A stretch of DNA of 64,000 nucleotides from positions 1-64,000 of the forward strand of contig NZ_KB899333.1 in NCBI RefSeq assembly GCF_000378165.1, written 5' to 3'. The stretch comes from Saccharibacter floricola DSM 15669. GTDB lineage: Bacteria > Pseudomonadota > Alphaproteobacteria > Acetobacterales > Acetobacteraceae. This document shows positions 1 through 64,000 of the stretch, in pieces. Position numbers and translations under genes: made by a program. Below the pieces are notes generated by a model. It was not told the origin of the DNA. It was given only the letters and a program-made list of their open reading frames with translations, and did no database searches. Within the stretch, counting starts at the first letter, position 1. The number at the start of each line of letters is the position of its first letter.

Positions 1-123
1 AATAAACTAAAGCAATTTCGTCGTATCGCCACACGGTATGACAAAACACGAAAATCCTTCCTCGCCTTTCTCAACATCGCTGCCATGAAAATCTGGATGC
101 CATCATTTGTCAACAAAACCTAG
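1..123 (+). mobile_element. IS5-family transposase, C-terminal end only (runs in from the left edge)
   Basis: Frame 1 is open from base 1 to the TAG at 121-123 and encodes about 40 residues. It contains the segment KQFRRIATRYDKT followed by SFLAFLNIAAMKIW, which resembles the C-terminal end of IS5-group DDE transposases (usually RRIATRYDK, then FLA and an aliphatic stretch ending in W). The catalytic part lies outside the window, so whether the element is intact cannot be judged. No terminal inverted repeat could be recognised in the 160 bases after the stop. The identification rests on one short motif. Confidence 0.75.
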
Positions 124-303
124 AAAGCACGATGTTTCACAGGAGCGCTCAGCCATACTATCTTGAAGAGGGTCTCAATAAGCTGACCTATAGGATTATT
201 CATTGCATAAATCGCAATATTGGTCTGGTTAAGCGGCAGTGTTTTTTCTTTTTTGTAAAAACAGGGTAGAAGCAAGCGATCTCATGTGAAGGAACGTGCC
301 TTT

Positions 304-1548
304 ATGCCTTGTGATGCTCAGTCGGTGACATCATCATTTCGCTCTTCCCGCGCACAACGATGGCAAGCCGTTTTTGGTTCTGCTGTCGGTTATATGATGG
401 ATGGGTTCGACCTATTGATTATGGGGTTTATGATTCCTGTTTTATCTCAGGATCTGCACCTTCTTCCTGTACAAACAGCATCTCTCGTAACTGCTACATT
501 GCTGGGGACGGTTATCGGAGGAGTTTTCTTCGGGGCGCTTTCTGATCGTCTCGGACGTGTAAGGGTGCTCGCTTGGAGTATTTTACTCTTCGCTATGGCA
601 TCAGGGCTGAGTGCTCTTGCCTATGGGTATTGGGACTTACTTTGTTATCGCGTGATTACTGGTATTGGGCTCGGGGGAGAGTTCGGAATAGGGATGGCGC
701 TTGTCGCTGAGAGCTGGCCTGCGGCGTATCGTACGCGCGCATCGTCTTATGTTGGGTTAGGATGGCAGCTAGGCGTCTTGGCTGCGGCGCTGTTAACGCC
801 TTTGCTTCTTCCTCTCGTTGGTTGGCGGGGCCTGTTTGCTCTCGGTGCTGTCCCAGCTCTTGTAGCCTATGGCTTACGTAATGGCATGGTTGAACCTGTG
901 AGAGATGATAACTCTTCTGGGGAAGGGACAAAGGCCGTTCTGCACGCTTTTTTTGCTGATAAAAAACGATGCTGCACAACGCTTGGTGTGTTCCTGATCT
1001 GTGCTATTCAGAACTTTGGTTATTATGGGGTGATGATTTGGTTGCCCAATTATTTGAACAGCACGTTAGGCTATAGCACGACACGTTCAGGACTGTGGAC
1101 GGCAGTGACAATACTGGGGATGATCGCTGGTATGATGGTCTTTGGTTATGTTGCGGATCGTATGGGCCAGAAACGGGCATTCCGTCTCTGGATGGTGGGG
1201 GCAGCTGTCATGGTCGTTGTCTATGCAATGCTTCATTCGCCTCTTACCTTGTTAATCGGTGGCGCCGTGATGGGTTTCTTCGTTAATGGGATGATTGGCG
1301 GCTATGGCGCCTTGATCAGCACGCTTTATCCACGCGCTGTACGTGCAACAGCTCAGACAGTGCTGTTTAATGCAGGGCGAATGGTTGGTGGCTTTGGGCC
1401 AGTCATCATCGGTATTTTAGCCGAGCATATTGGTTTTAGTGTAACGATTAGCCTACTGGCGTGCCTTTATCTTTTTGATATTGCAGCGCTTGCGCTTATC
1501 TTTCTAAAGGGAGGAGAAGCGGAGGATATGGCTGCTGTTAACGGCTGA
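304..1548 (+). CDS. MFS transporter, aromatic acid:H+ symporter-like
   Basis: Major facilitator superfamily permease of about 414 residues with roughly 12 hydrophobic segments, expected in the inner membrane. The first helix carries MDGFDLLIMGF; the DGFD pattern is typical of the AAHS (aromatic acid/H+ symport) subgroup. The loop between helices 2 and 3 has the MFS signature GALSDRLGRVRVL, and a second copy, GYVADRMGQKRAF, follows helix 8. The reading frame is open from a GTG at 286, but the ATG at 304 has AAGGA about 10 bases upstream and is preferred. It stands alone, after a transposase remnant and before a J-domain gene. The substrate cannot be told; a small organic acid is a guess from the subfamily. 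Confidence 0.88.
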   Translation: MPCDAQSVTSSFRSSRAQRWQAVFGSAVGYMMDGFDLLIMGFMIPVLSQDLHLLPVQTASLVTATLLGTVIGGVFFGALSDRLGRVRVLAWSILLFAMASGLSALAYGYWDLLCYRVITGIGLGGEFGIGMALVAESWPAAYRTRASSYVGLGWQLGVLAAALLTPLLLPLVGWRGLFALGAVPALVAYGLRNGMVEPVRDDNSSGEGTKAVLHAFFADKKRCCTTLGVFLICAIQNFGYYGVMIWLPNYLNSTLGYSTTRSGLWTAVTILGMIAGMMVFGYVADRMGQKRAFRLWMVGAAVMVVVYAMLHSPLTLLIGGAVMGFFVNGMIGGYGALISTLYPRAVRATAQTVLFNAGRMVGGFGPVIIGILAEHIGFSVTISLLACLYLFDIAALALIFLKGGEAEDMAAVNG

Positions 1549-1653
1549 TTGGCTATTGTACCTTTAAAAAGCGGGCATCTTGGCAGGATTGATCAAGGAT
1601 TATAATGATGTGAAGACAGTGATGGGCTGCTTCATTGTATAAAAGGACATCAG

Positions 1654-2139
1654 ATGACTGAGCAGACACGGCGTTATGTCGTTTTGGAGAGAGAAGACAT
1701 ATGGCTGGCTGTCCTTGATAATAGTCAGAATGATATGGGGTTTTTGGATATCTATGTAGAGCAGGGTTTCCGCCCATATGATTATGCTTTTAGGCATTTT
1801 TATTCGCCTATTACAGCAAAGACCGCCCAAGAAGCCGTTGATATTGCGAAAGAGGATAAAGCATTAGAAATTAATACGCTACGATCCGAAATTTTTCGTT
1901 TAAAAGAGGAATTGAGACGGTTCCATCATCAAGGACAGCGTCAATTTACTCCAGATATGTTGAATCCTTACGATGTTCTGGGTGTCTCACGGACGGCAGA
2001 TTTTAACATTATTCGAGAAAAAAGACGGCAATATTTGCGTTTTTTCCATCCAGATCATGGGAATGGCTCGAAACTACTTTTCCAAATTATTAATAGAGCT
2101 TTTCAGAGGATTGAAGATAAGTATAAAGAAAATATGTAG
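1654..2139 (+). CDS. J-domain protein with central coiled coil
   Basis: Protein of 161 residues. The N-terminal 60 residues match nothing I recognise. A charged helical stretch around residues 60-85 (repeats of L, E, K and R) could form a short coiled coil. The last 55 residues are a J domain: NPYDVLGVSRTADFNIIREK, then RRQYLRFFHPDHGNG, with the HPD tripeptide that stimulates Hsp70 ATPase. A C-terminal J domain with no G/F or zinc region points to a specialised co-chaperone rather than DnaJ. AAGGA six bases before the ATG supports the start. It lies 188 bp ahead of two galactofuranosyltransferase genes on the same strand, so a link to surface-glycan assembly is possible but unproven. Confidence 0.82.
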   Translation: MTEQTRRYVVLEREDIWLAVLDNSQNDMGFLDIYVEQGFRPYDYAFRHFYSPITAKTAQEAVDIAKEDKALEINTLRSEIFRLKEELRRFHHQGQRQFTPDMLNPYDVLGVSRTADFNIIREKRRQYLRFFHPDHGNGSKLLFQIINRAFQRIEDKYKENM

Positions 2140-2326
2140 TAATTATTTATTCATATATTTTTATGTTTTATGTGTGCATTTTCTTGTGTAATGTATAGTG
2201 TCTTCTGGTGGGGATATAGGCGAAAAGAGATACGTTGCTTTAGAAAGATAATTTTTCAAACAGACTATCTTTTCTTTCTTTTTCATATTATGGGAGAGTA
2301 AAATCTCTACAGGACGGGGTAAGATA

Positions 2327-4333
2327 ATGGAAAAAAAAATAGAGACATTTTCTGGAAGCGATGGTGGTGATCTCGTGGAAGAGTTTCCTTTTTTCCCCGT
2401 TAATTTGGATTATAGTGATCGTTGCAAAGCATTATATACAAGTGAGCCTTACCCTGGGAGGAGCGAGGACGGTTATATAGCTGTTGAAGGCCAAGAGACT
2501 ATCGTCTTTGATGGATTTATGTCTTCGTTTTATGAACGTGAATTTAATCGCATTGTTCCTAATGCTCATATGTATTTGATGCTTGAAGTGAAAGGAAAGT
2601 GTCGGATTGTTTTGTTTCACAGGACGCAAGATGGCGTTAACTTGGAATATAAAAGGATAAAAATAAGTACAGATAGCGAAGATTCTTTTAAAGAAGTTAA
2701 GATCGATTTTGATATTATAGGATCTGAAGCTCATTTAGGGAGATGGTACTTTAGCATTACTTCCCTAGAAAAGAAGAAATCACAGAAAGATTTATTGATT
2801 AAGTCAGTTACTTGGGGGGTTTTTAATGTAAGATTAAAAAATGTAAAACCCTGTTTTGCTATTTGTACGTATAAGAGAGAAAAGCAACTATCTAATAATA
2901 TTGATAGCCTTATTTCGGTGCTTGATGGAAATTATGAAGATTATGTGATTAACATAATTGATAATGCACAAACATTTAGGAAAAGATCAGATTGGCCTGA
3001 TAATGTTAGAGTGATTCCTCAAAGAAATGTTGGTGGGGCCGGAGGTTTTGGGCGAGGTATATTAGAAGCAATCAAAGAGGATAGATGCACGCATATTACT
3101 ATGCTCGATGATGATGCCGATATAGACATTATATCTATAAAAAGGCTTCTTAATCTTTTTTCCTTGAGTGAAGATGCTAATGTATTTTTAGGCGGAGCTC
3201 AGTTGGATGTATATGATCCTGTGCGTTTGGCAGATGGGGGGGCACATTGGATTCCAGATCGTTTTGAACGGCCTTATGGACGACTACCTCCAAGCTATTT
3301 AGGAGATATTGCAGCTAAAGATGAGCTCATGAGAAACCATCCTCTTAATTTTAATGGATGGTGGTTGTTTGGCGGTACATTAGAAGGCTTCAAAAATTTT
3401 GGCATGCCTTTGCCTTGTTTTGTCCACCTGGATGACGTGGAGTATGGTGTTCGCCTGACTATGCAGGGCGGTGAAATATTATCTATGCCTGGGGTAGCAG
3501 TTTGGCATGAGCCTTACTATGCAAAACCTGAGGGCTGGTTTGCTTATTATAACATCAGAAATGAATTAGTGAGAATGGCTTGTCATACTGAGATTCTTTA
3601 TCGAAAGATCTTAGCGGAAGACTACACGGATAATTCAGATGCCTTGCGCAAACGAATTGGTAAATTAATGGAGAATGTTGCTCATCATCTTCAGAAAAGA
3701 TTTAATGGTTTCATTCGAATCTATCACTATGGTTCTGCAGCTTTGTTAATCCAAGCGATTGAAGATTTCTTGAAAGGCCCGAGTGTTTTTTTGGAAAGTG
3801 ATGCTTCGAATTTACATGCAAGTATTATGAATTTGTATAAAGAGAATAATGAGAATTATAAATTTTCTTTAGAGCTTCCTTTGGGTAGTATTCCAACTCC
3901 TCCTGGGACGACTGATAAGTTTATTGTTCCTTGGAATAATCAGAAGAATAAAAAAAATATTCTTTTTTCTACAGTATATAGGTTCTATCAAGATAGAAGA
4001 AGAAATGCTCCTGTTTTGAAACAAAGTTTGCGGCCGTTATCCACCCTTTCTCGTCGGAAAAGACAACTAACTCTCTTTAATAGTAGAAATGACATTAATT
4101 GGCGGGAGATACATCCGGGAAGAAGTTGGGCGTATTACGACCCTCAAAAAGTAGCGTATCATAGTTATGCGTATGATGAGAAGAAGCATATGCTTCTTTC
4201 TAAGAAAATGGCAAAGATACTTAGAAGATATCGCAAAAATGTGTACGACTGTCATTTTGAATGGTCTAATTCTTATGAGGAGATGATTAGTAAAACTTTT
4301 TGGGAAAAACTCTCTAGGAGTTTTGAACCATAA
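2327..4333 (+). CDS. GlfT2-like galactofuranosyltransferase (GT2), first of a pair
   Basis: Predicted cytoplasmic or membrane-associated glycosyltransferase of 668 residues adding galactofuranose (or a related sugar) to a glycan. An N-terminal beta-rich region (about 1-170) precedes a GT-A fold beginning FAICTYKRE near residue 177. The strong signature is NVGGAGGFGRG (about 235), followed by a DDDAD metal site (about 261), HLDDVEYGVRL (about 366) and a WHEPYY histidine (about 394). This order matches the mycobacterial GlfT2 layout, where the DD pair and His are catalytic. The C-terminal 250 residues are helical and basic. The DNA is strikingly AT-rich compared with flanking housekeeping genes, suggesting acquisition. 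No UDP-galactopyranose mutase gene is in the window, so the donor is inferred. Confidence 0.83.
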   Translation: MEKKIETFSGSDGGDLVEEFPFFPVNLDYSDRCKALYTSEPYPGRSEDGYIAVEGQETIVFDGFMSSFYEREFNRIVPNAHMYLMLEVKGKCRIVLFHRTQDGVNLEYKRIKISTDSEDSFKEVKIDFDIIGSEAHLGRWYFSITSLEKKKSQKDLLIKSVTWGVFNVRLKNVKPCFAICTYKREKQLSNNIDSLISVLDGNYEDYVINIIDNAQTFRKRSDWPDNVRVIPQRNVGGAGGFGRGILEAIKEDRCTHITMLDDDADIDIISIKRLLNLFSLSEDANVFLGGAQLDVYDPVRLADGGAHWIPDRFERPYGRLPPSYLGDIAAKDELMRNHPLNFNGWWLFGGTLEGFKNFGMPLPCFVHLDDVEYGVRLTMQGGEILSMPGVAVWHEPYYAKPEGWFAYYNIRNELVRMACHTEILYRKILAEDYTDNSDALRKRIGKLMENVAHHLQKRFNGFIRIYHYGSAALLIQAIEDFLKGPSVFLESDASNLHASIMNLYKENNENYKFSLELPLGSIPTPPGTTDKFIVPWNNQKNKKNILFSTVYRFYQDRRRNAPVLKQSLRPLSTLSRRKRQLTLFNSRNDINWREIHPGRSWAYYDPQKVAYHSYAYDEKKHMLLSKKMAKILRRYRKNVYDCHFEWSNSYEEMISKTFWEKLSRSFEP

Positions 4334-4342
4334 AATGAGTTT

Positions 4343-5947
4343 ATGATGAAATTAATTCATAGCGCTATACCCGGCAAAGATACTTCTACATTAGTGGGAG
4401 ACTTTTTTGTTGAATTATGGAGGCGTTATACTGCTTTAAAAGAATTGATCCTATCCGTTACGGTGGAAGAAACAGGCTCAATTCTTTTAACTCAGTATAA
4501 AAACAATACTATTTTTTGTGAAAGAAAATATAATTTAACACCAGGTAAGCACATAATTCATCTGGGTTCTATTGATGATTTGGGGGATCGTCTTTCCTGT
4601 AGTTTATTAACCCCATTTAAAAAAGAGCATAGTTTTTTTTGGTCGACATTTTCTTCTGTTATTTTGGAACCAAAGATATCAGTAGTTATATGTACTTTTA
4701 ATCGTCCTGATAGTGTGATGGCTTTATTAGCAAAGCTTAAAAAACAAATAAATTTTTTGCATTCTATTATAATTATTAACCAAGGGGATAATAAAATAAA
4801 AATTTCAAAAGATAATTTTTCGGGTCAGAAAAAGATTTTAATTTTTGATCAAGAAAATTTTGGTGGAGCTGGAGGTTTTTCTCGAGGAATTATAGAAGCA
4901 TTGAAAGATATTGAGACTACTCATATCCAACTAATGGATGATGATGTCGAAATTGATGAAATCTTTTTTCAGCGTCTTCATTCTATTATTTCTTATTTAC
5001 ATCCTAATTATTGTATAGGGGGTGGAATGACAAGTTTAAGTGATAAAAAAAGTATTTTATCATTTGGACATAAGTTTAATTCATCGAAATGTTGTTCATA
5101 TTCTTTTGTCCCAGACACTAATGAGCGTCTATACGGCTCTATGGTTGAATATGCCCCAGTAGATTTTTGTGGGTGGTGGAGCTTTTGCTTTCCTAAAGTA
5201 GCGATAAAAAAAACTGGTCTTCCGCTTCCTCTCTTTATTAGGGGAGATGATTTAGAATTTGGTCTTCGCCTTTCTCGAGAGGGGTATCCGACCTTAATGT
5301 GGCCGGGTATTGAAGTTTCTCATCCAGATTTAAGTTCATATTCACAGCCGTGGCACCATTTTTATGATCGGCGTAATGCCTTCATTTGCGCGTATTTAAA
5401 TACTAGACGTATCCCCTGGAAGGGTATTTTCCGAGAATATAGAGGTATAATTAACTCTATCGTGCTTTACGATTATCTGAATGCAAGAATGGGTATAAAG
5501 TCAATAAGAGAGTTTTTTGTTTCTTATAAGAGAATAAAAGATTTTAACCTGAGAAAATATAAACATATTCCGGACGTGGAAAATTTAGATTTAGAATGTG
5601 ACAATAATTTTTTTGAAAAGAGACCTATAGTAAGAACGATGATGGTATTGATTAGGATTTTCAGAAACTTTTTCTCAAGGGAATATTATAGAGCGAACCA
5701 TAAAAGGCATTATATTTTTTCGTTTGAGGACTGGAATGTAGGAACAAAAATATATCCTGTGTGCTTATATATATATAAGGGAAGAGGTTTATTCTTTATG
5801 AGCCTAGATAAGAAAGAACATTTCTTGATATTGAAAGATCTCATAGGTTCATTATTTGTAATTTTTATTCATCATAGAAAGTTATCGGTAGATAATTTGC
5901 AGAAATTAACAACAATCTCATGGTGGGAAAAGAAACTTTCAAAGTGA
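4343..5947 (+). CDS. GlfT-like galactofuranosyltransferase (GT2), second of a pair
   Basis: A 534-residue paralogue of the preceding gene, starting 9 bp after its stop and surely co-transcribed. It keeps the same motif order: ICTFNRPD (about 115), NFGGAGGFSRG (about 172), MDDDVEID (about 198), RGDDLEFGLRL (about 301) and VSHPDL (about 324). The N-terminal beta region is about 60 residues shorter than in the partner. In mycobacteria GlfT1 and GlfT2 act one after the other as initiator and polymerase; two consecutive genes here allow, but do not prove, a similar division of labour. Codon use is very AT-rich. Two adjacent ATGs (4343 and 4346) are possible starts. Confidence 0.82.
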   Translation: MMKLIHSAIPGKDTSTLVGDFFVELWRRYTALKELILSVTVEETGSILLTQYKNNTIFCERKYNLTPGKHIIHLGSIDDLGDRLSCSLLTPFKKEHSFFWSTFSSVILEPKISVVICTFNRPDSVMALLAKLKKQINFLHSIIIINQGDNKIKISKDNFSGQKKILIFDQENFGGAGGFSRGIIEALKDIETTHIQLMDDDVEIDEIFFQRLHSIISYLHPNYCIGGGMTSLSDKKSILSFGHKFNSSKCCSYSFVPDTNERLYGSMVEYAPVDFCGWWSFCFPKVAIKKTGLPLPLFIRGDDLEFGLRLSREGYPTLMWPGIEVSHPDLSSYSQPWHHFYDRRNAFICAYLNTRRIPWKGIFREYRGIINSIVLYDYLNARMGIKSIREFFVSYKRIKDFNLRKYKHIPDVENLDLECDNNFFEKRPIVRTMMVLIRIFRNFFSREYYRANHKRHYIFSFEDWNVGTKIYPVCLYIYKGRGLFFMSLDKKEHFLILKDLIGSLFVIFIHHRKLSVDNLQKLTTISWWEKKLSK

Positions 5948-6055
5948 AATGATGTGTGATAATTCACTCAGGGAATGCATATTATTGAGGTTGTTATCAA
6001 ATATGTAAGAGAGTGCTAAATGGCATAGTTGTGGTTTTTAGAAAACGGCGAGTTT

Positions 6056-7474
6056 ATGTGTATGGTGGTACCTGTTATCCTGTCTGGTGGTTCTGGAAGT
6101 CGGCTTTGGCCCGTGTCGCGCAAGGCATACCCGAAGCAGTTTTGTCCGATTTTGTCAGAGGGAACCCCCTTTCAGGAAACAGTGCAACGTGCGCAACGGA
6201 TGGGAATCACAGCACCACCTATTGTCGTGGCCAATAGGGATCATCGTTTTATTGCAGCGGAGCAGCTAAGGCAACTCGCCGTTGAAGATGCCAGTATTAT
6301 TTTAGAGCCAGTTGCTCGAAACTCTGCTGCTGCGATGGCGGCAGCAGCTTTTTGGCAAGCTGATAAAGACCCAGATGCTGTTTTATGGTTTATGCCTGCT
6401 GATGCTGCCATTGGGAATCTTGATGCATTGGCGACAGCTCTTTCTCAGGCCAAGCAAGCAGCCGAGCGTGATTATATCGTAACGTTTGGCATGCAGCCTA
6501 ATCGACCGGAGACAGGTTACGGTTATATAGAGCAAGGTTCTTCTGTAGAAAATACGGATAATGTCTATCAGATTGCACGGTTTTTAGAAAAACCTGATGC
6601 AGAAACTGCAAAGCATTTTCTTAAAGACGGGCATTATTTGTGGAATTCGGGCATGTTCATTGCTCGTGCTCGTGTTTTTCTGGAGGAGCTTTTATTGCTT
6701 GCTCCTGATATCTACCATGCCGTTAAAAGTTCTCTGTCTTCTAGTGGATCAGACCTTGGTTTTGTGAGACTGGATGAAGAAGCTTTTGGTCGCGCTCCAT
6801 CAATTTCGGTTGATTATGCTGTTGCGGAAAAAACCACGCGTGCTGCTGTAGTGCCTGCTTCTTTTGAGTGGATGGATGTGGGAAGTTGGGATGCCGTGTG
6901 GGAGCTTACCACTAAAGATAGTGATGGTAATGCAGCGCATGGAAATGTCTTTCTAGATCATGTCCATAATTGTTACGTGCATTCAGAAGGAGCCGTCACA
7001 ACGGTTACAGGTGTGGACGATCTTATTATCGTCGTAACACGTGATGCTGTGATGGTCTCTCATCGAGACCGAGCACAAGATGTTAAAAAGATGGTTGAAC
7101 GTCTCAAAAAAGAGGGGTGCCCTGAAGCAGAGCAGCATGTGCGCATGTACCGTCCGTGGGGTTTCTATGAAAGCCTCAATAAAGGAGAGCGCTTTCAGGT
7201 TAAGCGCATTCAGGTGAGCCCTGGGGAAAAGCTTTCATTACAAAAACATTTTCACCGTGCAGAACATTGGGTCGTTGTAGAAGGCACCGCTCTTGTGACA
7301 CGAGATGATGAAAATGTGCTCGTGCGTGAAAATGAGAGTATTTACTTGCCGTTAGGATGCATCCATCGCCTTGAAAATCCGGGTCGTATTCCGCTTGTGC
7401 TAATCGAGGTGCAATCCGGTCCTTATCTTGGAGAGGATGATATCGTACGCTTACAGGATGTGTATCAGCGTTGA
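6056..7474 (+). CDS. manC: Mannose-1-phosphate guanylyltransferase / mannose-6-phosphate isomerase
   Basis: Bifunctional type II enzyme making GDP-mannose from GTP and mannose-1-phosphate, and interconverting mannose-6-phosphate and fructose-6-phosphate. About 472 residues, normal for the ManC/XanB/AlgA family. The nucleotidyltransferase domain opens with VILSGGSGSRLWPVSRKAYPKQF (signature GGSGxRLWPxSRxxxPKQF), with FLEKPDAETA and YLWNSGMF further on. The C-terminal cupin isomerase domain has RPWGFYESL, GEKLSLQKHFHRAEHW and the final LVLIEVQSGPYLGEDDI. The frame extends to a TTG at 6029, but ATG 6056 (or 6062) fits the family start. It probably supplies GDP-mannose or derived deoxysugars to the surface glycan built by the neighbouring transferases. 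GC content is normal here, unlike the two genes before it. Confidence 0.93.
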   Translation: MCMVVPVILSGGSGSRLWPVSRKAYPKQFCPILSEGTPFQETVQRAQRMGITAPPIVVANRDHRFIAAEQLRQLAVEDASIILEPVARNSAAAMAAAAFWQADKDPDAVLWFMPADAAIGNLDALATALSQAKQAAERDYIVTFGMQPNRPETGYGYIEQGSSVENTDNVYQIARFLEKPDAETAKHFLKDGHYLWNSGMFIARARVFLEELLLLAPDIYHAVKSSLSSSGSDLGFVRLDEEAFGRAPSISVDYAVAEKTTRAAVVPASFEWMDVGSWDAVWELTTKDSDGNAAHGNVFLDHVHNCYVHSEGAVTTVTGVDDLIIVVTRDAVMVSHRDRAQDVKKMVERLKKEGCPEAEQHVRMYRPWGFYESLNKGERFQVKRIQVSPGEKLSLQKHFHRAEHWVVVEGTALVTRDDENVLVRENESIYLPLGCIHRLENPGRIPLVLIEVQSGPYLGEDDIVRLQDVYQR

Positions 7475-7487
7475 TATTCGCAGGATG

Positions 7488-7516
7488 CTCTCAATTGGCG
7501 GTTGTTTAGTTGAGAG
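7488..7516 (+). terminator. Weak hairpin after manC
   Basis: CTCTCAA at 7488-7494 pairs with TTGAGAG at 7510-7516, 14 bases after the manC stop. There is no clear T run, so it may be a weak terminator or an mRNA-stabilising stem. Confidence 0.4.
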
Positions 7517-7804
7517 TGTTCCTACTGTATAATGATTAAAGACTATATATGCAGAACATGAGATATAATTTCCATTAGCTATTGATATTAGAATCATTTA
7601 TATTCTCACTTATGGACTCTTTAAGAAGGTTTCTAGATCTTGATCCCAAGAAGCCATTGAACAAGCTCAATGCATTAATATTTATAAAAAACGTATTTTT
7701 ATACAGTTTAAAGTATTGAAATATGGTATTTTAGTCAAAATAGTTAAATTAACATATCATATGGAAGTACTTCATGAAGACATTACGTTTTTTGTGAAGT
7801 ATAT
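7517..7804. other. AT-rich spacer at the left edge of the decayed island
   Basis: Very AT-rich stretch with no open frame of useful length and no recognisable gene remnant. It marks the change from the normal-composition manC gene to the island. I looked here for a partial copy of the tRNA-Arg 3' end (the expected far attachment site) and did not see one. Confidence 0.5.
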
Positions 7805-8569
7805 ATGCAATTCCCTAAAGGTAATAATTCTTATAATTTGGGAAATGGTATAAGCGCTGTAGTTGGTTTTTTTCTTCATAATGACCCATAGTTAAAGAAT
7901 CCAGAACAGACGAGAGAAGAGCGTGCTAAAGTCTAGCAATATTTTTGGGAGAATGTAAGAAAATATGATATTGGTATTAGATTAAAAACTCAAATATTGA
8001 CAAATATAGGCAATAAATTAGATACTGTTACGAAGAGGCTCATGATACATGGTGAGGCTATGCAGATTGTCTCCGGTCCCGTGTATGATCCCCATATTCA
8101 TTTCGAAGCACCGCCATTTGTTGCCGTTCCTTCAGAGATGGCGGAGTTTGTTGCTTAGTTTAATTTTATAGCTCCTACATTGACGGTACCCGCTGCAACG
8201 ATCAGCCGACACAAAAAAGCATATTATATCGAACTGAACCGGGCCAGTGAGACCAATTAGATAGACGATTGGATGATGTAGTTTGCTCATATTGTATTGA
8301 AGGCGTAGTCTCGGACATCGCAGCATGTCTACTTTCTTATTGAGAAGACCCGTCTTTTGGACCGTTTGAGTGGGTAGCTTAATGAACGGCAGGAGAAGGT
8401 TGTACTAAGAATGCTGGCGGAGGGCCCTGACGGTTTCCAAGGTGGGCTTAGTGCTCGTAATTATCGCTTCATCACAGGGGTCTCATCCGCCACGACCACG
8501 CGCGATCTGATGGGACGCGTTTCATTAGGGGTTTTGACACGGACAGGAAATAATCGTTATGCTCTGTAA
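7805..8569 (+). pseudogene. Fic/DUF4172-type protein remnant; seven in-frame TAG codons, FIC core missing
   Basis: From the ATG at 7805 one frame runs 254 codons to a TAA at 8567. Its only interruptions are TAG at 7889, 7934, 8156, 8258, 8279, 8306 and 8375; there is no internal TAA, TGA or frameshift. From residue 86 the reading is recognisable as a DUF4172/Fic protein: MQIVSGPVYDPHIHFEAPP, then VPSEMAEFVA, and a C-terminal winged-helix part LNERQEKVVLRMLAEG, GGLSARNYRFITGVS, TTRDLMGRVSLGVLTRTG. The catalytic HPFxxGNGR block that should lie between EMAEF and the C-terminal part is absent, so no AMPylation activity is possible. Several TAGs fall where I remember W or Q in the family (WFN, WFA, AQ, GQLNERQ). 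The first 85 codons are AT-rich and unrelated to the usual N-terminus. Confidence 0.8.
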
Positions 8570-8699
8570 TTCCCGCGTATGTCTGTTCAACAGAAAGGGC
8601 CATGAGTAAGTCGGGGTGGGAGCAGTTGTTTTGGCGGCTCCCTTCCATGGTGTAGTGTGAAAATGCCGTTGAGAATTGGTGCTTCCCAAGGTATTCTGC

Positions 8700-9535
8700 C
8701 ATGCGCGGGCTGAAAATCGGGTGATTTGCGTTGCCCCGGATAATGTAAATTTTTCATGTTTAATGACAGACTTTTGCCTGACCCAGAGTTGATTCATTAT
8801 ACGCAGTGCTTCCCGCTCTACCGATATGAACCCATAGAAACACAGCATCCTGATGGTGATATGTTCCAGCAGGCAGGTTCCAATCAAGCTATTCCTGCTT
8901 ATGAACGAAAAAGTGCCATAACCCAGAGGAGATCGCGTATTTCCGTAAAGCATAACCAGAGGCGCGCTTTACGGAGGAGGATGTTTTTATTACATCTATA
9001 GCCTGCTTCATGCTTCAGATTATCGCAGCCGTTATGCTGCCAGCCTCTCCAAAGAACTCCCCCCATCCCTTGCGTGAAGAAGGAAGAAGACTTCCGGGCT
9101 TTCTCCAAAGCGGGGCGAGAGCTTTCTGGGCTCCATCTGCGCTATGAGGCGGTAGAGCCCTATTTCACCAGCATATCAAAAACAAGGCGGGCCTCACAGA
9201 GAAACAGCTCTATCGTGTCGAGAAGATAGCCTTTGCTAAAATCCGCAACAAGGATGGCAAATGCATCCCCGACAAAACTCATCTGATCTATAACGATCAT
9301 ATCGAGATCACAGGCATCACGTTGGAAGCCTATAAATATCAGGTCAATGGCAAGTCCGCCCTTGAGTGGATCATGGACTGCCAGTAGGTCAAAATAGACA
9401 AACGCTCTACTATCACCAACACCCCCAACTACTGAGTCCTCTCCAAAGCCAAAGACTCCGAATGGCTTCTCCTATTTTTCCTGAAGGTGTTGGAGATAAA
9501 AAAGCACTGGCCACGGTACCAAGAGGAATAATTAT
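8700..9535 (+). pseudogene. Type ISP restriction-modification enzyme, degraded C-terminal part
   Basis: Pieces in shifting plus-strand frames line up with the C-terminal target-recognition region of single-polypeptide (type ISP, LlaGI-like) restriction-modification helicases. In order: AENRVICVAPDN near 8705; FSCLMTD and then QCFPLYRYEP (about 8750-8830, in different frames); YERKSAITQ near 8900; a LHASDYRSRYAASLSKELPP stretch (about 9005-9060); KKEEDFRAFSKAGRELSGLH; YRVEKIAFAKIRNKDGK; and ITGITLEAYKYQVNGKSALEW near 9312. Several frameshifts plus an in-frame TAG (near 9385) and TGA (near 9433) destroy it. The nuclease, helicase and methyltransferase parts are absent from the window. It lies directly before the PARIS-like pair and is probably a remnant of the same defence island. 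Confidence 0.75.
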
Positions 9536-9639
9536 AGGGATTGATTATTAAAATAATACGTAAACATAATAAATTTTATTTTGAAAATGATAATATACTT
9601 ATTATATCCATTAATAGAATTATTGATAAGGAAATACAA

Positions 9640-11025
9640 ATGAAGATTGTTAAATTCAACGGATCTAATATCAATGGTCAGTCAGATATAGAAGTTAATT
9701 TCCACGAAGATATAACTTTTGTTGTTGGTATAAATGGAACAGGTAAAACTACAGTTTTGAACTTTATTGTTTCATTGCTTATGTTAAAGTTTGATTTTTT
9801 AGCGACTCAAAATTACAGTTTAGTGTCCATATGTATCAAGCATGAAGGAAAGATGACAACATTATGTTCTCAGAAGATAGAAGATGGAGCTTTGCTCTTT
9901 AAAAAGGGAAATAAAGAAGAAGTGTTGCAGATAAACGCTTTTGAATGGAATGATTTTGCTTCTTTTCGGGATGGAAAAGGAGCTGAAAGTAGTTTTTATG
10001 ATGAGCAACTTTTACAGCATGCTCATCATCCGATTATGTCGTTTATCAAGCAGCTTCCGACGCCTATGTATCTTGGTTTAAATAGACGAATTTTAAATAC
10101 AGGTGAGGACTCTGTCAGGCGTTATGGATATCGTAATCTTTTGGGAAGACCTAAACGTAGGAATGTGTTTTCTATACCCTTGTCTCAAGGGCTTGATGAC
10201 GCCCTTCCTTTTGCTTCTGTACAGTATCGAAGCGCTCAAAGAAGAAAAGAAGAACTTGATAAAAAATTCCGACAAGATTTGGTTTTGGACCTCATTGATT
10301 TGACCCCGTCAGATTTTTCTGGGAAACTAAGTGAGCCAAATGAAAATGATTTTGAAAAAATCAAGAAGGCGAAGGATAACTTGAGCAGGTTGCCTGGACT
10401 TTTGGGGGTCGATGCAGAAAAGATAAGAACAAAAACCGAACCACTTTTTAAGTTCGTGGAAAGTATACAAAGCGGTCTTTCTAAGAAGCATGGGCTATCT
10501 ACTGGGAAAAGCCCAAAAGATAGGAATAGAGCAGAGGTTGCGTTGAGGTGGGAGTTTAACAAAAATCTTATATATAAAATTGATTCTATCTCAAATCTTA
10601 TTTCGAAATATTCTGAAGATACAAACAATATATTTTCAGAATTGCAGAAATTTGAAAAAGATGTCAATTACTTCTTTAGTGATAGTGGAAAAGAAATACA
10701 TTTCAATAATGTCGGAGATATTATTTTTAAAATAAATGATTGCGAGGATGAAAATGATATAAAATTACTTTCATCGGGAGAGATACAGATTTTGTTGATA
10801 TTTGTTCATTTCCATTTCAATAAAAATATAGTAGAATCAAACATTTTTATTATTGATGAACCTGAGCTCTCTCTTCATGTAGAATGGCAAGAACGTTTTA
10901 TAGATCTTATGGTTGAGAAATGTGCTGATAATGATACGCAGTTTATTGCGGCCACTCATGCCCCTTCCATAATTTTAGATAGAACAGAAAAATGTGTTGA
11001 TCTTTCGCCGGGGCTAAATAAGTGA
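9640..11025 (+). CDS. ariA: AAA family ATPase, PARIS AriA-like
   Basis: ABC-type AAA ATPase of 461 residues. Walker A is GINGTGKTT with Lys36; the signature motif is LLSSGEIQ (about residue 378); Walker B is NIFIIDEPELSLH, with a downstream ATHAPSII switch histidine. The central helical insert is about 200 residues. Length, single ATPase domain without a fused TOPRIM, and a 4-bp overlap with a DUF4435 gene fit AriA of PARIS, which in known systems forms a multimeric scaffold that holds AriB and senses phage anti-restriction proteins such as Ocr. The frame opens at 9541, but the ATG at 9640 has AAGGA at proper spacing and begins at the natural start of the fold. AT-rich. Other ATPase-DUF4435 pairs exist, so the PARIS label is probable, not certain. 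Confidence 0.8.
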   Translation: MKIVKFNGSNINGQSDIEVNFHEDITFVVGINGTGKTTVLNFIVSLLMLKFDFLATQNYSLVSICIKHEGKMTTLCSQKIEDGALLFKKGNKEEVLQINAFEWNDFASFRDGKGAESSFYDEQLLQHAHHPIMSFIKQLPTPMYLGLNRRILNTGEDSVRRYGYRNLLGRPKRRNVFSIPLSQGLDDALPFASVQYRSAQRRKEELDKKFRQDLVLDLIDLTPSDFSGKLSEPNENDFEKIKKAKDNLSRLPGLLGVDAEKIRTKTEPLFKFVESIQSGLSKKHGLSTGKSPKDRNRAEVALRWEFNKNLIYKIDSISNLISKYSEDTNNIFSELQKFEKDVNYFFSDSGKEIHFNNVGDIIFKINDCEDENDIKLLSSGEIQILLIFVHFHFNKNIVESNIFIIDEPELSLHVEWQERFIDLMVEKCADNDTQFIAATHAPSIILDRTEKCVDLSPGLNK

Positions 11026-11864
11026 GTACAAGAACTATGTACCCTGCGAGGGCTGCGCAAGGTCTTGGTGAACTTAAAGCTCATAGTAATGAACTGGAAA
11101 TTTTTGTAGAAGATAAGAGTCAACGCCGCTTCTGGCTTTTGTTATTGCAGCGCTATGCGCCAAATATTAATTTGAAGATTGGCAGTATTAATCCGTTAGG
11201 AGGGCGAGATATGGTATTGGAAGCATGTAGATGTGACCAAACCAATAATAGTCGTAAACGCTTATATATAATAGATTCTGATTTTGATATAGTTCTTCAA
11301 AAAAGAAAAGAAAGGCTTAAACATCTCTATAAACTAAAACGATATTGTGTAGAAAATTACTTGGTCAGTCAGTCTAGTATTGATGGAGTTGCTCTAACTC
11401 TTGGTAAGAAAGATACGGATACGGATATAAATATCGAACGCTGGGTAAAGGATAATGAAGATATTCTGAAAGAGTTGTTTGTATGCTATGCTGTGGCATA
11501 TGATCTATCTTTTTCTGGAGAACCGACTGTGAGTTATGGATGTCACAGACTATTAGATAATAATAATTACTGCCGGGAAAAAGTCGAAGAAAGAATATTC
11601 TCTTTGTACGAGTCTATGAGAAATAAATTTGGGTCCGATTCTGTCGAGAAAACTAAGGAGGCTGTAAGAAAACAATCGGTGACTTTGAAAGCGATAGAGA
11701 TGTGTTCAGCAAAAGACTATATTATTCCAGTATTATTTAATATGTTGAAGCGTAGTATAGGTATAAATTCTGAAAAAAAAGTATTTATCCGAATTCTTGC
11801 TAGTTTTGCGGATGAAAAAATAGATCCTGAACTTACGCAGATACTTAACAAAGCGGCTAAATAG
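11022..11864 (+). CDS. ariB: DUF4435 protein, PARIS AriB-like TOPRIM nuclease
   Basis: Protein of 280 residues starting at a GTG that overlaps the ATPase stop (GTGA), so translation is coupled. It shows the DUF4435/TOPRIM pattern: IFVEDKSQRRFW with acidic Glu30-Asp31, then LYIIDSDFD with Asp85, Asp87 and Asp89, and the conserved KRYCVENYLV near residue 108. These acidic residues form the metal site of TOPRIM nucleases. In characterised PARIS systems AriB is released from AriA when the trigger appears and cleaves host tRNA, stopping growth. All acidic motif residues are present and the frame is uninterrupted, so the system looks functional. The 100 bases after it carry no clear terminator. Confidence 0.8.
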   Translation: MSTRTMYPARAAQGLGELKAHSNELEIFVEDKSQRRFWLLLLQRYAPNINLKIGSINPLGGRDMVLEACRCDQTNNSRKRLYIIDSDFDIVLQKRKERLKHLYKLKRYCVENYLVSQSSIDGVALTLGKKDTDTDINIERWVKDNEDILKELFVCYAVAYDLSFSGEPTVSYGCHRLLDNNNYCREKVEERIFSLYESMRNKFGSDSVEKTKEAVRKQSVTLKAIEMCSAKDYIIPVLFNMLKRSIGINSEKKVFIRILASFADEKIDPELTQILNKAAK

Positions 11865-11974
11865 CTTACTATTAATATAGTGTTATTCATTGATTATTTT
11901 TATTATGACATCGTGAATGTATGGTTTTAATTTTGTGAATTGGGTAGGTTTGCTCTTTTGCCCTTTTTGGAATG

Positions 11975-12460
11975 CTATTCCTCTTCTTTTATAATCATAT
12001 CTAGCTGTCTCCTTGTACTCTCCGATAATTTATGGTTATATGCGATGCTATTTATCCTAGCATATGTAGCAATCTCATCCTTGAATTCTTGCGAGCCGGT
12101 CAATTCAATAGCTGTCCATCTCTTGGTAACGGCTGAAAGCACGATTCCCAGTGCCGTGGCAGGTTGGATGGGGTCAGGGAGGCAGGTCATACGGTCCCCA
12201 TAATCCCTGAACTGCTCTACGTTTTTCAGTCTGATGCGGAGATGGTCTACCTCGACTCCAATCTATGCCGTGTGCCTGGCCCGCTCAATAAGCGTTTTAT
12301 GCTGATCGACAGGCCCTTCTCTGTCAAAGATCGTAATAGCGGTGTATCAGTATGGCCTGGTAAACGGTATTGCCTGATACAGGCTCCCTGACCTCATTCC
12401 GAGGTAGAAGATCGGCAAAATAGGCTGGATCAAGCTCCTGTTTCAGCCGCGCCCTTGCAA
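11975..12460 (-). pseudogene. Mobilization relaxase remnant (LPD7-type C-terminal region)
   Basis: On the minus strand an open piece from 12263 to the stop at 11975 reads VDHLRIRLKNVEQFRDYGDR, later ALGIVLSAVTKRWTAIELTG, SQEFKDEIATYARINS. The pattern of a DxG loop, then a helix ending KRW-x-x-IELTGSxEF, is that of the LPD7 domain found at the end of many plasmid and ICE relaxases. Upstream, after an in-frame TAG at 12264-12266, another frame reads ARARLKQELDPAYFADLLPR. The relaxase catalytic histidines and tyrosine are not visible. It lies downstream of a mobC remnant in the usual mobC-mobA order. Confidence 0.6.
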
Positions 12461-12929
12461 TCAATGACGTCTTTTCTGTGACGGGCTGCCGGAGCTTTCT
12501 GACCTGCTCCGTAAGAGGGCTTCTTCTGGACTCGTCAGCCTTTCTGCGTTGCTTATCTCCAGCTCCACAAACTGAACCAATGTGTCCTGCAGAAGCTGGA
12601 TAGGGTCGTTCTCCCGCGCCTCCGGTGCTTGGTTGAACAGGTTCAGCAGTTCTTTTGAAGCGTTGGCCGCCCGGTTGCCTTGATGAAGTGTTTTCTAGGA
12701 ATAGTCGATCAGCCGCTTTCCTGTGGTTGGCCCTTTCCTCTCGCTGGTGGGGGGAGGGGCGTTCTTGTAACGGGAGCCGGACGTAAGCCGGATGGTCTCG
12801 TTATCGTCAGGCTCGCCGAGCAGATGATGCAGCAGCCCGCCGGGGCCGGAAGCTGTTCTGAGGGCGTCACTATTGATGATTACGGGCGAGTGTTCCTGTC
12901 CGTGACGTTTGGGATGTCCGGATTAGTTT
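12461..12929. other. Degenerate DNA between relaxase and mobC remnants
   Basis: About 470 bp of normal GC with many stops on both strands. Its position suggests it is the former body of the relaxase gene after deletions and frameshifts, but I could not match a protein motif in it. Short open frames on the plus strand here look like shadows. Confidence 0.4.
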
Positions 12930-13267
12930 TTACAGCGTAATATGAGCGTTTCGGGCTGTCTGTCGCACCTCCCTCAAACAGGCTTCCACATCCTGTATCT
13001 GGCTCTGCTGGTAGCTGTAATGGGTGAGTTGGTTCAGGTTATTGCGGATCTGTTCCAGCTCCCTGTGCAATGCGGCAAGTTTCTTACCCAGCTCTCCACC
13101 TGCCCCGTCGGTTCTGGCGGCCCGATTGGCCAGGGTCTTCAGCCAGCTGGAAGATTTTATGGTCTGTTACTGAGAGACGCCACCCTCCATTGTCGGGCTT
13201 GTGCGGGCATGATGCGTATGCCCATGGTGCTGCTTCGTCTTGATAATTCTTTTATGCTATTCTTCAT
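12930..13267 (-). pseudogene. Plasmid mobilization protein MobC remnant
   Basis: The minus-strand frame ending at 12930 reads SSSWLKTLANRAARTDGAGG, then KLAALHRELEQIRNNLNQLT. The ELxxIxNNLNQL motif is the hallmark of the C-terminal helix of MobC relaxosome accessory proteins. Farther upstream, in another frame, an ATG at 13265-13267 begins a piece with GIRIMPAQARQWRVASLS, resembling the N-terminal ribbon of MobC-type proteins. A frameshift and a stop near 13170 separate the two parts, so it is dead. Confidence 0.6.
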
Positions 13268-13516
13268 GTTTAGGGGGGACGGGGGAGTATCCCTCCTGGT
13301 CAGCTCTGATTTGTGCAACAAATCAGACCGCTGGTATAAAGTTACGGAAGACCGTACATGAAAAAGAAGATCATTATATGAAAAGAAAATGTAATTTACA
13401 AATTATAGGTTCTCAAAGAGAGAAGAGAAAAATTTACAAGAATGGATTTTGATTTTTTATCATTCTTGATGTCATCAATCACTTTCATAAGGTCAGTTTT
13501 CTCCTTCCGATTATGG

Positions 13517-14416
13517 TCAAGTATTGCAATATCGGAAAAAGACGGCCCCTGTTGTGCTTCCGGTCCGGCTATCTTGTGCCTGTAATTGTTGCACGGTTTC
13601 ATGAATTTTCCTGGGGCTGGCATGAGAGGAACGAACCAGAGATCGTTCATCCTTATGGCCAGTATAGCTTTTGGCAAGATTGATATTGTCCCATATCATG
13701 TTGAACGCTTCTGAACGGCGCGTGCCTTGATGAAAACAGAAGAGGATCAGAGCGGCGGCATTTCTAGTCGTCGGGCCTTTGAAATGATGGAGGATAAGGG
13801 GCAGCTCTTCATCACTAACACGACGGCTGCGGCGTTTGTCGGCATATTCAATGCTGCTGATATAACGGGAAGAGGCGTAGTTGATTAGATCAGTGTCATG
13901 CTCACGATTAAGGAAATTGATAGCGGTTTCGATTAGGCTAAGCCGCTTATTGATTGTGGCACCTTTTAACGGGATATTCTTTATCGCTTCACGAAAGGTG
14001 CGCACATCGGCTGCTTTCCTCTCGGTTAAGAGGCAGGAGAGGGATGGGAGCTTGCCGACTTGATTGAGCAATGTGCAGGTGTGACTGTTATAACTGGTTT
14101 TACCGGTATTTCTATGATGTTCCTGAAAGGCTTCCAACAGGTTCACCACGAACCAATCCTTAAAAGGAGAAGGGGCTAGTGGTTCGGAGGAAGGTATCAG
14201 ATGTAGAGAAGCTTCCTTGTCACGGTGCCATTGAATGGCGGTTTCAAGGTTGTCTAATATATCAATGCTTGCTGAGAAGGTTTTGGACACTCTCTGCCTA
14301 TGTGAGCTGAAGCGCACTTCAATGGAATGACGGCCTCGGAGGTGGTAGCCTTTATGGTTTTTCAAACGGTGATTGAGTTTTTCCAGGACGGACGTAGGTA
14401 GTAATCTGTTTCCCAT
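13517..14416 (-). pseudogene. Tyrosine recombinase (phage/island integrase), truncated and frameshifted
   Basis: Open frame of 299 residues with an N-terminal arm and SAM-like core-binding domain (about 60-170) and the first catalytic arginine in FHQGTRRSEAF (about 230). After INLAK the family pattern continues in another frame (AILAIRMNDLWFVPLMPAPG, which contains the usual VPL strand) and then returns at ETVQQLQAQDS, so two compensating shifts are likely. The protein ends about 60 residues later; the HxxR, H/W and catalytic tyrosine are missing and were not found in the adjacent 150 bp. It begins 126 bp from the 3' end of a tRNA-Arg gene, the classic place for an island integrase. Almost certainly inactive. 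Confidence 0.8.
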
Positions 14417-14541
14417 CAGAGTGATCTCTCAACCCGATCTGACTGGCATAGCGTCATGGCTTGGGTTAAAATTGGGTCAATTTTCTGCGGGATGGCCCTA
14501 TACTTAAAAGTGAACAATGACAGAAAACTGGGGGGAATCGA

Positions 14542-14618
<77 letters not shown>

Positions 14619-14753
14619 ATGGGCGCTCTTTTATCGTGTTGGGGGGGATTTGACCAGCCCTTCTGTGAGAAAAACTGCTGCTGTTATGAATAAGTGCCTT
14701 GAGAAAATGTTATACTCTTATAAAGCGCAGGAAATACGTATGGAGTGTAAACG

Positions 14754-16250
14754 GTGGGTATAGAATTCATTTTATTAATTGTCGTGATTATTCTTCTCAT
14801 CGTGAATGTGTTTCTATCGCTGCGTAAAACAACATCTTCACCGCTCGATGCACGATATTTGGCTTCTATCGAACAGCTTCCCACTGCTTTGCGTGAAGAA
14901 GGACGTTTTGCGCGGGAGGATGTGCGCAGCGTTTTGCAGGATCAGTATCAAAAAACGCAGACATCTTTTGGGGAGTTGGGAAAATTTCAAGCGGAGCAGC
15001 TTTCTGCTATGCGACGGGAGGCGATGGAAGGGCGAAGGCATTTAGAAGAGGCCTTACAACGTCATGTGGAAAGCTTTTCCAGTGCGCAAACGTCGCGTCT
15101 TAAAGAGATGAACGAGGCGGTGCAAGGTCTGTCTGATCGCTTGCTGGCAGGGCAAGAGAAGGGCTTTGATGACGTGCGTTTTTCTCTGAAGGAGGTCACT
15201 GACAAGGTGAGCTCGCTGATTGAGGTGAACGCGACGGCGCAGGAGAAGCTCCGTGAGACCGTGTCAGGGTCGTTGACCAATTTGCAGCGTGATAATGCGG
15301 AAAAACTTGAGCGGATGCGCGCGACGGTGGAAGAAAAACTGCAGGGCACTCTCGAAAAGCGCCTCGGTGAATCCTTTCGGCTGGTGAGTGACCGCCTAGA
15401 GCAGGTTCATAAAGGGCTGGGTGAGATGCAGTCGATCGCGACGGGGGTGGGAGACCTCAAGCGTGTTTTAAGTAATGTAAAGTCGCGCGGTGGCTGGGGA
15501 GAAGTGCAGCTCGGGATGTTGCTTGAGGATATGCTGACGGGTGAGCAATATCAAAGCAATGTGCATATACCTCCGTCTAGCACAGAGGTTGTTGAATATG
15601 CTGTTAGACTGCCGGGGAAAGAGCATGATGATCAGCCGGTTTGGCTCCCGATAGACGCAAAGTTCCCTTACGAGGATTATGACCGTCTTCTTAATGCTCA
15701 GGAGAGTGGCGATGTTGAGGCAACAGAACGGGAAGGCAAAGCATTAGAACGCGAGGTGAAGGCACAGGCGAAGAAAATTTGTGAGCATTATGTGCACCCG
15801 CCTTATTCCACAGACTTTGCTATTATGTATCTCCCAACAGAAGGGCTTTTTGCGGAGGTCATTCGGAGGCCAGGTCTGATCCGTCAATTGCAAAAGGATC
15901 ATCGTGTTATTGTGCAGGGGCCTACGACGTTGTCGGCTTTATTGAGCAGCTTGCAAATTGGGTTTCGCACCCTCGCGATTGAGAAACGATCAAGTGAAGT
16001 ATGGCATGTGCTGGGTGCGGCGAAGGCTGAGTTTGGGAAATATGGACAGGTTTGGGAAAAGTTGGGCAAACAGCTTGATACCGCACGACGCACGGTGGAA
16101 GAAGCCGGGCGGAGAACGCGCGCTGTTGAACGCAACTTGAAGCGGGTGGAAACGCTGGAACAGCCCGAAGAAAGCTCAAACCATGGAGGGCTTCCATATG
16201 ATTTGGGGCGGTCATTTGATGCGTCGGAGGATGAAGAGCCCCTTGCATAA
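14754..16250 (+). CDS. rmuC: DNA recombination protein RmuC
   Basis: Protein of 498 residues. A single N-terminal membrane helix (about 3-20) is followed by a long coiled coil (about 45-220, rich in E, R, L and Q) and the RmuC catalytic-like core, including SRGGWGEVQLGMLLEDML, VWLPIDAKFPYEDYDRL and FAIMYLPTEGLFAEV. The core belongs to the PD-(D/E)XK nuclease superfamily; in E. coli RmuC limits inversions at inverted repeats. The start is a GTG preceded by GGAG; no better in-frame ATG exists. It is divergent from the tRNA-Arg gene and convergent with the hydrolase gene, 7 bp apart. The last 40 residues are acidic and poorly conserved. Confidence 0.93.
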   Translation: MGIEFILLIVVIILLIVNVFLSLRKTTSSPLDARYLASIEQLPTALREEGRFAREDVRSVLQDQYQKTQTSFGELGKFQAEQLSAMRREAMEGRRHLEEALQRHVESFSSAQTSRLKEMNEAVQGLSDRLLAGQEKGFDDVRFSLKEVTDKVSSLIEVNATAQEKLRETVSGSLTNLQRDNAEKLERMRATVEEKLQGTLEKRLGESFRLVSDRLEQVHKGLGEMQSIATGVGDLKRVLSNVKSRGGWGEVQLGMLLEDMLTGEQYQSNVHIPPSSTEVVEYAVRLPGKEHDDQPVWLPIDAKFPYEDYDRLLNAQESGDVEATEREGKALEREVKAQAKKICEHYVHPPYSTDFAIMYLPTEGLFAEVIRRPGLIRQLQKDHRVIVQGPTTLSALLSSLQIGFRTLAIEKRSSEVWHVLGAAKAEFGKYGQVWEKLGKQLDTARRTVEEAGRRTRAVERNLKRVETLEQPEESSNHGGLPYDLGRSFDASEDEEPLA

Positions 16251-16257
16251 GGGGGCG

Positions 16258-17274
16258 TCATTGCGTTTCGTAGAGCCAACGCCATTGCGTGGCGGCGAAG
16301 TCTCCACCAGAGGGGAGAAACGCTTCAGGGTTGTTCATCCATGCCAAAATATCATCGCTTACGCCTCGTTTGTCGCGTGTGAGGAGATGGTGCGCGCCAT
16401 CAATGGAATCAAAGCGTACTGTTGAGGGGAGGCGCTGGAGCAGGGAGCGTGTGGCAAAGGGTGGGACGAACTGGTCATTACTCCCGTAAATCAGCAGCAC
16501 GGGCGTGCGCACAGACGGCGCGTCATTCAGCGCGTGTGTCATGAGATGTGTCAGGCCATCAAGCGCCTCAACCGTGGTGCCGTGTTGGGTGAGAGGATCA
16601 AAGAACATTCGGCGGAGAGCGGCGAGATTGTCGGTAGCAATGCGGCGATGGCCGGGGATATGCGCCCCTGTGAGGCGTTTATTGGGGGTGAGAAGCGTCC
16701 AACCATCCAGAATCGTTTGTAAGGGCTGGCCAATATCGACCGTGGCAGGGGCGAGCAGGATCGTTTTGACGGAAGAGGGCGTACTGGGCTGGGCCGCTAG
16801 GAGCAAAGCTGTTGCCCCACCCATGCTTTCGCCCATGAGATAGAGCGGGGTATGAGGCCAGTGTTGCTGCACCCAAGCGAGTTCTTCTTTCGCATCAGCG
16901 ATCATACGCGGGGTACTGCTCCACTGATGAGGGGCGAGGGCTTGGCCAAAACCGCGCGCATCGGGAGCGATGATGAGGATATTCTGGGCGTTAAAAGCCG
17001 GCGCCATGCTTTCCCACGCGTCACGACTATCGCCAAAGCCATGGAACGCGAGAATGACGGCGCATGGTTTCTGAGGTGCAGGTGAAGGGTAAAAACGGAG
17101 GGGGATAGAGGCCCCATCACTCATTGTCAGGTGGGTGTCTGCGGGGATGAGCGCGGCCTCTTGGGCCGTATGGCGGAAATGCGATGGGGGCGGTACGTGT
17201 GCGCAACTGGCCGCGGCGTAGAGGGGGAATAAACGCAAAAAATGACGAAGTGAAGAAAGGCGTTTTGAAACCAT
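16258..17274 (-). CDS. Alpha/beta hydrolase, lysophospholipase-like lipoprotein
   Basis: Serine hydrolase of the Hydrolase_4 (monoacylglycerol lipase/lysophospholipase) type. From the ATG at 17274 it has a basic start, a hydrophobic segment and a possible lipobox ending AASC at residue 24, suggesting an exported lipid-anchored protein. The oxyanion turn is FHGFGDSRDAW and the nucleophile elbow GESMGG; an Asp within YGSNDQFVPP and a late His in DGAHHLL complete the triad. Length, about 338 residues, is normal. The frame also allows starts at 17292 and 17358; the last would overlap polA and is unlikely. No good Shine-Dalgarno is seen for any of them. It shares a short divergent promoter region with polA. 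Confidence 0.85.
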   Translation of the reverse strand: MVSKRLSSLRHFLRLFPLYAAASCAHVPPPSHFRHTAQEAALIPADTHLTMSDGASIPLRFYPSPAPQKPCAVILAFHGFGDSRDAWESMAPAFNAQNILIIAPDARGFGQALAPHQWSSTPRMIADAKEELAWVQQHWPHTPLYLMGESMGGATALLLAAQPSTPSSVKTILLAPATVDIGQPLQTILDGWTLLTPNKRLTGAHIPGHRRIATDNLAALRRMFFDPLTQHGTTVEALDGLTHLMTHALNDAPSVRTPVLLIYGSNDQFVPPFATRSLLQRLPSTVRFDSIDGAHHLLTRDKRGVSDDILAWMNNPEAFLPSGGDFAATQWRWLYETQ

Positions 17275-17342
17275 TGGGAAGTCGCTTATCATGGCAGCAT
17301 TATTGATGAGTATAGGCTGAGAAAGCCAAATGGGGGAAGTGC

Positions 17343-20099
17343 GTGGCGTCAGAGACAAAGCATCTGGTCTTAGTGGATGGGTCTGGATTTATCTTTAGAG
17401 CATTCTACGCCATCCCTGCGATGAGCAGCCCCGACGGGGTGCCTGTTAATGCGGTGTACGGCTTTACCAACATGCTTTCGCGCCTGCTAAAAGACCATGA
17501 AGGCCAGCCGATCGCTGTTATTTTTGACGCGGCGCGTAAGACGTTTCGTAACGATATTTACCCTGACTATAAGGCGCATCGTCCACCGCCACCGGAAGAT
17601 CTGCGTCCGCAATTTGATCTGATCCGTAAAGCAACGGAAGCGTTCGGAGTGCCAGCCATAGAGTTACCGGGATGGGAGGCAGACGACCTTCTGGCGACTT
17701 ATGCGCGCTTGACGGTGGAGCAAGGGGGAACATGCACGATCATCTCATCTGACAAGGATTTGATGCAGCTTGTGCGCCCCGGTGTCATGCTCAAAGACCC
17801 GTTGAAGCAGAAACCCATTGGGGAAGCCGAGGTTGAGAAGAAGTTTGGCGTCTCACCGGCTCAAGTGGTGGATGTGCAAGCTTTGATGGGCGACGCAACG
17901 GATAACGTGCCCGGCGTGCCGGGGATTGGCCCAAAAGGCGCGGCACAGCTAGTGCAGGAATATGGCAGTCTGGAAGCGATTTTAGACGCAGCGCCGTCGA
18001 TGAAGAAGTCCAAACGCCGTGAAAATTTGATTGAATATGCGGATTTAGCGCGTATTTCCAAACAGCTTGTGTTGTTGGCTGACCAAGTGGCGGTGCCGCG
18101 TCCTGTTGAGGAGTTGCATGTTCATCCAACGGAGGGGGAAAGCCTGCGTCATTGGCTGGAAAGTATGGGGTTCGGCTCCATTTTGCAGCGCATGGGCTTT
18201 ACCCGTAAAGCGCGCCACCCAGCGGCTGAACCTTCGCAAGATAATGTGGAGGAAGACGTCGCTTCTGCACCGCAAGCGGCGTTTGGGCCTTATGAGACGG
18301 TTATGACGACTGAAGCGCTGGAAAGTTGGATTGCGGCGGCTCGTAAGGCAGGGGCTGTTGCGGTGGATACCGAGACAACGGGGCTGAATGCCCGAACAGC
18401 CGAGCTAGTGGGTATTTCGTTAGCAACAGAAGCGGGGAAGGCCTGTTATATCCCCCTCTGTCATGAAGGCACGTTGGAGGCCCCCGTTGGTCAGCAGCTT
18501 GATGTAAAGGCTGTGTTAGAGACGCTCGCGCCCTTAATGAAGGATGAGAGCGTCCTCAAAATCTTTCAAAACGCGAAATATGACCTCACGATTTTTCGCC
18601 AAGCAGGATTGCGAGAGATTGCCCCTGTTGATGACACGATGTTGCTTTCCTACGTGCAATCGGCTGGTGCGCATGGGCAAGGGATGGACGAGCTTTCCCG
18701 GCGTCATCTTGGTCATACGCCGATCACCTATGACGAGGTGACAGGGAAAGGGCGCAATCGTATCGCTTTTACGCATGTTACCCTTGAGCGCGCAACGGCG
18801 TATGCGGCGGAAGATGCCGATGTGACGTTGCGGCTTTGGCAGGTTCTGCGGGCATCATTGCCGCATCAACAGGCCGTGGCGTTGTATGAGGAGATGGAAC
18901 GCCCTCTTATATCTGTTCTGGCGGATATGGAAGAGGTGGGCATTGGCGTTGATGCTGAGGAATTGCGCCGTCTGTCGGACGATTTTGCCCGGCGTATGCG
19001 CGAGATGGAAAGTGCGATTTATGATCGCGCAGGGCGAGAGTTTAATATTGGTTCGCCCAAGCAGTTGGGTGAAATCTTGTTTGACGAGATGGGCCTCCCC
19101 GGTGGGAAGCGCACCAAAACCGGCGCATGGGGCACGGATTCCAGCGTATTGGACGGGTTGGCAGAGAAGGGCCATGATCTGCCCACGCGTATTCTCAACT
19201 GGCGTCAGCTGGCCAAGCTGAAATCAACCTATGCGGATGCGCTGGTGAAGTTGATGGATACTAAGACGCACCGTATCCACACGACGTTCCAAATGGCGGT
19301 GACGACGACGGGGCGTCTCTCGTCCAATGAGCCGAATTTGCAGAATATTCCGATCCGCACAGAGGAGGGCGCGCGTATTCGTCAGGCGTTTAAAGCGGCG
19401 AAGGGGCGGAAGATCGTTTCCGCCGATTATAGCCAAATTGAACTACGTCTCTTAGCGCATGTGGCTCAGATTGAACCGCTCTTGGAAGCGTTTCGCTTAG
19501 GGCAGGATATTCATGCACGCACCGCGTCTGAAGTGTTTGGTGTGCCGTTGGAAGGGATGGACGCGCTCACGCGTCGCCGGGCGAAGGCCATTAATTTCGG
19601 TATTATTTACGGTATTTCCGCTTATGGGCTTGCGCGTCAGTTGCAAGTGCCACAATCGGAGGCGAAGCGCTATATTGAGGCTTATTTTGAGCGCTATCCC
19701 GGAATTTTGGCCTATATGGAAGGCGTGAAAGAAGAAGCACGAGACCAAGGCTATGTGCTGACGCCGTTTGGGCGCCGTTGTTATGTGCCTGAAATTAAGG
19801 CAAAGCAGGCAGCACGTCGTTCTTATGCCGAGCGCCAAGCGATTAATGCCCCGCTTCAAGGAGGGGCTGCGGATATCATCAAGAAAGCGATGGTGCGCCT
19901 TGCGCAGGTCTTACCACAGAGTGGTCTTCAGGCCCGTATGATGCTGCAAGTACATGATGAGCTTCTTTTTGACGTTGCTGATGAAGATGCAGAAAAGCTT
20001 GCCGCACTTGTGCAGCAGGAAATGGAACAGGCTGCCACGCTGGATGTGGCATTGTCGGTTGAAACAGGAATAGGACAAAGCTGGTCAGATGCGCACTAA
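17343..20099 (+). CDS. polA: DNA polymerase I
   Basis: Full-length 918-residue enzyme with all three activities predicted. The 5' nuclease domain (1-290) has LVDGSGFIFRAFYA, EADDLLAT and DNVPGVPGIGPKGA. The 3'-5' exonuclease domain (about 310-510) keeps the acidic pair in VAVDTETTG, a third Asp in QNAKYDLTI and the AEDADVT motif, so proofreading should be active. The polymerase domain has motif A (SADYSQIELRLLAH), motif B (RRRAKAINFGIIYGIS) and motif C (LQVHDELLFDV). The GTG start is preceded by a GGGGGA ribosome-binding site. The stop overlaps the ATG of the next gene by 11 bp, so polA, the SCO-like gene and the HAD gene probably form one transcript. Confidence 0.98.
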   Translation: MASETKHLVLVDGSGFIFRAFYAIPAMSSPDGVPVNAVYGFTNMLSRLLKDHEGQPIAVIFDAARKTFRNDIYPDYKAHRPPPPEDLRPQFDLIRKATEAFGVPAIELPGWEADDLLATYARLTVEQGGTCTIISSDKDLMQLVRPGVMLKDPLKQKPIGEAEVEKKFGVSPAQVVDVQALMGDATDNVPGVPGIGPKGAAQLVQEYGSLEAILDAAPSMKKSKRRENLIEYADLARISKQLVLLADQVAVPRPVEELHVHPTEGESLRHWLESMGFGSILQRMGFTRKARHPAAEPSQDNVEEDVASAPQAAFGPYETVMTTEALESWIAAARKAGAVAVDTETTGLNARTAELVGISLATEAGKACYIPLCHEGTLEAPVGQQLDVKAVLETLAPLMKDESVLKIFQNAKYDLTIFRQAGLREIAPVDDTMLLSYVQSAGAHGQGMDELSRRHLGHTPITYDEVTGKGRNRIAFTHVTLERATAYAAEDADVTLRLWQVLRASLPHQQAVALYEEMERPLISVLADMEEVGIGVDAEELRRLSDDFARRMREMESAIYDRAGREFNIGSPKQLGEILFDEMGLPGGKRTKTGAWGTDSSVLDGLAEKGHDLPTRILNWRQLAKLKSTYADALVKLMDTKTHRIHTTFQMAVTTTGRLSSNEPNLQNIPIRTEEGARIRQAFKAAKGRKIVSADYSQIELRLLAHVAQIEPLLEAFRLGQDIHARTASEVFGVPLEGMDALTRRRAKAINFGIIYGISAYGLARQLQVPQSEAKRYIEAYFERYPGILAYMEGVKEEARDQGYVLTPFGRRCYVPEIKAKQAARRSYAERQAINAPLQGGAADIIKKAMVRLAQVLPQSGLQARMMLQVHDELLFDVADEDAEKLAALVQQEMEQAATLDVALSVETGIGQSWSDAH

Positions 20100-20721
20100 A
20101 AACAAACAACCTCTTTCACCAGAGCGGCGGCGGCTTCGACGTTTTGGCGTTGTGGTGGCGGCGTGCTTTGTGTTGGGCAGCCTATTGGGCTATGGCGGCT
20201 TCTATTGGGCCTCTCATGCAGGGCGTGGTGCTTTGGTGAGCGCAGAGGGCAATCCTGTTGGTGGGAATTTCCGTGTCGCCTCAATGGGTGGGTCTATTGT
20301 GACAGAAGGGGAGTTCCGTGGTTCTTGGCTGATTGTCTGGTTTGTTGATCCGCGCTGCCCTGCTCAACGCTGTATGCCAGCGCTGAAGCGCCTCGATAGC
20401 GTGGCAGCCCGTCTGCATCAGGAAGGCCATTCTGTGTCACCTTTGGTGGTATCGCTGGATGCAACGGCCCCCAATACGGATGATCTGCAAGATTATGTGA
20501 TGAACAATGCGCCTCATACCGTGCCAGCTTATGCAAGTCAGAGCATGATTGAAGCGATGACGGACCTGTATCATGCGCCTTTGACGAAAGAAGATGGCTA
20601 TTATATCCCAGCGCCTTCTTTTGTTGTGATGAGCCCTCAAGGTCGCTACGCTGCGAGCGTGCCGACGGCCCTAGATGAAGAAAGCCTTATGCGGCGCCTT
20701 CATGCTGTGATTACCCCATAA
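20089..20721 (+). CDS. SCO1/SenC-like thioredoxin-fold membrane protein with altered metal site
   Basis: Protein of 210 residues with one N-terminal membrane anchor (about 18-40) and a periplasmic thioredoxin-like domain. The strands and loops follow SCO1/SenC copper chaperones: GSWLIVWFVDPRCP, then RLDSVAARLHQEGH, VSPLVVSLD and a late ITP end. Two features differ from true SCO proteins. The cysteine pair reads CPAQRC, spaced by four residues where SCO has CxxxC. The conserved copper-ligand histidine (normally in a DHS context before the last strand) is replaced in YYIPAPSFVV. It may act in disulfide exchange rather than copper delivery. The ATG lies inside the end of polA. Confidence 0.75.
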   Translation: MRTKNKQPLSPERRRLRRFGVVVAACFVLGSLLGYGGFYWASHAGRGALVSAEGNPVGGNFRVASMGGSIVTEGEFRGSWLIVWFVDPRCPAQRCMPALKRLDSVAARLHQEGHSVSPLVVSLDATAPNTDDLQDYVMNNAPHTVPAYASQSMIEAMTDLYHAPLTKEDGYYIPAPSFVVMSPQGRYAASVPTALDEESLMRRLHAVITP

Positions 20722-20733
20722 GAAAGACGGTTT

Positions 20734-21399
20734 ATGCCCCGCTTCCCTGTTCTGTTACTTGATTATGATGGCACGTTGGCCGAAACACGTCCTGCTATTT
20801 TAAGGAGTTTGAGTGAGGCTTTTGCCGACCAAGGGCTTACGCCGCCATCGCCTGAAACATTGGGGCGTCAGCTTGGGCGTGGTGGAACGCTTAAAGAGTT
20901 TTATCAGGCAATGGTCTCTGGGAGCACAGCAGAAGAGGGGCTGGCTTTTGCTGCGGCATATCGTAAGCATTATATCCAAGCTGACTTGGAAGAAACACAC
21001 CTATATGACGGTGTTCATGAGGTCTTAGACGCTCTGGTGAAACGTGGTCATCAGCTTGTTGTGCTGAGCAACAAACATGCCCCAACGCTTGGGCCGAGCT
21101 TGGAGCGCTTTGACCTTAAAAAATACCTGACAGCCTTTATGGGGGCAGAGGACGATAAGCCACGCAAACCTCAAAAAGAGGTGCTGACTGAGCGTGTGCG
21201 TCCGCTTTTCCCCAATGTGCCTATTTCCGATTTTCTGATGGTTGGAGATACAACGGCTGATCTTGGTTTTTCTCGCAATACAGGGATTGCTTCGTGCTGG
21301 GCAAGTTATGGCCATAGCACAGAGGAAGCCATTGCGAGCATTCTGACGCCGGACTATCGCATAGACCGGCTGTCAGAGCTTCTGGACGTTCTATCCTAA
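20734..21399 (+). CDS. HAD hydrolase, phosphoglycolate phosphatase-like
   Basis: Haloacid dehalogenase family phosphatase of 221 residues. Motif I is LLDYDGTLAETRP with the nucleophile Asp and general acid Asp; motif II is LVVLSNKHAP; motif III Lys is in KPRKPQKEVL; motif IV is FLMVGDTTADLGFSRN. A helical cap lies between motifs I and II (about 18-85), as in Gph/PGP enzymes that clear 2-phosphoglycolate made during repair of DNA 3'-phosphoglycolate ends or photorespiration. It starts 12 bp after the SCO-like gene and its stop overlaps the stop of the convergent GT8 gene by 4 bp. Substrate remains a family-level guess. Confidence 0.85.
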   Translation: MPRFPVLLLDYDGTLAETRPAILRSLSEAFADQGLTPPSPETLGRQLGRGGTLKEFYQAMVSGSTAEEGLAFAAAYRKHYIQADLEETHLYDGVHEVLDALVKRGHQLVVLSNKHAPTLGPSLERFDLKKYLTAFMGAEDDKPRKPQKEVLTERVRPLFPNVPISDFLMVGDTTADLGFSRNTGIASCWASYGHSTEEAIASILTPDYRIDRLSELLDVLS

Positions 21400-23249
21400 A
21401 ACTTTGTCAGCTTACGGATAGCGGTATTGACTTGGTCGAAAACCTGCGTGAACGCGCTGGCATAATCCCCATCAGGATCAATCCATGGTTTGAGACCGCC
21501 CCCATAATGAATAATATGGGGGTCTTGGCGGGTCTCAAAGTAACGCTTTTTCCACGGCTCTGGCAGATCACGCGCTAAGGAGAGAGCCTCATTCCCACAG
21601 AGGACATTCCAATGTTCGTCAAAAAGACAAAGAGTGTCTTTGAAGACGGCGTTGAGAATGTCTTGGTCTTGCATCCACAAATTTTGCGGGATCATGGACA
21701 GACATTGCTCCATCTGTGCATCCGTAATGCGCGGCACATTGAAGATCATGACGCCTGCTTGGAAATAATCTTCGGGTCTTTCTAACCCAAGAGCAACCTT
21801 TTGATAGTCAAGTTCCTCCATATTACCAAAATCTTCACCATGAGGGCCACGGCACTCATGAGGTGAGCGATGGCGCATATGGCGTACGGACATGCGAAGA
21901 ACATCACGCACTGCTCCGATGGCTTTGCTGTCATCCATCTCTTTGAGAAGAAGAGAAAGATCGCGACGTACGATTACATCAGAATCGAGGTAGATGACGT
22001 AGCGGTGATCAGGGAAAAGAGAGGGGATGCGCAGCCGGTAATAGGTCTGGCGGGCAAAATGCCAGCGCGTCGGGAGGTCGAGGGCTGAGAATTCATCGCT
22101 AACATCCATAAAAGTAATAGATGAGCGGTCTGTTGTGAAAAGCTTCCGACCAATATCTAAAGCATGTTCATTGAGCCCTTCATGGAGAACAAAGAACGCA
22201 AAAGGTTGGTCGAGTGGCGCTGTGTTGAGAACAGAGCGTAAAACGGTAAAGCCATAGCGTGCATAATTGGAATCAAACGCCACAACGACTGTAATGGGCT
22301 CAGATGGAAACTGTGCTGAGTGTGGGACGCTTGCTGCTGTTGTTATCTTCGCGGCTGGTGACGCGTGGATGAGGGCGGCGCGCACATGGGCAAGGGTGGC
22401 ATCAAAATGTTCCATATAAGGCCGTGGAGGCCCGCCTAGCCATGGTTTTGGGTCACCTGGGAAATGGATAATAGCGGGGTTGTTGAAGGCTTTTCCGTAG
22501 TCTTCAGCCCATTGTTTGGGCAGAAAAGGCGAATTGGCAAGGTTAGGCCCCCAATCAGAGGGGGTGCTGACCATGTTCCAGCGTTCATCAAGAAAATGCG
22601 TTTCTCCGTAGAATACTGCGTTAAGAATATCTTGGTCAGGCAGCCAATGCGGTGTTTGGAGTTTTTGAAAACACTGAGTGACTTTTTCATCGTTAATGCG
22701 TGGAATATTGTACACCAGCACGCCAGACTGAAAATAGTGATCAGGGTTTGAAAGGCCGAGATTGGTTCGCTCGTACTCTTCTTGTGGTTGCCCGCCACAA
22801 TCTGGGGGAGCGTTAGTGTTATTGACGCGTGAGGTCTTGCGGAGTGTGTCATGCACAACGCCGAGGGACTTTTGATCATCCATAGCGTCCAACAAACGGC
22901 CGAGATCGTCTTTTACGACGACGTCTGAATCAAGGTAAATAACCTTGTTGAGGTCTTTAAAGATACGAGGAATGGCGAGACGATAATAAATCGTCCGTGT
23001 AAAATACATGGGGATGATAAGGTCTGTATTCTCGAAATACGGCTTAACATCAACAAAACGAATAGATGAACGACGTGTATCAAAAAGCTGATGAGCTTTA
23101 TCAATAAGTGTTGGGTCTATTTCCTCATAGAGGACAAAGAAGGAAAAAGATCGATCCGAACGGTTTAGAATAGACTGTAAAACCGTAAATCCGTAGGTCG
23201 CATATTTCTCATCAAACGCCATGACGACGGGGATTGTTTCGGTGCTCAC
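21396..23249 (-). CDS. Tandem two-domain GT8 glycosyltransferase
   Basis: Protein of 617 residues made of two complete GT8 (LPS galactosyl/glucosyltransferase-like) domains in a row. Domain 1 (about 5-290) begins IPVVMAFDEKYATYGFTVLQ and has the metal-binding motif YLDSDVVV with Asp107 and Asp109. Domain 2 (about 315-617) begins ITVVVAFDSNYARYGFTVLR and has YLDSDVIV near residue 430. Both keep a GVLVYN/GVMIFN strand, a DQDILNAVF helix and a HFPGDPKPW / HYGGGLKPW C-terminal motif, so both look catalytically competent. The linker is about 25 residues. GT8 enzymes retain configuration and use UDP-sugars; role in LPS or another surface glycan is inferred. It stands alone between a HAD gene and purD. 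Confidence 0.88.
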   Translation of the reverse strand: MSTETIPVVMAFDEKYATYGFTVLQSILNRSDRSFSFFVLYEEIDPTLIDKAHQLFDTRRSSIRFVDVKPYFENTDLIIPMYFTRTIYYRLAIPRIFKDLNKVIYLDSDVVVKDDLGRLLDAMDDQKSLGVVHDTLRKTSRVNNTNAPPDCGGQPQEEYERTNLGLSNPDHYFQSGVLVYNIPRINDEKVTQCFQKLQTPHWLPDQDILNAVFYGETHFLDERWNMVSTPSDWGPNLANSPFLPKQWAEDYGKAFNNPAIIHFPGDPKPWLGGPPRPYMEHFDATLAHVRAALIHASPAAKITTAASVPHSAQFPSEPITVVVAFDSNYARYGFTVLRSVLNTAPLDQPFAFFVLHEGLNEHALDIGRKLFTTDRSSITFMDVSDEFSALDLPTRWHFARQTYYRLRIPSLFPDHRYVIYLDSDVIVRRDLSLLLKEMDDSKAIGAVRDVLRMSVRHMRHRSPHECRGPHGEDFGNMEELDYQKVALGLERPEDYFQAGVMIFNVPRITDAQMEQCLSMIPQNLWMQDQDILNAVFKDTLCLFDEHWNVLCGNEALSLARDLPEPWKKRYFETRQDPHIIHYGGGLKPWIDPDGDYASAFTQVFDQVNTAIRKLTKF

Positions 23250-23337
23250 TCACTCTGTCCTTATGTGAAAAATAGTGTCTATAGATCCATCAGGCGGCTA
23301 CCAGCGGTCGTAACTGGCAGCCGTACCGCTATCCTCT

Positions 23338-24573
23338 TTACACAGCGCCAATATCGCTGCGGAGCATTTTATCATCCCATTGGATGGTTGCGGCAGCTTC
23401 ATAGGCACGAGCGCGTGCTTGCGCAGGGGTTTTCCCAGTGGCGCAGACGGTCAAGACACGTCCACCAGAGGCGATAAGCTTCCCGTCTTTCAGTGCTGTT
23501 CCTGCATGGAAAAGCTGAACTCCTGGGAGGGTTTCAAGCCGTTCTGTCCCTTCAATAATGCCTCCTTTCTTGGGGGCATCTGGGTAGCCCTTGGCCGCTA
23601 AGACGAGCGCGATAGACGGTTTTTCGGAGAAAGTAATCGCCTCTTGAGACAGTGTTCCGTCTGCTAAATTCTTTAAAATAGGCAGGAGATCACTTTCAAG
23701 ACGAATGAGGAGCGCTTGTGCCTCTGGGTCTCCAAAGCGGACATTATATTCAATCAGCTTTGGGCCTTCTTCCGTAAGCATCAAGCCTGCGAAGATGACA
23801 CCACGGAAAGGCGTGCCACGGCGTTTCATCTCGGCAAGCATGGGGCGAACGGTGAGGTCGAGTGCTTTTTCTTGGGCATCGCGATCAAAATCAGCAGGAG
23901 GGCAAATGGCGCCCATACCGCCTGTATTGGGGCCGGTATCGCCATCGCCAACGCGTTTATGGTCACGCGCGGCACCAATCAGCACGGCGTCATCATCGGC
24001 ACAGAACGCAAAGAGAGAGACTTCCCGCCCAACGAGGCATTCTTCAATCACTAAGGGTAGACCCAGCTGATGCACGGCGTGTTCGGCTTCTTCCACCGTC
24101 TGGGCGACGATCACGCCTTTCCCGCCGGCAAGCCCATCAGCCTTAATGACGATAGGGGCCCCTTGCTCGCGAATATAGCGCAGGGCTGCGTCTTTATCAT
24201 GGTCAAAACGCTGCCAGCGTGCTGTGGGAATCCCGGCTGCATCAGCGACTTCTTTCGTGAAGGCTTTGCTCCCCTCAAGCGCGGATGCTGCTTGAGAAGG
24301 GCCTGCACAGGCAATGTTCGCTTGGGCACATGCATCGGTAAGCCCGGCGACTAAAGGGGCTTCAGGCCCTGGAACGATCAGGTCGATGTTCTGTTCACGA
24401 GCGAACTGAACGAGCGCGTCAATATCATCCGCGCGAATATCCACACAGTGTGCCGATTCGGCCATGCCGGGATTGCCTGGGGCTGCGTAGAGCGTTTCAA
24501 GCAAAGGAGAGCGGGCAAGGGCTGTGGCTAGCGCGTGCTCGCGCCCTCCAGAACCAACCAGAAGAACACGCAT
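23338..24573 (-). CDS. purD: Phosphoribosylamine--glycine ligase
   Basis: GARS, the second enzyme of purine synthesis, joining glycine to phosphoribosylamine with ATP. The protein of 411 residues begins MRVLLVGSGGREHALATALARS, typical for PurD. The ATP-grasp domain shows IVIKADGLAGGKGV, TGPNTGGMGAICP, MLTEEGPKLIEYNVRFGDPE and the C-terminal GGRVLTVCATG motif. A GGAAA ribosome-binding region precedes the ATG. It is transcribed alone, divergent from xseA with a 69-bp shared promoter region. Confidence 0.98.
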   Translation of the reverse strand: MRVLLVGSGGREHALATALARSPLLETLYAAPGNPGMAESAHCVDIRADDIDALVQFAREQNIDLIVPGPEAPLVAGLTDACAQANIACAGPSQAASALEGSKAFTKEVADAAGIPTARWQRFDHDKDAALRYIREQGAPIVIKADGLAGGKGVIVAQTVEEAEHAVHQLGLPLVIEECLVGREVSLFAFCADDDAVLIGAARDHKRVGDGDTGPNTGGMGAICPPADFDRDAQEKALDLTVRPMLAEMKRRGTPFRGVIFAGLMLTEEGPKLIEYNVRFGDPEAQALLIRLESDLLPILKNLADGTLSQEAITFSEKPSIALVLAAKGYPDAPKKGGIIEGTERLETLPGVQLFHAGTALKDGKLIASGGRVLTVCATGKTPAQARARAYEAAATIQWDDKMLRSDIGAV

Positions 24574-24642
24574 GCAGGAATTTCCTTTCGATGACCTAAT
24601 TTCGGGCTTCGTTTGTACCTAAGCTTAGCATAAACTGCCCCC

Positions 24643-26160
24643 ATGATGGAAAGTGAGAGCGTGTTCCCCTTTGGTCAGTCAGGCGCGAAAGCGTCGAATA
24701 TTCCTGAATATTCTGTATCGGATATTTCGGGTGCGATTAAACGTACGCTTGAAAACGCCTTTGGCCGCGTGCGTATTCGCGGTGAAATTACAGAATTAAA
24801 GCGCTACGCCTCGGGGCATATGTATTTATCGCTCAAAGATGAGGGCGGTAAGATCTCAGGTGTCATCTGGCGTGGTAAAGTCGCTCATCTTGGCCTCACA
24901 CCCGAAAATGGCACGGAAGTGATCGCGACAGGGCGGGTTTCTTCTTATGGAGAGCGCTCGAACTATCAGTTTTTGATCGACCGCATGGAGTTTGCTGGGG
25001 AAGGGGCTCTGCTTGCTCGGATAGAACGGCTTCGTGTTCAGCTTCGTGACGAGGGGCTGTTTGCGAGCGAGCGGAAAAAGCCGCTTCCTTTCTTGCCGCG
25101 CACGGTTGGTGTTGTGACGTCACGTTCTGGTGCCGTTTTGCATGATATCTGCACGACGATTTCACGGCGGTTCCCTCGGCCTGTGACACTTTGGCCCGTG
25201 GCGGTGCAAGGCGAGGGAGCTGTGAAACAGATTGTGCAGGCGGTTAAGGGGATCGCACAGCTCCCATCCCCTCCTGATGTCTTGATCGTTGCGCGTGGTG
25301 GTGGGTCACTCGAAGATTTGATGGCGTTTAATGATGAAGCCGTTGTTCGTGCTGTTGCGGCGTGCCCATTGCCGGTGATTTCTGCTGTTGGACATGAAAC
25401 AGACACAACCTTGATCGACTATGCGTCTGATCGTAGGGCGCCAACACCAACGGCCGCGGCGGAATTGGCGGTGCCGTTACGGTCGGAATTAATGGCCGAT
25501 CTTACTCATCGCACAGCGCGGCTCACGGGAGGGCTGTCCTCCTTATTGCAGCACTATAAAATGCAGCTGCAACATGTGACGAGCCGGATGCCAGATTTGC
25601 CGAGTATGCTCGATACCGCGCGTATGCGTTTAGATGACCGTGGGCAGAGGCTTGAACTTGCGCTTCCGGCTTTTGTCATGCGTGCTCGTGCCCGACTTGG
25701 CGGGGCTGCGCACCATCTTCCGACGCCGGAAACATTGCTCACGCGCCGGAGTGTTGCGCTTGAGAGGGTGTCTTCTGTGCTGGAAGGAAGTTGGCAGACC
25801 CTTCTGCAACAACGGCGTATGGCCTTGCTCCGCTATCCGTTAAGGCTTGAGACTATCCGTGCGCAAATAACCTTGCAAAAGACACGGCTGGATGGCGTGG
25901 CTGGGCACTTAGAAGCGGTTTCTCCACAGGCCATTTTGGAGCGGGGCTATGCGATGGTGCAGGATGGTGACGGGCAACCCATTACGCGATCCAAACAAGC
26001 AGCGGATCAGGCGATTGTCTCCCTCCGTTTTGCAGATGGTCAGCGTCAGGCGCAGCTAGACCCCGCAGCCGGCGAGAGCACAGCTCCTTCATCTGGGAAA
26101 AAACGTCGCGTGGTAACGAAAAAAAGACCCTCTCCCTCACAAGGTGAACTTGGGCTATGA
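24643..26160 (+). CDS. xseA: Exodeoxyribonuclease VII large subunit
   Basis: Catalytic subunit of the single-strand DNA exonuclease, 505 residues. The N-terminal OB fold contains VRIRGEITELKRYASGHMYLSLKD and VIWRGK; the core has VTSRSGAVLHDICTTISRRFP, the acidic VARGGGSLEDLMAFNDE and ISAVGHETDTTLIDYASDRRAPTPTAAAE. A long coiled coil and a basic tail (KKRRVVTKKRP) follow. No xseB small subunit is in the window. Two adjacent ATGs at 24643 and 24646 serve as possible starts. Its TGA overlaps an upstream ATG of the following lipoprotein frame. Confidence 0.97.
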   Translation: MMESESVFPFGQSGAKASNIPEYSVSDISGAIKRTLENAFGRVRIRGEITELKRYASGHMYLSLKDEGGKISGVIWRGKVAHLGLTPENGTEVIATGRVSSYGERSNYQFLIDRMEFAGEGALLARIERLRVQLRDEGLFASERKKPLPFLPRTVGVVTSRSGAVLHDICTTISRRFPRPVTLWPVAVQGEGAVKQIVQAVKGIAQLPSPPDVLIVARGGGSLEDLMAFNDEAVVRAVAACPLPVISAVGHETDTTLIDYASDRRAPTPTAAAELAVPLRSELMADLTHRTARLTGGLSSLLQHYKMQLQHVTSRMPDLPSMLDTARMRLDDRGQRLELALPAFVMRARARLGGAAHHLPTPETLLTRRSVALERVSSVLEGSWQTLLQQRRMALLRYPLRLETIRAQITLQKTRLDGVAGHLEAVSPQAILERGYAMVQDGDGQPITRSKQAADQAIVSLRFADGQRQAQLDPAAGESTAPSSGKKRRVVTKKRPSPSQGELGL

Positions 26161-26198
26161 GAGATAATAGGCCCAAAGGGTATGATGGTGGAGGCAGT

Positions 26199-26561
26199 AT
26201 GTGGGTAAAAAAGACGGGTTTTTGGAGTGTCGCGATCATGGCCATAGAGATGTCAGGCTGCGCCTCAACGCCGCCGGCTCCAACGTCCCATGTTGAGCAT
26301 ACGGCACAGGGTTTTGCTGCTGAAACGCAAACACAGCCGGTTGCGCAGACGAGTGCTTCAGAAATGCAAAAAACGAACCTTCCTTCCGCTCCGCTGAATA
26401 CTCCGCTTTGTGGTGCCGCCTTGAGAGAGCAAGCGCAGACAGGGGCAGGGCTCTATACGCAGGGCATGACCAGCGGTAATAGCTGCGCACAAAATGCGTG
26501 CTTCCAGCCGCTGACAGGCACGTTCATTTCTCAAAATGGCACGAATAGCGTTTGCCGGTGA
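26199..26561 (+). CDS. Small putative lipoprotein
   Basis: Predicted exported lipoprotein of 120 residues. The ATG at 26199 has GGAGG six bases upstream, much better than the in-frame ATG at 26157 that overlaps xseA. The N-terminus MWVKKTGFWSVAIMAIEMSGC gives a short signal peptide with a lipobox-like MSGC; a serine/proline/threonine-rich linker follows, and the last 50 residues hold four cysteines (in LCGAAL, NSCAQNACF and SVCR) that could form disulfides. I do not recognise a family. Placement directly after xseA suggests co-transcription without a functional link. Confidence 0.65.
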   Translation: MWVKKTGFWSVAIMAIEMSGCASTPPAPTSHVEHTAQGFAAETQTQPVAQTSASEMQKTNLPSAPLNTPLCGAALREQAQTGAGLYTQGMTSGNSCAQNACFQPLTGTFISQNGTNSVCR

Positions 26562-26855
26562 GGTATAGCGGAGGCTGACTGTCTTGCGTAAGCATGATGA
26601 CTAGCGGCGAATGCTCCGCACATACGGCGACTTCAGAAGAGTAGGCAGTCCTTTCTCTTTCGTTGGGCCGGAAATACGTCTCCAGCCTTCTCTGAACCCC
26701 GACAGGGCTTAGTGCATTTTTCAGTATAATAGTTGAGCTATGGAAGGGTGGACTCAGTGATCCGTATTCCCCCTGTACTGGCGTTAGGTAATCTCTCCTG
26801 CAATGAGCTGGGAAGTGTCGTTATATGCGCCATGATGGCGCGTTGTGAATGATAC
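26562..26855. other. Intergenic region between lipoprotein and rne ends
   Basis: About 290 bp between convergent genes. It contains short stem-forming segments such as TGCGCCATGATGGCGCG near 26825-26841, but I see no coding pattern and no RNA gene I can name. Confidence 0.4.
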
Positions 26856-26889
26856 AAAAAAGGCGGCCGGAATACCGGGCCGCCTTTTT
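26856..26889. terminator. Bidirectional intrinsic terminator (rne / lipoprotein)
   Basis: AAAAAGGCGGCC on the left pairs with GGCCGCCTTTTT on the right around a short AATA-containing loop with one bulge. A-run and T-run flank it, so it can work in both directions for the convergent rne and lipoprotein genes. Confidence 0.9.
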
Positions 26890-26913
26890 CTTTGCTAGAA
26901 AGGGAGGAGCGTT

Positions 26914-29574
26914 TTAACGCTTCCACCATCCAACACGCCGCTTAGCTGGCTTGGCTTCATCCACATTGATAGGTTGTGGAGCGGCTACCTCTTCCTGAGG
27001 AGCAGTCTCAGCCTCTGTTTTTTTGCGCCGTGTTGTGCGGCGTTTGCGCACAGGCTTAGCAGCTTCCTTCGCAGGTTCTTCCTCTGTAGGAGCAGGGGAC
27101 GGCTCCTCAGTTTGCGCAACAGGCTCTACAGCTGGCGCCGTCTCTTCTGTCTTGCGAGTGCGACGACGACGGCGGGGTGTCTTAGGTGCCGGTGTCTCTT
27201 CCTGCGTAGGTGCGGGGCTCTCTTCTGCTTGCTGAGTCCCCTTATCCGTTTCAGTCGGCACTGTCGTTTCTACATCACTAACGTCCGTCTTTTTATTGCG
27301 TGTGGAGCGTTTGTGGCGTGTACGACGTGTGGGCTCTTCTTTTGCCTGAGGTGCTTCCTCAGCAACGGAAGGGTCAGCTGCTGCTTCTACAGCACGAGCC
27401 GCTTCGGTCTGCTCAATCGCATCAAAGATATCGAACCCTTGGAATGGATCAGCCGGTGTAGGTCCCTGATAAGCTTTGGGCTTGCGAAGCTCAGGCTTGC
27501 GGCGTGTTTTGCGTTCAGCCGTTTTGTCTGATGGCGCAGCATCGGTTTCTTTTTTGGAGGAAGCCACACGGCGCACACGCGTGCGACGACGACCGGGCAT
27601 GAGTTCCCCTTCATCGCGCTTAGGCTCACCGGTTGGCTCAGTAGAAGAGGTTGTTTCTACGGCTTGGTGATTTTCTGGGTTGAGTGTCTCAGCCTGTACG
27701 TCCTGCGGCGTGTTGGAGCGACGGCGGCGGCGTGTACGACGACGGCGCGGATTATTATCGTTTTCTTCAGCATGCTGAGGAGCAGCGGCGATCGTCGTTG
27801 TTGAGGACTCGGGTGCTTCTCCTTCCACAATTTCAATGGTGCGGACATGATCAGCATTCTGAGGTGCGGGTGCAGGTGCTGGAAGGTCACGGGTCACCTG
27901 ACGAGGACGTACGCGATCAATACGGTTATCAGCCCCAACAAAGCTGTCATCTGCTTCAAATGTCACTTTGATGTTATGGCGTTTTTCTAGCTCAGCAAGA
28001 GAAACACGTTTGCTGTTGAGCATGTACAGCACGATATTAGGCGACACATGAACGGCGAGCTCGGCAGCGCGCTGGCGACACGCTTCCTCCTCAATACTGC
28101 GCAAGACATGCAGCGCGGTGCTTTCTACGCCACGAACGGTGCCCGTTCCTTGGCAATGCGGGCAAGGAGAGAGCATGCTTTCAGCAAGGGAAGGACGCAA
28201 GCGTTGGCGTGACATTTCCAGTAGGCCGAAATGGGAAATACGACCGATCTGGATCCGTGCACGGTCAAGACGGAGAGAGTCTTTCAGGCGCTTTTCAACC
28301 TGGTTGTTATGACGACGGCTTTCCATATCGATGAAGTCGATCACGATCAGGCCGGCAAGGTCACGCAGGCGGAGCTGACGCGCCACTTCTTCTGCTGCTT
28401 CCATGTTGGTACGCAGAGCCGTGTCTTCAACATTACGCTGAGAGGTCGATTTCCCGGAGTTTACGTCAATAGCAACGAGGGCTTCGGTTTGGTTGATGAC
28501 CAAATACCCCCCTGATTCGAGGCGAACCGTCGGGGAGAACATCGCATCAAGATGGCTCTCAACGTGATAATGAGAGAAGAGGCTTTGCCCACGATTTTGC
28601 CAAAGGCGAATGCGGTTTGCATTGTTGGGCATAAGCAGGCGCGTGAATTCACGCGCATTCTTCCATGCCGCTTCCCCATCCACATAAACACTCTCAATAT
28701 CACGAGTGAACAGGTCGCGAATGGCCCGCTTAATGAGGCTTGCTTCCTCATAGACAAGAGCAGGCGCGACAGAGGTGAGTGCGTGCTGGCGGATATCGTC
28801 CCATAATTGCAGCAAATAGTCGCAATCACGTGTAATTTCCGCTTCAGGACGGCCTGCACCCGCTGTGCGGATAATCATCGCCATAGAGCGTGGGAGATTG
28901 AGGTGAGAGACGATTTCACGCAGGCGTTTACGATCGGTATCCGACGTAATTTTACGGGAGACCCCACCACCGCGCAGGGCGTTTGGCATCAGCACCCCAT
29001 AACGGCCAGCCAGCGATACGTATGTCGTAAGAGCAGCCCCTTTATTGCCGCGCTCTTCTTTAACCACTTGCACCAGAATGATCTGACGGCGGCGGATCAC
29101 TTCTTGAATGCGGTAATTACGCAGAAAACGCGCTGTGCGCCGGCTTGCTGTTTGCTCTTCGCCGGTGTCGTGCTCACCACTGACAATTTCTGGATGATGG
29201 TCATCATCATCGCTACCATCGGTTTGCTCGTCTTCTTGGGTGGAGTCGAGCTCATCTTGGCTTTGGCCACGCTGTTCGGCAGCGTATTCTTCTTCCTGTA
29301 GTTCCAGCAATTTCTCGCGGTCTGCTACAGGGATTTGGAAATAATCAGGGTGGATCTCACTAAAAGCGAGGAAGCCGTGCCGGTTGCCGCCATAATCAAC
29401 AAAGGCCGCTTGAAGACTTGGTTCAACGCGGATCACCTTAGCGAGGTAAATATTGCCTTTGAGTTGACGGCGGGCTGACGTTTCAACGTCATAATCGTCA
29501 ATATGCTTGTTGTTCATAACTACAACACGCGTTTCTTCGGCGTGTGTAGCGTCAATGAGCATCTGTTTTGTCAT
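26914..29574 (-). CDS. rne: Ribonuclease E/G family endoribonuclease
   Basis: Main mRNA-decay and rRNA-processing endonuclease, 886 residues. The N-terminal catalytic half (1-560) has the start MTKQMLIDATHAEETRVVV, the S1 domain GNIYLAKVIRVEPSLQAAFVDYG, an acidic insertion (about 100-140, rich in D and E) within S1, catalytic aspartates in LVAIDVNSGKS and LIVIDFIDM, and the zinc-link CPHCQGTG. The C-terminal 320 residues are disordered, alternating arginine-rich clusters (RRRRTRRRRRS and similar) with glutamate/proline/alanine stretches, as expected for a degradosome scaffold and RNA-binding tail. It ends in KPAKRRVGWWKR. Single gene with a long upstream region. Confidence 0.97.
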   Translation of the reverse strand: MTKQMLIDATHAEETRVVVMNNKHIDDYDVETSARRQLKGNIYLAKVIRVEPSLQAAFVDYGGNRHGFLAFSEIHPDYFQIPVADREKLLELQEEEYAAEQRGQSQDELDSTQEDEQTDGSDDDDHHPEIVSGEHDTGEEQTASRRTARFLRNYRIQEVIRRRQIILVQVVKEERGNKGAALTTYVSLAGRYGVLMPNALRGGGVSRKITSDTDRKRLREIVSHLNLPRSMAMIIRTAGAGRPEAEITRDCDYLLQLWDDIRQHALTSVAPALVYEEASLIKRAIRDLFTRDIESVYVDGEAAWKNAREFTRLLMPNNANRIRLWQNRGQSLFSHYHVESHLDAMFSPTVRLESGGYLVINQTEALVAIDVNSGKSTSQRNVEDTALRTNMEAAEEVARQLRLRDLAGLIVIDFIDMESRRHNNQVEKRLKDSLRLDRARIQIGRISHFGLLEMSRQRLRPSLAESMLSPCPHCQGTGTVRGVESTALHVLRSIEEEACRQRAAELAVHVSPNIVLYMLNSKRVSLAELEKRHNIKVTFEADDSFVGADNRIDRVRPRQVTRDLPAPAPAPQNADHVRTIEIVEGEAPESSTTTIAAAPQHAEENDNNPRRRRTRRRRRSNTPQDVQAETLNPENHQAVETTSSTEPTGEPKRDEGELMPGRRRTRVRRVASSKKETDAAPSDKTAERKTRRKPELRKPKAYQGPTPADPFQGFDIFDAIEQTEAARAVEAAADPSVAEEAPQAKEEPTRRTRHKRSTRNKKTDVSDVETTVPTETDKGTQQAEESPAPTQEETPAPKTPRRRRRTRKTEETAPAVEPVAQTEEPSPAPTEEEPAKEAAKPVRKRRTTRRKKTEAETAPQEEVAAPQPINVDEAKPAKRRVGWWKR

Positions 29575-30157
29575 GAAAGACTGGACTCCGTGGCGTATTC
29601 AGCAGGTAGGCTCATCTGGCGAATACGCGGATTGTCATAGCGGGCAGAGGTCATCACGGTGCAGGTCGCGCAAGAAGGCCCTATAAAATAGCAGCTTGTT
29701 ATTGACGCACTATGTTGCATGACGCCCCTGAGTGAAACGGTCCGGCAGTAGCCTCGACATACCGGAAAAATATATGGTCAGCCTTCACGACATTAAAATG
29801 TCATGGAGGCTTCTTTTACACAGCCGGAGTGCCTCTATCAGGGTGTGTCAGCTACAAAACAGCTTTTCTTACACCAAACGATAACAGGCACATCACGACA
29901 GAATCTACGCGAGATGGGAGCCTAACAGCCTCATCGGATTATCCCACCGGGGCCTCTATGAAGGATCGAACCACTCTCGCTATAGTCTTGTGCGTTAAGA
30001 TGGCGCAAATATGGTGCTATGGCAAGTTTAGGGATAATTGAAGTATTTTCTGTGCTAAAAGAGAGTGTCTTTCAAGGCTATTTACGAGCAAATTGAGCAG
30101 ATGCGTTTGCCATAATGGCACAGTCAGAACGTAGAGAATAAGCAAAGGAGGGAGGTC
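29575..30157. other. Divergent upstream region of rne and the amidase gene
   Basis: 583 bp without a supported gene. RNase E genes often have long autoregulated 5' leaders, and part of this region probably serves that role for rne; the rest should hold the amidase promoter. A short inverted repeat, GACATTAAAATGTC at 29789-29802, lies in the middle. Small open frames here (for example 29829-30041) have no codon bias or ribosome-binding site and are not called. Confidence 0.45.
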
Positions 30158-30997
30158 ATGCTTTTAACGCGACGTGGCATGATTGGCCTGGCAGCTGGTG
30201 GGCTATGGCTCCCTTCTGGAGGTGAGGCACGGGCGCCTTTGCATGTGCGACCACACACCCCAGCCATTTTACGGCATGCTCGGAAACGCCCTGTGATTAT
30301 GCTCGACCCCGGCCATGGTGGGAAAGACCCGGGCGCGATCGGGGTTTCTGGCACCTATGAGAAGCATGTGTCCGTTGCTGTTGCGCAGGAGCTGCGTCGC
30401 CTTCTGATGCGCTCGGGGCAGTATCAGGTGGTGTTAAGCCGTGAGGATGACCGTTTTATCCCTCTAGAAGGACGGGTTGAGCGTGCTCATCGACATAAAG
30501 CACAGCTTTTTATGTCGATTCATGCGGATGCGCTGCATCAAGCGAACGTGCGGGGGGCGAGTGTCTATACCTTGTCGCATAAAGCGTCAGACCATCAGAC
30601 GGCGCTTTTAGCGGCAACCGAGAATAGCGCGGATCGTTATGCCGGTAGCTCTCTCCAAGGGGTATCCCCTGATGTGGAGCAGATTTTGGGTAGTTTGGTG
30701 AGTGAGGAAACACGGCGTGGTTCGGCCCATATGGCAGCGAGTGTGATTGGCTCTTTTCAGAACCATGTGCGGCTTTTACGTCATCCTGTCAGACATGCTC
30801 ATTTTGTGGTGTTAAAATCGGCTGATATTCCTTCTGTATTAGTGGAAATGGGCTTTATGTCTAACCATTTAGATGAGCAAGCGTTGCGGATGGTGCGCCA
30901 TCGCCAGCAGGTGGCTCAAGCGATGAAACAGGCCATTGACCGCTATTTTATGAATGGGGCGGGGTATACCCAGCTTGATGCATCACGTCTTTTGTAA
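30158..30997 (+). CDS. N-acetylmuramoyl-L-alanine amidase (Amidase_3), Tat-type leader
   Basis: Zinc amidase that cuts the bond between muramic acid and the stem peptide; 279 residues. The N-terminus MLLTRRGMIGLAAGG is a twin-arginine-type signal ending near ARA at about residue 27. The catalytic domain shows IMLDPGHGGKDPGAIG (zinc His), a Glu in GTYEKHV, LFMSIHADA (zinc His) and the final VLVEMGFMSNHLDE catalytic Glu. No AMIN targeting domain is present, unlike E. coli AmiC. GGAGGGAGG lies just upstream of the ATG. A Tat leader is in line with E. coli AmiA/AmiC, and tatB/tatC occur at 60.2 kb in this window. Confidence 0.92.
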   Translation: MLLTRRGMIGLAAGGLWLPSGGEARAPLHVRPHTPAILRHARKRPVIMLDPGHGGKDPGAIGVSGTYEKHVSVAVAQELRRLLMRSGQYQVVLSREDDRFIPLEGRVERAHRHKAQLFMSIHADALHQANVRGASVYTLSHKASDHQTALLAATENSADRYAGSSLQGVSPDVEQILGSLVSEETRRGSAHMAASVIGSFQNHVRLLRHPVRHAHFVVLKSADIPSVLVEMGFMSNHLDEQALRMVRHRQQVAQAMKQAIDRYFMNGAGYTQLDASRLL

Positions 30998-31102
30998 TGC
31001 TTTGAAAAAATAAACAACGATCGTCTTGCGTTGAGTGAAAATTCCATATACCGTCCATCGTGATATGACATTGAATGCATGCCTCACCCTACGACTTATC
31101 AG

Positions 31103-31151
31103 CCCCTGAACGCTCTATGATGCGGACGGGATGGTCTGCTGCGTTCAGGGG
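31103..31151 (+). promoter_or_regulatory. Long inverted repeat in the leuA leader
   Basis: CCCCTGAACGC at 31103-31113 pairs perfectly with GCGTTCAGGGG at 31141-31151. The loop contains an inner stem GCGGAC/GTCTGC (one G-U pair). It ends 49 bases before the leuA ATG. There is no T run after it, so it is more likely a leader structure controlling leuA than a terminator. A 28-codon frame (ATG at 31075, TAA ending at 31161) crosses it and has only one Leu codon. Confidence 0.55.
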
Positions 31152-31200
31152 AAGCCAATAAAAACTGCGCTTTTAATGATAAATTTAGGTGAGGCAAGCG

Positions 31201-32775
31201 ATGTCCTTTCAGCATCCTTCTTTTGGTTCTGTATCTGATGATCGTGTTATTATTTTTGACACGACATTGCGTGATGGTGAGCAATCTCCCGGTTTCTCGA
31301 TGAATTTGGGCGAGAAGCTGCGTATGGCGCATGCGCTGGCGGCATTGGGTGTTGATGTTATTGAAGCCGGCTTCCCCGTTGCATCCGAGGGCGACTTTGA
31401 AAGTGTGCGGCAAATCGCTGAAAATGTGGATGGCTCGGTTATTTGTGCGTTGGCTCGCAGTGGTGGCAAGCGTGACATTGAGGCCGCTGGTGAGGCGCTG
31501 AAAAAAGCAAAACGTGGACGAATCCATAACTTCATTTCTACATCACCTCTGCATATGAAGTATAAACTGCGTATGGCGCCAGAACGTGTGCTGGAGTTGA
31601 TCGCAGAAGGGAATAAGCAGTCTCGTCAATATACTGATGATGTGGAATGGTCTGCTGAAGATGGATCACGCACAGAGCCAGACTTCCTGTGTCGTTGTGT
31701 GGAGACCGCTATTCGTCACGGAGCCACAACGATTAATATTCCCGATACGGTTGGCTTTGCGACGCCTGATGAGATGCAAGCTATCTTTACGATGCTGCGT
31801 GAGCGTGTTCCAGGAGCTGATCGCGTTATCTTTTCTACGCATAACCATAATGACTTGGGTTTAGCGGTAGGAAATACGTTGGCTTCTTTGGAAGGTGGGG
31901 CTCGGCAGATTGAATGCACCATCAATGGGATTGGTGAGCGTGCCGGTAATGCCGCGCTGGAAGAAATCGTTATGGCGTTACGGACACGTCATGATCGGTA
32001 TGGTTTGAATACGCAGATTGAAACGCCGCGCTTGTTGAGTGTATCGCGCTTGCTGGCTGCAACGACAGGCTTCGATGTTCAGCCCAACAAAGCGATTGTG
32101 GGGCGGAATGCCTTTGCCCATGAAAGCGGCATCCATCAGGATGGTGTGCTGAAACATGCGGGTACCTATGAAATTATGACGCCTGAAAGCGTGGGCTGGA
32201 ACAGCACGTCCTTGGTGCTGGGAAAACATTCAGGCCGTGCGGCTTTCCGCGATAAATTGCGCGCTCTGGGGTATGAAGAGATTGATGACGCGACATTCGC
32301 TGCTGCCTTTAAGCGTTTCAAAGAGCTGGCGGATCAGAAAAAGGTCGTGTTTGATGATGATGTGCGGGCTTTGGTGGATGAAGAAGGCCGCGACCATGAC
32401 CGTGTTGAGTTGAAGTCCTTAACGCTGCAAGGCGGTACGCGCCATGCCGCGCATGTCAGCTTGGAAATGACGGTTGATGGAGAGCTTCGTCAGGTTGAAG
32501 CAGAAGGTAATGGCCCGGTTGATGCTGCCTTCCGTGCGATTGGGGAAGCCTTCCCGCATGAAGCAACGCTTGCATTGTTCTCTGTTGGGAATGTGACGGA
32601 AGGAACAGATGCGCAAGCACGCACAACGGTGCGTCTGCAAGAGGCCGGGCGTCTTGTTGATGGGCAAGGGAGCGATGCCGATACGGTTGTGTCTGCCGCG
32701 CGGGCTTATATCCATGCGCTCAATAAGCTGTTGGTCAAGCGGGAGCGCCGCGCTCCAGAAGAGTTGACTGTTTAA
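31201..32775 (+). CDS. leuA: 2-isopropylmalate synthase
   Basis: First committed enzyme of leucine synthesis, condensing acetyl-CoA with 2-oxoisovalerate. 524 residues from ATG 31201, which has GAGG eight bases upstream; an in-frame GTG at 31189 lacks support. The TIM barrel begins IFDTTLRDGEQSPGFSM (HMGL-like signature) and has VIFSTHNHNDLGLAVGN, the metal-binding HxH, and GERAGNAALEEIVMAL. After a linker the C-terminal leucine-binding regulatory domain (about 390-510) contains RDHDRVELKSLTLQGG and SAARAYIHALNKLL, so feedback inhibition by leucine is expected. Confidence 0.98.
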   Translation: MSFQHPSFGSVSDDRVIIFDTTLRDGEQSPGFSMNLGEKLRMAHALAALGVDVIEAGFPVASEGDFESVRQIAENVDGSVICALARSGGKRDIEAAGEALKKAKRGRIHNFISTSPLHMKYKLRMAPERVLELIAEGNKQSRQYTDDVEWSAEDGSRTEPDFLCRCVETAIRHGATTINIPDTVGFATPDEMQAIFTMLRERVPGADRVIFSTHNHNDLGLAVGNTLASLEGGARQIECTINGIGERAGNAALEEIVMALRTRHDRYGLNTQIETPRLLSVSRLLAATTGFDVQPNKAIVGRNAFAHESGIHQDGVLKHAGTYEIMTPESVGWNSTSLVLGKHSGRAAFRDKLRALGYEEIDDATFAAAFKRFKELADQKKVVFDDDVRALVDEEGRDHDRVELKSLTLQGGTRHAAHVSLEMTVDGELRQVEAEGNGPVDAAFRAIGEAFPHEATLALFSVGNVTEGTDAQARTTVRLQEAGRLVDGQGSDADTVVSAARAYIHALNKLLVKRERRAPEELTV

Positions 32776-32820
32776 GCCTCTAAAACGGCGCCTCTATAAC
32801 GAGATGTAGGGTGTAGAGGC
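32776..32820 (+). repeat. Competing hairpin arms between leuA and the TauE gene
   Basis: GCCTCTA occurs at 32776-32782 and again at 32790-32796; both can pair with the single TAGAGGC at 32814-32820. It directly follows the leuA stop and ends 15 bases before the next ATG. It may be a terminator without a T run or a small regulatory fold. Confidence 0.45.
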
Positions 32821-32835
32821 GAGGGAGAGTTACCG

Positions 32836-33603
32836 ATGGTACATGGGTGGGTTTATACACTCTCAGGATTGCTGGTTGGTTTTCTAGTTGGCATGACCGG
32901 TGTTGGTGGTGGCTCACTCATGACGCCCCTGCTAATTTTGCTCTGCGGTGTTAAGCCGCAGACAGCTGTCGGGACAGACCTTATTTATGCGGCTGTGACG
33001 AAGCTGGTAGGGACGACGCTCAACCGACATTTTGGCACGGTTGATTGGCGGATTGTTGGTTGGTTGATGGCAGGGAGTATGCCTGGTGCGCTCATCTGCC
33101 TTATTTTTCTGCATCATATGGGAGCCTCGGCCTCAACGGCTCATCTCATTCATGTCGTGCTTGGGGTGAGTTTGTTGATTACCGCTCCAGCTATTTTGTT
33201 TCGCCCTTACTTGCAGGCATGGGTGTCTAAGAGAGCTGTTTTTGGTGAGGCACGGGTACGGGGCTTAACGGTGCTACTGGGATTAATTCTTGGTGGTATG
33301 GTGGCTCTGTCTTCAGTTGGGGCTGGGGCGATTGGAATGGCCGCTCTTGTGATGCTGTATCCGAAAACACCGATGAGAACGCTCGTTGCTGTTGATATTG
33401 CTCATGCGGTTCCGCTTGCGCTGGTGGCCGGAGGAGGGCATTGGCTGCAAGGATCAACGGATTTTTACGTGGTTGCGTGGCTTTTAAGTGGGTCGATTCC
33501 GGGGATCTTGTTAGGCACGACATGCGCTGGGCGGTGTCATGAAGGCTTGCAGCGATGGGTGCTGGGCTTGTTGCTGCTCTTAATCGGTTTTAGGATGATA
33601 TAA
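32836..33603 (+). CDS. TauE/SafE family permease
   Basis: Inner-membrane protein of 255 residues with about eight hydrophobic segments, matching the TauE/SafE family of putative sulfite, sulfoacetate or organosulfur exporters. The first repeat has GFLVGMTGVGGGSLMTPLLILLCGV and AVGTDLIYAAVTKLVGT; the second repeat has GGMVALSSVGAGAIGMAALVMLYP and VAVDIAHAVPLA, giving the inverted duplicated GxGGG/TD pattern of the family. GAGGGAGAG precedes the ATG. Transcribed after leuA with a 60-bp gap. Substrate unknown. Confidence 0.88.
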   Translation: MVHGWVYTLSGLLVGFLVGMTGVGGGSLMTPLLILLCGVKPQTAVGTDLIYAAVTKLVGTTLNRHFGTVDWRIVGWLMAGSMPGALICLIFLHHMGASASTAHLIHVVLGVSLLITAPAILFRPYLQAWVSKRAVFGEARVRGLTVLLGLILGGMVALSSVGAGAIGMAALVMLYPKTPMRTLVAVDIAHAVPLALVAGGGHWLQGSTDFYVVAWLLSGSIPGILLGTTCAGRCHEGLQRWVLGLLLLLIGFRMI

Positions 33604-33636
33604 AGATTATTCCTGTAAAACTTTTTATGGCGAATG

Positions 33637-33678
33637 GGATGAAAAACTCTCTTTTGAGGGCTTCATCCTATTTTCTTT
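33637..33678 (+). terminator. Terminator after the TauE gene
   Basis: GGATGAA at 33637-33643 pairs with TTCATCC at 33662-33668, with an inner CTCT/GAGG stem, followed by the T-rich TATTTTCTTT. Confidence 0.75.
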
Positions 33679-33797
33679 GTAATAATTGCTTTTCATTGTG
33701 AAGATAGCCTTGCTGAAAAGGGGCTCCTGCCTCTAAATTGCCGCCGAGTACATGGAAGTATTCAGCGTTTTCTGTTTTTATCCTCACAGTTTTGTGA

Positions 33798-34865
<1,068 letters not shown>

Positions 34866-34889
34866 TCCCATTCCGGAGCTGAAGGGGCG

Positions 34890-35825
34890 ATGTTATCGAT
34901 TCATGCACGGCAGATTGTTGAAGGGTTGGTGCTACCAGTCCTCATCTTTGTGGCTATTGCACTTGTCTTTGTTGGGCAGGTATGGCCGCATAAAGTGCAA
35001 GCTGTACGTTTGGCTGTTGCAGGAGAGATGGCACCGCTTTACAGCGTATTGACCTATCCACAGCGTAAGGTCATCCAATGGGAGACCGTGCTGGAGGGGG
35101 TAACGAATATTGCGGAGGAAAATGCTCGCTTACGGAAGGAGAACCGTCAGCTTCAGCATTGGTACGCGCTTTCTACCTCTTTAGCAGCGGAAAATACGCG
35201 TCTTAAGTCGATCTTACATTGGGGGAATGACCCTAATTTAGCCGATATTAGTGGTTGGGTTGTGCGTGACGAAAGCGGCCCTTATCTACACGCTGTTTTG
35301 CTGGATATAGGTGAGCAAAACCCTGTGCATATGGGCAGTGTTGCTGTCGATGCGAATGGCATCGTTGGGCGCGTGAGTGAGGTGGGTGCACGTGTCGTGC
35401 GGGTATTGCTCATTAATGATGCGACAAGTCGTATTCCTGTTCGGCTTGTTTCGTCTCATGCCGATGCTATTATGGCCGGGGATAACTCACTTTATCCGCG
35501 CTTGATGTATTACAGTCAGGATGTGCACCCTGTGGAAGGCGAACGTGTCGAAACGCGTGGTCAAACGGGGATCACAGGAGGGGTGGCTGTTGGGCGTGTG
35601 CATTATCTGAATGAGCGGCGGCCTGTCATTGTGCCTGATGCAGATCTCGCTCATCTGGATTTAGTGCGCGTTTTTGATAATGACACAGCACTTGAATCCC
35701 CCCCCGCAGCGGGCCGTGTGAAAGAAAAGCCTCTTTTGAGAAATGCACCAGATGACAAAAAAGAAGGCACTTTCTCACAGGGGTTGAAGCATATTTGGCC
35801 TTTTTCTCAGTTTAATCATGAGTAA
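34890..35825 (+). CDS. mreC: Rod shape-determining protein MreC
   Basis: Periplasmic scaffold of the elongasome, 311 residues. One N-terminal transmembrane helix (about 12-32), a coiled coil (about 65-110, with EENARLRKENRQLQHW) and two beta-barrel-like halves, with DESGPYLHAVLLDIG, VDANGIVGRVSEVG and VETRGQTGITGGVAVGRV typical of MreC. The C-terminal 45 residues are charged and variable. It lies 24 bp after mreB, and its stop overlaps an upstream in-frame ATG of mreD. Confidence 0.96.
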   Translation: MLSIHARQIVEGLVLPVLIFVAIALVFVGQVWPHKVQAVRLAVAGEMAPLYSVLTYPQRKVIQWETVLEGVTNIAEENARLRKENRQLQHWYALSTSLAAENTRLKSILHWGNDPNLADISGWVVRDESGPYLHAVLLDIGEQNPVHMGSVAVDANGIVGRVSEVGARVVRVLLINDATSRIPVRLVSSHADAIMAGDNSLYPRLMYYSQDVHPVEGERVETRGQTGITGGVAVGRVHYLNERRPVIVPDADLAHLDLVRVFDNDTALESPPAAGRVKEKPLLRNAPDDKKEGTFSQGLKHIWPFSQFNHE

Positions 35826-35835
35826 GGGGGAGCGC

Positions 35836-36402
35836 ATGTCAACTCATTATGATCGTGCGTCTCTCCGGCAGAATAATCTACCACAACGGACGATGAGGCA
35901 GACTTTACGGGCATTGTGGAAGACGGTGCTTCCGAGCCTTTTTATGGTCGTGCTGAGCATTGTTTTTGCAGCCCCTTTTCGTATCCTTGGGCAAGGTGAG
36001 CTTCAAACGGGCTTAGTTTTAGGAACTGTGTGGTTTTGGTCGCTCTATCGTCCCGCTTCAATGCCGATATGGTTGCTTTTGATAAGCGGATTAATCATTG
36101 AGCTTTTTGTTTCCACCCCTCCGGGGCTTTTGTTGCTTTGGATGCTTGTTGTTTATGGTGTTGCGCATATGGTGCGTTTCCATTTTGCAGAAGGGGGGTT
36201 TTTTCGTTACTGGGGGCTATATTCCTTGACAGTGCTGGTGGGTGCGGTCTTGGAATGGTGCCTGTTATCCGTGCGCGCTATGATGATCCTTTCGCCGTCT
36301 GCACTGTTTTTCCAGTGGAGCTTGAGTGTAGGGGTTTATCCGCTTCTTCATGTTGTGTTTGTTCTAGGGCGTCATTTTTCTCATCCATCTGATCATCCCT
36401 AA
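35836..36402 (+). CDS. mreD: Rod shape-determining protein MreD
   Basis: Small inner-membrane protein of about 188 residues with five or so hydrophobic helices, characteristic of MreD, which is poorly conserved in sequence. The polar segment AAPFRILGQGELQTGLVL precedes the second helix and is followed by SLYRPASMPIWLLLISGLIIE, a pattern often seen as the YRP motif in alphaproteobacterial MreD. Start at ATG 35836 is chosen because it has GGGGGAG upstream; the ATG at 35818 overlaps mreC. Position between mreC and the PBP2 gene confirms identity. Confidence 0.9.
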   Translation: MSTHYDRASLRQNNLPQRTMRQTLRALWKTVLPSLFMVVLSIVFAAPFRILGQGELQTGLVLGTVWFWSLYRPASMPIWLLLISGLIIELFVSTPPGLLLLWMLVVYGVAHMVRFHFAEGGFFRYWGLYSLTVLVGAVLEWCLLSVRAMMILSPSALFFQWSLSVGVYPLLHVVFVLGRHFSHPSDHP

Positions 36403-36462
36403 GGGGAGTAAGCCTTCGGGCAAGCTTCTCTACCAGTGGTTATCTCTTACTGTTTTGTTTTC

Positions 36463-38421
36463 ATGATCTTCCAGCGCCCGTCATCATTTAAAACATTTGA
36501 GGCGTCGTCTCCTTCCAAAGAGTCGGAGCGTGGAGCGAGCGGGCGTGGTGTGTTTACACGGCGTGCTCTCTTGATGATGGCTGTGCAGGTGGGTGTGTTG
36601 GGGACGCTGGCTCACCGACTGTATAATTTGCAAGCCGTGCAGGGGGAGCAGCTGCGCGCGTTAGCGCGGCGGAACCGTACAAGTAAGCGTCTAATTGCGC
36701 CTGCACGAGGGCCGTTGTACGATCGTTGCGGTGTGTTGCTAGCGGGTAGCCGCCCTAATTGGCGGGCGTTATTGATGCCTGAAGAAACGACCGATATTGG
36801 GGCGGTTATTGAGCGCTTTGCGAGTATTGTCCCCCTTGATGAGCGTGATCATGCGCGGATTGAGCGTGATCGTCGTCATTTGCGTCGTTATGTTCCACTT
36901 ACATTAAAAGAGTTTTTGTCGTGGGATGATATGGCCCGTATTGGGCTTAATGCTCCGACGTTACCGGGTGTGCTGGTTGATGTTGGGTCAACGCGTGAAT
37001 ATCCCCTTAAAGAGCTGACAGCGCATTTGGTGGGCTATGTGGCCCCGCCGAATGAGAAAGATGTGCAAAAAGATGGGACGTTTGCTCTTCCTGGAATGCG
37101 CGTAGGGCGTGCTGGGCTTGAGCAAACGCAGGATGAGCGATTGCGCGGACATCCTGGCTCTGTAGAGATGGAAGTGAACGCGGTTGGGCGTGTTGTCGGT
37201 GAGGTGGAGCGCACAGAAGGTTTGCCCGGCAATACATTAGGCCTCTCCCTTGATAGCGCCTTGCAAGCGCAAGTGCGCGACCGGTTGGGCGAGAGGATTG
37301 CGAGTGCGGTGGTGATGGACTGCCGCAATGGGGAGGTGATGGCGATGGTCAGCACCCCTTCTTTTGATCCGTCGTTGTTTGATTCAGGCGTGAGTCATGC
37401 TCAGTGGAATAGCTGGATGTCTGACTCACGGACACCGCTTGTTGATAAAGCGGTGTCGGGCCTTTATCCGCCCGGTTCCACCTTTAAGCCGGCCGTGGCG
37501 ATGGCAGCCTTAAGTTCAGGTTCTGTGTCGCCTGAGGAGCGTTTTACGTGCCCTGGTTATTATGATGTGGGTGGGGTGCGTTTCCATTGTTGGAACCGGT
37601 ATGGCCACGGGTCTATCAACATGCGGCAGGGGCTAAAATATTCGTGTGACGTGTATTTTTATCAGGTAGCGCGTCGTTGTGGCATTGATGCTATCCATCA
37701 GGCTGGTGGAACTTTTGGGCTGACGGGTAAGCTGGGTATTGAGCTGCCTCATGTCAGAGCTGGATCTATCCCAACTCCGGCGATGCGCCGCAAACAGGGT
37801 TTCCATTGGAATGGAGGCGATACGATTAATGCGGGTATCGGGCAGGGGCTAGTGCAGGTTACACCACTGGCCTTGGCCACTTATGCATCGCGTTTAGCGA
37901 CGGGGCGCTTGGTCACCCCGCATTTATTGCGCACGGTAGAGCATTCTCTTGTGCCAGAGGCAGAGCCGGGATTGTTTGGTAAAATGCCCTTTACGGCAGC
38001 ACATCTTGATGTGGTGAAAGGGGGTATGTTCGCGGTGGTCAATGAACCGCAAGGCACGGCGCCGGCTGCGCGGCTTACGCTGCCTGGTATTAAGATGGCA
38101 GGCAAAACGGGCTCGGCTCAGGTGCGGCGTGTCCCGAGAGCTTTGCGAGAGAGCGGGCATTTTAATTCGATGAATCTTCCTTGGGAATATCGCCCTCACG
38201 CGCTTTTTATTTGCTTCGCGCCGTATGACAATCCACGCTACGCTGTTTCTGTTGTTGTTGAACATGGGAATGCCGGTGCAACGGAAGCTGCTCCTCTCGC
38301 TGCGCGCATCATGACGGATACGTTATTGCGTAACCCTGCGGAGAGAACGCCTTTCTCGCGTGAAGGGCAGTCCCCGCCAGTGGCCCCATCTGAGCATGAG
38401 AGTCATGGGAAGTCGTCCTAA
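36463..38421 (+). CDS. mrdA: Penicillin-binding protein 2 (elongation transpeptidase)
   Basis: Monofunctional class B transpeptidase that crosslinks wall peptidoglycan with RodA. About 652 residues from ATG 36463; the frame is open to a GTG at 36436 and neither start has a clear ribosome-binding site. A membrane anchor (about 33-55) is followed by the pedestal domain with RGPLYDRCGVLLAGSRP, and the transpeptidase domain has the active serine in PPGSTFKPAVA (SxxK), KYSCDVYFYQ (SxD) and AGKTGSAQV (KTG). All catalytic motifs are intact. The last 35 residues are polar. Its stop overlaps the rodA ATG by one base. Confidence 0.97.
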   Translation: MIFQRPSSFKTFEASSPSKESERGASGRGVFTRRALLMMAVQVGVLGTLAHRLYNLQAVQGEQLRALARRNRTSKRLIAPARGPLYDRCGVLLAGSRPNWRALLMPEETTDIGAVIERFASIVPLDERDHARIERDRRHLRRYVPLTLKEFLSWDDMARIGLNAPTLPGVLVDVGSTREYPLKELTAHLVGYVAPPNEKDVQKDGTFALPGMRVGRAGLEQTQDERLRGHPGSVEMEVNAVGRVVGEVERTEGLPGNTLGLSLDSALQAQVRDRLGERIASAVVMDCRNGEVMAMVSTPSFDPSLFDSGVSHAQWNSWMSDSRTPLVDKAVSGLYPPGSTFKPAVAMAALSSGSVSPEERFTCPGYYDVGGVRFHCWNRYGHGSINMRQGLKYSCDVYFYQVARRCGIDAIHQAGGTFGLTGKLGIELPHVRAGSIPTPAMRRKQGFHWNGGDTINAGIGQGLVQVTPLALATYASRLATGRLVTPHLLRTVEHSLVPEAEPGLFGKMPFTAAHLDVVKGGMFAVVNEPQGTAPAARLTLPGIKMAGKTGSAQVRRVPRALRESGHFNSMNLPWEYRPHALFICFAPYDNPRYAVSVVVEHGNAGATEAAPLAARIMTDTLLRNPAERTPFSREGQSPPVAPSEHESHGKSS

Positions 38422-39596
38422 TGCCTGACCTAACCGTTCCCCGTGCTGCGCGCCGTTTTTTGCGGGAAGAGCCAAAGCTTAAGCTCTTCTCACTTTTATT
38501 GCGGATTAATTGGATTTTTGTCTTATTGATCTGTCTATTAGCAGGCGTTGGGTATGGAGCTCTCTATTCTGCAGGAGGGGGAAAGCCCGTTCCGTTTGCC
38601 GAACCGCAGCTTATTCGCTTTGGCTTTGGCGTGCTGATGATGATTGTGGTGGCGCTCTTGAGCCCGCGTGTGCTGCGTCTGCTCTCTGTCCCGATCTATA
38701 TCTTGTCTATTTTGATGCTGGGTCTTGTGTTGAAGATGGGGCATGTCGGTAAGGGCGCTGAACGCTGGATTAACATGGGTGGCTTTCAGTTCCAGCCCTC
38801 TGAATTTGCTAAAATAGCCCTCGTTTTGATCCTCGCGACATGGTTCCACAGAGTAGGGCGTGAAAAACTTGGGAATCCTCTACGGCTTATTGTCCCGGCA
38901 CTGTTGGTTTTATTGCCCGTTATTCTCGTGTTGAAGGAGCCTAACTTAGGCACTGCCAGTATTGTCGGGATGATTGGGGCCTCTCTCTTTTTTGTAGCGG
39001 GGATGCGCTGGTGGCAAATCTTTGTTCTTGTTGCACCGATCCCTTTCCTTGGGAATTTTGTGTATAGCCATCTTCACGACTACCAAAAAGCGCGTATTGA
39101 TACGTTTTTACATCCAGAGCATGACCCGCTTGGAGCAGGCTATAATATTATTCAGTCAAAAATTGCCTTAGGTTCTGGCGGTATCTGGGGGGAAGGCTAT
39201 CTGCACGGGAGTCAGGGGCAGCTGAACTTCCTTCCTGAAAAACAAACTGATTTTATCTTCACGATGATTGGTGAAGAATGGGGCTATGCAGGAGGCGTGG
39301 CGGTGATCGTCCTTCTGGGTGTCATTGTCCTGAGCGGGATGGTGATGGCGCTGCGTTGTCGTAATCGTTTTGGTCGTTTGGTGGGGTTAGGGATTTCGGT
39401 CGATTTCTTTCTTTATTGCGTTGTCAATTTGTCGATGGTGATGGGGGTTATCCCGGTTGGTGGTGTGCCTTTACCGCTGATTTCCTATGGTGGCTCTGCG
39501 ATGCTGACGATGATGTTCGGCTTCGGTTTGCTGCTTTCAACGTGGGTTTATCGTGATGACCTTGATTTAGGGACTGATCAACAACATTCTTCATAG
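38421..39596 (+). CDS. rodA: RodA, SEDS-family peptidoglycan glycosyltransferase
   Basis: Polytopic membrane glycosyltransferase of 391 residues that polymerises lipid II during elongation. SEDS hallmarks: GKGAERWINMGGFQFQPSEFAKIALVL, KEPNLGTASIVGMIGASLFFVAG, the catalytic Asp-containing GSGGIWGEGYLHGSQGQLNFLPEKQTDFIFTMIGEEWG, and GGVPLPLISYGGSAMLTMMFGFGLLLS. About ten transmembrane segments. ATG overlaps the PBP2 stop (TAATG), showing coupled translation with its partner. It is the last gene of the mre-mrd cluster; the following LysE gene starts 57 bp on. Confidence 0.98.
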   Translation: MPDLTVPRAARRFLREEPKLKLFSLLLRINWIFVLLICLLAGVGYGALYSAGGGKPVPFAEPQLIRFGFGVLMMIVVALLSPRVLRLLSVPIYILSILMLGLVLKMGHVGKGAERWINMGGFQFQPSEFAKIALVLILATWFHRVGREKLGNPLRLIVPALLVLLPVILVLKEPNLGTASIVGMIGASLFFVAGMRWWQIFVLVAPIPFLGNFVYSHLHDYQKARIDTFLHPEHDPLGAGYNIIQSKIALGSGGIWGEGYLHGSQGQLNFLPEKQTDFIFTMIGEEWGYAGGVAVIVLLGVIVLSGMVMALRCRNRFGRLVGLGISVDFFLYCVVNLSMVMGVIPVGGVPLPLISYGGSAMLTMMFGFGLLLSTWVYRDDLDLGTDQQHSS

Positions 39597-39653
39597 GTAA
39601 AAGCGGAGCATGATAACCGCAGAATGTGAGCGGTGGGAAAGCGGAGGTTGGTT

Positions 39654-40307
39654 ATGTTGCATCATTACGTCGTTCCTTTAGCTGCTTTTGCGGTTGCGGC
39701 GTTAGTTTTTACGATTACACCGGGGCTCGATACGGTGATGATCCTTCGCACCGCAGCGGCTGACGGGCGCCGCTGTGCAGCGGGGGCGATTTTGGGCATT
39801 GGCGCCGGGCTTAGTCTGTGGGGTATCGGAGCTGTTTTTGGGCTTACAGCCTTGCTGGCAGCGTCCGCAACGGCCTTTATGGCTGTGAAATTTGCCGGCG
39901 CTCTTTATCTCGCATGGATGGGGATAGGGCTGTTATTGCGGCCACGGTCGGGGCTGACGGCTCCAGAGGAGCGTGCATCAGCGCATAAACAGAGCACACA
40001 TCCTTTCTGGATGGGGTTTCAGCGCGGTTTGTTGACGGACATTTTGAACCCAAAGGTTGGGATTTTTGTCATTACGTTTTTCCCGCAATTCATCCCGCAT
40101 CATGTCGATATGGCGCTGTTTACGTTGCTTCAAGCCTTTATACAGGTGGTTCTGTCGGTTCTATGGCTTGGGCTTTTGGTGCTGTTGACGGTGCCTTTAG
40201 CGGGGTTTTTCAATCGTCCAACGGTGATGCGCCGTTTAGATCGTCTTACCGGACTGATTTTTATCGGGTTTGGGGCCAAGCTCTTCATGACACATAATCC
40301 GCATTAA
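39654..40307 (+). CDS. LysE family exporter
   Basis: Inner-membrane exporter of the LysE/RhtB amino-acid efflux family, 217 residues with about six helices. The first segment carries the family signature FTITPGLDTVMILRTAAADGRRCA and GAILGIGAGLSLW; the central loop is followed by FQRGLLTDILNPKVGIFVITFFPQFI, another typical LysE motif. The ATG at 39654 has GGAGG seven bases upstream, better than the GTG at 39633. Substrate, probably an amino acid or derivative, cannot be told. A strong bidirectional terminator follows. Confidence 0.9.
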   Translation: MLHHYVVPLAAFAVAALVFTITPGLDTVMILRTAAADGRRCAAGAILGIGAGLSLWGIGAVFGLTALLAASATAFMAVKFAGALYLAWMGIGLLLRPRSGLTAPEERASAHKQSTHPFWMGFQRGLLTDILNPKVGIFVITFFPQFIPHHVDMALFTLLQAFIQVVLSVLWLGLLVLLTVPLAGFFNRPTVMRRLDRLTGLIFIGFGAKLFMTHNPH

Positions 40308-40320
40308 AGCGTTTCTCATA

Positions 40321-40358
40321 AAAACCCCTGCTTCGGTGAAACCGGGCAGGGGTTTTTT
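40321..40358. terminator. Bidirectional terminator (LysE gene / glyS)
   Basis: AAAACCCCTGC pairs with GCAGGGGTTTT, with an inner CGGT/ACCG stem, flanked by A and T runs. It serves the converging LysE and glyS genes. Confidence 0.92.
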
Positions 40359-40379
40359 GGGGTGTGACAGAAGAGCAAT

Positions 40380-42485
40380 TTACCCTTCAATTTTCCCAAA
40401 GTCGGCAATCATCCGAGCACTGTCACAGAAGGCAGCCAGCAGACGGAGGCGGTTTAACCGCTGTTGAGCCTCTTCTGCATTGACGGTCACGTCTTCAAAG
40501 AAACGATCCATCACAGGGCGCAGCTGCGCTAAGCTTTGCATAGCGGCGGTGACATTGTCGTGTGTCAGATGCGTCTGTATTTCAGGGCCAACCTGCTGCA
40601 GGGCGTCACCCAAAGCACGCTCGGCGTCTTGCGTGTAAAGGGAAGTATCAGGCTGGCCGGTATGGGGGCCGTCTTTCTTATTCTCAATGCGCAAGATATT
40701 TGCTGCACGGCGATAGGCGGCAAGCAGGTTTTTCCCGTCTTCAGAATCAACCATAGCGGAGAGCGCCTCCACTCGGTTAAGGAGGCGCAGAAGGTCTCCA
40801 TCAAGGAATTCTGTAAAGAGGGTATCGTCCCCTTCCGTTGTGCCGACAGCCAGCGTTGCTTCCAGCACGTCATGACGCCGCCCTTCACTGCGAAGTTGGA
40901 CGGTAAGCCGATCGGCAAAGAAGCTTTCCAGCTCTGCAAGGGCGCTGTGCTTGGTGGTGGTATGGGTTAGCGCCATGCTGGCGGTCATCAGCAACGCACC
41001 AAGGTCAAGGCGGAGGCCATTATCGCGAATCGTACGGATGACCCCAAGAGCGGCACGGCGCAGGGCATAGGGGTCGCCTGAACCGCTGGGTGTTTCACCA
41101 ATGGTATAGAACCCGGCCAGCATATCCAGCCGATCCGCTAGGGCCACGGCGACAGAAACAGGCGCGCGTGCTGTATCGTCATTGAGACCGCGGGGCATAT
41201 AATGCTCGGCAATTGCTTGAGCAACGGCGTTATCTTCTCCGTCATGGCGAGCATAATAGCCTCCCATAACGCCTTGCAGCTCGGGGAATTCCCCCACCAT
41301 GCCGGTGGTGAGGTCGGCTTTCGCAAGGAGTCCGGCACGTTGGGCTTGTTTCTGCTGAGCGTCATCAAGCCCCATAGCCTGCGCAACCGTCCCGGCAAGG
41401 GCGGCAATCCGCTGGGTGCGCTCTTCCTGAGTGCCAAGCTTGGCGTGGAACGTCACCGCTTTGAGGGCATCAACACGTTGGTGGAGCGGTGTTTTGCGGT
41501 CGAGATCCCAGAAATGACGGGCATCTGCGAAGCGAGCACTAAGGACGCGCTCATTGCCTGCGATACTGAGTGCGCCGCCATCGCTAAAGGTGCGGTTCGC
41601 CACGAACGCAAAATAGGGGGCTGCGGTGCCGTCTTGATGACGCAGGGCAAAATAGCGCTGATTAACGCGCATGGAAACCTGCATGACCTCGGGTGGGAGG
41701 CCCATAAAGGCGTCGTCGATACGACCGAGCAGAGGCACGGGATATTCCACAAGGCCGCTAATTTCCGCAACGAGCCCATCATCTTCAACAAGGGCGAGGT
41801 CTTTTTCTTTCGCGAGAGCATGCACCCCATCAGAGATCAACGCGCGGCGTTCGTCATCGCGCACAATCACATGGCGTTGTTTGAGTTCGGTGAGCCATTG
41901 CTCGGCATTTTTGACCTCAAAACAACCGGGAGAGAGAAAACGATGGCCTTCTGTTATGTTGGAGGTGGTGAGCCCATGGCCGTCATCGCCTTCGCGTGCC
42001 AAAGAGACGGGCACGACGGCGCCGTCTAGCACGCAAACGATGTGGTGAAGAGGGCGCACCCATGAGAAGAGCGACCCATTGCCCCAACGCATAGCTTTAG
42101 GCCATGGGAATTTCCAGAGAAGGTCTGGCAAAATCTCCGCAATACGCGTGGTTGCATTCACCGCCGGGAGTGTGCGGTTGAGCACCCAAAAGCCATTTTC
42201 TTTTGTCAGCTCATCAGGTGTCACGCCATGTTTACGAGAAAAGCCAGCTAAAGCTTTTTCAGGTGCTGTTTCACGCGGGCCGCGCTCTGAGACGGAGCGG
42301 GCTGGAATCATGTCATCCAGCTCAATTACCGCGGCGATACGACGCGTGCTATAAAAAGCACGAATCTGACGTGGGTTGAGCTCCTTTAGCGCTTGGGTCA
42401 GCAACCGCGTGAGATCATTGGCGCCACGCGCCTGCATGCCAGAAGGGATTTCCTCACAGAAGAGGTCAAGAAGCAGTTCAGCCAC
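40380..42485 (-). CDS. glyS: Glycyl-tRNA synthetase beta subunit
   Basis: The 701-residue beta chain of the bacterial alpha2beta2 glycyl-tRNA synthetase, carrying tRNA recognition. It begins MAELLLDLFCEEIPSGMQARG, the standard GlyS N-terminus, and includes FPWPKAMRWGNGSLFSWVRPLHHIVC and an ALRRAALGVIRTIRD segment; the C-terminal helical domain ends FFEDVTVNAEEAQQRLNRLRLLAAF. The ATG lies directly after the glyQ stop (gap of 2 bases), so both chains are made from one message. Confidence 0.98.
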   Translation of the reverse strand: MAELLLDLFCEEIPSGMQARGANDLTRLLTQALKELNPRQIRAFYSTRRIAAVIELDDMIPARSVSERGPRETAPEKALAGFSRKHGVTPDELTKENGFWVLNRTLPAVNATTRIAEILPDLLWKFPWPKAMRWGNGSLFSWVRPLHHIVCVLDGAVVPVSLAREGDDGHGLTTSNITEGHRFLSPGCFEVKNAEQWLTELKQRHVIVRDDERRALISDGVHALAKEKDLALVEDDGLVAEISGLVEYPVPLLGRIDDAFMGLPPEVMQVSMRVNQRYFALRHQDGTAAPYFAFVANRTFSDGGALSIAGNERVLSARFADARHFWDLDRKTPLHQRVDALKAVTFHAKLGTQEERTQRIAALAGTVAQAMGLDDAQQKQAQRAGLLAKADLTTGMVGEFPELQGVMGGYYARHDGEDNAVAQAIAEHYMPRGLNDDTARAPVSVAVALADRLDMLAGFYTIGETPSGSGDPYALRRAALGVIRTIRDNGLRLDLGALLMTASMALTHTTTKHSALAELESFFADRLTVQLRSEGRRHDVLEATLAVGTTEGDDTLFTEFLDGDLLRLLNRVEALSAMVDSEDGKNLLAAYRRAANILRIENKKDGPHTGQPDTSLYTQDAERALGDALQQVGPEIQTHLTHDNVTAAMQSLAQLRPVMDRFFEDVTVNAEEAQQRLNRLRLLAAFCDSARMIADFGKIEG

Positions 42486-42487
42486 GG

Positions 42488-43360
42488 TTATTTCTCCTCC
42501 TCTTCACCAGCAAGCCACGCTTCGCAGGCCGCTCTGGCGAGTGTCCGCACGCGCCCAATGTAGGACGCACGTTCAGAGACGGAAATGACCCCGCGTGCAT
42601 CCAGCAAGTTAAAGGTATGAGAAGCCTTCAAGCACTGATCATACGCTGGCTGGGCCACCCCGGCTTCAGCAAGGCGAATGGCTTCTTTCTCAGCATTATT
42701 GAACTGGGTGAGCAGCATGTCTGTATCAGCAAGTTCAAAATTATACCGTGAATAGTCACGTTCCGCGCGCAAGAAGACGTCACCATAGGTTAGGCCGCGA
42801 CCGTTAAAGTCGAGGTCATACACATTTTCGACACCTTGGACATACATCGCAAGGCGTTCAAGCCCATAGGTAAGCTCTGTTGACGGAACGACTGTTGGAA
42901 TACCGCCCACTTGCTGGAAATAGGTAAATTGGGTGACTTCCATTCCATCACACCAGACTTCCCAGCCGAGGCCCCAAGCGCCAATCGTGGGGTTTTCCCA
43001 GTCGTCCTCGACAAAGCGAATATCATGTTTATCAGGATCAATCCCAATCGCACGGTAGCTTTCCAGCAGCAGCTCTTGGCTGTTTTGTGGCGTTGGTTTG
43101 ATAAGAACCTGATACTGATAATAATGCTGAAGGCGGTTCGGGTTTTCCCCATAGCGTCCATCGGACGGGCGACGGCATGGCTGCACATAGGCCGCAGCCC
43201 AAGGCTTGGCACCAAGAGCGCGAAGGGTTGTATGGGGCGAAAGCGTCCCTGCACCAAGTTCGGTATCGTAAGGCTGCAAGATGGCGCAGCCTTTCTCTGA
43301 CCAGAACTGATGAAGACGCAGGATCAATTCCTGAAAGCTGGGCGGCCGGGTTACGGACAA
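42488..43360 (-). CDS. glyQ: Glycyl-tRNA synthetase alpha subunit
   Basis: Catalytic alpha chain of glycyl-tRNA synthetase, 290 residues. [56 protein letters not shown], and [22 protein letters not shown] are highly characteristic. It belongs to class II. It leads the glyQ-glyS pair and is divergent from the DUF2076 gene; the shared 190-bp region should contain both promoters. A frame start a few bases earlier is not available. Confidence 0.98.
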
Positions 43361-43553
43361 TTCACTAGGCTCCGATTGAACAGACGATACACACTATCTT
43401 ATCGAATGGTGCGCATAATCTCTAGTGAGCCTTTTAAGGAGAGTGGATGTTCTCGTACAGGAGCCCTTGCGAGGCTCACGATAGCGTATCATATTTCTGA
43501 AAGATGGCTCGGCGATGAGTCGGCTCTGAATAGTGTTTAAGGACAAGCTAGCG

Positions 43554-44390
43554 ATGAACTCCGAAGAACGGGATGTAATCAGCCGTTTTATTGCCCGCGT
43601 TGGCGGCGGTCAGGGAAGTGGTGGCACGCCAGCAGCGAGCAACCTCCCTGCTATTGACCCCGAAGCAGACCGTTTTATTGCGGAAAATTTCCAGCAATAT
43701 CCTGAAGCACGTTATCGCGTGACGCAGCTTGCCGTTGTGCAAGAGGCCGCTTTAGCGCAAGCACAGAATCGTATTCGCGAGCTTGAAATGCAGCTTCAGC
43801 AGGCGCGCACTCAGCTCAGCCAGCAGCAAGCGCAACAATCAGCGCCTCAATCTGGCGGTGGGTTCTTGTCTAATATGTTTGGTCGTTCCGGCCCTGCACA
43901 GCCGCAACCGCAGCAGCGTAGCTCGGCTTTACCTCCAGGGTGGGGGCCAGCCGCGGGCGGTGGCGCTCCAACGGCAGCCGCTGGGAATTATGCTCCTGCA
44001 CCGGGCGTGCAGGCCGGGATGTTCCCGCGTTCTGGTTCTGGCTTTTTAGGCTCTGCCTTGACCACAGCCGCCGGTGTTGCTGGTGGGATGATGGCGGCGA
44101 ACGCCTTGGAAGGGCTCTTTTCGGATCATCATGGCCATGAAGGCGGTGATGCCGCTGGAGGTTTTGGTGCTGACCAAGGCGGTGACACCTATATTACCAA
44201 TAATTACGGTGATTCAGCAGGCGATGCTGCGCAGCAGAGCGATCCCTTCGGTGGTGCTGGAAGTGATGCAAGTGGTTTCACACAGCAGGATTTCGGCGGT
44301 AATGATGGCTTTGCGCAAGAAGACACTGGCCAAGATATGGGAGGCGGTGGCTTCGATGATGGTGGCGGCTTTGATGACAACTCTTTCTAA
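43554..44390 (+). CDS. DUF2076 domain protein with glycine/glutamine-rich tail
   Basis: Protein of 279 residues. The first 90 residues follow the DUF2076 pattern: an N-terminal SEERDVISRFIARV, then DPEADRFIAENFQQYPEARYRVTQLAVVQEAALAQAQNRI and a coiled coil. The remainder is low complexity (G, Q, A, D and S rich) with a GGFLSNMFGRSG patch, a hydrophobic glycine-rich segment (about 165-190) and an acidic end with GGGFDDGG repeats. Function is unknown; such proteins are thought to be periplasmic or membrane-associated ligand-binding proteins. Start at ATG 43554 matches the family; the frame opens at a GTG 43533. Ends 14 bp before the next gene. Confidence 0.8.
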   Translation: MNSEERDVISRFIARVGGGQGSGGTPAASNLPAIDPEADRFIAENFQQYPEARYRVTQLAVVQEAALAQAQNRIRELEMQLQQARTQLSQQQAQQSAPQSGGGFLSNMFGRSGPAQPQPQQRSSALPPGWGPAAGGGAPTAAAGNYAPAPGVQAGMFPRSGSGFLGSALTTAAGVAGGMMAANALEGLFSDHHGHEGGDAAGGFGADQGGDTYITNNYGDSAGDAAQQSDPFGGAGSDASGFTQQDFGGNDGFAQEDTGQDMGGGGFDDGGGFDDNSF

Positions 44391-44404
44391 GGAGTCATCA
44401 AGTT

Positions 44405-45958
44405 ATGTCCGACCGCGCTGAGCAACAGAGCTTCCATGATGTCGCGTCTTTGGAAGAGATTAAAGAAGATGGTCTGAAGATCGTCACCATTGGTAAGCGT
44501 TCCATTGTGTTGATGCGTCGAGAGGGGCGCATTCATGCCCTTGGGGGCAAGTGCCCACATAAGGGCGCCCCCCTCAATAAAGGAGCCTATTGCAAGAGCG
44601 CGTCTCACGGTGATGTGCTCGTGTGCCCGTGGCATAAGGCTGTGTTTAGTGCGGAAACGGGCAAGGTCGTTGAGCCGATCGCCTTTGAGGATTTGCCACG
44701 TTATCCGGTGGAAATTGTGCAGGGGCGTATCATTGTCGGCGCTCGCCCTTTACCATCAGCTCCAGCTGTAGCGCGTCAAGAAGGCGAGCATGTTCTGGTC
44801 TTAGGAGGCGGTGCGGCGGCTGCCAGTGTGGTGTATACCCTCCGTCATGAAGGATTTGCTGGAAAGATTACGATTATAGGGGATGAAGAATGGGCTCCTT
44901 ATGACCGGACGATGCTCAGTAAATCATTCCTTCTCGCAGAGCCATCCCGGCGGCAGGCCCCGGATATTTTAGATAAAAATTATTATATTCGTCATAACAT
45001 CACGCGCTTGCAGGGGCGCGTTACCGCATTAGACCATCATACGAAGACCGTTACGCTTGAGGATGGTCAAACATTACAGGGTGATCATATCGTTATCGCG
45101 ACAGGGTCGCGGCCGCGCAGCCCGGACATTGCTGGCATTGAGCGCGATGGGGTGATGGGCCTTCATAGCCAGGCCGATGCGTTAAAAATGGCTGAAGAGA
45201 TTACGCCAGATCAGCCCGTTATTCTTATTGGTGGGGGGTTGATTGGCTTGGAAGTCGCGTCTTCTCTCCGTCAAAAAGGCGTAGGGGTCACGATCATCAC
45301 GAACGAGGGCGTGCCGATGGAAGCCCAGCTTGGGCGAGAGATTGGCCTGCGTTTGCACCAGCTTCACGAGGAAAATAGCGTTGCTTTTATCTCGGATGCT
45401 CAGGTGACGCGGATCTATGGTGAAGGGCGTGTTGAAGGGGTGGAGCTGGACGATGGCATGCGCCTTCCGTGCCGGCATGTCTTGATTGCAACGGGTGTTC
45501 AACCCCAGAGTGACTATGTTCGTGACAGTCTCAAAGGGCCTGAGGGTAGTGTGTTGGTCGATGAGGCGATGCGTGCTGCGCCGGGGGTCTATGCAGCTGG
45601 TGATGTTGCCGCTGTGACGAAGGATGGCCGTGTATGGCGAGTCGAGCATTGGCGTCATGCGCAAGTGCAGGGACGGATTGCAGCTCAGGCGATTATGGGT
45701 TTTCCGGTGGAAAAGATGCCTGTGCCGTGGTTTTGGACGCAGCAATTTGGCAAGAAGATTGAATGGTTGGGTTGGGGGGAAGCCTTTGACCATGTGTTGA
45801 TTGAGGGGGCGCTTGAGGATTTTAAATTCCTAGCGACTTATCGGTCTAACAATCGTGTTGTTGCATTAAGTGGCGCTGGACGTGCAACAGAGATGGCGCG
45901 AGCCGCGGTTAGCTTTGATGAATTTGCTGAGAAAGAGGCCCCGAGCGTGCCTTTATAA
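44405..45958 (+). CDS. Rieske-type ferredoxin reductase (AIFM3-like flavoprotein)
   Basis: FAD/NAD(P)H oxidoreductase of 517 residues with an N-terminal Rieske [2Fe-2S] domain. Rieske ligands are Cys50-x-His52 in GGKCPHKGAPL and Cys74-x2-His77 in VCPWHKAVF. The flavoprotein part has an FAD-binding HVLVLGGGAAAASVVYTLR, ATGSRPRSP, an NAD(P)H-binding VILIGGGLIGLEVASSLR, and YAAGDVAAV. The C-terminal reductase domain (about 415-510) follows the ferredoxin reductase/AIF pattern. It resembles AIFM3 and bacterial putidaredoxin-reductase-type proteins fused to a Rieske domain. Electron partner unknown. It is 14 bp downstream of the DUF2076 gene and likely co-transcribed. Confidence 0.93.
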   Translation: MSDRAEQQSFHDVASLEEIKEDGLKIVTIGKRSIVLMRREGRIHALGGKCPHKGAPLNKGAYCKSASHGDVLVCPWHKAVFSAETGKVVEPIAFEDLPRYPVEIVQGRIIVGARPLPSAPAVARQEGEHVLVLGGGAAAASVVYTLRHEGFAGKITIIGDEEWAPYDRTMLSKSFLLAEPSRRQAPDILDKNYYIRHNITRLQGRVTALDHHTKTVTLEDGQTLQGDHIVIATGSRPRSPDIAGIERDGVMGLHSQADALKMAEEITPDQPVILIGGGLIGLEVASSLRQKGVGVTIITNEGVPMEAQLGREIGLRLHQLHEENSVAFISDAQVTRIYGEGRVEGVELDDGMRLPCRHVLIATGVQPQSDYVRDSLKGPEGSVLVDEAMRAAPGVYAAGDVAAVTKDGRVWRVEHWRHAQVQGRIAAQAIMGFPVEKMPVPWFWTQQFGKKIEWLGWGEAFDHVLIEGALEDFKFLATYRSNNRVVALSGAGRATEMARAAVSFDEFAEKEAPSVPL

Positions 45959-46111
45959 GGTAAACCAAAACGGCGTACTGTTTGTCGTGGCTTCTGCAAT
46001 GCGGTGTTAAATGTTAAGAGGTTGCTTGACAGTGGAGGGGCTGGCAGGCTTTCTCCCTTAGCATTATGATCATGCGCTTGTTCAGCCGTAAGAGAGACGA
46101 GGTTATTATTC

Positions 46112-47905
46112 ATGCACCAGTACCGTACCCACACTTGTAACGCCTTGCGGGCTGATGATGCAGGCAAGACTGTACGGCTCTCTGGCTGGATTCATAGCAA
46201 GCGCGATCATGGCGGTTTGCTCTTTATCGATTTACGCGACCATCACGGTATGACACAGATCGTCGTGCCAGCTGGTGGAGCGCTTTTGGAGCAGGCAGAG
46301 CGTCTGCGTGTTGAAAGTGTCATTACGGTAACCGGTGAGGTTGTGGTGCGCGATGAAGGGCAGCGTAATCCTTCGCTTCCAACCGGTGAGATTGAGGTTC
46401 GTGCTGAGAGCATTGACGTGCAATCCAGTGCTGATGTGCTGCCGTTCCAAGTGGCAGGTCAAGAGCATTACCCTGAAGATTTGCGCCTGAAATATCGTTA
46501 TCTCGACCTGCGTCGTGAAAAGATGCACCGTAATATCATGCTGCGTAGTCAGGTGATTACCAGCATGCGTCGCCGGATGGTAGAGCAGGGCTTTACTGAG
46601 TTTCAGACACCTATTCTCACAGCGTCTTCTCCTGAAGGAGCGCGTGACTTCTTGGTGCCTGCGCGACTGCACCCGGGTAAGTTCTACGCACTGCCACAGG
46701 CCCCGCAGCAATTTAAGCAGCTTGCGATGGTGGCGGGTTTTGAACGTTATTTCCAGATTGCACCATGCTTCCGCGATGAAGCGTCACGTGCGGATCGTAG
46801 CCCGGGTGAGTTCTATCAGCTGGATTTCGAGATGGCGTTTGCCACTCAGGAAGATATTTTTGGGGTTCTTGAGCCCGTCCTAGCCGGCATCTTTGATGAG
46901 TTCACCCCAGAAGGCTGGAAGATTACGGAAGGGACATTCCCGCGCATTCCGTATGCTGATGCCATGCGTGACTATGGTTCCGACAAGCCTGATCTGCGTA
47001 ATCCGCTGCTGATTAAAGACGTGACGGACTCTTTTGCGGACTCTGGCTTTGGCCTGTTTGCGAAGATCGCAGCGTCGGGCGGACGTGTGCGCGCTATTCC
47101 CGCTCCGGGTGCTGGAGACCGTCCACGGGCATTCTTCGATAAGCTCAATAATTGGGCACGTGAGCAGGGCGCTGGTGGTCTGGGCTATATCATCTTTGGT
47201 GAAGAGGGCGGGAAAGGCCCCATCGCTAAGAACCTAGAGCCAGAGCGTGTTGAGCAGATCCGCCAAGCATGTGGGTTGAAGGCTGGTGATGCGGTCTTCT
47301 TTGCTGCAGGTAAGGGCGACGAGGTCGTGAAGTTCTCAGGTCTTGTGCGCACCAAGATTGCAACAGACCTCGACCTGATTGAGAAGAACGCTTTCCGCTT
47401 CTGCTGGATTGTGGACTTCCCGATGTATGAGCGCAATGAGGAAACAGGTGAGATTGATTTCTCCCACAACCCATTCTCCATGCCGCAAGGTGGGCTTGAG
47501 GCGCTGAACACGCAAGATCCGCTGACCATTAACGCGTATCAGTATGACATTGTCTGTAACGGTGTAGAGCTTTCGTCTGGTGCTGTGCGGAACCATCGCC
47601 CAGATGTCATGCTTCGTGCTTTTGAAATTGCTGGTTATGGTCCAGAAGTCGTGGAAGAGCGCTTTGGCGGCATGCTCAATGCGTTCCGTTATGGGGCACC
47701 GCCACATGGTGGGGCGGCACCGGGTGTGGATCGTATCGTGATGTTGTTGGCGGATGAGCCCAATATTCGTGAGGTGATCCTCTTCCCACTGAGCCAGAAT
47801 GGGTCTGACCCGATGATGGAAGCACCAGCACCTGTTGAACCATCTCGTTTAAAAGAACTTTCCTTGAAGCTGGATCTTCCTAAACCGAAGACAACGTCCA
47901 AGTGA
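46112..47905 (+). CDS. aspS: Aspartyl-tRNA synthetase
   Basis: Class IIb synthetase of 597 residues, the bacterial long form. The anticodon-binding OB fold starts with [42 protein letters not shown]; motif 2 is [23 protein letters not shown]; the bacterial insertion GAD domain spans about 290-420; motif 3 is [27 protein letters not shown]. Whether it also charges tRNA-Asn cannot be told without the gatCAB genes. Monocistronic, with a strong terminator behind it. Confidence 0.98.
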
Positions 47906-47908
47906 TAT

Positions 47909-47926
47909 ATTCTCATTTATGAGAAT
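47909..47926. repeat. Perfect inverted repeat after aspS
   Basis: ATTCTCAT and ATGAGAAT separated by TT. It lies between the aspS stop and its terminator. It resembles half of an iron-box sequence, but its position after a gene end makes a role in transcription control doubtful. Confidence 0.5.
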
Positions 47927-47929
47927 GTA

Positions 47930-47967
47930 AAAAGCCCGGCTCTCTTACGGGGGAGCCGGGCTTTTTT
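47930..47967. terminator. Bidirectional terminator (aspS / TonB receptor)
   Basis: AAAAGCCCGGCTC pairs with GAGCCGGGCTTTTTT across a short loop. Strong GC stem and T run; also serves the converging receptor gene. Confidence 0.95.
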
Positions 47968-47987
47968 ATAGAGGCTGTGGGAGAGTG

Positions 47988-50159
47988 TTAGAGTTCTACA
48001 CCGACACTCACGCGGATGGTGCGGCCTTGCCCCCATGAAACACGGTTGGCGGTGCCGGCTGTCGAGGTGAAGTAGGCTTTATTGGCGATATTTTCAGCAT
48101 TTACCTGCAGGGAAGCGGTGTGGTGATAGATCTTGCGGAGTTTCCAAGAGGCGAACATATCGACTGTAGCGTAGCCGGGCAGCCAGAATGTATTGCGAAT
48201 ATCCCCCGGACGACGGCCAACATAACGCGCACCAGCCCCGATACGGAAAGCGGATTGGTGCCATGGCATCGTCGTTTGATAGGTCAAAAAGCCGCCGCCG
48301 GTATGTTTAGCGACGTTATAGACCAGTTTCCCGGCAGTTTGTGGCGTGTCTTTAATCGTCCGTGCGTAGGTGAAGGCGTAGTTGGCTAAGATATTCCAGT
48401 GACGGGTCAGATGACCTGTTATTTCTGCTTCAATCCCCTTAGAGGCGACAAGGCCTGAGAGACGCTGAAGAATGGCGTTATCTGCCGTTAGACCAGCTGC
48501 CTGAAGAACATTCTTTTTATGAATATTGTAGAGGGCAACATCAGCGGTCAACAGAGCGTTTTGGTAACGGGCGCCCACTTCAAATTGCCGTCCGCTGGTG
48601 GGTTTATAAGGGCCGCTGAGAAGACTTCCAGCAGAAATCTGATTGGGATTGAACGATTGTGAATAGTCCCCAAAAAGAGAGAAATGTTTGGTTGGCTGGT
48701 ACACAATCCCGATGAAAGGCAACGCTTTGGTGTAAGACGCATCGGTCATTTTCACAAAAGGATAGCGCCCGCCATAGCTGTAATGGAACCATTGATAGCG
48801 AACACCCGGGGCAATCGTGATGCCATGCCCAAGATGAATGCTGTCTTTCAGATACCAAGAGGCACTATTGATCCGTGTATGATAACCACTTAAATTATTA
48901 TCCACAGGGGCGCTGGGCGTGATCATGCCATAAACAGGGCTATAGGGGTTGAAGCCCCCTGTATTTTTCCCAGTGAGAAAGTCACCCTGAGTAATACGAC
49001 GATTTTCATAATCCCCACCGGTGACGAAATCATGCGTCATACCCAGAAAGTGGTGATTGGAAATAAAATCGAGAGAGACATAGCTATTGTCACGAACCGT
49101 GCCCGCATTACTGCGGAAGCGACGTGTTAAGAGCCCTGTTGTTGGATTGTAAGAGGAAGGGTCTGCTTGACGGTCATGATAGTTGTCCTCATTCCATCCG
49201 CTGGAAAGACGGAGTTTATCATGAGCGGTAAGGCGATAATTGATGGAGCCTGCCAAGAGATGACGCGTTCCATAGTCGGCCGCCCAATGTTCATCAAGGC
49301 GGTGTTTGCGTCCACTAATAGGGCTACCATTATAAAAGACAGCGCCGCGATCGAGGACATTATGATAATCAGTCCATTGATAAGAGACCTCTGCACTTAA
49401 AGGCCCGTGCGTGTAGCTCAGTGAAGGGGCGACAAGCTTTTGTTTATTAGCACCAAAATTGCGCCAGTAATTCTCATTTTTAAACCCACCGATCAAGCGG
49501 AAGGCAAGCCCCGGTGCGAGGGGTCCGCCCACATCAATATTCCCAAAGCCACCCCCGAGAGAAGCCCAGCTTGTATCAACGGATGCACCCCATTTTTTAC
49601 GTGGCTGTTTGGTGATGACATTAATTACACCACCAGGCTCCTGCATGCCATAAAAGAGGGAAGCCGGCCCTTTGAGGACTTCGACACGCTCAGTCGTTGC
49701 GGGGTCAAAGTTACGCCCGATGGGCATACGCACCCCATTGCGAAGAATAGACCCATCATCGGCACCACCGAAACCGCGTTTGATCAGGCTGTCTTGCGTG
49801 CCACCAAAGCTATTACCGATTGAAATACCGGGAATGTATTTGCTGACATCTTCCATTGTTTGAGGAGCCATATCCTCAATCGTTTGATGGGTGACGGTGT
49901 TGGTTGTTTGCGTTTGTTGAAGGAAGCTGGTGGGGATTTTGTCACCAATAGAGCTGCTCAGGGCCGCATAAGAATGTTTTTCCCCATGGACATGCAGATG
50001 TTCTTTACGGGGTGGAGGCGTTTGCTGGTGTGACGTTTTTTCGTGCTGAGCGGTTTCCTTTTCAACAATTTTGTTAGCGGCACTATAAGCACGCTCAATT
50101 GAACAGGGGAGGAAGACAGTACTAGCACAGGCCAAGAAAGAGGCTCTTCTGGTGACCAT
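47988..50159 (-). CDS. TonB-dependent siderophore receptor
   Basis: Outer-membrane ferric-siderophore receptor of about 723 residues (FhuA/FoxA-type). From the ATG at 50159 a signal peptide (MVTRRASFLACASTVFLPC and on to about residue 27) is followed by a His-rich linker, the plug domain (QTMEDVSKYIPGISIGNSFG, SLIKRGFGGADDG, ERVEVLKGPASLFYGMQEPGGVINVITKQPR) and a 22-stranded beta barrel ending GQGRTIRVSVGVEL with a terminal aromatic/aliphatic pattern. The frame opens at a TTG 50177, which has no support. A Fur-box-like sequence lies immediately upstream, so iron repression is expected. No TonB/ExbBD genes are in the window. Confidence 0.93.
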   Translation of the reverse strand: MVTRRASFLACASTVFLPCSIERAYSAANKIVEKETAQHEKTSHQQTPPPRKEHLHVHGEKHSYAALSSSIGDKIPTSFLQQTQTTNTVTHQTIEDMAPQTMEDVSKYIPGISIGNSFGGTQDSLIKRGFGGADDGSILRNGVRMPIGRNFDPATTERVEVLKGPASLFYGMQEPGGVINVITKQPRKKWGASVDTSWASLGGGFGNIDVGGPLAPGLAFRLIGGFKNENYWRNFGANKQKLVAPSLSYTHGPLSAEVSYQWTDYHNVLDRGAVFYNGSPISGRKHRLDEHWAADYGTRHLLAGSINYRLTAHDKLRLSSGWNEDNYHDRQADPSSYNPTTGLLTRRFRSNAGTVRDNSYVSLDFISNHHFLGMTHDFVTGGDYENRRITQGDFLTGKNTGGFNPYSPVYGMITPSAPVDNNLSGYHTRINSASWYLKDSIHLGHGITIAPGVRYQWFHYSYGGRYPFVKMTDASYTKALPFIGIVYQPTKHFSLFGDYSQSFNPNQISAGSLLSGPYKPTSGRQFEVGARYQNALLTADVALYNIHKKNVLQAAGLTADNAILQRLSGLVASKGIEAEITGHLTRHWNILANYAFTYARTIKDTPQTAGKLVYNVAKHTGGGFLTYQTTMPWHQSAFRIGAGARYVGRRPGDIRNTFWLPGYATVDMFASWKLRKIYHHTASLQVNAENIANKAYFTSTAGTANRVSWGQGRTIRVSVGVEL

Positions 50160-50174
50160 GAGGGAGAAGCTCCG

Positions 50175-50193
50175 CAAATGAGAATTATTTTCA
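50175..50193 (-). promoter_or_regulatory. Fur box-like operator of the TonB receptor gene
   Basis: The plus-strand sequence CAAATGAGAATTATTTTCA resembles the Fur consensus (GATAATGATAATCATTATC family), with the core AATGAGAATTATTTT. It ends 15 bases before the receptor ATG, so Fur binding here would block initiation. Confidence 0.65.
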
Positions 50194-50267
50194 ACACAAT
50201 TATGAAATTTTTTTTAGATTCGGCAAGGGTTATTTTTTGAGGTTTTCTTGAGAGCGTTCTAAAAATA

Positions 50268-50301
50268 TAATATAAGTATTATAAAGGTAATATAAGTATT
50301 A
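50268..50301. promoter_or_regulatory. Twofold 14-bp repeat, possible operator
   Basis: TAATATAAGTATTA occurs at 50268-50281 and again at 50288-50301. Each copy is itself a near-palindrome (TAATA/TATTA), and the copies are 20 bp apart, two helical turns. It sits about 60 bp before the methyltransferase-like gene and about 110 bp from the TonB receptor start, so it could bind a dimeric regulator for either. Confidence 0.45.
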
Positions 50302-50359
50302 CCTAAGTAAGTTAATCGTAAATTTCTATATAAAATAGATTATTTCTATATTAAGAGAG

Positions 50360-50977
50360 GTGAATATCTTGAGTTTTCTGAAGGTTATCAAAAAAATAGG
50401 GAATATTATTCCTGGTCGGATAGGCGATGAAATGGTTGGTTTCTCTGTCAGACAAGGCAATGTGCGGCAAACGATGAAGCGTACTATTTTGATGGCGATT
50501 AAAAAGCAAAATAGTTTTCTCGGTAAAAGTGATCTAAAAATCCTTGTTATAGGCACAGAGTCATGTAGCAAGTATGATGCAGACCAAATTGGCAATGAAT
50601 GTGACGAGGTTTGGACGCTTGATATCAAGGAAGGAAATCGTGTTTATGGAGTTAGAAAGGGAAGACATATTACGGCTTCGACAGAAGATATAGATAAGTA
50701 TTTTAGAAAAGGTTATTTTGATATTGTTCTGCTCAATGGTGTTATCGGTTGGGGGATCAATAGTCGTTCTGAACAAGAAGAGGCGATAAAAAATATTCAT
50801 TATCTCTCTAAAGAGAATGCTTTATTGATGATTGGATGGAATACACATAAATCGATTGACCCGCTTGTGAGTGGTATTACGGTGGGAGCTTATCATCACC
50901 AAGATTTTCCAGGACTACCAAAAAGGATGGTGGTGACAGAAAGCACCCATATTTTTGATTTTTTCGCGAAGGTTTAA
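50360..50977 (+). CDS. SAM-dependent methyltransferase-like protein
   Basis: Protein of 205 residues, AT-rich. Basic helical N-terminus (about 1-50), then a Rossmann-like segment LKILVIGTESCSKY with VWTLDIKEGN after it (a beta-alpha-beta pattern with the acidic residue expected to hold the SAM ribose), and FDIVLLNGVIGWGINS as motif IV-like strand. The usual GxGxG is replaced by IGTESC, so activity is uncertain. Start is a GTG at 50360 preceded by an AGAGAG run; a TTG nine bases later is an alternative. It is the first gene of a small AT-rich glycan-type patch and is convergent with the GT2 gene. Confidence 0.6.
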   Translation: MNILSFLKVIKKIGNIIPGRIGDEMVGFSVRQGNVRQTMKRTILMAIKKQNSFLGKSDLKILVIGTESCSKYDADQIGNECDEVWTLDIKEGNRVYGVRKGRHITASTEDIDKYFRKGYFDIVLLNGVIGWGINSRSEQEEAIKNIHYLSKENALLMIGWNTHKSIDPLVSGITVGAYHHQDFPGLPKRMVVTESTHIFDFFAKV

Positions 50978-50990
50978 CGATTGTATAAAC

Positions 50991-51027
50991 ACAGCCGGCT
51001 GATGGTGAGATACCTTGAGCCGGCTGT
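50991..51027. terminator. Hairpin between convergent methyltransferase-like and GT2 genes
   Basis: ACAGCCGGCT at 50991-51000 pairs perfectly with AGCCGGCTGT at 51018-51027. No long T run follows on either side, but placement between converging genes suggests a terminator. Confidence 0.65.
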
Positions 51028-51041
51028 ATGTTGTGAAGGGG

Positions 51042-52016
51042 TTATTTCATATTCTTCTCAATCGAAGAGACCTTGTGATTCAGATTTTCGAGTATTTCTG
51101 CGAGAAGTTTAATGTTCTTCTGAATGTGAACATTACTCTCGACGATATGTTTAATGATGTCCTCATGGCTCGTTTGTAGAAGAGCACCGGTATAGTCTGC
51201 GTAGCCGCGGTCAGCATTAAGAAGGCTACGCAAGGTGTTTAGTGTATCACCTTTCGATAGAGCCTCTCGAATTTTGCTGTTCATATAAAGGATGGTTTGT
51301 TCTTCTTTAACGGGCCGTGTGGTGTCGTCTTCTGTGTTGGTGGCGCGGATAGAATAAACAGCGAGTGTCTCATCTAAAGTAGCAAGTTCGCCATGTTTCA
51401 TGAGATCAATGAATAGATCGACATCTTCATTGTAGTTGCGTGTGTAGCTGTCTGTTGTTGCTTCTTTAACAGCACTTTTGCGGAAGAGTGTACTGATTGG
51501 GGGGAACACCCCATTCGATTGGCTGAGGAAAGAGAGAAAGCTAATATAACCGTTTGTGCGTTTGCCAGAGGTTGCATCGCGGGAAAGTTCCCGCAGGCCA
51601 CCGGGCGTAACGGCTTCAATGATGTCGCTATTGCTCGCCACAACCCCAGCGCAATGAGCGTTCTTTGGGGTCTCTAAGAAATTTACCGTGACACGCAGAA
51701 AATCGGGTTCGAGATAATCATCGTCGTCGTGAAGAAGAAGATACGTCTCAGACGCTGCACAGAGAAGCTGGGAAAGCGCACGGCCACGGCCGACAGGTGC
51801 GGGGTTGTGCATAACGGTGACGTGGTTCAGAAAAGCCTCGTCATGCTGTGCCAGAACGGTTTGAACCTGTTCTTCATTTCCACCATCATTGAGAAGATGA
51901 ATATGCCAATGTGGGTAGCTTTGCGCTTTAATTTTCTTCAGCGCGCGGTCGAGAAAAAGTGGACGATCTTTTGTGCGTAGAAGAATGCTAACCGTGGCTG
52001 CCTGAGAGGTGCTCAT
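51042..52016 (-). CDS. Glycosyltransferase family 2 protein
   Basis: GT-A fold transferase of 324 residues. It starts VSILLRTKDRPLFLDRALKKIKAQSYPHWHIHLLNDG, the usual GT2 opening with a nucleotide-binding Asp, and has the DxD-type LLLHDDDDYLEPDFL metal site near residue 97. A downstream NYNEDVDLFIDLMKHGE provides the acceptor-side ED acid. The C-terminal 100 residues are helical, ending in a coiled-coil-like stretch (KNIKLLAEILENLNHKVSSIEKNMK). Sugar and acceptor are unknown. It stands opposite a methyltransferase-like gene and divergent from another transferase. Confidence 0.87.
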   Translation of the reverse strand: MSTSQAATVSILLRTKDRPLFLDRALKKIKAQSYPHWHIHLLNDGGNEEQVQTVLAQHDEAFLNHVTVMHNPAPVGRGRALSQLLCAASETYLLLHDDDDYLEPDFLRVTVNFLETPKNAHCAGVVASNSDIIEAVTPGGLRELSRDATSGKRTNGYISFLSFLSQSNGVFPPISTLFRKSAVKEATTDSYTRNYNEDVDLFIDLMKHGELATLDETLAVYSIRATNTEDDTTRPVKEEQTILYMNSKIREALSKGDTLNTLRSLLNADRGYADYTGALLQTSHEDIIKHIVESNVHIQKNIKLLAEILENLNHKVSSIEKNMK

Positions 52017-52202
52017 ATAAATAGGGACCTTTATAGCAATTATTGGATTTGTTTGCGTAGAAAATCTATCATCTTTGTATGCTGAGAAGATAGTCCGTCA
52101 ATGATTGGATGAGAGACTGCTTATGATGTTATAAAAAAGGTTTGAGAGAGCTCTTCTTCTCATGGTCGTATTAGTTGTTTGTCATCATAGATTTTTGAAG
52201 GC

Positions 52203-53435
52203 ATGGGAAATATGTCGAAGACGATACTTATTACATTTGCTGGGCGTGAGGATAGAATGGGTATGCTGCGCAAGCATATTAGGTCGCTTTTGGATAAAAA
52301 AGTTATTGATGAGTGGCATGTGTGGGACTTTACAAGAAATGAGAGAGACAAAGATTATATAGCTAAAAATTATGGTCCCGCTAAGTTTCTAAGGCCAGAT
52401 GCTGATTATCAGAAAATTGGCTCTCTCACAAAAGGGCATAAGATAAAACGTAGATTCCGTATTGCGGCTGATTTCCATCTTGCATTGAAAATAAAAAACG
52501 CAGATTTCTTTATAGAATATGTTACTGGAGGATGGAAGAATAGTACTTCTGTCATGCGGAAAGTAGAAAATAAATTTTTTCAAGCCTGTGAGAGAGATAA
52601 TAACCATGTACTTTGTAAACACTTAACACCGGGAATATTTCATGGTGATTTTGACAGTGAGATGACTATAGAATTATCATCTGAAGGTATTATTAGTTTT
52701 TCTGTAAATGGTTTTGTGTATCCAGAAACAAAAATTGATGGAAGTGATATTGATTTATATGTGAAGGGAGGATTGGGTAGCTCATTAGAGATGTGTGATA
52801 TTGATGAGAAGATATTTAGATTTATAGGAGATGTAGGGGCGGAAAAGCCTTATTGGCAAGCATATCAATTTTATACAGAACATTATAAAGACTTTAAGAA
52901 TGACATTTTCCTTAAATGTGATGATGATATTGTTTATTTAGATGAAGGAAAACTTCCTGATTTTATAAGGGTGATACGGGATTATAAAGAGTATTTTCTC
53001 ATTTCAGCTAATGTCCTCAATAATGGGGTCTGCGCTTCTCTTCAGCAAGAGGCCGGGAATCTGCCTAAAGAAGTCGGAATATTTGAAAAAATAGATGATG
53101 GTTTTGGGGGGTCATTGTGGGAGAGCGGTGAAAAGGCACGTGCTCTTCATGAGTATTTTGTTATGAATAATAAAAGGCCCTTATTATTTGAAGAGGTTTT
53201 AGTTGAACATGACGTGAGGATCTCTATTAATTTTGTTGGTTGGAGAGGTGAGAATCTCAGACATATGGCTGTAAGATGGGATGATGATGAAGGGCTTTTG
53301 TCTGTTGAAATTCCAAAGTTTTTGAAAAAGAAAAATGCTATTTTCTCTGACTTCATGGTGAGCCACCTAAGTTTCTTCACTCAAGAAGAAACTATAGGAG
53401 CGACCGACGTCATAAAGATGTATGAAAATAGTTAG
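52203..53435 (+). CDS. Glycosyltransferase-like protein with inserted lectin-like (Methyltransf_FA-type) domain
   Basis: Protein of 410 residues, strongly AT-rich. Residues 1-80 form the first half of a GT-A-like fold (ILITFAGREDRMGMLRKHIR, then DEWHVWDFTRNERD). About residues 85-190 look like the farnesoic-acid O-methyltransferase-type beta domain: FRIAADFHLALKIKNADFF, IEYVTGGWKNSTSVMRK, then EGIISFSVNGFVYPE. The GT fold resumes with KPYWQAYQFYTEHY and the DxD-like KCDDDIVYLDEG (about 240). NFVGWRGENLRH and DDEGLLSVEIP come late. The interrupted fold suggests a carbohydrate-binding module set into a transferase. ATG 52203 or 52212 can start it. Its stop overlaps the xthA stop by 4 bp. Confidence 0.7.
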   Translation: MGNMSKTILITFAGREDRMGMLRKHIRSLLDKKVIDEWHVWDFTRNERDKDYIAKNYGPAKFLRPDADYQKIGSLTKGHKIKRRFRIAADFHLALKIKNADFFIEYVTGGWKNSTSVMRKVENKFFQACERDNNHVLCKHLTPGIFHGDFDSEMTIELSSEGIISFSVNGFVYPETKIDGSDIDLYVKGGLGSSLEMCDIDEKIFRFIGDVGAEKPYWQAYQFYTEHYKDFKNDIFLKCDDDIVYLDEGKLPDFIRVIRDYKEYFLISANVLNNGVCASLQQEAGNLPKEVGIFEKIDDGFGGSLWESGEKARALHEYFVMNNKRPLLFEEVLVEHDVRISINFVGWRGENLRHMAVRWDDDEGLLSVEIPKFLKKKNAIFSDFMVSHLSFFTQEETIGATDVIKMYENS

Positions 53436-54208
53436 GAATCCCTCATCGTTACCATAAGGGGTACATGGTCAGAGGGGCGTTCTCTCCCGCGTTCATCACG
53501 ATCAATGGTGCTTTTAAGGAAGCGGTCGGCGAGTGCAGGGGAGAGAAGGGCATGGTCAATGCGTAAGCCGGCATTCCGCTGGAAGGCGCCCGCTTGATAG
53601 TCCCAGAATGTATAAGGATGCGTTGTCGGATGGTCGATCTTTACCGCATCGGTGAGGCCAGACCAAAGAAGACGGCGGAAAGCCGCACGACTTTCAGGGC
53701 GGACAAGGGCATCATTAGGTGAGAGCGCACCGGGGGCGAAGTCTTGGTCTGTTGGGCACAGATTATAATCCCCCATGAGGGCGAAAGGCTTGCCTGCTGC
53801 ACGGAGGGACTGTGCGCGCTTATAAAGCGCATCAAAAAAAGCAAGCTTTGTTTGAAAGCCAGCATCACCACCGGAATTCCCGTTGGGAAGGTACAGATTA
53901 CCGATCACCACACCATTGAGTTCACATTCAATGTAACGTGCGGCGGGGTCGTCAAAGCCGGGGAGATGGTCGGTCGTGATCGTGAGCGGTGAGCGGCTGA
54001 TAAAGGCCACACCATTATAGCTTTTCTGCCCAACAACGGCGGTGTGAAGGCCTTCCTCTTCAAAAAGTTTGGGGAACTGGGCCGCTTCACATTTGATCTC
54101 TTGAACCCCCAAAAGCTGGCAGTCTTGATGACGATCCAGCCAATCCTTCACCAGATGTGCGCGAACGCGGATTGAGTTAATGTTCCAGCTGGCAAAGGTG
54201 AGGGGCAT
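53432..54208 (-). CDS. xthA: Exodeoxyribonuclease III
   Basis: AP endonuclease and 3'-5' exonuclease for base-excision repair, 258 residues. The ATG at 54208 (AAGGA nine bases upstream) is preferred to a TTG at 54226. Motifs: FASWNINSIRVR, LLGVQEIKCEAAQFP (metal Glu), LMGDYNLCPTDQD (Asp/Asn), YTFWDYQAGAFQRNAGLRIDHALLS and the C-terminal SDHVPLMVT with catalytic Asp-His. All active-site residues are present. Nearest genes are unrelated; a 28-bp gap separates it from erpA upstream on the same strand, so the two may be co-transcribed. Confidence 0.97.
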   Translation of the reverse strand: MPLTFASWNINSIRVRAHLVKDWLDRHQDCQLLGVQEIKCEAAQFPKLFEEEGLHTAVVGQKSYNGVAFISRSPLTITTDHLPGFDDPAARYIECELNGVVIGNLYLPNGNSGGDAGFQTKLAFFDALYKRAQSLRAAGKPFALMGDYNLCPTDQDFAPGALSPNDALVRPESRAAFRRLLWSGLTDAVKIDHPTTHPYTFWDYQAGAFQRNAGLRIDHALLSPALADRFLKSTIDRDERGRERPSDHVPLMVTMRDS

Positions 54209-54236
54209 CAGAGACGTTCCTTTCAAAATATGTCGC

Positions 54237-54575
54237 TTAGGTTAGCGAAAAGCTACTACCACACCCACAGGCAGAAGCCGCATTGGGATTGCTGATCGTG
54301 AAATGTGCCCCCATGAGTTTATCGACAAACTCCAGCTCAGAATCTTCGAGAAGTTCCAAACTGTCGGGATCAATCAGCACCCGTGCACCATTGTCTTCAA
54401 TAAGATGATCATCCTCCTGGCGGTCACGCTCAAGTTTGAATTGATATTGAAAGCCGTTACAGCCACCTGCCAGCACGGCGACGCGGAGGGCAAGTGTATC
54501 GGCGTCGGGTTGTGCGTTCACAATCTCGACGATGCGGGCTGCAGCGGCCGGAGAAATACGGAAAGAGGGGGCCAT
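54237..54575 (-). CDS. erpA: Iron-sulfur cluster insertion protein ErpA
   Basis: A-type iron-sulfur carrier of 112 residues that hands clusters to apoproteins. The three conserved cysteines are in LAGGCNGFQYQF and ASACGCGSSF (C-x60-65-CGC). It begins FRISPAAAARIVEIV and includes IDPDSLELLEDSELEFVD, typical of the family. ErpA and IscA are close relatives; the long acidic middle and lack of an isc operon favour ErpA. It lies upstream of xthA on the same strand and is divergent from dgt. Confidence 0.93.
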   Translation of the reverse strand: MAPSFRISPAAAARIVEIVNAQPDADTLALRVAVLAGGCNGFQYQFKLERDRQEDDHLIEDNGARVLIDPDSLELLEDSELEFVDKLMGAHFTISNPNAASACGCGSSFSLT

Positions 54576-54724
54576 AAATCCTTCCTTATGGAAAAACGTT
54601 TCTCAACAGAGAGAGATAACATGGTTGACTATATAGGAAGCACAGCTGAGAATCGAAGGGAAAGAGGAGGAACTCTGTCCATCTTCTTCTATGATGACCT
54701 CTAAAAGGGGAGAAGAACGCCACC

Positions 54725-55909
54725 ATGACTGCTTGTTACGCTGTGCAAGATAAGGAGGCCCGAGGGCGCCAATTTTCTGAAGAAGAGAGTGCAACGCGCT
54801 CACCTTGGCAACGTGACCGTGACCGCGTTCTCCATTCGGCGGGTTTTCGCACGCTGCAATATAAGACGCAGGTTTTCCTCAATCATGAGGGTGATTTTTT
54901 CAGAACACGTTTGACGCATTCCCTTGAGGTCGCGCAAATATCGCGCTCTATCGCCCGCGCTCTTGGGGTGAATGAGGATCTCGCTGAGGTGATCGCTCTT
55001 GCGCATGATTTAGGGCATACGCCATTTGGCCATGCTGGGGAGGATGCTCTGCAAGGGGCCATGGCGTCTTGGGGTGGGTTTGACCATAATGTGCAGTCTT
55101 TGCGTCAGGTGACAGAAATCGAATCTCGCTATCATGGCTTTAATGGGCTCAATTTGACGTGGGAGAGTCTGGAGGGCCTCGCGAAACATCATGGCCCCGT
55201 GCGCAGGCCATCAGCGTGGCTGAAAACATTTGACGAGCGCTATCCGCAAGAAGGTGGGCTGCTCTTGAAGACACATGCGTCGGTTGAAGCGCAGATTGCA
55301 GCCATTTGTGATGATATTGCGTATCATGGGCATGATCTTGACGATGGATTGCGGGCCGGGCTGCTCAGTTTGGACGATATTGAAGCCGTGCCTCTTTTAA
55401 ACGAATGTTTAACAGAGGCTCGTTCTCTTGATTGGTCTGGCTATAGCTCGTTTGAGTGTGAGCAGCGGATTCGTCATGAAACAGTGCGGCGTGTCATTAA
55501 TCGCCTCGTGAGCGACTTAACCGAGCGTACGCGTCTCAATCTTGCTGAGTTGGCACCGACATGTGCTGATGATGTGCGTTATGCTGGCAAAGATGTGGTG
55601 GCTTTTTCACCGGCTATGGCGCGAAAGAATAAAGAGATTCGCATCTTCTTGTATGCGAATATGTATCGGCATTGGCGCGTGGTGCGTATGGCGCGTAAAG
55701 CGCGTTTAGCCCTAGGGCAGATTTGTACGATCTTGGGTGATGAGCCACAGCTTCTCCCACCGCCATGGCGTGAGAAAGCCCTCCATTACCAAAAACAGAG
55801 CAACGAAATGGCGGCACGCCGCGTTGTGGCAGACTTCATCGCCGGTATGACAGACCGCTTTGCGATGGAGGAACATCGTCGTTTGATGGATCTTTCTGTG
55901 CTGGGATAA
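54725..55909 (+). CDS. dgt: Deoxyguanosinetriphosphate triphosphohydrolase-like protein
   Basis: HD-domain dNTPase of 394 residues that removes triphosphate from dNTPs. HD motif: TRLTHSLEVAQISRSIAR, then VIALAHDLGHTPFGHAGEDAL, with EAQIAAICDDIAYHGHDLDDGLR providing the later Asp. The start MTACYAVQDKEARGRQFSEE and RDRDRVLHSAGFRTLQYKTQVF match the short (type 2) Dgt subfamily of alphaproteobacteria. Divergent from erpA across about 150 bp; argS follows 116 bp later on the same strand. Confidence 0.96.
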   Translation: MTACYAVQDKEARGRQFSEEESATRSPWQRDRDRVLHSAGFRTLQYKTQVFLNHEGDFFRTRLTHSLEVAQISRSIARALGVNEDLAEVIALAHDLGHTPFGHAGEDALQGAMASWGGFDHNVQSLRQVTEIESRYHGFNGLNLTWESLEGLAKHHGPVRRPSAWLKTFDERYPQEGGLLLKTHASVEAQIAAICDDIAYHGHDLDDGLRAGLLSLDDIEAVPLLNECLTEARSLDWSGYSSFECEQRIRHETVRRVINRLVSDLTERTRLNLAELAPTCADDVRYAGKDVVAFSPAMARKNKEIRIFLYANMYRHWRVVRMARKARLALGQICTILGDEPQLLPPPWREKALHYQKQSNEMAARRVVADFIAGMTDRFAMEEHRRLMDLSVLG

Positions 55910-56025
55910 GAGAGTTTTAGAGTGTGAGGGCAGAGGATGCGTTCCCTAAACGGCTCTCCCCCTCTATAAGCACAACAGATTGATTGCATTGTCTTTGACG
56001 TTGAATAAACAGGATCACCGTGACC

Positions 56026-57840
56026 ATGGCTGGCATTACCGCGACCACTTCTTCTCCTGACTGTCTATTTGGGCTTCTGCGCACACGTGTGTGCACGGTT
56101 CTTAAAGAGGTCTTGCCAGAGATTGATGACGCCATTGTAGCACGTGTTGAAGTCACTCCTACGCGTGATCCTGCTCATGGTGATATGGCGACCAATGCTG
56201 CGCTGTTGGCGGCGAAGCCAGCACGGCGTAAGCCTCGTGATATTGCTGAAGAACTCGTTGAAAAGCTGGCTCAATGTCCAGAAATTGCCGAAGTGTCAGC
56301 GGCAGGCCCTGGCTTTGTGAATATGACACTCAAGCCGACGGTGTTGCAGGATGTGGCGCGTACGGTCTTAACGCGTGGTGAGCAGGCTTATGGGCGCTCC
56401 ACTCTTGGAGAAGGGCAGCGCGTTAATATTGAGTATGTCTCTGCCAACCCAACAGGGCCGATGCATGTCGGGCATTGTCGTGGGGCCGTTGTGGGTGATG
56501 CGTTGGCAAACTTGCTTGGGGCTGCAGGCTACCAGACGACCAAGGAATATTATGTCAACGATGCAGGCACGCAGGTTGTGGCGTTAACATGGGCCACCTA
56601 CTGGCGCTACCTTCAGGCGATTGGCACAGAGATTGACGCAGAAGCCTTTGCGGAATTCACGCCGAATGGTTTGCAATATCAAGGCGCTTATTTAATCCCG
56701 GTTGGGGAGGCGTTGGCAAAAGAGCATGGCCGAGCCCTTGCCACTGATGAGGGCGGCGTTGCTCCGCAGGATGTCTGGTTTGAGGCGGTTCGCCACGTCG
56801 CTCTTGAGCATATGATGGCCGCTATTAAGGAAGACCTTTCTGCTCTTGGGATCCATCATGAGCTGTTTAGCAGTGAAGCTGAGGTGCTCAAAAGCGGGCA
56901 GGTTGACGAGGCTATCGCGACGCTAGACCGTAAAGGCTTGCTTTATGAAGGCGTACTTGAACCTCCCAAAGGTAAGAAGCTTGAGGATTGGGAAGCACGT
57001 CCACAGACTTTGTTCCGTTCGACAGAGTTTGGGGATGATACCGACCGTGCGCTGAAGAAGTCTGATGGTACGAACACCTATTTTGCTAATGACGTGGGCT
57101 ATCATGCCCGTAAAGCCAGCCGTTCGGATATGCTTATTGATGTGCTGGGTGCCGACCATGGCGGTTATGTCTCTCGTATGCGGGCTGCGGTATCGGCTCT
57201 GACAGAGGGTAAAACAGGCTTTGAAGCGGTTCTGTGTCAGATTGTGCGCGTGGTGAAAGACGGTGAGCCTGTACGGATGTCCAAACGTGCGGGGACGTTT
57301 GTCACCTTGCGTGATTTGCTCGATGAGGTAGGCCGTGATGCGGTGCGCTTTACGATGCTGACGCGCAAAGCTGATGCGCAAATGGAGTTTGACCTTAACG
57401 CTGTGGTCGCACAAACGCGTGATAACCCCGTGTTTTACGTCAATTACGCTCACGCACGTTGTCGCTCTGTGCTGCGTTTAGGCGCAGAGAAATATGGTGC
57501 AGACGCTGTGTCAGAAGCCGCTCTTGCGCAGGTTGATCTCTCGTCCATCCATGCGGAGGAAGAGCTTGCGGTGTTGCGGCGTATAGCGGGCTTGCCACGG
57601 CAGGTTGAAGCCGCAGCCCTTGCACGTGAGCCGCATCGTATCGCAACCTATTGCATTGACCTTGCTTCAGACTTCCATGCGTTGTGGAATAAGGGGCGTG
57701 AGGAGACCAGTCTGCGTTTCATCCAAGAGGATGATCAGCATGCCAGCATGGCACGTCTGGCGCTGGTGGCTGCTATTGCAGCAACCTTGCGAGCAGGGTT
57801 GGCTATTCTGGGTGTCGAGGCTGTAGAGGAAATGCGCTAA
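56026..57840 (+). CDS. argS: Arginyl-tRNA synthetase
   Basis: Class Ia synthetase of about 604 residues. The N-terminal Add-1 domain holds tRNA; the catalytic HIGH is NPTGPMHVGHCRGAVVGDAL; the KMSKS-like loop is VRMSKRAGTFVTLRDLLDEVG; and the C-terminal anticodon-binding helices include RFIQEDDQHASMARLALVAAIAATL. ATG 56026 is chosen; a GTG at 56020 is six bases earlier, and AGGA could serve either. The TAA is immediately followed by the ATG of the SPOR gene. Confidence 0.98.
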   Translation: MAGITATTSSPDCLFGLLRTRVCTVLKEVLPEIDDAIVARVEVTPTRDPAHGDMATNAALLAAKPARRKPRDIAEELVEKLAQCPEIAEVSAAGPGFVNMTLKPTVLQDVARTVLTRGEQAYGRSTLGEGQRVNIEYVSANPTGPMHVGHCRGAVVGDALANLLGAAGYQTTKEYYVNDAGTQVVALTWATYWRYLQAIGTEIDAEAFAEFTPNGLQYQGAYLIPVGEALAKEHGRALATDEGGVAPQDVWFEAVRHVALEHMMAAIKEDLSALGIHHELFSSEAEVLKSGQVDEAIATLDRKGLLYEGVLEPPKGKKLEDWEARPQTLFRSTEFGDDTDRALKKSDGTNTYFANDVGYHARKASRSDMLIDVLGADHGGYVSRMRAAVSALTEGKTGFEAVLCQIVRVVKDGEPVRMSKRAGTFVTLRDLLDEVGRDAVRFTMLTRKADAQMEFDLNAVVAQTRDNPVFYVNYAHARCRSVLRLGAEKYGADAVSEAALAQVDLSSIHAEEELAVLRRIAGLPRQVEAAALAREPHRIATYCIDLASDFHALWNKGREETSLRFIQEDDQHASMARLALVAAIAATLRAGLAILGVEAVEEMR

Positions 57841-58836
57841 ATGGATGAGCAGGACGACAAACATGCCGAGGCCGTCACAGCTCCACGGCAGGATGAGCGT
57901 TTAAACAATAGCCCCTATGCAGATGGCCCTCGGGCTCGGCTTGGGTCTGCTCCTGAAGGGGAGGGGGCGGGGCCGCCTTTGGGGCCGTCTCGAGGCGGTG
58001 CGTTTAGCGCAATTCTTGGGCATGACCCTGCGACGCGTAAGCTGATGGGGTTTGCGTTAGCGCTTGTTGCTGTCCTGCTCCTTATTGCAGGTATTTGGTC
58101 GCTTATTGGAAACCGTCATCAGGGTATTCCTGTCATTGGGCCACCTGCTTTTGCGGTGAAAGACCGCCCGACAGACCCAGGTGGCATGCAGATCATGAGT
58201 GATGACACCGCTCATAGTGATGTGACGGGTACGGGGGCTGTCCATCTCGCCCCCCCACCGGAGCAGCCTGATGCGCGTCTTTTAGCACATCGTGAAGAAA
58301 CAGGGGCCCAGCCAGCAGCGGCGCGACCAGCTGGTGAGGCTGTGAATACGCCATCATCTTCACAGCCACAGCCACAAACGCAGCAGCAGACGGCAGCACC
58401 ATCTCAGCAGCCTTCTGCACCGGCTGAAGCACCTTCTTCCCATGTGGCTTCCCCCGTTCCGCCACATGATGCGCATAAAGACGTGGAAAAGGCCGCACCG
58501 AAGACATCAGCTTTATCGCCACCTGTTGCGCCGCAAGCGGAGGAAGCGTCTTCTTCAGACACGCCTGCCACAGACGAAACCTCAGCGGAAGGACGGTATC
58601 AGGTGCAGCTAGGAGCGCTTGATAGCCAAGCGAAAGCCGAGCATGCATGGGCTTCTTTTCAGCATAAAGCGCCAGACATTGTGGGTGGTCATACGCCGCG
58701 TTATCAGGCGATTAGTCGGAATGGAAAGAACTTTGTGCGGTTGAGAATTGGTGGTTTTGCCAATGCTAAGGCGGCTCGGCATTTCTGTGCTCGGCTGCAT
58801 GCACAATCTCTAGCCTGTGCGCCTGTTGCGTTTTAG
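57841..58836 (+). CDS. SPOR domain-containing membrane protein
   Basis: Protein of 331 residues with a cytoplasmic N-terminus (about 1-60), one transmembrane helix (LMGFALALVAVLLLIAGIWSLI, about 62-84), a long proline/glutamine/alanine-rich periplasmic linker, and a C-terminal SPOR domain (about 257-331) beginning GRYQVQLGALDSQAKAEHAW and including FVRLRIGGFANAKAARHFCARL. SPOR domains bind glycan strands stripped of stem peptides at the division site, which amidases create. Start directly follows the argS stop; probably part of an argS-SPOR-scpA-scpB-tatB-tatC-serS transcript. Confidence 0.92.
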   Translation: MDEQDDKHAEAVTAPRQDERLNNSPYADGPRARLGSAPEGEGAGPPLGPSRGGAFSAILGHDPATRKLMGFALALVAVLLLIAGIWSLIGNRHQGIPVIGPPAFAVKDRPTDPGGMQIMSDDTAHSDVTGTGAVHLAPPPEQPDARLLAHREETGAQPAAARPAGEAVNTPSSSQPQPQTQQQTAAPSQQPSAPAEAPSSHVASPVPPHDAHKDVEKAAPKTSALSPPVAPQAEEASSSDTPATDETSAEGRYQVQLGALDSQAKAEHAWASFQHKAPDIVGGHTPRYQAISRNGKNFVRLRIGGFANAKAARHFCARLHAQSLACAPVAF

Positions 58837-58848
58837 AAAGGTGAACTG

Positions 58849-59595
58849 GTGAGCAACACGTTACAGTTACATCTTGATGGCTTTGAAGGCCCGCTTGATC
58901 TGCTTTTAGAGCTGGCACGAGCCCAGAAGGTTGACCTCAGTAAGATTTCTATCTTGCAGCTGGCTGAGCAATATTTAGCAGTGGTTGAAGGAGCGCAACA
59001 GCATTCAGAGACACTCCGTCTGGAGCAGGCCGCAGATTGGCTTGTGATGGCCGCTTGGCTCGCTTGGTTAAAATCGCGTCTCTTAGTGCCGTCTCTTGAT
59101 GAGGGAGATGAGGCTGAGGAAGCTGCAGGTTTGTTGCAGGAGCGGTTGGTTGAGCTTGAGCGGATGCGCCGGGCAGCGCAGTGGCTCACGCAGCAACCGC
59201 GTTTAGGCAGAGAGATGTTTGAGCGGCCTGAGGCCGAAAATCATACGCATATTGATCGCTCCCAGCTGCGTGCAGACCTGCCAGCTTTAGTGCTGTCTTA
59301 CCTTAAGGCGCGTCGACGTGGTGGACGCAAGCGGGTCTATGCCCCGCGTATTGTGCGCTATTGGAGTGCCCAGCAGGCACGGGCAGCTCTCGTCCGCTTG
59401 TTAGGTCATCAGCGTGTTGTGGGGTGGCAATGTTTACATTCTATTTTGCCTAACAGTGATGATGAGGAGCCTGTTAGCCGCAAGGCAGCCCTTGCTGGCG
59501 CATTGATGGCGGGGTTGGAAATGGCAAAGGGCGGAGCGTTGGAGCTTCGTCAAGAGCAGGTTTTTGGTGAGATTGAGTGGCGAGGGGCGTCATGA
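58849..59595 (+). CDS. scpA: Segregation and condensation protein A
   Basis: Kleisin subunit linking SMC heads, 248 residues. The N-terminus TLQLHLDGFEGPLDLLLELARAQKVDLSKISILQLAEQYL is the ScpA hallmark; AADWLVMAAWLAWLKSRLLVP and the C-terminal winged helix follow. GTG start with AAAGGTG upstream. It overlaps scpB by four bases (ATGA), showing translational coupling. Confidence 0.96.
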   Translation: MSNTLQLHLDGFEGPLDLLLELARAQKVDLSKISILQLAEQYLAVVEGAQQHSETLRLEQAADWLVMAAWLAWLKSRLLVPSLDEGDEAEEAAGLLQERLVELERMRRAAQWLTQQPRLGREMFERPEAENHTHIDRSQLRADLPALVLSYLKARRRGGRKRVYAPRIVRYWSAQQARAALVRLLGHQRVVGWQCLHSILPNSDDEEPVSRKAALAGALMAGLEMAKGGALELRQEQVFGEIEWRGAS

Positions 59596-60182
59596 GTACA
59601 GAGCAAGCGTCATTTGAACGAGCCGTTTCTTTGGTGGAGGCGCTGATTTTCGCCAATGCAGAGCCTGTCAAACCAAAGAAGTTGGTTGATATGCTCTCAG
59701 CTCAGGGCCTAGAGGCGATGGTCGAGCAGCTCGAAGAGGTTATTGCGGCTGTTGAGCAGCGTTATGAGGGCCACGCTGTCGAGCTTTGTGCCGTGGCAGG
59801 AGGGTGGCAGCTGCGCACGCGTGAATCTGTTGCGCCGGCATTGGCCAAGACGGTTGAAAAGCCACGTCGCCTTAGCCGCAGCGCGATGGAGGCGCTGGCT
59901 GTCGTCGTGTATCACCAACCATGCACACGGGTGGAGATTGAAACGATCCGTGGTGTGACGTTAGGGCAGAATATCCTCGATCGTTTGCTTGAGGAAGGGC
60001 TTATTGCTCCCAAAGGGCGCAAAGCGGTGCCGGGACGTCCGGTTTTATGGGGCACCACCCCGATGTTCCTGAGAGTGTTCGGGCTGGATACGTTGAGCGA
60101 CCTGCCACGGCGTGAAGAGCTTGTCGTGGAGCCGTCATCAGACGATGATAGCGTTCATGGCCGAACAGAGACGGCATCATGA
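59592..60182 (+). CDS. scpB: Segregation and condensation protein B
   Basis: Partner of ScpA in the SMC-ScpAB condensin, 196 residues with two winged helices. FERAVSLVEALIFANAEPVKPKKLVDML and RLSRSAMEALAVVVYHQPCTRVEIETIRGV are typical, as is GRKAVPGRPVLWGTTPMFLRVFGL. The ATG at 59592 overlaps the scpA stop; an earlier in-frame start at 59577 is unlikely. The tail is acidic. Confidence 0.96.
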   Translation: MSTEQASFERAVSLVEALIFANAEPVKPKKLVDMLSAQGLEAMVEQLEEVIAAVEQRYEGHAVELCAVAGGWQLRTRESVAPALAKTVEKPRRLSRSAMEALAVVVYHQPCTRVEIETIRGVTLGQNILDRLLEEGLIAPKGRKAVPGRPVLWGTTPMFLRVFGLDTLSDLPRREELVVEPSSDDDSVHGRTETAS

Positions 60183-60197
60183 TGAAAGGGAGCGGGT

Positions 60198-60815
60198 GTG
60201 TTTGACCTCAGCTGGACTGAAATTGCCCTTCTGGTCGTTGTTTCACTCATTTTTATTGGGCCGAAGGATCTGCCCGTTGCCATGCGGGCACTCTCTAAGG
60301 GCATTCGCACGGTTAAGCGTATGGCCAGTGAGTTCCAGCAGCATATTGATGAAATGGTGCGTGAGGCTGATCTTTCTGAAACACGCGACCAACTTAATGA
60401 ATTGCGGCAGTTTAATCTTCGTGATCAAGTGCGCTGTGCGGTGGATCCTCATGATGATATTCGTCGTCACGTTGAAAGCAATACCGCCTCACAAACGGCA
60501 GAACCCGGAATGCCTCCACCGCCTGATGGGGTTTTAGATGATGAAGGCCCAGCGGAAGAGCCCTATAATGCGCGGATGAAAGCGCGCGCTGAGGCTCTTG
60601 AAAAAGCGCCGGCTTTTCTCCCTCCAACAACGGCGTTACGGTTGATTGAAGACGTGCCTCATTGGAAACGTCCTACTATTTTACCACCAGAAATAGCGCT
60701 TCATGAAGGGCGGCGTGTGCCGATCATGACGGAAATTTCTTCAACGCATGGCCCTCAAGGGGCTGAGCAGGCGATGACGACGGAAAAGAAAGAGGATGAG
60801 CATGGCCGCATCTGA
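60198..60815 (+). CDS. tatB: Sec-independent protein translocase TatB
   Basis: Membrane subunit that, with TatC, recognises twin-arginine signal peptides. 205 residues. Short N-terminal helix MFDLSWTEIALLVVVSLIFIGPKDLPVAMRALSKG with the conserved Glu8 and FIGPKDLP hinge; an amphipathic helix follows, and the long variable C-terminus is proline/glutamate-rich. The acidic residue in the membrane helix and the length above 150 identify TatB rather than TatA. GTG start with GGGAGCGG upstream, 15 bp after scpB. TatA is not between scpB and tatB. Confidence 0.93.
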   Translation: MFDLSWTEIALLVVVSLIFIGPKDLPVAMRALSKGIRTVKRMASEFQQHIDEMVREADLSETRDQLNELRQFNLRDQVRCAVDPHDDIRRHVESNTASQTAEPGMPPPPDGVLDDEGPAEEPYNARMKARAEALEKAPAFLPPTTALRLIEDVPHWKRPTILPPEIALHEGRRVPIMTEISSTHGPQGAEQAMTTEKKEDEHGRI

Positions 60816-61644
60816 GGAGAGCACGGACAAGCCGATGCCTTTATTGGATCATCTGGTTGAGTTACGTCGCCGCTTGATTTGGTCGATTGCGACCTTCGTC
60901 ATTGCCTTTGGGATTTGTTACCATTTCTCTGGCGAGATTTATCGCTTTCTCGCCGCTCCGCTGGCGGAGATTATGCGCCAGAAAAATGAACAGCCTCATC
61001 TCATTTATACGGCCTTGTATGAGGCTTTTTTCACCTATTTGCGGGTGGCCGTTTTTGGCGCCATTTTCCTTTCTTTCCCAATGATCGCGATCCAAGCGTG
61101 GATTTTTATCGCTCCGGGCCTTTATCGGGATGAAAAACGGGCCTTTGCCCCGTTCTTGGTAGCGACACCGGTGCTGTTTCTCTTAGGGGCTGCGCTGGCT
61201 TATTATCTCGTTTTCCCGATGGCGTGGAAGTTCTTCCTCTCTTTCCAACAAACGGGAGGGGCGAGCGATATGGGCATTCAGTTGCAGGCGCGCGTGTCGG
61301 AATATCTTGATCTTGTCACGAAGATGATCTTGGCATTTGGCACATGTTTTGAGCTGCCTGTGGTGCTGACCTTACTGGTGCGTGTTGGCTTAGTGCAGAC
61401 CGCGCAGCTCCGTCGTGTGCGACGCTATGCGTATGTTGGGGCCTTTGCCGTGTCTGCCGTGATTGCTCCACCGGATGCGATTACGATGTTAAGCCTCGCC
61501 ATTCCTTTGGTGATTTTATATGAAATTTCCATTCTCGCTGCTCGGTTGGTAGAACCCCGCCGCGTGGACGAGGATGACGACGAGAGCGATGATGACCCTT
61601 CTCATCCTCATGACGGAACAACGACGACAGACGGAGCCTCTTAA
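60802..61644 (+). CDS. tatC: Sec-independent protein translocase TatC
   Basis: Polytopic core of the Tat translocase, about 280 residues with six membrane helices. [18 protein letters not shown] is the signal-peptide-binding N-terminus with conserved Glu and Arg; FEVEKFFL-region equivalents include [43 protein letters not shown] and [20 protein letters not shown]. The ATG at 60802 has GAGG at good spacing and overlaps tatB by 14 bp. The tail is acidic. It lies just before serS. Confidence 0.96.
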
Positions 61645-61646
61645 TC

Positions 61647-62909
61647 ATGCATGACCTGAAAGCCCTTCGCGCAGACCCTGCAGCTTTTGACGCTGCCCTT
61701 GCTCGCCGTGGGTTAGACCCTGTTGCCGAGCGTTTAGTAACAGAGGACGAGCAGCGCCGGGCCGCTTTGGCAGAACTTCAGCAGGCTCAAGCACAGCGGA
61801 AGACGATTGCCCGTGAGATCGGCCAAGCGAAGCGCCAAGGGGAGGATACGTCGGAGATTGAAGCACGCGGTGCGGCATTGCGAGACCAGATCGCACAGCT
61901 TGAAACGCGGGCGAATGAGATACAGAAACGCATTACCGACGTGCTGCAAGTTCTGCCTAATCAGGTGGATGCTTCTGTTCCAGATGGTAAAGACGAAGCC
62001 GATAATGTGGTGATCCACCAGCGTGGGGACGTGCCGTCATTCTCTTTCACACCGAAGCAGCATTTTGAACTGGGTGAACAGCTTGGGCTGATGGATTTTG
62101 CCGCTGCGGGGAAAATTGCTGGTTCACGTTTTGTGATGCTGCGTGGCGCTCTGGCGCGGCTCGAACGGGCACTTGGGCAGTTTATGCTGGACACCCATAC
62201 GGGGGAGTTTGGGTATCAGGAAACGACCGTTCCGCTCTTGGTTAATGACGGCGCGATGTATGGCACGGATAAGCTGCCGAAATTTGCAGAAGATTCCTTC
62301 CATACCGATGATGGACGTTGGCTGATCCCAACAGGAGAAGTGCCTCTGACAGCGTCCGTTATGGGTGAGATCATGGCGGCTGACCAGTTGCCTCTTCGTT
62401 TGACAACCTTGTCCACATGTTTCCGTTCTGAAGCAGGGTCAGCAGGGCGTGATGTGCGTGGCATGTTGCGTCAACATCAGTTCACGAAATGTGAGCTGGT
62501 GTCTGTCGTGACGCCAGAAGAAAGTGAAGCCGAGCATGAGCGCATGACCCGTGCGGCTGAAACGGTCTTGGAGCGGCTTGGTATTCCTTTCCGTCGGATG
62601 TTGCTTTGCGCGGGTGACACAGGCTTTGGGGCGGCCAAAACGTTCGACTTGGAAGCATGGATCCCGGGCCAAGATACATGGCGTGAAGTATCGTCGTGTT
62701 CCAACACAAAAGCTTTCCAAGCGCGCCGGATGAATGCGCGTTATCGTGCTGAGAAAGGCCCCGCCTTTGTTCATACACTCAATGGTTCAGGCCTTGCTGT
62801 TGGGCGCGTGTTGATCGCGCTGATGGAGAACTACCAGACAGAAGATGGGAAAATCATCATCCCAGACGTGCTGCGTCCTTATATGGGCGGACTGGAGCAT
62901 ATTGGGTAA
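61647..62909 (+). CDS. serS: Seryl-tRNA synthetase
   Basis: Class II synthetase of 420 residues that also charges tRNA-Sec. The N-terminal coiled coil (about 25-100) reaches the tRNA long arm; the catalytic domain shows motif 2 in [31 protein letters not shown] and motif 3 near [20 protein letters not shown]. It starts three bases after the tatC stop. A hairpin terminator lies 30 bp behind it, closing the operon. Confidence 0.97.
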
Positions 62910-62938
62910 GCTTGAGGGCTTATTGTCAGTATTAAGAG

Positions 62939-62969
62939 GGCATCGCTTCAGACGGGGCGGTGCCTTTTT
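62939..62969 (+). terminator. Terminator after serS
   Basis: GGCATCGC at 62939-62946 pairs with GCGGTGCC at 62957-62964 (one G-U pair), followed by TTTTT. Confidence 0.85.
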
Positions 62970-63420
62970 GATAAAAATTATGGTGCCCGCCTGCTTTATG
63001 ACGTAAGCGGTAAGTCGGGAAGAGTGAGGAAAGTCGTTCCAAAAGGAGGTAGGCTAGGGAGCAACGCCTTTTTTAAAAGAGCAACAAAAGCGAAGTGTTG
63101 CGTTTCTGATTTAGCTAATCTGGGAAAGTGTTCACACTAATATATTGAAGAAAGGCTCTGTATTCTCTTTTTTAGGGTGTAATGTCGCGCGAGCGTTAAA
63201 GTGAATACATATATGAAATATGTATTGGAATGGATAAAAAGCGAGTTCTATGCCAATGCTTTCATTGTAAGGGAGAGGTGATGAGGCTGCGTGAGTGCTT
63301 CCTCGCAGGTGCTTGTTTAAGAGGGTAATTGAGGACACGCATATGACAACCTACGCGAGCCTTTACGCTATGGGCAGACATGCTCCCATAGCGTTGGAAC
63401 GCTGAGAGAGTGTCTGCTTC
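62970..63420. other. Intergenic region after serS
   Basis: About 450 bp without a supported gene. It contains a perfect 9-bp hairpin, CGCTATGGG/CCCATAGCG at 63366-63393, likely the terminator of the minus-strand secreted-protein gene. The rest shows no codon pattern on either strand. Confidence 0.5.
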
Positions 63421-63858
63421 TTAGCGAGAAGGGTCTTGTTGGGCGCCATGGTAAGAGCGGCAATCGTCTTTTGATGCGTCAAAGCTGAGGAGCACGGTAG
63501 AGGCATTTTCCTGCATATATCGCTCTCTGACGGAGATCCCTTTATCAAAGAGAATATAGCTAAATTTATTCCCACAGGTGCGTGACAAGAACGAGCTATT
63601 TAAGGATTGGCGCACTTTGGGGGTAATGGGTTTTTTTTTAAGGAAGCTGTTAGAAACGTCGATTGTATAAATAATGGTTGAGCCAGAATTTTCGATATTT
63701 TTAAGCGTTAAGTTGGAATCAATAGGTGAGGGAAACGTCATCATATGCTTCATGAAATCAACAATTTCCCCTGCCTTTGCATCGGCTGTCTGAGCGTAAG
63801 AAACAGGCGCTAAGCCAATAGAAAGAGCAAGTGAGGATAGGGCGAGAAGGGCTTTCAT
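63421..63858 (-). CDS. Small secreted protein of unknown function
   Basis: Protein of 145 residues with a clear signal peptide: MKALLALSSLALSIGLAPVSYAQ, cleavage expected after YAQ or ALA-type site near residue 23. The ATG at 63858 has GGAGG at good spacing; the frame is open further upstream to 63984, but that part lacks support. The mature part (about 122 residues) is mixed alpha/beta, with two cysteines (SRTCGNKF and DDCRSYH) that could form a disulfide. No family recognised. Confidence 0.75.
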   Translation of the reverse strand: MKALLALSSLALSIGLAPVSYAQTADAKAGEIVDFMKHMMTFPSPIDSNLTLKNIENSGSTIIYTIDVSNSFLKKKPITPKVRQSLNSSFLSRTCGNKFSYILFDKGISVRERYMQENASTVLLSFDASKDDCRSYHGAQQDPSR

Positions 63859-64000
63859 ATGTATATCCTCCAATGAATAGGGGTGGTGCACTGTCGAGCA
63901 TGATGATCTTAACGCTATCAGTTCTGATTTTATAGGTAGAATATGGGGAGAGTATGTTTGATGCTTTGTATCGCTTTTCTTCAATATTGAGAGCGGTTTT
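63859..64000. other. Right-edge non-coding stretch
   Basis: Upstream region of the secreted-protein gene; nothing else is visible before the window ends. Confidence 0.4.

Follow-up and report, generated by a model that had tools for sequence, protein, structure and literature searches.

The window, which comprises 64,000 nucleotides of the genome of Saccharibacter floricola DSM 15669, contains two overlapping genes that, by all tests applied to their sequences and structural models, constitute a complete, divergent PARIS system (ariA and ariB). This pair is the only unbroken cargo of a ruined mobile island at a tRNA-Arg gene. Taken as a whole, the data are very probably best explained by a PARIS pair with an E. 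coli-like mechanism, carried as cargo of the decayed tRNA-Arg island. The pair and its immediate surroundings comprise the following features:

9640–11025, plus strand: ariA, 461-aa ABC/OLD-type ATPase, predicted sensor (PADLOC, Pfam, fold)
11022–11864, plus strand: ariB, 280-aa DUF4435/Toprim protein, predicted effector nuclease (Pfam, PADLOC, fold, invariant residues)
9628–9634, plus strand: candidate ribosome-binding site AAGGAAA 5′ of ariA, read from the sequence
11942–11963, plus strand: hairpin with a trailing T run, resembling a terminator, past ariB (consensus scan, weak)

Both reading frames are open and complete, ariA from an ATG at 9640 to the stop at 11025 (461 codons) and ariB from a GTG at 11022 to the stop at 11864 (280 codons). 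Because homologues begin at the same methionine, the ATG at 9640 and not the TTG at 9541 was taken as the start of ariA. The genes overlap by 4 bases, so that the GTG start of ariB, which is backed by homologue alignments, lies within the end of ariA. The consensus scan revealed four terminator-like hairpins in the region, compared to 1.2 expected, and no promoter clearly above chance; the latter counts against the preferred explanation.

AriA contains the Walker A motif GINGTGKT, the signature LLSSGE, the Walker B motif FIIDEPELSLH and the H-loop ATHAP. 27 of its 28 invariant columns are retained; the exception is S441A, by which the serine of the H-loop motif THSP is replaced by alanine. P49L is a further change at a nearly invariant site; both substitutions, like the long AriA branch described below, count against the preferred explanation. 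In AriB, all eight columns that are invariant across 24 homologues are retained (V29, E30, D31, V65, D85, D87, E111, and K231), including the Toprim acidic residues E30, D85, D87, and E111. The first-pass annotation had described an ATPase with Walker A, LSSGE signature and Walker B and an overlapping DUF4435/TOPRIM gene with its acidic motif residues; both descriptions hold, with S441A to be added for the former.

The published detection rule for PARIS (PMC9122126) combines adjacent genes with at least 32 bits for AAA_15, at least 27 bits for AAA_21 and at least 27 bits for DUF4435. AriA reached 76.6 bits (AAA_15) and 70.1 bits (AAA_21), AriB 81.5 bits (DUF4435), and the genes are adjacent and overlap. 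With PADLOC, the first protein was assigned to AriA (1.3e-30, compared to 4.4e-20 for the best PtuA model) and the second to AriB (5.6e-22). A profile of AriA homologues searched against the PDB found E. coli AriA on top with an E-value of 1.6e-34, followed by the next family at 7.6e-18. The search of the PDB with the AriB sequence resulted in nothing useful, and for this reason AriB was assigned via its fold.

AlphaFold models were built on alignments of relatives, without the sequence of Sinorhizobium phage Aussie, and reached a pLDDT of 93 for AriB and 83 for AriA. The AriB model was superimposed on E. coli AriB (8ux9_A) over 239 of 280 residues (Z 12.4, rmsd 4.3), and the next family, OLD, followed at Z 6.3. 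For AriA, the best match was E. coli AriA (8v45; Z 26.1, rmsd 3.8, 353 residues), followed by PtuA at Z 18.8. At only 11–18% in these structural alignments, the sequence identity to E. coli AriA and AriB counts against the preferred explanation. The order of ariA followed by ariB is retained in the relatives examined.

As Pfam, PADLOC and the predicted folds favour AriA/AriB, the pair is assigned to PARIS; it is not another ATPase-DUF4435 system. It is very improbable that a different OLD-like system is present, in which a Septu PtuA-type ATPase or a Gabija-like protein would work with a DUF4435 partner on DNA and not on tRNA. AriA matches PtuA models too (4e-20) and the AriB fold distantly resembles the Toprim domains of OLD and Gabija (Z 3–6), but AriA/AriB come out on top by every method with clear gaps. 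Furthermore, neither an HNH PtuB nor a GajB partner was found among the ORFs around the pair, where the partner is the DUF4435 protein. The PARIS-like identity suggested earlier is thus borne out by PADLOC, by the PDB sequence profile (for AriA) and by fold, and no other ATPase-DUF4435 family ranked ahead.

Around the PARIS pair, the following remnants and the probable integration site were identified:

7606–8053, plus strand: LA2681-like HEPN gene, decayed and shortened (alignment; Pfam HEPN_LA2681 on the intact copy of a congener)
8057–8560, plus strand: remnant of a Fic family gene (72–75% DNA identity to intact Fic genes; in-frame stops)
8982–9540, plus strand: type ISP restriction-modification remnant, reduced to the C-terminal domain of the enzyme, with frameshifts and a stop (Type_ISP_C)
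11975–12190, minus strand: C-terminal relaxase remnant (LPD7, 29.5 bits, cut-off 27)
approximately 12900–13060, minus strand: possible mobC remnant (MobC, 14.8 bits, under the cut-off of 23.2; weak)
13517–14416, minus strand: truncated tyrosine integrase adjoining the tRNA gene (Phage_integrase positions 2–55 of 172, 19.5 bits, under the Pfam cut-off)
14542–14618, minus strand: tRNA-Arg (CCG), probable integration site, with its 3′ end facing the island (ARAGORN, Rfam)

Pieces of Type_ISP_C are distributed over three frames (8982–9062, 9056–9190, and 9154–9432, the last with an internal TAG), and the remnant shares 75% DNA identity with the intact gene of a relative, which codes for 1758 aa. 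Most of the catalytic domain of the integrase is missing. The pseudogenisation of the neighbouring genes, as claimed in the first-pass annotation, could be verified for the Fic, type ISP, relaxase and integrase remnants, whereas mobC was detected only weakly. The decayed stretch additionally includes the LA2681-type HEPN remnant (approximately 7600–8053), which was missing from the earlier list. An intact copy of this HEPN gene is located between manC and tRNA-Arg in a congener (G001, 17460–18995). In this congener, the HEPN gene and tRNA-Arg are not separated by an island, so that the site is variable. A repeat of the tRNA-Arg 3′ end (att) flanking the island was not found, and no complete, undecayed island was detected in 299 Acetobacteraceae genomes or in plasmids.

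The pair and its flanks differ clearly in the number of disabling lesions. In the three flanking remnants combined, 14 frameshifts and 9 stops were counted in 1657 aligned bases, corresponding to about 14 per kb, a rough rate since the references are 72–78% identical and some gaps lie within poorly aligned stretches. At this rate around 31 stops or frameshifts would be expected in the 2.2 kb of the pair, but there are none; even at one tenth of the flank rate, the chance of this result is about 5%. The contrast is not due to chance. Because the flanks are rich in lesions and the pair is free of them, the pair was either protected by selection or arrived later, and the earlier statement of selection or late arrival is retained in this form. 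The low G + C content of the pair (0.34–0.36, compared to 0.50 for the window) is compatible with either.

It is possible, albeit unlikely, that the pair is a PARIS-like relic heading for loss, with open frames and relaxed function, which owes its survival solely to its younger age compared to the neighbouring genes. The G + C content fits recent foreign DNA, and S441A points in the same direction. In the AriA tree, the branch of the window protein has a length of 0.84, compared to 0.27 and 0.37 for its sisters (2–3-fold), and 15 of 95 clade-conserved sites are changed compared to 2–8 in relatives, the listed changes being mostly conservative. The AriB branch is longer as well (1.49 compared to 0.44 and 0.78), but 6 of 51 changed clade-conserved sites are inside the range of the relatives. 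The relic reading is further opposed by the absence of stops and frameshifts and by the intact Toprim and Walker residues. As the AriA branch is long and bears a few odd substitutions, strong selection is unproven. Relaxed selection had been named in the first-pass annotation as a point that would speak against its reading: no disabling change occurred and the catalytic motifs are intact, but the AriA lineage evolved moderately fast.

The closest relative found is an AriA-AriB pair of Sinorhizobium phage Aussie (OR786373.1, 566–2775) with 48% and 40% identity, respectively. It is labelled hypothetical and is located at the left end of the phage, adjoining the c repressor, Ner and the transposase. 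Another nearest relative is a pair in a Cypionkella genome, and in the AriA tree the window protein groups with those of phage Aussie and Cypionkella (support 99/97). AriB could be detected in four of the 299 Acetobacteraceae genomes sampled, including the host, or in three of the 298 others, namely an uncultured Acetobacteraceae bacterium, an uncultured Neokomagataea and Acidiphilium. The pair from Neokomagataea, an acetic acid bacterium, is more distant from the one described here. Owing to these related pairs in three other Acetobacteraceae genomes, the system is not the first in acetic acid bacteria. It had been proposed as an example worth documenting; it is a complete PARIS, but its novelty is softened by the pair of the uncultured Neokomagataea.

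For comparison, about 5% of prokaryotic genomes were reported to carry PARIS (PMC9122126). A tblastn search with AriB against plasmids resulted in no match, and the AriA matches there were distant. Scans of genome and viral contigs with single sequences found no AriB relative, whereas alignment-based scans did find relatives. In Hyphomicrobium sp. CS1BSMeth3 (4432–5983), AriA is split across two frames and AriB is open, which represents either a decaying PARIS or a sequencing error.

PARIS is described as an alarm system that acts when phages block restriction (PMC9122126) and that would then shut down the cell, and tRNA cleavage by E. coli AriB was demonstrated experimentally (PMC12409363). 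By analogy to E. coli PARIS, AriA would probably form an ATPase assembly, presumably a hexamer, that keeps the Toprim protein AriB inactive, and would detect anti-restriction or similar proteins of phages. Once released by the trigger, AriB would dimerise and cut selected tRNAs in the anticodon stem, so that translation and phage growth would stop. The pair probably entered as cargo of a mobilisable island targeting tRNA-Arg, which has since decayed around it. Elsewhere in the host, two restriction genes are intact, namely a type ISP frame of 1764 aa (C13:1045–2226) and an HsdR-type frame (type I restriction) of 1101 aa (C4:224149–224805). As these are retained, a back-up role for PARIS is plausible, though the restriction gene of the island is dead.

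E. coli AriB cuts tRNA-Lys(UUU) at UAAUC|A41, and A41C substantially inhibits cutting; whether different PARIS systems share their tRNA targets is posed as an open question in PMC12409363. In the host, UAAUC is followed by G (G41) in tRNA-Lys(UUU) and in tRNA-Asn(GUU), and by A41, the base present in the target of E. coli AriB, in tRNA-Lys(CUU). The search pattern applied did not recover a tRNA-Thr(UGU). The G41 of tRNA-Lys(UUU), compared to the A41 preferred by E. coli AriB, counts against the preferred explanation; either the AriB described here accepts G41 or it acts mainly on another target. Given this difference at the cut site of the host tRNA-Lys(UUU), the system offers a natural test of the conservation of PARIS tRNA targets.

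A more specific reading, which is tentative and rather improbable, is that the pair belongs to a divergent alphaproteobacterial PARIS branch that it shares with the Mu-like phage Aussie. Its AriB would have a tRNA specificity unlike that of E. coli, e.g., accept G41 or prefer tRNA-Lys(CUU), and the pair would have been kept by selection after the restriction partner on the island had decayed. With the preferred reading, a PARIS pair as cargo of a decayed island, a complete PARIS is documented in an acetic acid bacterium, adjoining the remnants of the type of restriction enzyme for which PARIS is regarded as a back-up, and it is linked to an unannotated phage-borne pair.

Compared to known systems, the Septu and retron PtuA ATPases belong to the same ATPase superfamily as AriA, but they match more weakly by profile and fold, and their HNH partner PtuB is absent here. 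The phage Aussie pair has adjacent genes and the same motifs; it differs in being part of a Mu-like phage genome and not of a decayed island, and the phage AriA gene has a G + C content of about 51%. E. coli B185 PARIS (PDB 8ux9, 8v45–8v49) differs in host and island, in the A41 of tRNA-Lys(UUU) compared to G41 in the host, and in sequence, with about 18% (AriA) and 12% (AriB) identity in structural alignments. Nevertheless, gene content and gene order agree, with an ABC ATPase followed by a DUF4435 Toprim protein; the catalytic residues are conserved, and the predicted folds correspond to those of E. coli along almost the entire proteins. Apart from the island context, the tie to the phage and the tRNA question, the pair corresponds to an ordinary PARIS.
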